This document shows, one piece after another, positions 1-36,854 of a stretch of 36,854 nucleotides of DNA; positions within the stretch are counted from its first letter, which is position 1; the number at the start of each line of letters is the position of its first letter. The DNA lies in assembly GCF_001650195.1 (NCBI RefSeq), contig NZ_LXYR01000049.1:1-36854 (forward strand), written 5' to 3'. The notes below the pieces were generated by a model that did no database searches, was not told the DNA's origin, and saw only the letters and a program-made list of their open reading frames with translations. Both the position numbers and the translations under genes were made by a program. The stretch comes from Phormidesmis priestleyi BC1401 (lineage in GTDB: Bacteria; Cyanobacteriota; Cyanobacteriia; Leptolyngbyales; Leptolyngbyaceae).

Positions 1-591
1 TATAACAAGCAAGTTGCCACCCTCAAAGAGAATCAGCCTCAAGGTTTTTGGTCTAAGCGATTAGCTGCCATCACTGAGAAACGCAATCGTCAGGTTAGGG
101 ATGCGGTCAATAAAGCGGCTAGAAAGGTGATCAATCATTGTCTTGAGAACAGAATCGGCACCGTCGTGTTTGGCTGGAATCGAGGGCAGAAAGACGGTGC
201 CAATATGGGTGCTAAAACCAATCAGAAGTTTGTCCAGATTCCCACGGGCAGACTCAAAGAGAGAGTCTCGCAACTGTGCGAACAGCACGGGATTCGATTC
301 GTTGAGACGGAAGAAAGCTATACGTCTAAGGCTTCGTTTGTGGATGATGATTTCCTGCCTAAAATCGGTGAGAAACCCGAAGGGTGGAAGGAGTCAGGCA
401 GACGAGTTAAACGTGGCTTGTACCGCACTCAAAACAATCAGTACATCAATGCTGATTGCAACGGTGCGGCAAACATCTTGCGAAAAGTAGCGACAACTTT
501 AGGGCTATGCCTTGAGGGAGTCAGTAGGGGCGCTTTGTTAACGCCTTTGAAGGTTCGCTTGTGGACTCTTCAAGAATCCCCTCGCCTTTAG
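1..591 (+). CDS. tnpB: TnpB-type RNA-guided nuclease/transposase accessory protein of IS200/IS605 family, 5' truncated by window edge
   Basis: The frame is open from base 1 to the TAG at 589-591, giving about 196 residues of the C-terminal half of a TnpB (OrfB) protein. Visible landmarks are the RuvC-II segment EESYTSKASF, with its catalytic Glu, and the RuvC-III segment NADCNGAANI, with its catalytic Asp. The segment KTNQKFVQIP is typical of the family. The CxxC...CxxC zinc finger that many TnpB proteins carry between RuvC-II and RuvC-III is absent; the spacer here runs through a basic GRRVKRGLYR segment instead, as in a known cyanobacterial subgroup. TnpB proteins are RNA-guided DNA nucleases that maintain IS200/IS605 elements. 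The RuvC-I Asp would lie outside the window, so activity cannot be judged. The stop codon falls inside the right-end hairpin of the element. Confidence 0.9.
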   Translation, partial: YNKQVATLKENQPQGFWSKRLAAITEKRNRQVRDAVNKAARKVINHCLENRIGTVVFGWNRGQKDGANMGAKTNQKFVQIPTGRLKERVSQLCEQHGIRFVETEESYTSKASFVDDDFLPKIGEKPEGWKESGRRVKRGLYRTQNNQYINADCNGAANILRKVATTLGLCLEGVSRGALLTPLKVRLWTLQESPRL

Positions 592-600
592 GCATGGGGA
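577..600 (+). mobile_element. Right-end hairpin of an IS200/IS605-type element
   Basis: The outer stem TCCCC (577-581) pairs with GGGGA (596-600), and an inner GCC...GGC pairs around TTTA. This is the subterminal palindrome expected at the right end of IS200/IS605 elements, where TnpA cleaves single-stranded DNA a few bases further out, probably near the following GTATCAAA (601-608). The tnpB stop (589-591) sits inside the hairpin. By analogy with studied elements the guide (omega/re) RNA would overlap this 3' end; that part is inference. The exact end of the element is not fixed. Confidence 0.7.
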
Positions 601-1114
601 GTATCAAACCTCCAACCTACAAACACTCAACCTGAACTGTCGAGGTTTTTAGGCAAAATCCCACCTTCAGCACTCAATTAATGCGATTCTAAGGGCGAAA
701 CTTCATCTTTCACCCCTTACACTACTCCCACCGGGAAGTAAGCCACCGTCTCCAAACTCGGAAAATTGAGTTTTGATCTCGGAACTCCGACCCCAGAACT
801 TGAAACTTCAGGATCAGAACTCGAAACTCCGACCTCTACACCTGACACTCCGACCTCGGAACTTAAGCTTTCGACCTTTGACCTCGGAACTCTGAGCTTG
901 TTACTCCAAAAACAAAGCCCAGAACCCGGAACGTCGAGCAATTTACTCCAACATCCAAGCTCTGAGCTTCAATGGTCAGCCTCAAAGGGCAAATAGCCAG
1001 GATAAAGTCGAGCTAAGCCCAATCACGTAAAGTTTGATCTTTTTGCCGTTTGCAGACTCTACGATCGTGCTACTCCAGAAAGGTCAAACCACGATCGCAT
1101 CCTCAAAAAAAGCT
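592..1114. other. Gene-free stretch between IS remnant and fusion gene
   Basis: About 520 bp without a convincing gene. It holds the end of the IS element (to about 610) and the degenerate repeat tract at 720-960. The weak open frame on the plus strand at 766-996 consists of Thr/Pro/Glu/Leu-rich repeats and looks like read-through of the repeat rather than a gene. No clear promoter was recognised. Confidence 0.5.
720..960. repeat. Degenerate tandem repeat tract built on GGAACTCCGACC-like words
   Basis: The words GGAACTCCGACC, GAAACTCCGACC, GACACTCCGACC and CTCGGAACT recur with irregular spacing of roughly 24-36 bp between about 770 and 900, and drift into related CTC/GAAC words on both sides. 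Both strands have weak open frames made of short repeated peptides. This looks like an intergenic repeat that expanded by slippage. Boundaries are approximate. Confidence 0.55.
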
Positions 1115-3646
1115 ATGGATCAAGCAGAACGGGCTACTTGGCTAAAGCAAAACACAGTGCTGGAATCGCTTTCAGACGAGACACTAGGAGCGATCGCGGC
1201 GGCAATTCAAGCAGAATCAGTGCAAGAAAATCGACGGTTGGTGCTGGAGGATACGATGCCTGCGGCGGTCTATATTCTGCACACAGGACGGATTGAGAGC
1301 TATCGCACCAGCTTGACGGGGCTTGCCAAGGCAACGAGCTTATTGCCCGGAGCGATCGTCTATCTCAAAGAGCTGCTGATTAACGCAGTCGCCGAAGACA
1401 CGACGATTACGCTCAGCGATTGCGTGATGTGGGCGATTCCTCGCGCTGATTTTCTAGCCCTGACTCAGCAATACCCAGAGATCTCACAGACATTTTCTCG
1501 GAATCTGGCAAACGAGTTAGAGGAGGTATCGCTGCAACTGGCATTTGAGCGCGATCGACAGGCAGCGCTGCGTCCCTATGTGGTACCCAAGGTCAAGCGG
1601 GGCATTGTGGGCACGAGTCGCTACGCGGTGAGAATTCGGCAGGAAATTAAAAAGGCAGCCAGCGATCGCCAATCAGTGCTGATTTTTGGAGAGCCGGGAC
1701 TAGAGAAAGACAACACGGCGGCGTTGATTCATTTTGGGTCGGGCGATCGCAAAGAGCCGATGATTCAGGTAAATTGCAATACGCTACAGCCGAGTGGATC
1801 AGAGCTATTTGGACGAGTCGGCGGCAAATCGGGACTGCTGGACTGGATCGGACGTGGCACGATTTTACTCAACAACTTAGAAGCAATTCCCACTGAGCTA
1901 GAAGAGAAGTTGGCGCACCTGTTGGCGACTGGGGAATTTAGCCCGCTCGATCGAGACGATGCAGCCCCGACTCCGCGACGGTGTGAAGCCCGAATTATGA
2001 TGACTTCTGAGAAAGTTTTGCCACGATTAGAGCGAGGAAAACTGGTCGGACATACGATTAAGATCCCGCCGCTGCGAGTGCGGAAGGCAGACATTCAGGC
2101 TCAAATCGAGTATTACCTCAGTTTGCTGTCTCGCTCTAGAGGCATTCCCAAGCCCACAGTCGCACCCGAAGCGCTGCGTCGTCTCCAAGGCTACGATTTT
2201 CCGGGCAACGCCGTTGAGTTGCAAAGCCTGATCACTCGTGCACTGACTCAATCAGATGGAGCCGCCGAACTGACCGAAGAAGTCTTTTGGGCAGCCAGTG
2301 TCAAAACCCGACGATTTCGGATTAATTTACTCAACGCTTATCCCAAGCTGCGGCAGTTTCTTCGCAGTCCGTGGTATCCCGATCGGCTCAATTATGGCTT
2401 CACCTTGGGATTTTTTGCCGTCGTGGTAGCCGTGCTGATGTTTGGTCCGCAGAGCCGCGATCGCAACATTGCGCTCAATTTCTTTTGGGCGTGGTGGTGG
2501 ATGCTGATGCTGGTGGCGTTTCCGTTTGTGGGGCGTTTGTGGTGTGCGGTGTGCCCCTTTATGATCTATGGCGAACTGGCGCAAAAGATCTCGCTGTGGA
2601 TCTATCCGCGTCAGCTTCAACCCTGGGCGCGAATCGAAGCCGAAAAGTGGGGCGGCTGGTTTTTGTTTGGGATGTTTGCCCTAATTTTGCTGTGGGAAGA
2701 ACTGTGGAATCTGGAGAACGTCGCTTATCTATCGGGCTGTTTGCTGCTGCTGATCACGGCGGGAGCGGTGATTTTTTCACTGCTGTTTGAGCGGCGATTT
2801 TGGTGTCGGTATTTGTGCCCGATCGGAGGCATGAATGGCTTGTTTGCCAAACTCTCGATGATCGAACTGCGCGCCCAGCAAGGCATCTGTTCGGCAACCT
2901 GCACCACCTATCAATGCTACAAAGGCGGACCTCAAAAGGGCGAAGGCTTAGAGACGGGCGGATGTCCGGTTTATTCTCACCCGGCTCAGCTTCAAGACAA
3001 CAAAGATTGCGTCCTCTGCATGACCTGCTTAAAGGCGTGTCCGCACCGATCGGTCGAACTCAACTTTCGTCCCCCCGGTATTGAACTTTGGACAACCCAC
3101 AAACCAAGCTACGCCGAGATTGCTCTGTTGTTTTTGCTGTTTGGTGCTGTGTTTTTACATCGATTACCTGAGATCGAACAGCAGTTTGGCTGGAATTTGC
3201 ACTTAAATAATTTCGGCATTCACGCGGGTGTTTCAGTTTTGGCGTTGCTGATTCCTGGCACGATCGCGCTCGTTGCCCACGCTGTAATTCGCTTACTCAA
3301 TGCCAAGCCGCGTCCCTTTTTAGAACTGGCGTATGGCTATTTGCCGATCGTCTTAGGCAGCAGTCTCGCCCATTATCTAAGATTAGGCTTGACCGAAGCG
3401 GGACGAGTCATTCCCGTGACGATCGCCACGTTTGGCGCAGATACTCAAAATCTGTCGTTGCCGATCGCCGTTGCCGATCCGGCTGTGATCGCATTCCTTC
3501 AGGGCGTGACGTTCACCTTTTCATTCTGGCTGAGTGTTTTTCTCACTCAAAAAATTGCTCGTCAACCGATCTGGAATTTGTTGCCACAGCATATGTCAAT
3601 GGCAGCGATCGGGTCTATCCTATGGGTAATCGTGGTGGGCTGGTAG
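1115..3646 (+). CDS. Fusion protein: cNMP-binding-like domain + degenerate sigma-54-activator AAA domain + NapH/NosR-like membrane 4Fe-4S polyferredoxin
   Basis: 843 residues from the ATG at 1115; a TTG at 1034 in the same frame is possible, but the extra 27 residues fit no domain. Residues about 10-150 resemble a CRP-type cyclic-nucleotide-binding fold. Residues about 180-400 follow the sigma-54 activator AAA+ layout (SELFG, IPPLRVRKADI, and GYDFPGNAVELQSL matching the usual PGNVREL). However, Walker A is GEPGLEKDN (around residue 192) instead of GxxGxGK, the GAFTGA loop is missing, and Walker B reads TILLNNLE without the Asp-Glu pair. ATP-driven sigma-54 activation is therefore unlikely, and cyanobacteria have no sigma-54. 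The C-terminal half has several hydrophobic helices with CAVCPF (around 477), CRYLCPIGG (around 564), a Cys-rich insert and CVLCMTCLKACP (around 632), as in NapH/NosR/CcoG-like polyferredoxins. A membrane electron-transfer protein gated by soluble sensor domains is my inference. Confidence 0.85.
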   Translation: MDQAERATWLKQNTVLESLSDETLGAIAAAIQAESVQENRRLVLEDTMPAAVYILHTGRIESYRTSLTGLAKATSLLPGAIVYLKELLINAVAEDTTITLSDCVMWAIPRADFLALTQQYPEISQTFSRNLANELEEVSLQLAFERDRQAALRPYVVPKVKRGIVGTSRYAVRIRQEIKKAASDRQSVLIFGEPGLEKDNTAALIHFGSGDRKEPMIQVNCNTLQPSGSELFGRVGGKSGLLDWIGRGTILLNNLEAIPTELEEKLAHLLATGEFSPLDRDDAAPTPRRCEARIMMTSEKVLPRLERGKLVGHTIKIPPLRVRKADIQAQIEYYLSLLSRSRGIPKPTVAPEALRRLQGYDFPGNAVELQSLITRALTQSDGAAELTEEVFWAASVKTRRFRINLLNAYPKLRQFLRSPWYPDRLNYGFTLGFFAVVVAVLMFGPQSRDRNIALNFFWAWWWMLMLVAFPFVGRLWCAVCPFMIYGELAQKISLWIYPRQLQPWARIEAEKWGGWFLFGMFALILLWEELWNLENVAYLSGCLLLLITAGAVIFSLLFERRFWCRYLCPIGGMNGLFAKLSMIELRAQQGICSATCTTYQCYKGGPQKGEGLETGGCPVYSHPAQLQDNKDCVLCMTCLKACPHRSVELNFRPPGIELWTTHKPSYAEIALLFLLFGAVFLHRLPEIEQQFGWNLHLNNFGIHAGVSVLALLIPGTIALVAHAVIRLLNAKPRPFLELAYGYLPIVLGSSLAHYLRLGLTEAGRVIPVTIATFGADTQNLSLPIAVADPAVIAFLQGVTFTFSFWLSVFLTQKIARQPIWNLLPQHMSMAAIGSILWVIVVGW

Positions 3647-3775
3647 CCATTCTTCTCAGCGATGTAGTGAGAGTCCCATTGTTTAATCATTTCATACGGC
3701 TATTCCTTCATTAGATGGATTTTTATCACAATCGATCGTGCATTATTAGCCAAGCGGGAAATTATTCAGTAGAAT

Positions 3776-4474
3776 TTGAACTCAATTGGGGTAGAAGAGT
3801 TCCTAGAAAGCGTCGTGGGGAAAACAAGCGTGAAAGGGAATAAGCAGAAAACACTCTTTGGAAAAAGGTCTGCTCACCGTTCTAAAGAAAACCTGTCTAG
3901 CGATCGTGACATTATTGCTGGACGGCGACTCAATCAATTAGTAGCGATTGTGCAACGCTACCCTGTCTTAGTCTGGAGTGGTGCCTGGGTCATGATGATG
4001 GCACTGTGCTGGATCAGCGTCACCGGGTTGCTGCACGTTGACACCCTAAAGGTCGAGCAACCTCAGCCCCAGATCGTGGCGGACGAGCCTCAGATTCCGC
4101 AGCTAAAACCGCGACTGCACGCAAAACCCGCCTCTTCGTTTGGGCTGTTAGCGGCGATCGCCGTCAGTTGTGGCGCGACTTCTCTACTTCTCGCCAAGCA
4201 GCTTTCGCCGACAAAATCACAGCGCAGACTTGTGATCAAACGCCCAGCTTCCGTTACTACTGCGATGGCAACGCGCCAGCCTTCAACAGAAGGAAGTAAC
4301 CTCAGACGACACCCTCCGGCTGACGGGGCGACTCGGCGATCGAGTCCTGATGCGACGCAGCCAACCGTCACGGTGCTATCACCCGAAGAAACCCATCCCT
4401 TAGATTGGGGCGACGCGAGCTTGGCAGACCTGATGGACATCCGTAAGCAAAAATCGATTTCTAACTATCCGTAA
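3776..4474 (+). CDS. Membrane protein of unknown function with two predicted transmembrane segments
   Basis: 232 residues if read from the TTG at 3776; GTG codons at about 3815 and 3830 are alternatives, and no strong ribosome binding site decides between them. A basic N-terminus is followed by a hydrophobic segment (VLVWSGAWVMMMALCWISV, around residue 63-82), then a Pro/Gln-rich linker and a second hydrophobic segment around residues 120-140 (SFGLLAAIAVSCGATSLLLA). The tail is basic and low in complexity and ends in an acidic patch (LDWGDASLADLMDIR). No enzyme motif is visible. It sits between the fusion gene and a MITE insertion and is convergent with the CHAT/TPR gene. I do not recognise a characterised family; the coding call rests on length, composition and the paired hydrophobic segments. 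Confidence 0.65.
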   Translation: MNSIGVEEFLESVVGKTSVKGNKQKTLFGKRSAHRSKENLSSDRDIIAGRRLNQLVAIVQRYPVLVWSGAWVMMMALCWISVTGLLHVDTLKVEQPQPQIVADEPQIPQLKPRLHAKPASSFGLLAAIAVSCGATSLLLAKQLSPTKSQRRLVIKRPASVTTAMATRQPSTEGSNLRRHPPADGATRRSSPDATQPTVTVLSPEETHPLDWGDASLADLMDIRKQKSISNYP

Positions 4475-4491
4475 AAAACGGTTTAGGATCT

Positions 4492-4729
4492 GGCGTTGCT
4501 GAATGCAGATATGAAATACTCTCCTCACGAAGCGGGGCGAGCGCTTTGCCCAACCCTTCTCCCCAGGGAGAGCCAGAAATCTTGTCCCCTCTCCTTTTGG
4601 GAGAGAATACCCTCATCCCCAACCCTTCTCCCTGGGGAGAAGGGAGCCAGAAATCTTGTCCCCTCTCCTTTTGGGAGAGGGCTAGGGTGAGGGCGAAATC
4701 TGTGCTTCATAAATCAATTCAGCAACGCC
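4492..4729. mobile_element. 238-bp MITE with terminal inverted repeats and 8-bp target-site duplication
   Basis: The left end begins GGCGTTGCTGAAT and the right end finishes ATTCAGCAACGCC, a 13-bp perfect terminal inverted repeat that continues imperfectly inward. The octamer TAGGATCT occurs directly before (4484-4491) and directly after (4730-4737), a clean target duplication. No transposase is encoded, so the element would need a transposase in trans. The interior is rich in CTCTCC...GGAGAG palindromes and holds a 36-bp exact direct repeat (4570-4605 and 4644-4679). The right end supplies one base of the stop codon of the neighbouring CHAT gene. Confidence 0.85.
4570..4679. repeat. Two exact 36-bp direct repeats inside the MITE, 74 bp apart
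   Basis: Copies at 4570-4605 and 4644-4679 begin GAGCCAGAAATC and end CTTTTGGGAGAG. Each contains its own CTCTCC...GGGAGAG inverted repeat able to form a hairpin. The flanking AACCCTTCTCCC words are also repeated, so the unit is really a duplication of about 74 bp within the element. Confidence 0.85.
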
Positions 4730-7428
4730 TAGGATCTCACCGCTAATAGGGCTTTCCAGTCAGCGATCGCGCCCTCAGTCCAAAGCCAATTGTTAGCAAG
4801 CGCGTCTGGCTGAAACTCAGTCGGAGCCTGACGGAGAACCTGATCGCGGAGCTTCACCGCCTCCCCTTTAAGCCGCGTCTGCTGGTTGGCAGGCTGACCG
4901 TTGAGCGATTTCATTGACACGAGCGCTAACCCTGAATAGGCAACCAGCGCATCTTGAGAAAGGGGTTTAGCGCTACCCTGCTGACTGGCTTTTTGCGATT
5001 TGGTCAGCGCGATCGATTGAAACCAGGCATCACTGGCGCGTCTGAGATTGCCTTCACGGTAATAGGCAAACCCCAACGCATTGTAATAGCGAGGGTTAGG
5101 GCTGCCTTTAACGGCGGTTTCCCAATAGCGACGGGCATCTTCGCCACTGTAGTTGCCGTTTTTGGTCTTCACAAACTGCCACGCCAGCCGACCTCGTAAA
5201 AAGCTAGTCGTCGGAACGTCTTTGTCAGCCGGAAGCGACTGTAAAGCAGCCCCTGCCGATGAAAGCGCATTGCGATCGAGCAGCGATTCTACGGCTTTCT
5301 GTCCGGCTTCTAGGTTGCCCTGGCTAAAACTTGTGGTAGCAATTCTCGTCAGATTGTTAGTATCAGCTTGATCAGAATTGGCGGTCGTTTGATTGGAGGG
5401 TTGATCAAGGCTAGGAATTCGCCGCAGAAGGTCATCGGGGCTGGGATTAGAAGCTGACCCAAACTTAGACACTCCCCAGATGCCCAGCACAACCACAGAT
5501 GCAGCGCCAACTCCGGCAATCGCCCACTTCCAGGGGGGACGGATCTTCTGTCTAGGATGCCCAAAGACGCGATCGACGGGCGCGGCTGCGGTTAAGCCAG
5601 AATCGAGTTGAGGCGATTGAGCGATCGTGACAGACTGTTGGGCAGCGCTAGAGGAAGGTTGCTCAACTAGAGCCGACTGACTCAATGAGTGCTCAAATTC
5701 TGACTCTGAATCGGTCAGATGATGGGTTTTATAAAGCCGCTGCAGGTTTTGTCGAGCGCTCTCATCGTCAGGGTCAAGTTGCAGCGCTAACTGGTAAGCC
5801 GCGATCGCCTGAGCGACATTATCGCCATAGGCTTCGAGGGCGATGCCCAACTTGCTATATGCCTCAGCCGACGAAGTGATTTGAATCGCATCGCCATACG
5901 CCCCGATCGCGCCTGCCACGTTGCCCTGAGCATAAAGCACATCACCCAAAATCAGGTAATCGTCTGCCCCATGCAGGTCTAACCCGATCGGATTCGATTC
6001 TTGTTCGCTTCGATCGTCAGCGTCCATCAAGAAGCTTTCATCGCCCGGAATCGCGCCAAACGGATTGCTGTCTTCTCCAGATAGCTGTCGGATCAGATCG
6101 AGAACGGCATCGCGATCGTCGTCGTCTGGCTCTTCGTACTGGTCAATTTCTTCTGAGTCGAGCGGATCGATCGCACTGATGGGAATGGAGGGCGATGGAG
6201 TCTCGATCGGGGGTTCTTCAACATAAACCTGACTGGAATCTGAGCTGAGCGGAGGCTGCAAATAGCCATCAAAATCAGGATGCAAATAGAGAATCGGCAG
6301 TGCCCAATACAACTGATTTGAGCCATAGGAAGACAGCAGCCCTTGTCTTGCTCGACTCAAACTCAGGTCGATCGGCGATCGCTGTCTCAAGTTGCGATAA
6401 AACAAACGGCTCAAGGTCAGCGCCACATCATCGGGAATGCGTTCTGCCATCGCCAACACCGCCGGAACACCTCGTCTCAGCAGCGCTTCGGTCAGATTGC
6501 CATTTTCGCTGGTCGGATCAGACGTAGCGGTATAGACACCGCGACACGAGTTGAACACCGCCATGCGAATGCCGTTGTTGACCAGCAACCCGGCTAAGTC
6601 GTCGCCGCTCAACACTTCGGTGAGACCCGTCTTATCGCTGACTAAATATAAGTCGCCGCCCGACCCGCCTAAACTGCTGTGCCCTGCATAGTGCAAGACC
6701 TGATAGCAGCCCTGCTCTAGCGCTTGAGTGAGTTGTTCGCGCCCCGGCTGATCGAGAATAGTGAGTTCGATCGCTGGAGGTGAAGCCGTACCCGATCGGG
6801 TGGCTTGCTCTCGCTGAAGTTCTTCGTTGAGGTGGTTGGCTTCTTGCCTGAGCGCCAGCACTTCTTGATCGGTAGGAGCCGCCAGCACCATGAGAATTTT
6901 GAGCGGTTGATTTTGCTTTAACGCAGGCAGAGGCTGAGAGTGCAGCACGGTTGCCATTGGCGCAAATGCAGACTGATAGCGCGAAAACACCACATCTGTC
7001 CCGGTGGCAAGGGGGCGACCTCCCGCGTTTAGCACTTCCCACGGCAGGCGAGGAAGCCGATCGCCTCTTAAACCCAGGCGCAGCCGCAAGTCTTCTCGGC
7101 GGTTTTGGGCGACTCCTTGAGCGGTCATCCAACTATCGCGAATGGTGCCTTGAAAGAGAGCGTTGTAGAGCGTTTGCCCCAGCGCTACTAGGCTATGAGA
7201 CAGAGACGAATCAGTTGCTTCACCGCTCGTCGATCGTCCTGGAAAATGCCCCCGCAGCAGTCCCAATAGCGGATCGTGCATCAGTTGACTGGCTTGATCC
7301 AGCCATTCATCCACGTTCCAGGTGACTAGCTCTTCGGCTAGGGGCACCCCCGGCGACACCCGCTCGGTGCGAATCCAATACTCGTCTTCTCTGACCAGAG
7401 TCACAGAAATATAGAATTCCTGAGTCAC
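4729..7428 (-). CDS. CHAT-domain protease-like protein with TPR repeats and one transmembrane segment
   Basis: 899 residues. The start is GTG at 7428, supported by GGAG (7436-7439) seven bases upstream. Residues about 90-390 form a CHAT (caspase HetF-associated with TPR) domain; the expected catalytic pair is visible as His250 in LHYAGHSS and Cys295 in FNSCRG. An acidic linker (about 400-490) follows, then a cytoplasmic TPR block (about 490-570, with GDVLYAQGNVAGAIGAYGDA and YQLALQLDPDDESARQNL). A single hydrophobic helix lies around residues 632-654 and more TPR-like helices follow on the far side. CHAT proteases act in regulated proteolysis, including HetF in heterocyst patterning and cell division; TPRs would recruit the substrate. 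No partner or substrate gene is adjacent. The TAG stop is completed by the terminal base of the MITE; the pre-insertion sequence would have given TAA at the same place, so the protein was not altered. Confidence 0.9.
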   Translation of the reverse strand: MTQEFYISVTLVREDEYWIRTERVSPGVPLAEELVTWNVDEWLDQASQLMHDPLLGLLRGHFPGRSTSGEATDSSLSHSLVALGQTLYNALFQGTIRDSWMTAQGVAQNRREDLRLRLGLRGDRLPRLPWEVLNAGGRPLATGTDVVFSRYQSAFAPMATVLHSQPLPALKQNQPLKILMVLAAPTDQEVLALRQEANHLNEELQREQATRSGTASPPAIELTILDQPGREQLTQALEQGCYQVLHYAGHSSLGGSGGDLYLVSDKTGLTEVLSGDDLAGLLVNNGIRMAVFNSCRGVYTATSDPTSENGNLTEALLRRGVPAVLAMAERIPDDVALTLSRLFYRNLRQRSPIDLSLSRARQGLLSSYGSNQLYWALPILYLHPDFDGYLQPPLSSDSSQVYVEEPPIETPSPSIPISAIDPLDSEEIDQYEEPDDDDRDAVLDLIRQLSGEDSNPFGAIPGDESFLMDADDRSEQESNPIGLDLHGADDYLILGDVLYAQGNVAGAIGAYGDAIQITSSAEAYSKLGIALEAYGDNVAQAIAAYQLALQLDPDDESARQNLQRLYKTHHLTDSESEFEHSLSQSALVEQPSSSAAQQSVTIAQSPQLDSGLTAAAPVDRVFGHPRQKIRPPWKWAIAGVGAASVVVLGIWGVSKFGSASNPSPDDLLRRIPSLDQPSNQTTANSDQADTNNLTRIATTSFSQGNLEAGQKAVESLLDRNALSSAGAALQSLPADKDVPTTSFLRGRLAWQFVKTKNGNYSGEDARRYWETAVKGSPNPRYYNALGFAYYREGNLRRASDAWFQSIALTKSQKASQQGSAKPLSQDALVAYSGLALVSMKSLNGQPANQQTRLKGEAVKLRDQVLRQAPTEFQPDALANNWLWTEGAIADWKALLAVRS

Positions 7429-7901
7429 AACTATTCTCCAAGAAGACCTAATCTACAGGTGTGTCCCAATTGCATCGTTGACTCCCTCATTTCTCATAAC
7501 CGCTGATTGAGGTGGCGAGTCAGGCAAAACATTTGAAATTTAGGATTGTTTGAGGATTTGTTTACAAAGTCCTTGTCTCCAAGATTACAAATTTTTGACC
7601 CTTCTTGCACAAAGCAAGCAAGAAATCTGGAGTAGAAACTGTGCGGCTTACAAAATTTGACGAATAAAGCTCGATCGAAGTGCCGTTTTCAGAACCATGA
7701 TTTGCCGATTCTTATATTAGTGTTAGCCCCGATCGCGACTCGACTCATTCTCACTCCCATCTCTTCCTTTTAAGATAGAATTAAGTATGAAGTTATGTTT
7801 CCGTCAGCTTTGTAGATTCAACGGCGGCGTGAGACATCCTTAATAGAGTGTGAAGATGTCTCTATTCGAGAGCTTAAAACCAGACTATAAGAGGACGCAC
7901 A
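7429..7901. promoter_or_regulatory. Divergent intergenic region between the CHAT gene and sodB
   Basis: 473 bp that must carry promoters for both divergent genes. It is AT-rich in the middle (about 7530-7700). I see no unambiguous -35/-10 pair and no clear NtcA or Fur box. The one structured element is the stem-loop at 7831-7862 in the presumed sodB leader. Confidence 0.5.
7831..7862 (+). promoter_or_regulatory. Stem-loop in the presumed sodB 5' untranslated region
   Basis: GAGACATC(C)TT at 7831-7841 pairs with AAGATGTCTC at 7853-7862 across an AT-rich loop, with one bulged C. It ends 39 bases before the sodB ATG, and a short CTCT...AGAG hairpin follows. It could stabilise the transcript or bind a regulator; no function is known to me. 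Confidence 0.45.
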
Positions 7902-8501
7902 ATGGCAGTTACACAGCCCCCTTTACCTTTTGCTAAGGATGCTCTTGAGCCTTATGGCATGAAAGCAGAGACGTTTGATTATCACTACGGCAAGCACCAC
8001 GCGGCTTATGTGACCAACCTCAACAACCTGATCAAAGACACTGAGCTTGACAGCAAACCCCTCGAAGAAATCATTACCTCGTCGTTTAAAGATTCTTCTA
8101 AAGTTGGGGTCTTTAACAACGCGGCTCAAGTCTGGAACCACAGTTTCTTCTGGAACTGCCTCAAAGCAGGTGGTGGCGGCGCTCCAACAGGCGAACTCGC
8201 TGAACGAATCACCAAAGATTTCGGCAGCTATGACAAGTTTAGAGAAGAGTTTAAGGCAGCCGCAGCGACTCAATTTGGCAGCGGTTGGGCGTGGCTTGTC
8301 GATGACGGTGGCACCCTTAAAGTCGTCAAAACCCCCAACGCAGAGAACCCTCTCGCTCACGGGCAAAAAGCGCTCCTCACTCTCGACGTGTGGGAACACG
8401 CTTACTACATCGACTTTAAAAATGCCCGTCCTTCGTTTATTGACAACTTCCTAGACAAGCTCGTCAACTGGGATTTTGTTGCCCATAATCTCGCAGCTTA
8501 A
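7902..8501 (+). CDS. sodB: Iron superoxide dismutase
   Basis: 199 residues, normal length for the Fe/Mn family. It converts superoxide to oxygen and hydrogen peroxide in the cytosol. The metal ligands are visible: His28 (FDYHYGKHH), His80 (WNHSFFW), Asp162 and His166 (DVWEHAYY). The Fe-type signature residues [13 protein letters not shown] and GSGWAWL argue for iron rather than manganese. No signal peptide is present. The ATG at 7902 is preceded by AGAGGAC at suitable spacing. It appears monocistronic: a MITE-like element and a strong terminator lie downstream. Confidence 0.97.
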
Positions 8502-8519
8502 TTCAGCCACGCCAGTATT

Positions 8520-8692
8520 TAGGATTGTGGGTTCAATAAAACCGGATTCTCCCTTACCCCAACCCTCTCCCTCAGGAGAGGGAGCCAGAGTCTAGTTCTC
8601 CTTCTCCTTGGGGAGAAGGGGTTAGGGGATGAGGGCAAAATACGGAGCCGTAGATCGACCATTTTTCTACATCATTTAATCCACAATCACTA
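8520..8692. mobile_element. MITE-like palindromic element downstream of sodB
   Basis: The left end reads TAGGATTGTGGGTTCAAT and the right end, on the opposite strand, TAGTGATTGTGGATTAAAT, an imperfect terminal inverted repeat. The core contains CTCTCCCTCAGGAGAG and CTTCTCCTTGGGGAGAAG palindromes like those of the elements at 4492-4729 and 33418-33596. Flanking octamers are similar but not identical (CCAGTATT, GGATATTT), so a target duplication is not proved. No coding capacity. Confidence 0.6.
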
Positions 8693-8702
8693 GGATATTT
8701 AG

Positions 8703-8734
8703 ACAGTCACGATCGCTTCGTGGCTGTTTTTTTT
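8703..8734 (+). terminator. Rho-independent terminator downstream of sodB
   Basis: ACAGTCACGA (8703-8712) pairs with TCGTGGCTGT (8718-8727) through ten pairs including one G-U, with loop TCGCT, followed by a run of eight T (8727-8734). It is placed to end sodB transcription beyond the palindromic element. Confidence 0.85.
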
Positions 8735-8817
8735 AGCAACTCGTGCTAGATAACACCCATAAATCCGGCGAGTACGATAGGGTGATTGTGTAAAAATCCC
8801 ACTATCTTGAGTCCCTC

Positions 8818-9024
8818 ATGGACAGCAACGAACTTGCTCACTATATAGAAGCTACCGATGGCATCTCAAAACCCTGGCTTTTGGCGCAACTCAGGCTGAT
8901 CAAATTAAAAGAGCGGCAAATCACCCTCTCGCCCGAAGAATTTGAAACTGCCCTGGCAGACATTCATCAAGACTTGATGAGCCTGGGCAACTGGTGGGTC
9001 GGTCTCGAAGACGAGGTATTTTAA
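8818..9024 (+). CDS. Small conserved cyanobacterial-type protein of unknown function, upstream of ppk1
   Basis: 68 residues from the ATG at 8818. Predicted largely helical, with no signal peptide, no cysteine and no metal motif; the sequence ends in the acidic segment WWVGLEDEVF. Composition and length resemble small uncharacterised proteins found in many cyanobacteria, but I cannot name a family. It ends five bases before the likely ppk1 start, so the two are probably co-transcribed, suggesting a role connected with polyphosphate or simple co-expression (inference). Confidence 0.75.
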   Translation: MDSNELAHYIEATDGISKPWLLAQLRLIKLKERQITLSPEEFETALADIHQDLMSLGNWWVGLEDEVF

Positions 9025-9029
9025 GTCTT

Positions 9030-11192
9030 ATGCGTCGTCGTAAAAAAGCTCCCGAAGACATCAATCTCAGCGATCCGCAATACTACTTTAGCCGTGAGAT
9101 GAGTTGGCTAGAGTTTAACAATCGAGTGTTGCATGAGGCATTTGACCCCCGCACTCCATTGTTAGAGCGGCTTAAATTTATGGCAATTTATAGCTCTAAC
9201 CTTGATGAATATTTCATGGTGAGAGTGGCAGCGCTCAAAGAACAGGTCGAAGCACAAGTCAGCAAACTCAGTGCCGATGGACGCGCCCCTAAAGAGCATT
9301 TAGAGATGATCTATCAACGGCTGCACCCCATGATCGAAAAGCAGCATCGCCATTTTGAGCAAGCGTTGCGCCCTCAGTTAACGGCTCAAGGTATCTACCT
9401 GCTCGACTATATTGACCTCAATCAAGAGCAACGCACCTACCTGCAAACCTACTTTGAGGAGCAGGTGTTTCCGGTGCTGACCCCATTGGCGATCGACCCT
9501 AGCCATCCCTTTCCCTATATCTCAAGTCTCAGCTTAAATTTGGCGGTCGTCGTCAAAGACGGCGTTACAGACGAAGAATTATTTGCCAGGGTGAAGGTGC
9601 CCAAGGTGCTGCCTCGATTTATTCAGATTCCGATCGAGACTCAAGATTCGCCCTCCTCAGTTCCAAATCGCCCTCCTTTGTGGGTGGGTGTGCCTTTAGA
9701 GCAAGTCATCGCCCACAATTTAGATCCGCTGTTTCCAGGAATGAAGATCCAGGAATATTATCCGTTTCGCATCACCCGCAACGCCGATCTCGATCTAGAA
9801 GAAGACGAAGCCGAAGACTTGATGTTGGCGATTGAGCAAGAGTTGCGAAAACGTCGCTTTGGGGGTTCCGTTGTTCGCATTGAGCTTCAGCCTTCGATGC
9901 CCGAAGGTCTCCGCGCAATGTTGATGAATGAAATGGGCTTAACCGCCAGTGATGTCTATGAAGTCGAAGGATTGCTCTGTCTGGGAGACCTCTTCAGCCT
10001 GACCGACTTGCCCGCACCCGAACTCAAAGATCCGCCCTGGAGTCCGGTGACACCGCCCCGACTCAAGCGAGTTAATGAGACCGATATCGAAGACCTAGCC
10101 GACAGCGAAGAAGACTTTTTCTCGGTGATTCGCAAACAAGACTTGCTGGTGCATCATCCTTACTATTCATTTTCGCGGAGTGTACAGCGATTTATCACCG
10201 AAGCTGCTCACGACCCCAATGTATTGGCGATCAAAATGACGCTCTATCGGACATCGGGAGACTCTCCGATCGTCAGTGCCCTGATCGCGGCGGCTGGAAA
10301 CGGCAAGCAAGTTGCAGCCCTCGTCGAGCTTAAAGCTCGATTTGATGAAGAAAACAATATTCTTTGGGCAAGAAAGCTAGAGAGTGCCGGGGTACACGTC
10401 GTTTACGGGCTGGTCGGACTCAAAACCCACACCAAACTCGTGTTAGTCGTGCGCCGCGAAGAGGGAAAGATTCGTCGCTATGTTCACATCGGCACCGGAA
10501 ACTACAATCCCAAAACCGCCCGACTCTACACCGACTTGGGGATGTTTAGCTGTCAGAACGATCTCGGTGCTGACCTGACCGAGTTGTTCAACTACCTCAC
10601 GGGCTATTCACGTCAGCAGTCTTATCGCACATTAGTCATTGCTCCGGTCAACTTGCGCGATCGCCTCCTTACTCTGATCCATCGCGAAATTGAGCATCAG
10701 CGCAACGGAGGTCACGGGCGCATCGTTGCTAAGATGAATGCCCTTGTCGATCCGCGACTGATCGCCGCCCTTTATGAAGCGTCTCAAGCAGGGGTCTCGA
10801 TCGATCTGATTGTGCGCGGCATCTGCTGTTTGCGCCCCGGTGTCAAAGAGGTGAGCGAAAACATTCGCGTGGTCAGCATCGTTGGGCGATTTCTGGAACA
10901 TTCTCGAATTTTTTACTTCCATAACAACGGCGAGGAAGAAATTCTCATGGGCAGCGCAGACTGGATGCCGCGAAACCTCGATCGTCGCGTCGAGGCGGTG
11001 GTTCCGATCGCAGACCCTGACCTCAAAAAAGACCTAGAGGAGATTCTCGGCATCATGCTGGCAGACAACCGCAACGCGTGGGATTTGCAGCCCGACGGGC
11101 GCTATGTTCAGCGTCGCCCCACCAACGGCAGCCCAGAACAAAGCTCACAAAAAATCTTTATGGAGCTAGCGCAGCAGGCAAACGCTACATGA
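9030..11192 (+). CDS. ppk1: Polyphosphate kinase 1
   Basis: 720 residues from the ATG at 9030; an in-frame GTG at 8994 would overlap the upstream gene and add only a basic stretch, so I prefer the ATG. The enzyme reversibly transfers the terminal phosphate of ATP to polyphosphate. The N-terminal domain has REMSWLEFNNRVLHEA and SSNLDEYFMVR. The catalytic core holds IKMTLYRTSGDSPIV, the probable phospho-acceptor His467 in LKTHTKLV, and the second conserved His486 in HIGTGNYNPKTARLYTD. Full length, no disruption. It follows the 68-aa gene closely; a terminator-like hairpin lies downstream at 11274-11315. No Pho box was recognised. Confidence 0.97.
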   Translation: MRRRKKAPEDINLSDPQYYFSREMSWLEFNNRVLHEAFDPRTPLLERLKFMAIYSSNLDEYFMVRVAALKEQVEAQVSKLSADGRAPKEHLEMIYQRLHPMIEKQHRHFEQALRPQLTAQGIYLLDYIDLNQEQRTYLQTYFEEQVFPVLTPLAIDPSHPFPYISSLSLNLAVVVKDGVTDEELFARVKVPKVLPRFIQIPIETQDSPSSVPNRPPLWVGVPLEQVIAHNLDPLFPGMKIQEYYPFRITRNADLDLEEDEAEDLMLAIEQELRKRRFGGSVVRIELQPSMPEGLRAMLMNEMGLTASDVYEVEGLLCLGDLFSLTDLPAPELKDPPWSPVTPPRLKRVNETDIEDLADSEEDFFSVIRKQDLLVHHPYYSFSRSVQRFITEAAHDPNVLAIKMTLYRTSGDSPIVSALIAAAGNGKQVAALVELKARFDEENNILWARKLESAGVHVVYGLVGLKTHTKLVLVVRREEGKIRRYVHIGTGNYNPKTARLYTDLGMFSCQNDLGADLTELFNYLTGYSRQQSYRTLVIAPVNLRDRLLTLIHREIEHQRNGGHGRIVAKMNALVDPRLIAALYEASQAGVSIDLIVRGICCLRPGVKEVSENIRVVSIVGRFLEHSRIFYFHNNGEEEILMGSADWMPRNLDRRVEAVVPIADPDLKKDLEEILGIMLADNRNAWDLQPDGRYVQRRPTNGSPEQSSQKIFMELAQQANAT

Positions 11193-11623
11193 AGGGTCGG
11201 GAGTCATAGGTCAGGAGAGAGAAAAGCCCTTACGTTTGACCACTGAACTAAAGAAAACTTGGTTGGAAGTGAACAATCGGCGATCGGCAATTAATTCCGG
11301 ATTGCCGATTGTTTTATTTACGATCTTTATTCCTACAATATCTTTTGTTTAACTCACCTATCCTCTAGCCAGACTCAATATTCTTAATCAACAAAATCGT
11401 TCACGATAGCGCTTTTGTACACCCCTGTTCCTTCCGTAAAGGCACGGATATTAGGTTAAAAAAAGCTGAATTTCCGGCTTGTAAACAAAAAATAACAACC
11501 CTACTTGAAAAAACAATCAAAAAAGTCGATCTTTCTTGAAAAAGATGTGAACGATGGTCGAAAAGTAAGCTAAAGTTGGATTCAAATTTTTGAATAATAA
11601 CTAGCAACCTTGCCCCAACTCTA
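11193..11623. other. Intergenic region between ppk1 and sigma factor gene
   Basis: 431 bp. The first part holds a terminator-like hairpin (11274-11315). The second part, from about 11330, is AT-rich and should contain the sigma-gene promoter; no convincing -10/-35 pair could be fixed. A short dyad, ATCTTT...AAAGAT, lies near 11529-11545. No coding sequence seen. Confidence 0.5.
11274..11319 (+). terminator. Terminator-like hairpin after ppk1
   Basis: CAATCGGC (11274-11281) pairs with GCCGATTG (11304-11311), and an alternative inner pairing GGCAAT/ATTGCC exists. TTTTATTTA follows directly. The T tract is interrupted, so strength is uncertain. Confidence 0.6.
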
Positions 11624-12613
11624 ATGACAACTAAAGTTCCTACCACCCCCTCTCTTGCTGACTCAGTTCCTGTTGATATTGACATCGATCCGATCGAACT
11701 AGAAGCGTTAGACAACGAAGATCTCAGTCCTGAAACTCTGGCGCGATCGGTGAAAGGAAAAACCAGCGATTATCTCGGTCTTACTGATGACTCAGTTGGC
11801 ATGTTTTTGCGAGAAATGGCACGCTATCCCCTGCTGACTCAACCCCAAGAGATTGAACTTGCTAGAGAGATCGCCAAAGGAGGTGCTCAGGGTGAGAAGG
11901 CAAAGCGCAAATTAGTCCGCGCCAACCTTCGTTTAGTTGTTTCTATTGCTAAAAAATATTTAAATCGTGGGGTGCCCTTTCTTGATTTGATCCAAGAAGG
12001 CGCAATGGGGCTGATGAGAGCCGCCGAAAAGTTTGATTATGAGCGAGGCTACAAATTCTCGACCTATGCATATTGGTGGATTCGCCAAGGCATTACCCGC
12101 GCGATCGCGTCTCAGTCAAGAACGGTTCGCCTCCCAGTTCACATGGTCGAAAAACTCAATCAAGTTCGCAAAGTGCGGCAAACGCTCACCCAAACTTTTG
12201 GACGGAAGCCTACTAAGCAAGAACTTGCTGGGGCGCTAGATATGGATGAAGACAAGCTAGAGCAGGTGTTAGATGTGAGCCAGCGCACATTGTCGCTTCA
12301 TGCGTGGGTTGGGCGCGACGAAGACACTGAGCTAATGCAGCTCATTCAAGACGCAGATAACATCGCACCCAATCAGTCACTCGATCACAACCTGCTCTGC
12401 GATCGCCTCAATTCGGTCTTAGACCATCTGAGCGATCGAGAGCGAGAGATCATTAAGCTGCGGTTTGGCTTAACCGATGGGCAGCACTACACGCTGACTG
12501 AGATTGGTGAACGCTATCAGCTTTCTCGTGAGCGAGTGCGACAGATTCAGGCTAAGGCGATGAGAAAACTGCGCCATCCTCGCCGTCAAGCCCTACTAAA
12601 AGACTGGATGTAA
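11624..12613 (+). CDS. Group 2 RNA polymerase sigma factor of the RpoD/SigA family
   Basis: 329 residues, shorter than the primary SigA and lacking its long N-terminal extension, hence group 2 (SigB/C/D/E-like). Region 1.2 is [17 protein letters not shown]. Region 2 contains [25 protein letters not shown] and the DNA-melting and -10 recognition segment [15 protein letters not shown]. Region 3 is near [14 protein letters not shown]. Region 4 has [13 protein letters not shown] and the helix-turn-helix [19 protein letters not shown]. Such factors direct stress, carbon/nitrogen or dark responses in cyanobacteria. The start ATG at 11624 follows an AT-rich leader. I do not assign the subgroup letter. 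Confidence 0.95.
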
Positions 12614-12738
12614 AAATTTTGCCTGAATCTGGCAATCATTTGCGCTTAATAGACTTGGCTAATCCTTGCGATAGAGGACGCAATATGTAGAAACCGCTAC
12701 ATTAACGCTAAGTATTAAACAGTTTGCGTCAGGTATCA

Positions 12739-13146
12739 ATGCTGTCTTGTGAGCCTCAAGTGTTGCGTGTATTAGTTGTTGATGATCATGAACTAACTCG
12801 TGTAAGCCTCAAGCTTGCGTTACAGCGGCAAGCGGGGCTGGAGCTAGTGGGGTTGGCGAGCAATGGGCAAGAAGCGATCGAGATGGCAGATCGTCATTTG
12901 CCCGATGTGATTATCATCGACCTACAAATGCCAATCATGGATGGGTTGAGTGCATCCACTCAAATTAAAAGTGATCATCCAAATATCAAAATATTGGCTT
13001 ACTCGTCCCTAGAAGACCCTCAAACTGAGGTAATGCTTCAAACGGCGAAGGTGGATGCTTTTTGTAAAAAAGACGTGGCTCTTCAAGACCTTGTGAAGGT
13101 CATCAATCGATTAGGTCAGCGTCCAGCAGCGAATGATGCCTGTTGA
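12739..13146 (+). CDS. Stand-alone response regulator receiver protein
   Basis: 135 residues from the ATG at 12739, preceded by CAGG; a TTG at 12724 in frame would add five residues. It is a single CheY-like receiver domain: acidic pair Asp15-Asp16 (LVVDDHE), phospho-acceptor Asp61 (IIIDLQMP), the usual Ser near AYSS, and Lys in FCKKD. There is no DNA-binding or enzymatic output domain, so it would act by protein contact. It may follow the sigma gene in the same transcript (about 125 bp gap), but no histidine kinase lies nearby. An inverted repeat overlaps its stop codon. Confidence 0.92.
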   Translation: MLSCEPQVLRVLVVDDHELTRVSLKLALQRQAGLELVGLASNGQEAIEMADRHLPDVIIIDLQMPIMDGLSASTQIKSDHPNIKILAYSSLEDPQTEVMLQTAKVDAFCKKDVALQDLVKVINRLGQRPAANDAC

Positions 13147-13164
13147 GGTTAATCTCTAACAGGC
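13138..13164 (+). terminator. Hairpin overlapping the response-regulator stop codon
   Basis: GCCTGTTGAG (13138-13147) pairs with CTC(T)AACAGGC (13154-13164) around loop GTTAAT with one bulge. It includes the TGA stop. There is no long T run, so it may be an intrinsic terminator of reduced strength or an mRNA 3' stabiliser. Confidence 0.45.
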
Positions 13165-13319
13165 AGTTGTTCATAAACAGAGTAACGAGCAAAAGAGTTC
13201 GTCTGTTGCCCATACATTTTGTAGCACTACGAAATTACATTAGGATGCTGGGTTGCGGTCGAAGCAACAAGGAACCTAAGCCCCTTGTTCTAAAGTAGCT
13301 GCGTAGTGCTATGGCAATC

Positions 13320-13739
13320 CTATTTCGGAGTAATCGATAGAGTGTAGGGGTTGCGACCCTGAGCACGATCTCCGACGTAAACAGAATAGTTGCCTTTACT
13401 CCAGCGTCCCGGAATTTCAATTTTGCCGCCCGACAGACTATCTGCCTGCACACAGACGGTTTGCCCCTGCTCACCATTAATCAGCAGCGTCGGTTGACCA
13501 GCACCCTGTAGTTTGAAGCGAAGGTTGCTATCTGCGGTCACTTGAATCGTATGGTTAGGGCTGCTAGCAATAAATCCTGCACAGCCTGGATCTTTAACCG
13601 ATCCACCAGATGTGCCATTCAGCGTCACGGCTGGAGAATTTGGAGCGATCGCCACGGTTTGACTAGATGCAAGCCCTGCTAATGCAAGAACAGCCGCGAT
13701 CGTAGTCGGCACGACTGACCAACGTAAGTATGATTTCAT
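13320..13739 (-). CDS. Small secreted protein of unknown function
   Basis: 139 residues from the ATG at 13739, chosen because AAGGGGGTG lies at ideal spacing upstream; an open extension to 13772 is less likely. The N-terminus MKSYLRWSV...ALAGLASSQTVA is a signal peptide (cleavage probably near the Ala-Ser-Ser region). The mature part is rich in Gly, Ser and Thr with alternating hydrophobic residues, suggesting a beta-sandwich. Two cysteines (PGCAGF and QTVCVQ) could form a disulfide in the periplasm or outside. The C-terminus (GNYSVYVGDRAQGRNPYTLSI) resembles the last strands of pre-peptidase C-terminal-like domains, which is only suggestive. Confidence 0.8.
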   Translation of the reverse strand: MKSYLRWSVVPTTIAAVLALAGLASSQTVAIAPNSPAVTLNGTSGGSVKDPGCAGFIASSPNHTIQVTADSNLRFKLQGAGQPTLLINGEQGQTVCVQADSLSGGKIEIPGRWSKGNYSVYVGDRAQGRNPYTLSITPK

Positions 13740-13861
13740 CGAGTTCACCCCCTTAAGCTTGTAATACCTCATAGTTTTAGTATTACAGGGACGAAATAGA
13801 CTGAACTAAGGATTGTTACTCTTCTTGAAGTGGCACTCATTTTTAGGGATGGGCGCTCATC

Positions 13862-15730
13862 CTAGCCTGATGTTCGATAGCGATCGAGCAACTCCGACAG
13901 ATAATCATATCCGTCTACGCCGATCGCTTCAAGAATAGAAGGGCGCTGTCCTTGCAGCACGGTTTGAAAGGAGTCTCCCAATCGCCCTTGCAAAATGGTG
14001 AGCAACCCTGCGGTCTGTTTCCAGTCGTTGGAACCCAGTTGTTCAAGCTTATACATCGCCAGAGAGCCAGATAAAACCGCCTTATCGTAGTTCTCTAGTT
14101 GATAGAATGCCTCAGCAAAGTGAGCCAGGTTGATTGCCTGAATGTATAAATCGCCTGAAAACTCAGACAGTCGGATGCCGCTCTCCAAAAATTTCAGCGC
14201 TTTCTCCGGTTCGCCCAGAATCACGTAAGCACTTCCCAGACTGGTGTAACACAGGGCTTTGCTTTGCCCATCGCCTAATTTTTCTGAAAGATCTAGCCCT
14301 TGCTCAAGATAGGAGATCGCCGCTTCATAAACCTCTGGTGCCGATTCGAGCTGCTGCGCCTGAAAGACTTCGCCATAGCCTAAGTTTGCCAGGGCGTTTG
14401 CTTCTCCCATGCGATCGCCGCTCTGCCGACTTAAAATCAATGCCCGTTGACTATAGCTAATGGCTTCTGCATAGGCTTTTTCAGTGACGGCAATGCGGCT
14501 GAGATGGTTTAGATTTGCAATCTCACAGGGACGATCGCCCGCCTCTTGAGCAATTTCTCTAGCAGCGGAGTGCATCTCTTTTGCCAAATCGAGCGTCCCT
14601 TGAACTCGCTGCGCTGACCCCAACAAGGTCAGAATCCGCGCTTTTTCTTGCGTCCCCTCCGCCTGTTTGAGCGGCTCACTCAGATAGCTCATCGCATTGC
14701 GAAAATAGCCGCCTGTAAACGAAGCAAACACAGTGCCATAAAGCGGAAAATAGTCGCGCTGAGAAAAGACTCGTAGCCCTTGCAGCGTGATGCGGAATGA
14801 AGCCTCTGTGTAGCGATCGCGGTTGAGAGAATTTAGCGAGGTCGATCGACTAAAGCCATTTGCCAACTGCGACCAAATCACGCCAAACGTCAGAAAAATC
14901 GTGATCGAAAGTTTCGCCCCGGCTTTAGAGTTGTAGACCAGATTTTCTGCCCAACTCACTAGCCCATGCTCGATCGCTTGCAGCACGATCGCCAGCTCGA
15001 CCCAAGCAGCCAGCGTCATCTCAGTCTGATTTGCCGCCCAGTCGCTTCCAGACTGCTGCTGATGAAGCGCTTGAAACAGAGATTTTGGCACCGCTCCGAT
15101 CGGCTGCTTTGCCCACGATGCCCAGGGGTTGCTCTGCCCTGACGACCCTTCAAAGCCCAGTTGATCGGGGTCATAAATCCAGCTCACCAAATGATCCTGG
15201 AGGTTGCGCCAAGAATCTAGCCCGCGAGAAATGCCCTCCGCAAGCTGCCCCATGTCTTCTTTTGTAGCGGGGTCAGAAATCGACTGCTGACGCAGTGTGG
15301 CGGCTAACTGTTTAAGCTGGTCAGACGTGAGATTTTGGGGATTATTAGGGTCAGTGAATTTGAGAAAAGCCAGCAACCGTTGCGCCGATTCTGCCTGAGT
15401 GATCTGATGCAGCGCGGTGACGATCGCTTCTCGTGAGCGATTCTGAGTTTGCCAGCGATTCCATTCGCCTTGAATCGTCTGCAACGCCCTCAGCGAACGA
15501 GTCGCCCTCGCTTGTTTTGCCTCATTGGTGCGATCGTCCGCCTGTTTCTGTGTCGTGGTGAAGCGATCGCGCAAACATTGCTCAAACTCTTCTCCGGTGC
15601 CTGGTTCGGCTTCTTGCAAAAGCATCTGATAGACCTGCTCTTTAGAGCGAATATTGCCCTTGAGCGTGAGTTGCACAATCTGATCGATGAGTTCTAAATA
15701 GCGATCGTGAAGCGGAGAGATCTCAGACAT
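13862..15730 (-). CDS. Tetratricopeptide-repeat protein of unknown function
   Basis: 622 residues from the ATG at 15730. The first 160 residues are helical with many Gln and Glu. A middle region (about 230-310) contains a mildly hydrophobic stretch (AKLSITIFLTFGVIWSQLANG) that may be buried or membrane-associated. Residues about 360-590 consist of successive TPR units of the LGN/Rapsyn-like 40-residue type, e.g. EANALANLGYGEVFQAQ, ALCYTSLGSAYVILGEPEKALKFLE and YIQAINLAHFAEAFYQLENYDKA. TPRs are protein-binding scaffolds; no catalytic domain is seen. It is followed downstream by the small secreted gene on the same strand, about 120 bp away. Confidence 0.88.
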   Translation of the reverse strand: MSEISPLHDRYLELIDQIVQLTLKGNIRSKEQVYQMLLQEAEPGTGEEFEQCLRDRFTTTQKQADDRTNEAKQARATRSLRALQTIQGEWNRWQTQNRSREAIVTALHQITQAESAQRLLAFLKFTDPNNPQNLTSDQLKQLAATLRQQSISDPATKEDMGQLAEGISRGLDSWRNLQDHLVSWIYDPDQLGFEGSSGQSNPWASWAKQPIGAVPKSLFQALHQQQSGSDWAANQTEMTLAAWVELAIVLQAIEHGLVSWAENLVYNSKAGAKLSITIFLTFGVIWSQLANGFSRSTSLNSLNRDRYTEASFRITLQGLRVFSQRDYFPLYGTVFASFTGGYFRNAMSYLSEPLKQAEGTQEKARILTLLGSAQRVQGTLDLAKEMHSAAREIAQEAGDRPCEIANLNHLSRIAVTEKAYAEAISYSQRALILSRQSGDRMGEANALANLGYGEVFQAQQLESAPEVYEAAISYLEQGLDLSEKLGDGQSKALCYTSLGSAYVILGEPEKALKFLESGIRLSEFSGDLYIQAINLAHFAEAFYQLENYDKAVLSGSLAMYKLEQLGSNDWKQTAGLLTILQGRLGDSFQTVLQGQRPSILEAIGVDGYDYLSELLDRYRTSG

Positions 15731-15820
15731 GGATGCAGATTCAACACTAGAGAAGGTGGGCTAACGAAGGAAAATTAGAGTTGAATGCTTCTAATCATAA
15801 AAGCAACTTGCAAAAATCAC

Positions 15821-15851
15821 CTTAAAAAATAAAGGCGCAACTGCTTGCGCC
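15821..15851 (-). terminator. Rho-independent terminator of the ndhAIGE block
   Basis: On the minus strand GGCGCAA pairs with TTGCGCC around loop GCAG (15834-15851), followed by TTTATTTTTTAAG. It lies 34 bp after the ndhE stop and is the natural end of the NDH-1 operon. Confidence 0.85.
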
Positions 15852-15884
15852 CTCAACCTTCAGATTTTCTGGCTTACCCAAAAA

Positions 15885-16190
15885 CTACCACTTGAGCAAA
15901 TTGAACTGCTCCATGTCCACGGTGTCGCGGTTGCGGTAAATGGCAAGCACGATCGCCAGACCGACCGCCGCTTCTGCCGCCGCGATCGTGATCACAAAAA
16001 TGGTGAAAATCTGTCCTTTGATCGTCTGCGGATCAAGATAGTTAGAAAACGCCATCAGATTTAAGTTGACCGCGTTGAGCATTAGCTCGATCGACATCAG
16101 CACTCGCACCGCATTTCGGCTTGTGATCAACCCATAAATGCCAATGCAAAACAACGCGGCAGCAATAAGCAAAAAGTATTGGAGTTGCAT
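15885..16190 (-). CDS. ndhE: NAD(P)H-quinone oxidoreductase subunit 4L (NdhE)
   Basis: 101 residues, the standard NuoK/NdhE length, with three hydrophobic helices. It is a small membrane subunit of the cyanobacterial NDH-1 proton-pumping complex, which takes electrons from ferredoxin to plastoquinone in respiration and cyclic electron flow. Family features seen: the N-terminal [18 protein letters not shown], the conserved Glu in the middle helix ([12 protein letters not shown]) and the C-terminal [18 protein letters not shown]. It starts ten bases after ndhG and is the last gene of the block, ahead of a strong terminator. Confidence 0.97.
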
Positions 16191-16200
16191 AAGTCTCAGA

Positions 16201-16815
16201 TTATTGAATGGTGCTATCGCTACGACCTGTGGTGATTAGCTCACGCGGACGTTCGGGCAAAGTGAGCGCTTCGGTTTCACCAGGAGTCAGATCCTCTTCT
16301 GGCAGAAACTCGCGACGGGCAAGCACGATCGCGCCCACCAGCGCCATCAGCAGCAAAATCGAAGCCAGCTCAAAGGGCAGCAAGAAATCACTGAAGAAGT
16401 GCAGACCGATGCGGACGATCGAGGAATCTCCGCTAGCAACCTCGGTCGAAATCGCCCAAGGAGTCGTCACCACCATTGTTCCCAGTAGGGCAAAAATGCC
16501 AAAACATACTGCTGCCGTTGCCACTTGGCGAATCCAGATTCTCGGCACCACCTTAAAATCTTCGCGCTTGTTGACCAACATAATGGCAAACAAAATCAGA
16601 ACGTTGACCGCTCCCACGTAGATTAAGACTTGAGCAAACGCCACAAAGTCGGCATTCAACAATAAATACAGCCCAGCGATGCTGATAAACACGCCGCCCA
16701 GCAAAAACGCTGAGTAGACGATGTTCTTTAGCAGCACGACTCCCAGTGCAGACCCCAGCATCATCAATGCCAGCACCCCCAATGAGACGATTTGAACTCC
16801 TTCCGCTAAATTCAC
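16201..16815 (-). CDS. ndhG: NAD(P)H-quinone oxidoreductase subunit 6 (NdhG)
   Basis: 204 residues with five hydrophobic helices, a NuoJ/NdhG membrane subunit of NDH-1. The start is GTG at 16815, supported by AAGGAG at good spacing. Family features include [49 protein letters not shown] (with its conserved Tyr-Val-Gly-Ala-Val-Asn) and [17 protein letters not shown] near the end. The C-terminal 35 residues are polar and variable. It lies between ndhI (64 bp upstream) and ndhE (10 bp downstream). Confidence 0.97.
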
Positions 16816-16879
16816 GCTCTTAACTCCTTGTGGTATGGACGCGGCTCAATTCGACGCGATACACACGTCGCACAAACCC

Positions 16880-17467
16880 CTATTTTTTGGCTTCTTTGTC
16901 TAAAATCTCTTCTGGACGCAGCCCAGCCCGACGAGACCCCGCAGGTAGATCGTGGGGATCAAAAACACCTTTGGGCAGGTAAGCAAACTCTCGCAAAGGA
17001 GTCACCATTGGGTCTTGAGTCACTTTATAAGGCAGACGACCCAGCGCCACGCTGTCATAATTTAACTCGTGGCGATCGTAGGTTGACAGCTCATATTCTT
17101 CGGTCATCGACAAACAGTTTGTCGGACAATATTCGACGCAGTTACCGCAAAAAATGCAGACTCCAAAGTCGATACTGTAGTGCTTAAGCTGCTTTTTCTT
17201 GCTTTCTTTGTTGAATTCCCAATCGACCACAGGCAGGTTAATCGGGCAGACTCGCACACAGACTTCGCAGGAAATGCACTTATCAAACTCGAAGTGAATC
17301 CGCCCTCGAAACCGCTCTGACAGAATCAGCTTTTCGTAGGGATATTGAACGGTGATCGGGCGACGGCGCATGTGATCAAAGGTGACAGACAGCCCTTGAC
17401 CGATATATTTACCCGCCTGGAACGCCTCTTTGGTATAGTCGCCCACTTGCTTAAGAAACTTGAGCAT
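16880..17467 (-). CDS. ndhI: NAD(P)H-quinone oxidoreductase subunit I (NdhI), 2x[4Fe-4S] ferredoxin-like
   Basis: 195 residues from the ATG at 17467, preceded by GGAG; an upstream extension to 17506 overlaps the end of ndhA and is unlikely. It carries two classic [4Fe-4S] motifs, [13 protein letters not shown] and [13 protein letters not shown], which hand electrons from the donor side towards the quinone site. It is a peripheral-arm subunit at the membrane interface. The C-terminal tail after [15 protein letters not shown] is the usual variable extension. It is placed 28 bp after ndhA. Confidence 0.97.
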
Positions 17468-17495
17468 TCGTGTTCTCCAAAAAATGAGAGTAGGG

Positions 17496-18614
17496 TCAGC
17501 CGCCAAACGCGATTGGGAATGCCAATTTTAGACCCGCCGTGAGCAGCAAATTGACAAGCGAAACGGGTAAGAGAAACTTCCACCCTAAGTCTAGCAATTG
17601 GTCGATCCGCACGCGGGGCACCGTCCAGCGCAATAAGATAGCAAGGAAGATCAGAAAATAGGCTTTGAGCAGCGTCATGCCAATACCAATCGTAGCGGTG
17701 ACGACTTGCAGCCAGGGAGTATTCTCACTTACGCCAATCAGGTTGGCGATCGTGCCCACGTTCACCGGAAATTCCCAGCCGCCCAGATATAGCACCGCAA
17801 ACAGCAGCGCAGATAGCGTCAGGTTGACGTAAGAACCTAGATAGAAGAGGGCAAACTTCATGCCAGAATATTCAGTCTGATAGCCCGCGACGAGTTCTTC
17901 TTCGGCTTCTGGTAAGTCAAAGGGAATTCGCTCACATTCTGCCAGGGCTGCGATCCAGAAGATCAGAAATCCGACAGGTTGCCGCCAAATATTCCAGCCG
18001 AGAATGCCATAGCCTGATTGCTGTTGCACGATATCGACCGTGCTAAGCGAGTTAGACATCATGACGATCGCCAACACCGACAGCGCCAGTGGCAATTCAT
18101 AACTGATCGATTGTGCAGCGGCTCGTAACCCACCTAATAGCGAATATTTGTTGTTAGAGGCATAACCCGACATCAACAGCCCGATCGGGACAACGCTAGA
18201 CAACGCGAGCCACAAAAACACGCCCATTCCCACGTCAGAAACGATCAGGTTCTGCCCAAACGGGACGATTAGGTAGGACAGAAAAACGGGAATCACGACG
18301 ATCGCCGGACCCAACGTAAACAGGAGCGCGTCTGCTTTAGACGGCGTAGTATCTTCTTTAAAAACTAGCTTTAGCCCGTCTGCCAGAGGAGCCAAAATGC
18401 CCAACGGACCGATAAATTCTGGACCGATTCGCTGTTGGGCAGCAGCAGAGATTTTTCGCTCTAGCCAAACCACGACTAAAACGCTTACCGTTGCTGCCAC
18501 TAACACGATCAGCATCGGCAACGGCAACCAAAGTGCTCTCGCAGCCCCAGGTGGGATGCCAAAACCTTTGACAGATTCAATAAAATTTCCTTGAAGGTCG
18601 ATTCCTGGGTTCAT
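17496..18614 (-). CDS. ndhA: NAD(P)H-quinone oxidoreductase subunit 1 (NdhA)
   Basis: 372 residues from the ATG at 18614, preceded by GGGA; a TTG three codons upstream is possible. It is the NuoH/NdhA membrane subunit that forms part of the quinone-binding chamber. Conserved stretches visible are [31 protein letters not shown], the acidic loop [20 protein letters not shown], and [20 protein letters not shown] near the end. It has about eight hydrophobic helices. It is the first gene of the ndhAIGE block; citrate synthase lies upstream on the same strand after 336 bp. Confidence 0.97.
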
Positions 18615-18950
18615 GTTTCCCAACTTGCGTCAAGTCATTGGTCAGTCGCCGTTCGCTTAATCTTAGAGACGAAGTTTTTGACGACCTTAACGCCTATCAG
18701 TATATCTTTCCAAATGGACCAGAACCGCACCAAAGTATTGAATTTATAGCCCTTTCGACCATCAAACTATCCAATCGTCTGCATTCACTTTTATGAATCG
18801 TCAGGCGGAGGGCGGTCGATTTTGGGTTCCATGAAAGAAGCCCCCAAGAGCAAGAGTCTTGGAGGCTGGAGTTCCTGAAAATCGTCACCTGACTATCGTT
18901 GCAAGGGATTGACGATCGAGCAAGAGGGGTGACACCCTCTATCTGGAGTT
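18615..18950. promoter_or_regulatory. Intergenic region between gltA and ndhA
   Basis: 336 bp. Near the gltA side lies the hairpin at 18840-18866. The rest should hold the ndhA promoter on the minus strand; no confident -35/-10 pair was found. No gene seen. Confidence 0.45.
18835..18866 (-). terminator. Terminator-like hairpin after gltA
   Basis: On the minus strand GCCTCCAAGA pairs with TCTTGGGGGC (18840-18866; ten positions, one mismatch) around a seven-base loop, followed by TTCTTTC. It lies about 85 bp beyond the gltA stop. Confidence 0.6.
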
Positions 18951-20087
18951 CTAGCGATCGCCGATCGCAACGTAAGGGGCTGAATGCAAGCCTGTGTAAA
19001 TCTGCGTCGGTCGGAAGATGCGGTTTTCGTTGAGTTGTTCTTTCCAGTGAGCCAGCCAGCCAGCGACGCGAGAAATCGCAAACACGGGCGTAAACAGATC
19101 GGTAGGAATTCCTAATTTGAGATAAACCAAGCCTGAATAGAAATCGACGTTGGGATAGATGCCCTTGCCGCCGAGCTTTTCTTCAACCGCGCGCTCTAAC
19201 TCGGTGGCGATGTCGTAATATTTGTCGTGCCCAAATTTCTCAAACAGTTGTTCCGCCAGCCCTTGCAGGATGATTGCTCTAGGATCTTTCACCTTATAGA
19301 CTCGATGCCCAAACCCCATGATTCTCTCTTTGCGCTGAAGCCGATCGTCGAGATAGGGACGAACATTTTCAACTGAGCCGATCGCGTCGAGCATTTCAAT
19401 CACCTCTTCGCTGGCTCCTCCGTGAAGTGGACCTGCCAAAGTCCCGACCGCAGAAGCGATGACCGCGTAGGGATCAGTCAACGTAGAAGCCGTCACCATC
19501 GCTGAGAAAGTAGACGCATTAATCGTATGCTCGGCATGAAGCACCAGACACACTTCAAAGATCTTGGCGGCTAGAGGGTCAGGTTCTTTCTCGTTCAGCA
19601 TGTAGAGAAAGTTGGCGGCATAGCTTAAATCATCGCGAGGCTGAACGGGATCGTTGCCCTTTCGCATCAGTTGAAAAGCAGCGACCATTGTCGGAATTTT
19701 TGCCAAAAGTCTGACGACAGCAGCCCGAATATAAGCTGGATCATCTAATGCACGACGAGAATAAAACAAACCCAGTGCTGCCGCACATGCCTGAAGTGCA
19801 TCCATCGGATGACCGCTTTCAGGAAAGCACTTCATCATGTCTCGAATGTGATATTTGAGCCTTCGATGATATTGGATTTCATTTTCAAAGGCTTCTAACT
19901 CTTCTTTGGTGGGCAATTCTTTCCAGATCAGCAGATAAGCTGTTTCCAAAAAGGTGCTTTTCTCAGCAAGTTCATAGATGGGAATGCCCCGATATTCTAA
20001 GATGCCGTGTTGCCCGTCCACGAAGCTGATGCTGGACTGGGTTACTGGAACGCCTTCTAGACCTGCTCTAAATTCGCAGACAGTCAT
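18951..20087 (-). CDS. gltA: Citrate synthase
   Basis: 378 residues, the short (type I-like) bacterial citrate synthase length. It condenses acetyl-CoA and oxaloacetate to citrate, the entry to the cyanobacterial TCA cycle and to 2-oxoglutarate for nitrogen assimilation. Active-site motifs seen are the His in LHAEHTINAST, the His in GPLHGGASEEV, GFGHRVYKVKDPRA, and the Asp in YPNVDFYSG. The ATG at 20087 gives MTVCEFRAGLEGVPV, a normal N-terminus. It precedes the ndh block on the same strand but is separated from it by a terminator-like hairpin. Confidence 0.96.
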   Translation of the reverse strand: MTVCEFRAGLEGVPVTQSSISFVDGQHGILEYRGIPIYELAEKSTFLETAYLLIWKELPTKEELEAFENEIQYHRRLKYHIRDMMKCFPESGHPMDALQACAAALGLFYSRRALDDPAYIRAAVVRLLAKIPTMVAAFQLMRKGNDPVQPRDDLSYAANFLYMLNEKEPDPLAAKIFEVCLVLHAEHTINASTFSAMVTASTLTDPYAVIASAVGTLAGPLHGGASEEVIEMLDAIGSVENVRPYLDDRLQRKERIMGFGHRVYKVKDPRAIILQGLAEQLFEKFGHDKYYDIATELERAVEEKLGGKGIYPNVDFYSGLVYLKLGIPTDLFTPVFAISRVAGWLAHWKEQLNENRIFRPTQIYTGLHSAPYVAIGDR

Positions 20088-20399
20088 GATTTACCGTTGT
20101 CTTACTGTGAGTGATCTCAAGCTAACTTATCAGATTTAGCAGATCAGAATGTAGTGTCTGAACCAAACACTCGATCGCTTACGTCTGCATATCACATTTT
20201 TGTGAGCGTCGATACCTATCTGACCTATAGACAAACTAATGTTTGCAGATTTTTAGAAAAGATAATAGTATCAAGTTATAAAGATTTACACCTTGACTTA
20301 CGTTGCGTTTACCGATAGGTCGATCGACTTCCGATAAAGCCTGCGACGAACGAGGTGGGAATCGACGGGTCACATTTTTATACTCTCGTAAGGAGTTAT
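20088..20399. promoter_or_regulatory. Divergent region between gltA and the gene at 20400
   Basis: 312 bp with promoters needed in both directions. A small dyad TCACA-TTTT-TGTGA sits at 20192-20205, and TTGACT at about 20293 could be a -35 element for the plus strand, but its -10 partner is weak. No coding sequence seen. Confidence 0.4.
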
Positions 20400-20786
20400 A
20401 TGCCTCACAGACATTCTCAACCAAAGTCCAATTCTCAAAGTCGGAAGTCCGATCGATCTGAACTGCAATCTGAGAGTCGCCCCTCGCAGCAGTGGGAAGA
20501 GTCGAATCGCAGTCGCCCCGCTAATACTAAGATCAGTTTGACGAAGCTAATCGAGCAAGACTCCCCGCTTCAAACCAACAGTCAGCTAGTCTTGATGTAC
20601 GGTCCTTTTCAAACCGAAATGCTGCCCGAAGCAGGGCAAGGCGTTGCCTCCTGGATCAAAGACTGTCTTCATAAACATGGGTTGCCCAGCTTGGTCAGGT
20701 TTGACTATCGCCGCCGCGCTCAGATCTTTCGCCGGGATGAATTTCAACCCTGGCTAGAGCCGCTGATCGAACGGCAGAGCTACTAG
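20400..20786 (+). CDS. Conserved hypothetical protein with disordered N-terminus
   Basis: 128 residues from the ATG at 20400, chosen because TAAGGAG lies seven bases upstream. The first 50 residues are rich in Ser, Gln, Arg and Asn and are probably disordered. The remaining 75 form a compact domain (ISLTKLIEQDSP, QLVLMYGPFQTEMLPEAG, ASWIKDCLHKHG, SLVRFDYRRRAQIFRRDEF, WLEPLIERQ). It looks like a small alpha/beta domain with basic surface residues, without known catalytic motifs. A hairpin follows at 20827-20861. I do not recognise a characterised family. Confidence 0.8.
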   Translation: MPHRHSQPKSNSQSRKSDRSELQSESRPSQQWEESNRSRPANTKISLTKLIEQDSPLQTNSQLVLMYGPFQTEMLPEAGQGVASWIKDCLHKHGLPSLVRFDYRRRAQIFRRDEFQPWLEPLIERQSY

Positions 20787-20826
20787 ATTTATGTAGAAAC
20801 GTAGAGTTTGTTGCCTCTTCGCTGCA

Positions 20827-20861
20827 AAGCGGGTTAGTGAGTCATAAATACTAGCCCGCTT
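20827..20861 (+). terminator. Hairpin downstream of the gene at 20400
   Basis: AAGCGGGTTAG (20827-20837) pairs with CTAGCCCGCTT (20851-20861), eleven pairs with one G-U, loop of 13. Only a broken T tract (TTCAGTTT) follows, so it may be a weak terminator. Confidence 0.5.
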
Positions 20862-20943
20862 CAGTTTGCAGAATGCCAGATCGGGCACCCTTTGCAGAGT
20901 CTGCATCCGATAAAGTGAAGGGATGTTGACGATCGCCAAACCT

Positions 20944-22212
20944 ATGACTACACCAACCTACGATATTATTTTGCGGCAGGGTCGATTGCTGCGATCGGAT
21001 TCGATCGAAACCGTAGATATTGCGATCCAAGACGGCAAGATTGTGGCGATCGCGCCGCAAATCGAAGGCACCGCCAAGCTTGAGTTAGACGCTCACAATC
21101 AGTTCATCAGTCCGCCTTTTGTCGAGTCGCACATTCATCTCGATTCAGCGCTGACTGCTGGAAATCCGCGTTGGAATCAAAGCGGCACCTTGTTTGAAGG
21201 CATCGACATTTGGCGCGAGTATAAGCAAACTCTCTCGCTAGACAATGTGAAACAACGGGCGATCGCGACTCTCAAACAGCAGGCGGCTCAAGGAGTGCTC
21301 TTTGTTCGTAGCCACGCAGATGTGAGTGAGACAAGTTTAACGGCTCTGCAAGCTCTATTAGAGGTGCGAGAAGAAGTCAAAGACTGGGTGACTCTGCAAA
21401 TCGTGGCGTTTCCGCAGGATGGGATTTATGGCAATCCTAAAAATGATGAACTGATCGAAGAAGCGATGAAAATGGGGGCGGATGCAGTCGGAGGCATTCC
21501 CCACTATGAACTGACTCGCGAAGATGGCGTGCGATCGGTGCATCGCATTTTTGAACTGGCAGAGAAGTACGATCGCTTAATTGACATTCACTGCGACGAA
21601 ATTGATGATGATCAGTCCCGATTTCTAGAAGTGGTGGCTGCTTGTGCGATTCGATCTGAGATGGGTTCGCGAGTCACTGCCAGTCACACAACGGCTTTTG
21701 CGTCTTATAACAATGCGTATGCCTTCAAGCTTTTAGGCTTTTTGCAGCGCACTCAAATCAATTTCATCGCTAATCCCTTAATCAATATCACACTGCAAGG
21801 GCGCACCGACACCTATCCCAAACGTCGCGGAGTGACTCGCGTTAAAGAACTCTGGCAGCAGGGCAAAAACGTCAGCTTAGGGCACGACTGCGTGCAAGAC
21901 CCGTGGTATTCGCTCGGTACGGGCAATATGCTCGAAGTCGCGTCGATGGCGGTGCACGTCTGCCAGATGACCGGAACGTCAGAAATCGACGCGTGCTATG
22001 AGATGGTGACACAGAACGGTGCAAAAACCCTGCACATTGAGAACGACTATGGGATTGAGGTCGGCAAACCAGCCAATCTAATCACGCTGGATGCCGACGA
22101 TCGCTATGATGCAATTCGTCGTCGGGCGATCGTTCGCTTTGTGATCTCGCAAGGGAAGTTGTTGGCTGAAACCCAACCGCCTCAAACCACGTGGAAAGGA
22201 ACATCTCGTTAA
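20944..22212 (+). CDS. codA: Cytosine deaminase-like amidohydrolase
   Basis: 422 residues from the ATG at 20944; an in-frame ATG at 20923 would add seven residues, but alignment with E. coli CodA from memory favours the inner one. Members hydrolyse cytosine to uracil and ammonia. The metal and catalytic residues of the family are all present: HIHLD (two His), IHCDEIDDDQSR (His and catalytic Glu), ASHTTA (His) and GHDCVQDPWY (metal Asp). The segments NQSGTLFEGI, NPLINITLQGR and YPKRRGVTRVKE also match CodA. The residue after the metal Asp, Asp314 in E. coli, is Cys here; that position tunes substrate choice, so preference may differ. No linked transporter (codB) is seen. Confidence 0.9.
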   Translation: MTTPTYDIILRQGRLLRSDSIETVDIAIQDGKIVAIAPQIEGTAKLELDAHNQFISPPFVESHIHLDSALTAGNPRWNQSGTLFEGIDIWREYKQTLSLDNVKQRAIATLKQQAAQGVLFVRSHADVSETSLTALQALLEVREEVKDWVTLQIVAFPQDGIYGNPKNDELIEEAMKMGADAVGGIPHYELTREDGVRSVHRIFELAEKYDRLIDIHCDEIDDDQSRFLEVVAACAIRSEMGSRVTASHTTAFASYNNAYAFKLLGFLQRTQINFIANPLINITLQGRTDTYPKRRGVTRVKELWQQGKNVSLGHDCVQDPWYSLGTGNMLEVASMAVHVCQMTGTSEIDACYEMVTQNGAKTLHIENDYGIEVGKPANLITLDADDRYDAIRRRAIVRFVISQGKLLAETQPPQTTWKGTSR

Positions 22213-22312
22213 CTCTAATCCATAGCACCCCGCAAATTCAAAGTGGAAGAAGGGCAATGTCCCGTTAGCGCTTAAAATAGTGAGCTTTAGATCTTTCTGG
22301 CGATCGCCCATC

Positions 22313-23041
22313 ATGACTGCTGGACAAAAACTCTATGAAGGCAAAGCTAAAATTCTTTATGCCACCGATGACCCAGACATTTTGCTGACGCATTTTAAAG
22401 ACGATGCGACGGCGTTTAATGCTCAAAAGCGGGGCAGCATAATCGGCAAAGGAGCCGTAAACTGCGCCATGTCTGCCCATCTCTTTAAATTGATGGAAGC
22501 AAACGGCGTGCCCACTCACTTCATCGACTGCCCGACAGCGATCGAGATGCGGGTTAAAGCGGTCAAGATTTTGCCGATCGAAGTCGTCGTCAGGAACATT
22601 GCAGCGGGTAGTCTCTGTCAACAGACAGGTCTGGAGCTTGGAACAATCCTTAGTCAACCTCTCGTGGAGTTTTATTACAAAAACGATGGACTAGGTGACC
22701 CTTTGCTGACCCTCGATCGGCTCCGTCTTCTTGATCTGGCTACCGATGATCAGGTGGATCAATTAAGAAGAATGGCACTGCGGATCAATGACCTGCTCAC
22801 CGCTTTCTTTGATCAGTGTGGAATCACGCTGGTAGACTTCAAGCTAGAGTTTGGCATCGATTCAAAAAACCAACTGCTTTTAGCCGACGAAATCAGTCCT
22901 GACACCTGCCGCTTGTGGAACCAAACCGAAACTGACCCCGATCGCCGCGTGATGGATAAAGACCGCTTTCGTCGTGATCTAGGCAACGTTGAGGAAGCCT
23001 ATCGGCAAGTGCTAGAGCGTGTCTTGAGTCAAGCGGTCTGA
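22313..23041 (+). CDS. purC: Phosphoribosylaminoimidazole-succinocarboxamide synthase (SAICAR synthetase)
   Basis: 242 residues from the ATG at 22313 (a GTG at 22280 in frame is less likely). It joins aspartate to CAIR using ATP in purine synthesis. Family landmarks: LYEGKAKILYATDD near the N-terminus, FKDDATAFNAQKRG, EVVVRNIAAGSL, PLVEFYYKNDGLGDPL, TLVDFKLEFG and LLLADEISPDTCRLW, then the DKDRFRRD segment. Full length and typical. It lies upstream of the Omp85/lipid A operon with a 150-bp gap containing a palindrome. Confidence 0.97.
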   Translation: MTAGQKLYEGKAKILYATDDPDILLTHFKDDATAFNAQKRGSIIGKGAVNCAMSAHLFKLMEANGVPTHFIDCPTAIEMRVKAVKILPIEVVVRNIAAGSLCQQTGLELGTILSQPLVEFYYKNDGLGDPLLTLDRLRLLDLATDDQVDQLRRMALRINDLLTAFFDQCGITLVDFKLEFGIDSKNQLLLADEISPDTCRLWNQTETDPDRRVMDKDRFRRDLGNVEEAYRQVLERVLSQAV

Positions 23042-23078
23042 TCAATTATGGGGCATCATCTTTGATCGATCGTTCTGA

Positions 23079-23102
23079 TTGATGGATATTAATACCCATC
23101 AA
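23079..23102. promoter_or_regulatory. Near-perfect 24-bp palindrome upstream of bamA
   Basis: TTGATGGATATTAATACCCATCAA reads the same on both strands apart from one mismatched pair. It lies about 110 bp before the bamA start, where an operator or transcription-start region would be expected. No cognate regulator is known to me. Confidence 0.5.
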
Positions 23103-23214
23103 TGCGGTAAGATCTCACAGTTTGCCAAGGATTGTAATCGCTTCTTGATATTGTGAAATTGATTCTGCTTTAGGCAAAATCTGGTGTGAGGACGTGCCAA
23201 GTAACGTGAACAAA

Positions 23215-25563
23215 ATGCGCTTATCTCCTATTTTAATGGCAGCTTTTGCGGCTGTCGCCACCGTCGGCTGGTCAAATTCTGCAAACGCTCAAACCCCTGA
23301 AGTTTCTCAGCAATCGCGGACGACTCAAGCAATGGGGAACAATCCTGTTGCTAAACCGAACCAGCAGCAAGAGAAAACGATCGCGCTAACGAAGCGATCG
23401 AGCCAAGATGTTGTGGTCGAGACCGTCAAGGTTTCTGAAGTGGCTGCCCCTGATAAGATTGCAGCCTACCCTTTGCTTAAGCCTTTTCAACCCAAGTTGG
23501 CGACGGCAGCCATTCAGATCGCTCAGACTCAGGGAAGCCCAGTTGATGAGCAGCAGCCTACCCCTATTCAGCTAAACCCGCCGTCTCCAACTGCGCCAAC
23601 GCTGACGATTCCGATCGCTCCGCTGCCAACCGTGCAGCCGACTCCTCAAATAACCCCAGCACCTAGTAGCCAACCCGAAACTCCTGCCACGCCTTCGACC
23701 ACTCCACCTGTCACCCCAACTCCCCCAACCGAGCCAGAACCGAGAGTGCTGGTGGGTGAGGTGCTCGTCATCGGTGCAGAAGCAGATCTTCAAACCGAAG
23801 TTTATCGAGTCATTCGCACTCAGCCTGGGCGGACGACGACGCGCTCTCAACTGCAAGAAGACATTAACGCTGTTTTTGCAACCGGATTCTTTCAAAACGT
23901 CAAAGCCACGCCTTCAGATACGCCGCTTGGGGTGCGAGTTACCTTTGAGGTACAGCCCAATCCTGTTCTGAAATCAGTGCAGCTAGAGGGTGCACGGATT
24001 GTGCCTGAGAAAGTGGTTAGCGATATTTTTACCCCTCAATATGGCACCACGCTTAACCTGCGCCAGCTTCAGACGGGCATCCAAGCATTGACCAAGTGGT
24101 ATCAAGATAACGGCTATGTCTTAGCCCAAGTTGTGAATGTGCCTAGAGTTTCCCCGGATGGATCGGTGACGCTAGAGGTCGCTGAAGGAGTGGTCGAGGG
24201 GCTGCAAGTTCGGTTTGTCAATAAGCAAGGCGAAGACAAAGATGCCAAAGGCAACCCGATTCGCGGTCGCACCCGTGACTTTATCGTCACTCGCGAGTTT
24301 GAGCTAAAACCGGGAGATGTCTTTAACCGGAAGACGGCTGAACAAGATTTGCAGCGGGCGTTTGGATTGGGAATTTTTGAAGACATCAAGCTATCCCTCA
24401 GCCCAGGTCAAGATCCCCGTAAGGTGATTGTCGTTGCCAACGTGACCGAAAAGAACACCGGAAATATTGGCGTTGCAGGAGGCTTTAGCTCGGCAAGTGG
24501 GCTGTTTGGCAGTGTCAGTTATCAGCAGCAAAACGTGGGTGGCAACAACCAAAAGCTAAATGCAGAAGTGCAGATTGGTCAACGTGATCAACTCTTTGAC
24601 CTGAGCTTTACTGACCCGTGGATTGGCGGCGATCCGTTCCGCACGTCTTACACGGTGAATCTTTTTAGACGCAGAACGATTTCGCTCGTGTTTGATGGCG
24701 GCAAACCAGAAGTTAATCTGCCGAATGGCGATCGTCCTCGTGTGTTAAGAACGGGTGGCGGCATCACCTTTAACCGTCCTCTCGATCGCAATCCGTTTAA
24801 GCGCGCTGAATGGAACGCCTCTCTCGGACTGCAATATCAACGGGTTTCGATTCGAGATGCCGATGGCAAACTCAGCCGTAGAGATTCGCTAGGCAACCTG
24901 TTGAGCTTTGACCCCAGTGGCAAAGATGATTTGATCACGGCGCGATTGGGATTTGTGCGCGATCGTCGCAACAGCTTTCTGACCCCAACGAGTGGCTCGG
25001 TCTTGAGTTTTAGCACTGAGCAATCGGTGCCGTTAGGGAGTGGCAGCATTCTCTTTAACCGTTTGCGAGCCAACTATAGCTTCTATATTCCGGTGCGATT
25101 GACGCGGTTGACTCCAGGATGTCGCAATCGTCCGCTCAAAATTGGTGAGAAACCTCCGACAGGCGGCTGTCCGCAAGCGCTGGCGTTTAACCTTCAGGGG
25201 GGAACTGTCTTGGGCGATTTGCCGCCTTATGAAGCGTTTCCGCTCGGTGGCACCAACTCAGTGCGCGGCTATGACGAGGGCGATGTGGGCAGTGGTCGCA
25301 GCTATCTGCAAGCTACCGCAGAATATCGGTTCCCGGTTTTCTCAATTATTTCTGGGGCGCTGTTTATCGACGGTGCTACTGATTTAGGAACTGGAAAGAA
25401 CGTCCCTGGTAATCCGGCGGGTGTTAGAGGCAAACCCGGAAGCGGCTTTGGCTACGGCATCGGTGTACGAGTTCAGTCACCGTTGGGTCCGATTCGGATC
25501 GACTTTGGGATCAATGACCAGGGTGGGAACAACATCCGCTTTGGCTTTGGAGAACGATTCTGA
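23215..25563 (+). CDS. bamA: Outer membrane protein assembly factor, Omp85/BamA family
   Basis: 782 residues from the ATG at 23215; a GTG at 23194 is possible. The start [18 protein letters not shown]...NSANAQ is a signal peptide. A long Pro/Thr/Gln-rich linker (to about residue 180) is typical of cyanobacterial Omp85. About three POTRA domains follow ([27 protein letters not shown], and a third ending near [14 protein letters not shown]), then the 16-stranded barrel with the conserved [15 protein letters not shown] loop and a C-terminal strand ending IRFGFGERF with the terminal Phe. It inserts beta-barrel proteins into the outer membrane. Its TGA stop overlaps the lpxC ATG by one base. Confidence 0.95.
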
Positions 25564-26432
25564 TGGAGGCAGTTAGTTCTCAATCAGGGGCAGAAGCTCA
25601 TGGGGTCTCACCGCTGCAGCATACGTTAGCGGGTGAAGTGACGCGATCGGGCATTGGGCTACATTCTGGCACCTCAACGCAGGTCACAATCAGACCTGCG
25701 GCGGCGGGGGAAGGTCGCTATTTTGTGCGGGTCGATCTGCCCGATGCGCCTGTGATTTCTGCTCAGATTGAGGCGGTTAATCCTACGATGCTCTCAACTG
25801 AGTTGGTGAACGGCGATGCCAAAGTCCGCACAGTTGAGCATTTGCTGGCATCGTTGGCGGGGTTGGGTGTTGACAATGCTCGCATTGAGATCGATGGGGC
25901 TGAAGTGCCGTTGCTAGATGGCTCGGCTCATGAGTGGGCGATGGCGATCGCTGATGTCGGACTCGTTTCTCAATCTGCACGAGTCACTCGATCGATTTTA
26001 GAGCCGATTTGGATTTATGAAGGCGATGCGTTTGTAGCGGCGATCCCGGCTCCAGCACTGCGGTTTAGCTACGGCATTGACTTCGAGTTAGCGGAGATCG
26101 GGAATCAGTGGCATAGCTGGTCGCCCGATCAAGATTCTTTTTTGACTGAAATCGCCCTGGCTCGAACGTTTGGTCTGGCACACCAGATTGATCAGCTACG
26201 ATCGAGTGGGCTGATCAAAGGAGGTTCGCTTAAGAACGCCTTGGTGTGTGGTGATGATGGCTGGCTAAATCCTCCGCTCAGGTTTTCAAATGAGCCAGTG
26301 CGCCATAAGCTTTTAGACTTAGTAGGAGACTTGAGTTTGCTAGGAGCCATTCCGATCGCCCACTTTCTAGCCTATAAAGCCAGTCATCGGTTACATACCC
26401 AGCTTGCACAAAAAATTTCCTTAACCCTCTAG
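25563..26432 (+). CDS. lpxC: UDP-3-O-acyl-N-acetylglucosamine deacetylase
   Basis: 289 residues; first committed step of lipid A synthesis, a zinc deacetylase. Zinc ligands are visible: His93 ([10 protein letters not shown]), His248 and Asp252 ([13 protein letters not shown]). The N-terminal [17 protein letters not shown] and the DGSAHEW segment are also family landmarks. The start codon overlaps the bamA stop (TGATG), so the two genes are translationally coupled. Fifteen bases separate it from fabZ. Length is slightly below the E. coli enzyme, as is usual in cyanobacteria. Confidence 0.96.
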
Positions 26433-26446
26433 CCATCAACCAACCC

Positions 26447-26971
26447 ATGTCAACGTTGACCGATATAAATTCAGAAAATGTGGCTGCGCTCCACGTAGAT
26501 CCGTCGATCGAACAGACTTCCGAACCCGCTCCTCAAAAAACCGTGTTCACCGTCGAAGAAATTCATGCCCTGTTGCCGCATCGATATCCCTTTGCGCTAG
26601 TGGATCGGATCATCGATTATGTGCCTGCAAAAATGGCGATCGGGATCAAAAATGTCTCATTCAACGAGCCGCACTTTCAAGGACATTTTCCGGGCAAGCC
26701 CATCATGCCAGGTGTGTTAATTATCGAAGCAATGGCGCAAGTCGGCGGTATAGTGTTAACCCAGATGGCAGACGTGCAGGGTGGACTGTTTATGTTTGCT
26801 GGCATTGACAATGTGCGGTTTCGTCGCCCTGTCATACCGGGGGATCAGTTGGTCATGACCGTGGAACTGTTGTCTGTTAAGGCTCGTCGTTTTGGTAAGA
26901 TGCGCGGTCGTGCCGAAGTAGACGGTCAGTTAGCGTGCGAAGGTGATTTAATGTTTGCGTTGGTCAGCTAA
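26447..26971 (+). CDS. fabZ: (3R)-hydroxyacyl-ACP dehydratase
   Basis: 174 residues with an N-terminal extension of about 30 polar residues before the hot-dog fold ([14 protein letters not shown]). Catalytic His80 ([10 protein letters not shown]) and Glu94 ([10 protein letters not shown]) are present. It dehydrates hydroxyacyl-ACP in fatty acid elongation and competes with LpxA for the same acyl-ACP pool, which explains its place between lpxC and lpxA in many genomes. It lies 14 bp after lpxC; lpxA follows after 86 bp holding a heptamer repeat. Confidence 0.96.
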
Positions 26972-27015
26972 CTTACACCCAAGGGCGAAGGGTAGAGGGT
27001 GAACGTTTAAGATGC

Positions 27016-27043
27016 CACTCTTCACTCTTCACTCTTCACTCTT
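27016..27043 (+). repeat. Four tandem copies of the heptamer CACTCTT
   Basis: Four perfect CACTCTT units fill 27016-27043, in the fabZ-lpxA gap just ahead of the lpxA ATG. Short heptanucleotide tandem repeats are common in cyanobacterial intergenic regions. Copy number may vary between strains. Confidence 0.9.
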
Positions 27044-27057
27044 TATTCCTCTTTTGT

Positions 27058-27879
27058 ATGGCAACCCTGATTCATCCGACGGCAGTTATTCATTCTGGTG
27101 CTCAACTTCATCCAACGGTGCAGGTAGGGGCGTATGCGGTGATTGGGGATAATGTAACGATCGGCGCAGGCAGTCTTGTGGGTCATCATGTGGTGCTAGA
27201 AGGGCATACCGAAATTGGCGATCGCAATCACATCTTCCCCGGTGCGGTGATTGGGCTAGAGCCGCAGGATTTGAAATATGACGGAGCGGTCAGCCTGGTA
27301 AAGATTGGTGACGATAATCAAATTCGAGAGTTTGTAACCATTCATCGCGCCACGTTTGCGGGCGAAGTCACGTCGATCGGCAATAACAATATGCTGATGG
27401 CAAATGTCCACGTTGGGCACAATTGCTCGATTGAAGATCAGGTGATTATCTCAAATGCAGTGGCGTTGGCGGGTCACGTTCACATTGAGTCACGGGCGCG
27501 ATTGAGCGGTGTGCTGGGCGTTCATCAGTTTGTGCATATTGGGCGACACGCAATGGTGGGCGGCATGGCGCGTATCGATCGCGATGTGCCGCCTTATATG
27601 ACGGTTGAGGGCAATCCTTCAAGAGTGCGAGCGCTGAACTTGATTGGGTTGCAGCGATCGGGCTTGGCAGATGAGCATCAAGGGCAGACAATGCAGTTGT
27701 TAAAGAAAGCGTTTCGGTTGATTTACCGCTCAGGCTTGACGCTGAATGACGCGATCGAACAGCTAGAATTACTGCCTGAAAACCTGCACTTGCAGCACCT
27801 CCATCAATTTATTCGTCAGTCTCTCATGCCCGGAAGACGAGGGCTGACACCGGGGAGAAGGATCAAGGATGAAGGATAA
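27058..27879 (+). CDS. lpxA: UDP-N-acetylglucosamine O-acyltransferase
   Basis: 273 residues; transfers 3-hydroxyacyl from ACP to UDP-GlcNAc, first reaction of lipid A synthesis. The left-handed beta-helix hexapeptide repeats are obvious from residue 3 to about 190 (IHPTAVIHSGAQLHPTVQVG, HIFPGAVIGLEPQD). Catalytic His121 lies in NVHVGHNCS, and HQFVHIGRHAMVGG with DVPPYMTVEGNPSRVRALN are family signatures. The C-terminal helical domain is intact. The last 11 bases overlap the start of lpxB, suggesting coupled translation. Confidence 0.96.
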   Translation: MATLIHPTAVIHSGAQLHPTVQVGAYAVIGDNVTIGAGSLVGHHVVLEGHTEIGDRNHIFPGAVIGLEPQDLKYDGAVSLVKIGDDNQIREFVTIHRATFAGEVTSIGNNNMLMANVHVGHNCSIEDQVIISNAVALAGHVHIESRARLSGVLGVHQFVHIGRHAMVGGMARIDRDVPPYMTVEGNPSRVRALNLIGLQRSGLADEHQGQTMQLLKKAFRLIYRSGLTLNDAIEQLELLPENLHLQHLHQFIRQSLMPGRRGLTPGRRIKDEG

Positions 27880-29080
27880 CTCGCTTCAGGGCACACGGCG
27901 CTTTCGGGTTTTTATCAGCACCGGAGAAGTGTCAGGTGATCTTCAGGGAGCGTTGCTGATCAAGGCATTGCAGCGACGCGCAGCAGATTTGGGCATTGAG
28001 TTAGAAATTTTGGCGCTGGGCGGCGATCGTATGGAGGAAGCCGGAGCAAAACTGCTCGGACACACCAGCGCGATCGGCTCGATGGGATTGGTCGAATCGT
28101 TGCCCTATGTGCTACCGACGCTCAAAGTTCAGCGACAGGCAAAGCAATATCTTAGACAACATCCGCCCGATGTCGTGGTGTTGATTGACTACATGACTCC
28201 TAATGTGGCGTTTTGTAGTTATTTTCCCAAGCATTTGCCCCACGTGCCTGTTGTATATTTCATTGCGCCTCAAGAGTGGGTGTGGTCAACGAGTTCGTTC
28301 AACACCGATCGCATCATTGCAGCGACCCGCAAAATTTTGGCGATTTTTCAAGAAGAAGCGAACTATTTCAAACGTAAAGGTGGAGAAGTTGTTTGGGTAG
28401 GGCATCCCTTGGTCGATCGAGTGCAGGCGGCTCCGAGTCGAGCCGAGGCGAGATTTTCACTAGGAATTCCGACTGACCAGACAGCGATCGTGCTATTGCC
28501 AGCATCTCGCCAGCAAGAGTTAAAGTATTTAATGCCTGTGATCTTTGAAGCGGCGCAGCAAATTCAGGCAAAACTTCCCAACGTGCATTTCTGGGTTCCG
28601 TTAGCGTTAGAAAAATATCGGTGGGAGATCGAGCAAGCGATCGCAGACTATGGATTGCGGGCAACTTTGTTAGACAGTAACAAAGGACAAACGACTCTAC
28701 AAGCGATCGCTGCGGCAGATTTAGCCATCACAAAATCGGGAACGGTGAATCTTGAAATGGCGCTGCTAGACGTTCCGCAAGTGGTGCTTTATCGCGTCAA
28801 TCGGTTCACCGCTTGGGTGGCGCGAAAGATTCTCAAGTTTTCAATTCCCTTTATGTCGCCGCCCAACCTGGTGGAAATGAAGGGCATCGTCCCCGAATTT
28901 TTGCAAGACGAGGCGACCGTCGAGAATATTACGCAAGAAGCGATCGCGCTATTGCAGCCCGATCGTCGTCAAAAAATGCTGGCAGACTATCAAGAAATGC
29001 GTCGCGCTGTCGGGGAAGTCGGCGTGTGCGATCGGGCGGCTCACGAGATTTTAGACTTGCTGGACTACGATCGATCATAA
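27869..29080 (+). CDS. lpxB: Lipid-A-disaccharide synthase
   Basis: 403 residues, glycosyltransferase family 19, joining UDP-diacylglucosamine with lipid X to form the lipid A disaccharide at the membrane. Landmarks: FISTGEVSGDLQGALL, GSMGLVESLPYVL, VVLIDYMTPNVAF, FIAPQEWVW, VVWVGHPLVDRV, LLPASRQQELKYLMPV, LAITKSGTVNLEMALL, PNLVEMKGIVPEFLQ. Start overlaps lpxA. Last gene of the bamA-lpxC-fabZ-lpxA-lpxB block. No lpxD, lpxH or lpxK is in the window. No clear terminator was seen in the 82 bp to the next, convergent gene. Confidence 0.96.
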   Translation: MKDNSLQGTRRFRVFISTGEVSGDLQGALLIKALQRRAADLGIELEILALGGDRMEEAGAKLLGHTSAIGSMGLVESLPYVLPTLKVQRQAKQYLRQHPPDVVVLIDYMTPNVAFCSYFPKHLPHVPVVYFIAPQEWVWSTSSFNTDRIIAATRKILAIFQEEANYFKRKGGEVVWVGHPLVDRVQAAPSRAEARFSLGIPTDQTAIVLLPASRQQELKYLMPVIFEAAQQIQAKLPNVHFWVPLALEKYRWEIEQAIADYGLRATLLDSNKGQTTLQAIAAADLAITKSGTVNLEMALLDVPQVVLYRVNRFTAWVARKILKFSIPFMSPPNLVEMKGIVPEFLQDEATVENITQEAIALLQPDRRQKMLADYQEMRRAVGEVGVCDRAAHEILDLLDYDRS

Positions 29081-29162
29081 GCAGCCTCTAATCTCACTGT
29101 TTTAGTGCGATCGAATAAAACGGCGACTGGCGCAAACAGCTAGCCCGATGAGATTGCGAAGT

Positions 29163-30221
29163 CTAGCGAGTGAGGTCGCTGCTTTTTTCACTTCGTCGAG
29201 CAATCACCGCGATCGGTCCGCCTCCAGGTCGTCCCTGGTGTTCACTGCCACCAGACACATAGATCATTGGGTCTTGAATCACCGCAGCAATCACTGCTCC
29301 AACCACCGCTCTTGCCATTCGAGTGTGACTAATATCTGAGTCATCGAGCATGGTGTGACGGCAGCCTAGCACCCTGCCTGTCGGGTCTGCTTCCGCCTTC
29401 GCAAACACATTCACAACTTGTTCGCGCGGCTGTCCGGTCGCCTGAATAGCTGCGTGAATCGCTTCAATATCTAACGCATGGTGCATCACGCTATGACCGA
29501 TGACAAATGCACTGGTTGAGTCAGCATTGCCTAACACTAAGATTTCGCAGTTCTTCAGTTCCGACCCTGCTGAGGTGGAAGCAACGCTAGAGTACAGGTC
29601 ATACCGTTGACAAATATCACTCGATTGAATTTGCTCCAAAGATACTTCCCCCAGCGCTACGGCAACACCCAATGCAGATGCACCCCGCGAAAACGCCATT
29701 GAGGTGTAGCTATCTTGCTTCTCGGTTTGTTCTGTTGCTGTGACCAAAGGACACTTAATTTGAACAAAGTGAACATCTTTTGGAGTGAGTTTTGCATCCT
29801 CGATCGCCGTTTGCACTCCTGCGGCGACGACTTTCACCATGGTCAGCGTCCCGATTTCTTCGGGCAAAAAGTCTCGCGTGTGATGTCTGCCCAGAACCAA
29901 TCCTTTGTGCGTCGGCTCAGTCAGTGGTGACTCTTCGCGAGTAAAGATCGTCAAGTGTGGACTGAGTACTCCTTCTGTACCCCCTGACATGATGTAGATG
30001 ATTTTCTGACTTTGCTCTGAGCCGATCTGTTGAGTGAGATAATTTTTCAAGCTCTGCACTGCAAATCCTCTAGTAAAGTCGTTGACACAGCCATTTCCTT
30101 CCGTTTTTCCTAATATGGCTGCAATTGTCATAGGGTTCAGTTTTTGAGTTTGAATCAACTCATCGAGAGCACTCACATCATCAGGAGAGCGTTGTGAGAT
30201 TTTAAAGACATTCACTTTCAT
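29163..30221 (-). CDS. Ring-opening amidohydrolase of the cyanuric acid hydrolase/barbiturase family
   Basis: 352 residues, normal for AtzD/barbiturase enzymes, which hydrolyse a ring amide of cyanuric acid or barbiturate. The three-fold repeated architecture is visible, each unit with its Lys and Ser: Lys39 in [13 protein letters not shown] with [11 protein letters not shown]; Lys in VQIKCPLVT with [11 protein letters not shown]; Lys in [11 protein letters not shown] with [16 protein letters not shown]. Other landmarks are [15 protein letters not shown] and [16 protein letters not shown]. Substrate cannot be decided by eye. Convergent with lpxB. A cytosine deaminase gene lies 7 kb away on the other strand, which makes barbiturate from uracil a reasonable guess, but no uracil dehydrogenase is in the window. 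Confidence 0.9.
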
Positions 30222-30516
30222 CGGAGAGCCTACGATCGCTTTGCAGAATTGTAGAGAAAAAGCAGGGCAAATTCCAGAAAATTGGCTTTAGAGGTCAAGC
30301 CATTTGTCTGGTTCAAAGTCCCCCGATTTTGATGAGTCACTGCGTTGGGCGGGCTTCCCGACTTAAGCACAGTAGCTGACTAGAGGATTTGTTATCACTT
30401 GTGCCGCAGTTAAACGAGGCAGTTCAATCGATATAGATTAGTGCGGATTGCAAGTTCTCCCAAATAGGCTAGAGCATTCAGATCATTCGATCCAAGATTA
30501 GCTCTAATCTTTTGCC
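30222..30516. other. Intergenic region, nothing recognised
   Basis: 295 bp upstream of the ring-opening hydrolase and downstream of the secreted protein gene, both on the minus strand. It should contain the hydrolase promoter. I see no strong hairpin, repeat or short gene. Confidence 0.4.
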
Positions 30517-31902
30517 TTACTTCACAACATAGCGATCGAGGTCACGAATCTGAGGATCAGAGAACTGCGTCAAAACCTTCCACAGAACTGTGTAGCTGCC
30601 ATCGGCACGACGGCTGACCGGGCGGAAGGCAAACAGCAAATCACTGCTGGGCGTGTTGAGCAAATCTTTAAGAAGGAAGCGTTCACGCGGCAGCAGCGAT
30701 CGTCCTGATGTGATGATTTCAGGCACTTTGAACTGAATCGATCGCACTAAATAAGTGCGGTTCAGCGCGGCGGTGGCTTGACTTAGATTCAAATTGCTGA
30801 CTTTCCCAGTAATAAAGCGGCGACGATCGGCTTGAATGGCTTCTAGCTCTAACGGCGGACGGTAGTTATAGAATAATTGCAGTGCGTCTGATAGGTTTGG
30901 CAACGCTTCAACAGAAGGCGGAACGAGCGTCTCGATCGCCACCTCTCCTAGATCAGTCATAAACCCATAGTCTAAATCGGTCTGCACGATCTGAAAGCTA
31001 TCTCCCTCAATCTGAATCGCTAACCGAGGTGACAACCCGTTCGATCGCTGCATCAAAATCGCGAAAGGAAGCTGTTCGGCAACCGTTGGGGCTAATCGAT
31101 TTTCTAAGGTTCTGGATGCAGTGCGATACGCTTCGATCGACAACAGCCGAGTGATCCCAGTATGAGGCTGTGACAGAAACGACGTGTAAAGCTGCGACTC
31201 TTGAGGATATAAATTATAGGGAGTTTGCTGACTCTGCATGACTTGCGTGGGCACTGCAAACCGAACCGCCACCGGAAAAGCAGACCGAACTTGAACCAGG
31301 CGATCTCGGCTCGATCGCACAATCGCCAAGATATCATCGGGTGGCTGAATCGCAGACAAGACTGGATTTGTTATCTCGATCGGGCTTCTCAAAGACGAAT
31401 CGAGGGCTAAACGGCTCCGACTTGGGTCAGACAAGGGACGCGCAGGATCTGCCGCTACCATGCCCGATCGTCGATCAAGTTGCGCTCTCAAAGGCTGCAA
31501 GTCACGAGCAGACGAATACAACGCGCAATAAACCTGAGCTTCTTCTAAACTAACAGCATCGGTTCCGGCAACGCTTCCGGCTCCACTGTTGGCAGGGTTT
31601 GAAGCACACAAAACCTCTGGCGCAGGATAACTGCTTTTAAGAAAGCGATCGACCGCAGAAGTCTGTAAGAAAATTTGCCCTCTCACTGCACGTAGCCGAT
31701 TGGGATCTGAGCTAGAGAGCGATCGTTCGATTCGATTTAACAAGACCAGATGATTTTGAGCTAGTTTTTGAGCCTCGATCCAATAATCACGACCGGGATC
31801 AACCGCCGGAGCCGTAGAGTTGGTGCTGGCTGACGCGATCGATTGACCTACCAGCGAACCCAAGCAAGAAATCACTACCACACACACAAAGAGACGACGC
31901 AT
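30517..31902 (-). CDS. Secreted protein of unknown function
   Basis: 461 residues from the ATG at 31902, preceded by AAAGGT; a GTG at 31929 is an alternative. The N-terminus MRRLFVCVVVISCLGSLVGQSIASA is a clear signal peptide. The mature protein is rich in Ser, Arg and Gln; an N-terminal helical part (about 30-120, with two Cys near VLCAS and VYCALYSSA) is followed by mixed alpha/beta sequence. No catalytic motif or repeat was recognised. Probably periplasmic. The composition is normal for the neighbourhood and the reading frame is long, so coding status is firm while function is unknown. Confidence 0.8.
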   Translation of the reverse strand: MRRLFVCVVVISCLGSLVGQSIASASTNSTAPAVDPGRDYWIEAQKLAQNHLVLLNRIERSLSSSDPNRLRAVRGQIFLQTSAVDRFLKSSYPAPEVLCASNPANSGAGSVAGTDAVSLEEAQVYCALYSSARDLQPLRAQLDRRSGMVAADPARPLSDPSRSRLALDSSLRSPIEITNPVLSAIQPPDDILAIVRSSRDRLVQVRSAFPVAVRFAVPTQVMQSQQTPYNLYPQESQLYTSFLSQPHTGITRLLSIEAYRTASRTLENRLAPTVAEQLPFAILMQRSNGLSPRLAIQIEGDSFQIVQTDLDYGFMTDLGEVAIETLVPPSVEALPNLSDALQLFYNYRPPLELEAIQADRRRFITGKVSNLNLSQATAALNRTYLVRSIQFKVPEIITSGRSLLPRERFLLKDLLNTPSSDLLFAFRPVSRRADGSYTVLWKVLTQFSDPQIRDLDRYVVK

Positions 31903-32057
31903 TTCAGAAAAACCTTTGCTTACAGCCACAAGGGAGCCATGAACGAATAATGCCCATTTGAAGGGAAAGTCACACGATGTTGAAAGTTTACTCTTCGCTG
32001 CATTCTTTGGCGTTAAGCTTGTTGAATCGAAACGATCCGATCATCTTCACATTAGCT

Positions 32058-32246
32058 ATGAGTCAAGATAGAACCCAAGTTTGCTCGGTCTGTGGGGTCA
32101 AAATTATTAAATTAGTAGGGGACGATCGGGTGATCTTTTCAACCGGGGCAGTCTCTACGCGATTAACGCTTTGGGAGCGCGTCTGTCGTCATACCCAAAA
32201 GCCAGGTTGTATTAACCAGAATTACAGTACCACCGAGCAGATTTAA
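32058..32246 (+). CDS. Small Cys-rich, possibly zinc-binding protein
   Basis: 62 residues from the ATG at 32058; the frame is open from 31977, but the first 27 residues of that longer version look unrelated to the domain. CSVCG near the N-terminus and CRHTQKPGC near the C-terminus give a CxxC...C...C arrangement that could bind zinc. The middle reads DDRVIFSTGAVSTRLTLWERV. It lies about 100 bp upstream of the GvpF/L gene in the same direction. Function unknown; the size and the paired cysteines support a real gene. Confidence 0.65.
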   Translation: MSQDRTQVCSVCGVKIIKLVGDDRVIFSTGAVSTRLTLWERVCRHTQKPGCINQNYSTTEQI

Positions 32247-32345
32247 GCGAGTGATCGCGATCAACTCCATCCCAAACCCTTCCCACGTTAGACTCTAGGC
32301 AGCCCCGCGATCGGCGTTGCAGCCCCTCAGGAATCTTCTCCCGCT

Positions 32346-33008
32346 ATGTATACCTATGCGTTCTTTCACTCTTCGACCCCGCCGCTGAACGTGTTGGCAG
32401 GCATCGCGGGAGAGGTGCAGGTTGTAGAAAATGGTCAACTGTCTGCGCTGGTAGAACCGGACTTAGAGATCGAGGTTTTGCAGACGGATGATAGCCAACT
32501 CGTGCAGGCGGTGTTGACTCACGATCGGATGATTTGCGAGTTATTTTGGCAAACCACGATTTTCCCACTGCGCTTTGGCACCTGTTTTGTCTCGCAAGAG
32601 AGCCTTCTCGAACACTTAGGCACTCATCAAGACTCTTATTTAGCTAAACTTGCGCGATTAGACGGCAAGGCAGAATATCGGCTCAAGCTGACTCCGTGTG
32701 AGTTGCCCGTTTCGGCTCCTCCTGACGTGAAAGGGAAACAGTATTCTCTCGCCAAAAAGCAGCAATATCAAGACCCACAATTCCTGCAAGAGCAGCAGTC
32801 GCAGTTAGCGCAAGTGTTTGCCTCAATCTCTAAGATCTATGATGATTATCATATAACTGAAGTAAAGGAGGGCGTTGAGAAGCTTTATCTGTTGGTCGAT
32901 CGTCAGCAAGAAACGCAGCTTTATCAACACCTACAAGAGTGGCAAAATCAGTCGTCTCACTGGGAACTAATGTTAGGTGAAGCCCTCCCTCCTTATCACT
33001 TTGTCTAA
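32346..33008 (+). CDS. GvpF/GvpL family protein (gas-vesicle accessory family), without other gvp genes
   Basis: 220 residues. The N-terminal MYTYAFFHSS, the ELFWQTTIFPLRFGTCF segment, and the C-terminal VEKLYLLVDRQQE...QWQNQSS-WELMLGEALPPYHF match GvpF/GvpL proteins, which are minor structural or assembly factors of gas vesicles with two alpha/beta domains joined by helices. No gvpA, gvpN, gvpJ or other vesicle gene is near, and the flanking genes are a Cys-rich protein and a zinc-ribbon membrane protein. It may be a divergent orphan with another role, or the vesicle cluster is elsewhere. Confidence 0.85.
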   Translation: MYTYAFFHSSTPPLNVLAGIAGEVQVVENGQLSALVEPDLEIEVLQTDDSQLVQAVLTHDRMICELFWQTTIFPLRFGTCFVSQESLLEHLGTHQDSYLAKLARLDGKAEYRLKLTPCELPVSAPPDVKGKQYSLAKKQQYQDPQFLQEQQSQLAQVFASISKIYDDYHITEVKEGVEKLYLLVDRQQETQLYQHLQEWQNQSSHWELMLGEALPPYHFV

Positions 33009-33025
33009 TATTTGACTGCATCATT

Positions 33026-33382
33026 TCAGCGTTTGTTTAATGCCAGCCACAGACTTAAAACGATGAGTCCGATGAGGACAATCCAGACTAAATTTTGTCT
33101 CAACCAGGCTTTGCTGAGAAAGCTATTGCCGTAGCTAACGGAGCGATTCGCGATCGGAGCCACCCGATCGCTATACAACGTGCATTCTCTTGCGTCAGGT
33201 CGCTTGGGATAAGTGCACGAATCATCGGCATCATAAATGCAGGTTTTGCACAACGGCTCAATTCCCGTCGCGCGATAGAGCGGAATGCCGGGATGACCGT
33301 GCGCTTTGAGCGTTGTGCGGCAATAAGGACACACGATCGCTTGAGCGTCAACCGATTGATGACAAAGAGGACAGTCGGGCAT
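33026..33382 (-). CDS. Zinc-ribbon protein with C-terminal transmembrane anchor
   Basis: 118 residues from the ATG at 33382. The N-terminus CPLCHQSV...CPYCRTTL is a classic four-Cys zinc ribbon. A second Cys group follows (CKTCIYDADDSCTYPKRPDARECTLY). Residues about 95-115 (LVWIVLIGLIVLSLWLAL) form one membrane helix with a short positive tail. This arrangement is common among uncharacterised cyanobacterial proteins; it probably sits in the cytoplasmic or thylakoid membrane with the ribbon in the cytosol. Convergent with the GvpF/L gene, only 17 bp between stops. Confidence 0.85.
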   Translation of the reverse strand: MPDCPLCHQSVDAQAIVCPYCRTTLKAHGHPGIPLYRATGIEPLCKTCIYDADDSCTYPKRPDARECTLYSDRVAPIANRSVSYGNSFLSKAWLRQNLVWIVLIGLIVLSLWLALNKR

Positions 33383-33417
33383 CAATTACAGCAGATTCTA
33401 AAGGTATGTTCTGATGC

Positions 33418-33596
33418 TAACTTACACGATGGGCAAGTAATTTGCCCTCCTCACGCAGTGGGGCGAAGCCCTCCCAACCCTTCTCCCCAAGGAGAAGGGC
33501 TTTCGGACATTTCTGGTTCCCTCTCCTGCGGGAGAAGGCTGGGGTGAGGGCAGTCTTGGCGAGTATTTCAGGAAAGTCGCACATCGCGTTAAGTTA
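33418..33596. mobile_element. MITE-like palindromic element between two minus-strand genes
   Basis: The left end TAACTTACACGATGGGCAA (33418-33436) and the right end, on the opposite strand, TAACTTAACGCGATGTGCGA (33577-33596) form an imperfect terminal inverted repeat. The core carries CTTCTCCCCAAGGAGAAG and CTCTCCTGCGGGAGAAG palindromes related to the other two elements. No clean target duplication and no coding capacity. Confidence 0.6.
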
Positions 33597-33624
33597 ACAA
33601 ACTGTAGACAAGTAGTTTCTATGC

Positions 33625-33939
33625 TTAAGCAGGTCGCTGCATAAACTTGCGGACTTGATATTCGCCCTCTTCGACAAAGGGAAACGACTGACCCATTGCT
33701 TGAGTAAACTGCCGATCGGTCTCCTCTAATGTCTCGGCAGGAATCGATTTCCACCCGTCTTGACTTTCCCAATGAATCACCATTACGATTTCCGTTGGGT
33801 CTTGAGGATTGATCCAAACTTCCTTTCCGGCAAACCCTGAATAATTAGAGAGCAGTGGAGTCCAAATTTCGTCATCTTTCTGGATGTATTGCTCCCGCAA
33901 CTCTGGCGGAACCTTCACTTTGAGCCATTCGATTAGCAT
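33625..33939 (-). CDS. Small ABM-like (dimeric alpha/beta barrel) protein of unknown function
   Basis: 104 residues from the ATG at 33939. The pattern MLIEWLKVKVPPELREQYIQ, a middle strand KEVWINPQDPTEIVMVIHWES, and ...ETDRQFTQAMGQ fits the ferredoxin-like fold of the antibiotic-biosynthesis-monooxygenase superfamily, near the cyanobacterial TIGR03792-type group. Members are small dimers with diverse or unknown activities. No cofactor motif is visible. A MITE-like element lies just downstream. Confidence 0.75.
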   Translation of the reverse strand: MLIEWLKVKVPPELREQYIQKDDEIWTPLLSNYSGFAGKEVWINPQDPTEIVMVIHWESQDGWKSIPAETLEETDRQFTQAMGQSFPFVEEGEYQVRKFMQRPA

Positions 33940-34207
33940 CAGATCATCCGTCTATCGCAACGTTTAAGACGTTATCAGAGAAATCCTCAAAAATCTGGAA
34001 CTTTCTGCCCTTGGGCGTAGATTTTGTCAGAGAATGCAGTCAAAGTATTTTGAGGTACGGACTTTGCGACTGTGAATGCTCTTGCAATTTGACAGAATAT
34101 AAACAGAAGCGAAGAAGTTTGAATTCCCTACAAAATGTCTAGCGATTAGAACCCCATTTTGTCGATCGTTCAACGGGCTTTTGCGGCACCCGACATAGGA
34201 AACCAGT

Positions 34208-34534
34208 ATGGATAGCAATAATTGGATTACACAGCTTTTGATGGTTGGCATCGGCACGACTTCTATCGTGGCAGAAAAATTCAAAGAGGTGAGTGACCAA
34301 CTCGTTCAGGATGGCAAACTCAACCCCGACCAGGCAAAAGGGTTTGTCGATGACCTGATGGCGCAACTCAAGCAGGGCAACTTTGAAGCTCAGATGCAGC
34401 GTCAGATTCGCAACGTTATGCAAGACTTGGGAGTGCCCCGCCAATCTGAAATGGACGAACTGCGCGGACGGCTCGATCGACTAGAGCGACAGGTGCGCGA
34501 CCTAGAAAATAAGCTCTGGAATGGACCGAAGTAG
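34208..34534 (+). CDS. Phasin-like coiled-coil protein
   Basis: 108 residues, ATG at 34208. A short hydrophobic N-terminus ([20 protein letters not shown]) is followed by a helical middle ([26 protein letters not shown]) and a C-terminal heptad coiled coil ([22 protein letters not shown]). This matches the poly(hydroxyalkanoate) granule-associated/phasin-like families in shape. Whether the organism makes PHB cannot be told from the window. The FKBP gene follows after 44 bp on the same strand and may be co-transcribed. Confidence 0.75.
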
Positions 34535-34565
34535 TTCAGAGTGAGAAGATAAAGACATACACGTC

Positions 34566-34571
34566 AGGAGG
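34566..34571 (+). promoter_or_regulatory. Strong Shine-Dalgarno AGGAGG fixing a TTG start
   Basis: A perfect AGGAGG lies seven bases before TTG at 34579. Its strength and spacing support the rare TTG as the start of the FKBP gene rather than the in-frame ATG ten codons later, which would shorten the signal segment. Confidence 0.8.
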
Positions 34572-34578
34572 TCTGATT

Positions 34579-35136
34579 TTGAGAGAGATTTTAGTCAGCT
34601 TCGGGGTCATGGTGGTGTGCTGCGTGCTGTTGATTGTGGCGCAGGTTACGACTCGCAGTAGCGCGATCGCAGGCGAGATGCCGACGACAGAATCGGCTAC
34701 TATCACCGAAGTGAATTCCCAAGCTCTGGTTGCTGAAACGCCCAAACCTGCTACCCAAACGATAGAGGAGCGTAATACTATGATGTCAATGCCTGAACGC
34801 ACCAGGGTGACCGAATCGGGTCTGCAATATGTGGATGATGTCGAAGGAACAGGCGGTTCTCCTAAAAAGGGTCAAACAGTGACGGTGCACTATACGGGCA
34901 CGCTGACCGACGGAACGAAGTTTGATAGCTCGCGCGATCGGGGTCAGCCCTTTGAGTTCAAAATTGGCGTGGGTCAAGTGATCAAAGGCTGGGATGAAGG
35001 CGTAGGCACCATGAAGGTCGGCGGTCGTCGTCAACTCACCATTCCTCCTGACTTAGGCTATGGCGCACGCGGAATTGGTCCCATTCCTCCTAACTCGACG
35101 CTGCTGTTTGATGTGGAATTGCTGAAAGTCAGCTAA
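34579..35136 (+). CDS. FKBP-type peptidyl-prolyl cis-trans isomerase, membrane-anchored or exported
   Basis: 185 residues starting at TTG 34579; the perfect AGGAGG at 34566-34571, seven bases upstream, decides this start. The N-terminus [23 protein letters not shown] is a signal anchor or signal peptide. A polar linker (to about residue 75) precedes one FKBP domain: [61 protein letters not shown], and [14 protein letters not shown]. The aromatic and Asp residues of the active pocket (Tyr, Asp, Phe, Trp, Tyr) are present. It accelerates proline isomerisation in the periplasm or thylakoid lumen. A strong terminator follows. Confidence 0.95.
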
Positions 35137-35157
35137 TTCTCTTTAATGATTGATTTG

Positions 35158-35191
35158 AAATCCGCGATCGCTCTCGATTCGCGGATTTTTT
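35158..35191 (+). terminator. Rho-independent terminator of the FKBP gene
   Basis: AAATCCGCG (35158-35166) pairs perfectly with CGCGGATTT (35179-35187); the loop includes most of a HIP1 palindrome, and a T run (35186-35190) follows. It marks the edge of the accessory region to the right. Confidence 0.85.
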
Positions 35192-35205
35192 ATTAAAGCT
35201 TTCCG

Positions 35206-35379
35206 CTATGGCTCAAACGCAACCAAACTATCGACATCGCTGCGATCGTGGATTGCACTATCTCGTACAAACGAACCGAAAACACCGCAACGACTCACCC
35301 CAAAACGGTGTAGATCCTGTTGATATTCCTGAAGAAGAGACAGGACTTGAGCTTTCGTTTGTACAGGTATCATTTGCAT
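35206..35379 (-). pseudogene. Truncated MntA-type nucleotidyltransferase (copy A)
   Basis: 57 residues from the ATG at 35379 to TAG at 35206. The segment RFGVSRCGVFGSFVRDSAI followed by DRSDVDSLVAFEP contains the GSFxR...SDxD active-site signature of minimal nucleotidyltransferases (MNT/MntA, usually antitoxins paired with HepT). A whole family member is about 100 residues; this copy stops right after the SDVD motif, and the sequence then runs into the FKBP terminator, so the C-terminal half and any HepT partner are lost. It is the left member of a 223-bp direct repeat and begins 84 bp after a predicted attC boundary. Confidence 0.75.
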
Positions 35380-35464
35380 GGGTTAACTGCTTAGTGACGA
35401 GTCTATCACAGCCTTACAGATAGCTTTGAAGCGGCAATCCGATCGAGGCATGAGTAAGCTAACG
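35242..35464 (-). repeat. 223-bp direct repeat, copy A
   Basis: Matches 36347-36569 without gaps, with about 11 substitutions by eye (about 95% identity). It contains the leader and N-terminal part of an MntA-type gene on the minus strand. On that strand its first bases are the CGTTAGCT that closes the attC-like site at 35457-35544. Confidence 0.92.
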
Positions 35465-35544
35465 TCTTGATTGAGCGGCAGCAGATTGCCTTGAACAACA
35501 AACGAAAAGACTCTCAACTGTCTGCTCCAATTGGATTGTTAGAC
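35457..35544 (-). other. attC-like integron recombination site A
   Basis: On the minus strand the site opens with GTCTAAC (35538-35544, matches RYYYAAC) followed by AATCC, and closes with GTTAGCT (35457-35463; one departure from GTTRRRY). The arms form an imperfect palindrome: CTAAC pairs with GTTAG, ATTG(G)AGC pairs with GCTCAAT with an extra G, and AGACAG roughly matches CTGCTG. This gives 88 bp in all. The aspartic-protease gene ends with a TAA inside the GTCTAAC box, as is typical for cassette genes. The box sequence resembles the well-known aadA attC start. Confidence 0.6.
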
Positions 35545-35931
35545 CGTGTTTGAGAGGGATGCAGGCAGAGATGTTATTCTGACTTCACCGTTTGGTCTTC
35601 CTTCCATTTCTAACTTGTAGTCTTCCAGCAACCCCATTCCAATCAGTGAATTTGTTTCTGCTGCGTTGATTTCAACCTCCCTCATCTTTCCATCCCAAAT
35701 CACAACACCGACAAACATCTCGAAATATTGAAGACTGCCGTCTCCTAAAATCACCCTTTGAAATCCTCTCAACGTGAATCCCAGTTGATCAATAATATTT
35801 CTAGGTAAGGTTAGATCTCCTGTAAATCCTGTATCAATGATTGCTCTGACACTCTTCAACTGTTTACTGTCACCCACGATCGCAACCTGAATGATTGCTT
35901 CTCGATTCGCGTTCACGTATCCTGAGATCAT
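35539..35931 (-). CDS. Clan AA (retropepsin-like) aspartic protease
   Basis: 130 residues from the ATG at 35931. The active-site signature IIDTGFTGDLTLP (Asp-Thr-Gly) near residue 33 and the later hydrophobic strand NSLIGMGLLEDYKLEM fit small single-domain retropepsin-like proteases found in many cyanobacteria and archaea, which act as dimers. No signal peptide. It follows the 88-aa gene after five bases, so the two form one transcription unit. Its stop codon lies inside the first box of an attC-like site. The role is unknown; a toxin-antitoxin-like function has not been shown. Confidence 0.88.
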   Translation of the reverse strand: MISGYVNANREAIIQVAIVGDSKQLKSVRAIIDTGFTGDLTLPRNIIDQLGFTLRGFQRVILGDGSLQYFEMFVGVVIWDGKMREVEINAAETNSLIGMGLLEDYKLEMEGRPNGEVRITSLPASLSNTV

Positions 35932-35936
35932 TGTGA

Positions 35937-36203
35937 TCAGCCCGCCTCAAAGTATCCGATTTGATGAACGGCAAGATAACCAATGCGGACAAACCAAATT
36001 TGAGCATCGGGATGATGAGCCAGCAAAAGATCGGATGCGATTATGCTGTTTTTACCAACCTCAAAGGCTCCGGTTTCAATATCGATCGCGACAATTCTCC
36101 CATGATTGCCTTCCTCGACTTGAGGGCGCACCTGAGATTCATAGATCTCATCGCCACGTCGAGCAAACTCTTCTTTGCTGTAGCGGGGTTGTCGAACTGT
36201 CAT
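35937..36203 (-). CDS. 88-residue partner protein of the aspartic protease
   Basis: 88 residues from the ATG at 36203, preceded by AAGGG. The sequence begins with a basic part (RQPRYSKEEFARRGDEIYES), then a compact beta-rich part (GRIVAIDIETGAFEVG, IWFVRIGYLAVHQIGY). No DNA-binding motif is obvious. Small genes of this type commonly stand directly ahead of clan AA protease genes in cyanobacteria, so a functional pair is likely (family knowledge, remembered, not searched). Five bases separate it from the protease ATG. Confidence 0.8.
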   Translation of the reverse strand: MTVRQPRYSKEEFARRGDEIYESQVRPQVEEGNHGRIVAIDIETGAFEVGKNSIIASDLLLAHHPDAQIWFVRIGYLAVHQIGYFEAG

Positions 36204-36316
36204 AGGCTTGCCCTTGTTTCAATCTTCGCCTTCTCATTTTAATCTAGGAGATTGCACCCACGGTCACAGTTCCAACTGAGATCGAGTTTTTGGACAGTGC
36301 TGTGGGAGAAAGAGTG

Positions 36317-36346
36317 CTGGGTCGACGAAAGGAAACCCAGCCTACG
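36317..36346. repeat. Short palindromic repeat at the break in MntA copy B
   Basis: GCTGGGTCGACG...GGAAACCCAGC(CTAC) forms a hairpin with GCTGGGT/ACCCAGC stems. Elements with GGGTT...AACCC stems flanked by CTAC are widespread in cyanobacterial intergenic DNA. It adjoins exactly the place where copy B stops matching copy A. Confidence 0.5.
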
Positions 36347-36484
36347 GCGATCGTGGATCGCACTATCGCGTACAAACGAACCGAAGACACCGTAACGACT
36401 CACCCCAAAACGGCGTAGATCCTGTTGATATTCCTGAAGAAGAGACAGGACTTGAGCTTTCGTTTGTACAGGCATCATTTGCAT
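36347..36484 (-). pseudogene. Truncated MntA-type nucleotidyltransferase (copy B)
   Basis: From the ATG at 36484 the frame gives MQMMPVQTKAQVLSLLQEYQ and RFGVSRYGVFGSFVRDSAI, then loses similarity at 36347, where a palindromic repeat begins. The remaining open frame to 36239 is unrelated sequence. The SDxD half of the active site present in copy A is missing, so this copy is inactive as a nucleotidyltransferase. Differences from copy A include non-synonymous changes, consistent with decay. Confidence 0.75.
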
Positions 36485-36569
36485 GGGTTAATTGCTTAGT
36501 GACGAGCCTATCACAGCCTTACAGATAGCTTTAAAGCAGCAATCCGATCGAGGCATGAGTCAGCTAACG
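36347..36569 (-). repeat. 223-bp direct repeat, copy B
   Basis: Partner of 35242-35464. On the minus strand it begins at the CGTTAGCT that closes the attC-like site at 36562-36647. The upstream neighbours of the two copies differ completely, so the repeat starts at the same predicted recombination point in both. Confidence 0.92.
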
Positions 36570-36647
36570 GTTCTGGTCAGCGGTTGCCAGAGTCTTTGCC
36601 TCTACCCAAGCGGCTCCAGTCAATCCGCTGCACCAGAATTGTTAGGC
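36562..36647 (-). other. attC-like integron recombination site B
   Basis: On the minus strand it opens with GCCTAAC (36641-36647, matches RYYYAAC) and AATTC, and closes with GTTAGCT (36562-36568). The arms align as TTCTGGT(G)CAGCGG(A)TTG against its complement, with an extra G and an extra A on one side. This is the signature of extrahelical bases in folded attC sites. Length is 86 bp. The truncated gene to the right ends with TAA inside the GCCTAAC box. Confidence 0.65.
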
Positions 36648-36761
36648 TGTATCCTCAATCTCAATGCTGTAAATGTCAGTGCTGCCCTCAAAGTGATAAA
36701 TATCAATTTCACAAAGGAGATCTTGAATTTGTTTATCTTCACTGGAAAAGCCTGATGTATA
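36642..36761 (-). pseudogene. C-terminal remnant of a cassette gene, cut by an IS element
   Basis: On the minus strand an open frame of 39 residues ends at TAA 36642; it includes GFSSEDKQIQDLLCEIDIY and finishes HFEGSTDIYSIEIEDTA. It is acidic, with coding-like composition, and its stop sits in the attC box just as for the aspartic protease. The upstream part is replaced by an IS5/IS4-type element starting about 36762. Family not recognised. Confidence 0.5.
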
Positions 36762-36854
36762 GAGCCTATTTGGGATCTTGGCTAAAGAGCTAGAATCAGA
36801 AATAAATGCCTTATTCGAGCAGCCTCACCGACGCAGAGTGGGAAATCATCAAGC
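36762..36854 (+). mobile_element. Left end of an IS5/IS4-type insertion sequence (continues beyond window)
   Basis: The segment from about 36762 (GAGCCTATTTGGGATC) to the window edge is a 44-bp leader followed by a transposase start. The left boundary is inferred from the interruption of the minus-strand frame and cannot be proved without the right end. Confidence 0.55.
36806..36854 (+). CDS. IS5/IS4-family transposase, N-terminal fragment at window edge
   Basis: The ATG at 36806 encodes MPYSSSLTDAEWEIIK up to the edge. The SLTDAEWEII motif is the characteristic opening of IS5-type transposases with the DUF4096 N-terminal domain. The catalytic DDE residues would lie outside the window. Confidence 0.85.
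   Translation, partial: MPYSSSLTDAEWEIIK

Follow-up and report, generated by a model that had tools for sequence, protein, structure and literature searches.

What kind of protein joins a cyclic-nucleotide-binding-like fold, an AAA+ domain of the sigma-54-activator type and a membrane iron-sulfur module, and what does it do in a cyanobacterium? The question is raised by a gene in the window, which is the whole 36,854-nucleotide stretch of Phormidesmis priestleyi BC1401 DNA (contig NZ_LXYR01000049.1) that we analyzed. ORF and translation checks show that its frame encodes a single 843-residue protein (Table 1). Pfam places in this frame the domains cNMP_binding, Sigma54_activat (E = 5e-14) and AAA_lid_14, together with two stretches of Fer4_5 (the best at residues 544–580), bearing out the three modules proposed in the preliminary description, and NCBIfam adds a sub-cutoff match to NapH/MauN. 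Among proteins of solved structure, residues ~161–387 are closest in sequence to NifA and other sigma-54 activators and the N-terminus to a Crp-family regulator; the closest named match is a Phormidesmis priestleyi protein (91%). There is an alternative in-frame start (TTG) upstream, at 1034; position 1 is Met in at least 90% of a 10-row alignment of close relatives, in which the window protein and one partial row are included, and in 62 of the 85 group-A rows of the family alignment described below. The gene is a real member of an ordinary family, with an unusual build.

Table 1. Features of the gene and its protein, with positions given in the window.
Feature	Position	Strand	Basis
Gene taken as fesM (group A): 843-aa cNMP-fold / degenerate sigma-54-activator AAA+ / membrane Fe-S protein	1115..3646	+	frame, Pfam, family search
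CRP-like cNMP fold, residues 35–120; usual ligand-binding Arg absent at aligned position	1217..1474	+	Pfam, alignments, head model
Sigma54_activat AAA+ core, residues 164–300, without GAFTGA loop	1604..2014	+	Pfam, alignment, head model
P-loop GEPGLEKDN, residues 192–200, Lys198 invariant	1688..1714	+	family alignment
Walker B acidic pair replaced by Asn253-Asn254	1871..1876	+	family alignment
AAA lid, residues 321–383; arginine-finger motif before lid absent	2075..2263	+	Pfam, alignment
Membrane module, about eight hydrophobic helices, residues 425–843; NapH-like 471–649	2387..3643	+	NCBIfam, hydropathy
Cys motif 1: C477xxC480P	2543..2554	+	family alignment
Cys motif 2: C564xxxC568P	2804..2818	+	family alignment
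Cys motif 3: C592xxxC596xxxxC601...C617P	2888..2965	+	family alignment
Cys motif 4, ferredoxin-type: C632xxC635xxC638xxxC642P	3008..3040	+	Pfam, family alignment

The FesM protein of Synechococcus (Picosynechococcus) sp. PCC 7002 is said to contain cAMP-binding, NtrC-like and Fe-S parts, and the window protein, with its cAMP-binding-like domain, NtrC-like domain, Fe-S motifs and predicted membrane helices, matches this description. The connection runs through a genome very close to PCC 7002, G058, which shares 96% DNA identity with it over 6 kb of pAQ7 and has a sulfide:quinone reductase (SQR) protein 98% identical to that of PCC 7002. Because G058 has one match to the window family, with the same Pfam architecture, and because this protein is also the sole Fer4_5 match of that genome at E ≤ 0.001, we take the family to be FesM. 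The G058 protein is 58% identical to the window protein and has its domains in the same order; in comparison with PCC 7002 FesM, the window protein comes from another lineage, and its genome also carries a broken copy of a second type (group B, below). FesM was published in 2005 as a membrane iron-sulfur protein, according to the title (Xu, Liu, Zhao 2005, doi 10.1104/pp.105.061549), and for PCC 7002 the title and citing text report that cyclic electron flow around photosystem I depends on it and that it is required for photoheterotrophic growth; a citing paper states that its loss prevents mixotrophic growth on glycerol. The statement in the preliminary description that no characterized example was known is therefore wrong, and its idea of a link to electron flow was right in outline.

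By protein searches of 386 genomes of the phylum we found FesM-family matches (E ≤ 1e-30) in 104. In the class to which the window genome belongs, 100 of the 180 genomes have a match at this threshold–some as fragments only–and 80 gave none. Most matches are one long open frame, and because the same open fusion frame recurs in many independent assemblies, we can exclude the possibility that two genes were joined by a sequencing error. Beyond the phylum, coverage comprised a plasmid search, a scan of genome contigs for close relatives, and 14 control genomes included in the family searches. We aligned 115 family proteins, of which 113 came from genomes and contigs and 2 from plasmids, and divided them into groups A (n = 85, including the window protein), B (n = 12) and C (n = 18). 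Two duplicates (L038 and L100) and a set of fragments or broken frames (L041, L042, L044, L119–L122 and L123) were dropped before these counts, L123 being counted solely among the 13 group-B loci used for neighborhoods; the G058 protein (L160) is outside the 115, and some loci in the set may be near-duplicates of one another. Group B proteins have about 37–41% identity to the window protein. Group C proteins (L098–L117 minus L100 and L102) all come from family f19, whose members are cyanobacteria with small genomes; several of the smallest genomes in f19 (1.6–1.9 Mb) have no FesM-family match. Groups B and C each form a clade with support 1.0 in a tree that leaves the order of the groups unresolved and places one group-A row, L079, outside A. 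A root placed by means of a Deinococcus protein was rejected (branch 3.4, root support 0.31).

The AAA+ domain shares its fold and lid, a P-loop and the GN.EL lid motif with sigma-54 activators (PspF, NtrX, NifA), from which it differs in lacking GAFTGA, the Walker B Glu, the arginine-finger motif and the HTH, and in being membrane-anchored. In Walker A, the window protein reads G-E-P-G-L-E-K-D where the aligned activators read G-x-x-G-x-G-K-E. The P-loop Lys198 is invariant in the 115 aligned proteins; the residue after it, which is Glu in the aligned activators, is Asp in all 103 proteins of groups A and C and Thr in all 12 of group B. The third P-loop Gly is Glu in 62 of the 85 group-A proteins, including that of the window, and is kept in 18 of the 85, in 2 of the 18 group-C proteins and in all 12 of group B. 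At the Walker B Asp position Asn is found in 83/85 of group A and Asp in 7/12 of group B and 13/18 of group C, and the Walker B Glu was found in none of the 115. Neither a GAFTGA-like motif nor an arginine-finger motif occurs in any family protein (0/115 for each), although a control activator has both, and in the alignment the corresponding segments are deleted. The preliminary description was thus correct that the GAFTGA loop and the Walker B acidic pair, here Asn-Asn, have been lost; its claim that the Gly-Lys of Walker A is lacking was right about one Gly, which is changed, and wrong about the Lys. No homolog with intact Walker motifs and GAFTGA exists among the 115. Mean column conservation in the 85 group-A sequences is 0.96 in the P-loop (residues 192–200) and 0.72 in the AAA domain as a whole. 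From these motif losses and the conservation of the P-loop we conclude that the AAA+ domain, judged by its sequence, is degenerate as an ATPase and yet has a P-loop under strong constraint.

We found no match to the sigma-54 DNA-binding domain PF04552 in the window's own genome; in the whole set of 373 genomes, 9 have one, and it exceeds the cut-off in 2 of these. According to a published statement, none of the 29 cyanobacteria sequenced at the time had sigma-54 or its activators (PMC3162934). In the photosynthetic class, the activator matches below ~1e-9 in our E-sorted table lie at the places of FesM-family genes, as compared by eye. Five genomes from other families (f31, f34 and f38) have activator-like matches that are far stronger (1e-42 to 1e-71). 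We found no HTH DNA-binding domain in the window protein among Pfam matches up to E = 1, and the AAA+ domain, as far as its motifs can be read, cannot act as a canonical sigma-54 activator. One cyanobacterial genome, G125, has a solitary 202-aa frame (L125: 1462–2067, minus strand) that matches the sigma-54 DNA-binding domain over the cut-off (E = 2e-16) in a search for that domain alone. A Nitratidesulfovibrio plasmid match that we first read as a cNMP/sigma-54 fusion was rejected when its letters showed a GAFTGA-bearing activator; the additional domain of this protein is presumably a GAF domain.

Cyclic-nucleotide-binding domains of the CRP/PKA type have a phosphate-binding cassette with a Glu and an Arg. 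In alignments to two solved relatives, the equivalent positions in the window protein are Leu84 and Ala93. No Arg occurs at position 93 in groups A (0/85) and B (0/12), with scattered Arg at positions 94–96 in up to 9 of the 85 group-A proteins; there is a Glu two residues beyond Leu84 (E86, which is Glu in 52/85 of group A), so the absence of the cassette Glu depends on the alignment. All or most of the cNMP domain is absent from every one of the 18 group-C proteins, from 5/85 of group A and from 1/12 of group B. A full-length structural model was poor (mean pLDDT 52.6, with the Fe-S half mostly below 50 and unusable), and we therefore used an AlphaFold2 model of the head, residues 1–402 (mean pLDDT 74.9). 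In VIA-align comparisons, the AAA+ part of the head model matches the sigma-54 activator 1ny5_A (Z 16.1, rmsd 6.7, 228 aligned), and the cNMP part matches the GORK channel 9la1_D (Z 15.6, rmsd 2.4, 137 aligned) and the Clr regulator 7pza_B (Z 15.2, rmsd 3.1, 142 aligned). Sigma-54 activators and their AAA+ domains were also among the 50 Foldseek matches listed for the full-length model.

The 12 Cys of the four clusters in the membrane half are invariant in the 115 family proteins, window protein included, and a hydropathy scan gives about eight helices, in agreement with the preliminary description of four iron-sulfur motifs accompanied by hydrophobic helices. Helix counting on this simple scan suggests that the Cys-bearing loops (residues ~473–511 and ~558–668) lie on the same side of the membrane as the head. 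Like the NapH/MauN ferredoxin membrane proteins (TIGR02163), the window protein has membrane motifs of the CxxCP/CxxxCP type with ferredoxin-type Cys motifs after them, but it scores 49.9 bits against a curated cut-off of 213.05 and it has extra C-terminal helices and a fused cytoplasmic head. A stand-alone 4Fe-4S membrane protein from Deinococcus ficus plasmid pDFI1 (WP_027463891.1) is 31.8% identical to it over residues 404–817 and has all 12 Cys of the FesM family without the head; the gene for a His-rich protein lies just before its own, with a slight overlap between the two.

No neighbor gene is common to the group-A loci; the largest neighbor clusters, which are without domain annotation, are a response-regulator family (16/114 loci) and a glycosyltransferase (11/114). 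Eight neighbors of the gene in the window were scanned; those with a domain match are a TnpB fragment, a CHAT-TPR protein, SOD, polyphosphate kinase, a sigma-70 factor, a TPR protein and an Omp85 protein, and one has no match. None of the eight is an evident redox partner for electron flow, of the sort that the preliminary description proposed to look for nearby. Upstream of fesM, window positions 1–591 (plus strand) encode the C-terminal part of a TnpB/Cas12f1-like transposase protein whose remainder would lie beyond the contig edge, and between ~770 and 960 an imperfect recurring stretch of the GAACTC-GACC type is visible by eye, where Tandem Repeats Finder reports no repeat.

We think it probable that the window protein is a FesM-family electron carrier that faces the cytoplasm and has a non-hydrolytic, nucleotide-sensing head. 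The membrane half would carry electrons at the cytoplasmic face, in the simplest form by a route from reduced ferredoxin to the ferredoxin-type [4Fe-4S] clusters and membrane-proximal Cys motifs and on to plastoquinone. The head is a pseudo-enzyme that has kept its P-loop and lost the parts used for the usual NTP hydrolysis and for sigma-54 contact, with a cNMP fold that is without the usual cyclic-nucleotide Arg at the aligned position. We infer that it senses something or controls electron flow; a more specific version, which we put forward tentatively and at somewhat less than even chances, is that an adenine nucleotide or similar ligand binds to the head, which then gates electron transfer by energy or redox state. 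With Glu at the position of the third P-loop Gly, this putative nucleotide binding could be impaired. That a protein linked to electron flow has re-used a sigma-54-activator fold, as the preliminary description had it, is supported by the absent activator parts, by the own genome's lack of a PF04552 match and by the family being FesM.

Cyanobacterial cyclic flow is said to run "most likely exclusively" via NDH-1 in a 2026 review, which allows other routes in specific conditions, and since NDH-1 is given this credit, the part of FesM in cyclic flow could be indirect. FesM has nearly been left aside, with cyclic flow credited almost wholly to NDH-1, and two 2026 reviews, when searched for its name, do not contain it. 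The family is widespread, and with every Cys kept and an invariant P-loop Lys on an apparently non-hydrolytic AAA+ head, it makes a nucleotide-gated ferredoxin–plastoquinone route concretely testable.

Another possibility, which we regard as unlikely, is that FesM is a membrane redox sensor, with an Fe-S half that responds to the ferredoxin or plastoquinone pool and an AAA-like head that signals to a partner, so that it regulates cyclic flow rather than carrying electrons. A head made of two signaling domains, one of which retains its P-loop, is what such a sensor might have, and the lack of a match in 80 of the 180 genomes of the class would fit an accessory regulator. However, conservation is higher in the Fe-S core (0.86 for residues 400–660 in group A) than in the AAA domain (0.72) or the cNMP part (0.54), group C does without the cNMP domain altogether or for the most part (18/18), and the Deinococcus relative is headless. 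We consider it quite improbable that the protein is a membrane Fe-S reductase like CcoG/RdxA, serving to deliver metals or cofactors and affecting cyclic flow indirectly: its CxxCP/CxxxCP motifs beside membrane helices do resemble the NapH/NosR/CcoG group, but none of the 14 Pfam families, and none of the 25 NCBIfam families listed out of 38, is a CcoG family, and there is no neighbor gene common to group A (in neighbor clusters without domain annotation). A working sigma-54 transcription activator can be dismissed almost with certainty, because in spite of a PF00158 match above the cut-off the protein has no GAFTGA, Walker B Glu, arginine-finger motif or Pfam DNA-binding domain, and its genome has no match to the sigma-54 DNA-binding domain.

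What is new here is group B, a sister clade with an intact P-loop (GxGKT) and, in most of its loci, a cysteine synthase gene directly downstream. This gene lies within 600 nt on the same strand at 8 of 13 group-B loci, compared to 0 of the 98 other loci that have at least 1300 nt of downstream sequence; the remaining 5 group-B loci are without it, and one further non-B locus has a cysteine synthase on the opposite strand. Within 10 kb, a rhodanese-like gene is present at 7/13 group-B loci versus 0/103 others and psbA at 3/13 versus 1/103, counts that favor group B because the flanks of the other loci are shorter (mostly ~4 kb or less). Fisher values for the group-B associations ignore phylogeny. 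Individual group-B loci also have genes for HdrA/HdrB-like proteins, DsrE, TauE, an extra PetC, a protein partly like sulfur dioxygenase, and a type-III-like SQR below the cut-off of its model. In two genomes of one cyanobacterial genus (G157 and G262; loci L152 and L155), a heterodisulfide-reductase-like gene set, encoding HdrA/HdrB-like proteins and 4Fe-4S proteins, adjoins group-B fesM together with a type-III-like SQR.

To search for type I SQR we used as query the FAD-dependent oxidoreductase of PCC 7002 at L161: 25061–26341, presumed to be SYNPCC7002_G0075, which is called a type I SQR in PMC7042703. Matches were found in 29 of 80 genomes–7 of the 11 with group B and 22 of the 69 others–and this co-occurrence is not significant (p = 0.087). 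A higher figure of 9/11 (p = 0.002) was set aside as biased, because it includes type-III-like SQRs that were found only because those group-B loci were inspected. In the window's own genome the SQR match (C69: 2680–3942) is on the same contig as the group-B copy (C69: 11094–13331), and in G296 too the match is on the contig of the group-B copy. The own-genome copy has two frame breaks, its neighboring cysteine synthase stops after 224 of 319 residues, and the fesM copy was broken either by sequencing error or by decay. The 19.3-kb contig (G000:C69, locus L100) also has genes for an efflux-type transporter, a rhodanese, a DUF4079 protein and a Tll0287-like protein, and is likely to be a sulfide island.

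The location of several group-B copies near SQR, rhodanese or psbA genes, the broken copy in the window's own genome included, suggests that group B is a sulfide-linked twin of FesM. In the literature searched, no paper connects FesM-type proteins to sulfide genes; term searches of papers on sulfidic cyanobacteria gave no passage on a FesM gene, and the mentions of "iron-sulfur" in PMC8002359 concern PetC. It is conceivable, though we would bet against it, that FesM has diverged into one copy for general use and another for sulfide, with group B, whose gene often looks like an operon partner of cysteine synthase, providing dedicated, separately gated electron recycling around photosystem I during anoxygenic photosynthesis, when photosystem II is blocked by sulfide. 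The FesM phenotype, which concerns photosystem I without photosystem II, and the sulfide setting of group B, in which photosystem II is blocked, would fit one theme, and the twin would be a natural setting in which to test a nucleotide-gated ferredoxin–plastoquinone route. Extra genes for the Rieske protein PetC occur on two plasmids: on pAQ7 of PCC 7002 one is close to the presumed SQR gene (L161: 25061–28684), and an Aulosira plasmid that carries a group-B fesM has one at L143: 3007–3540.
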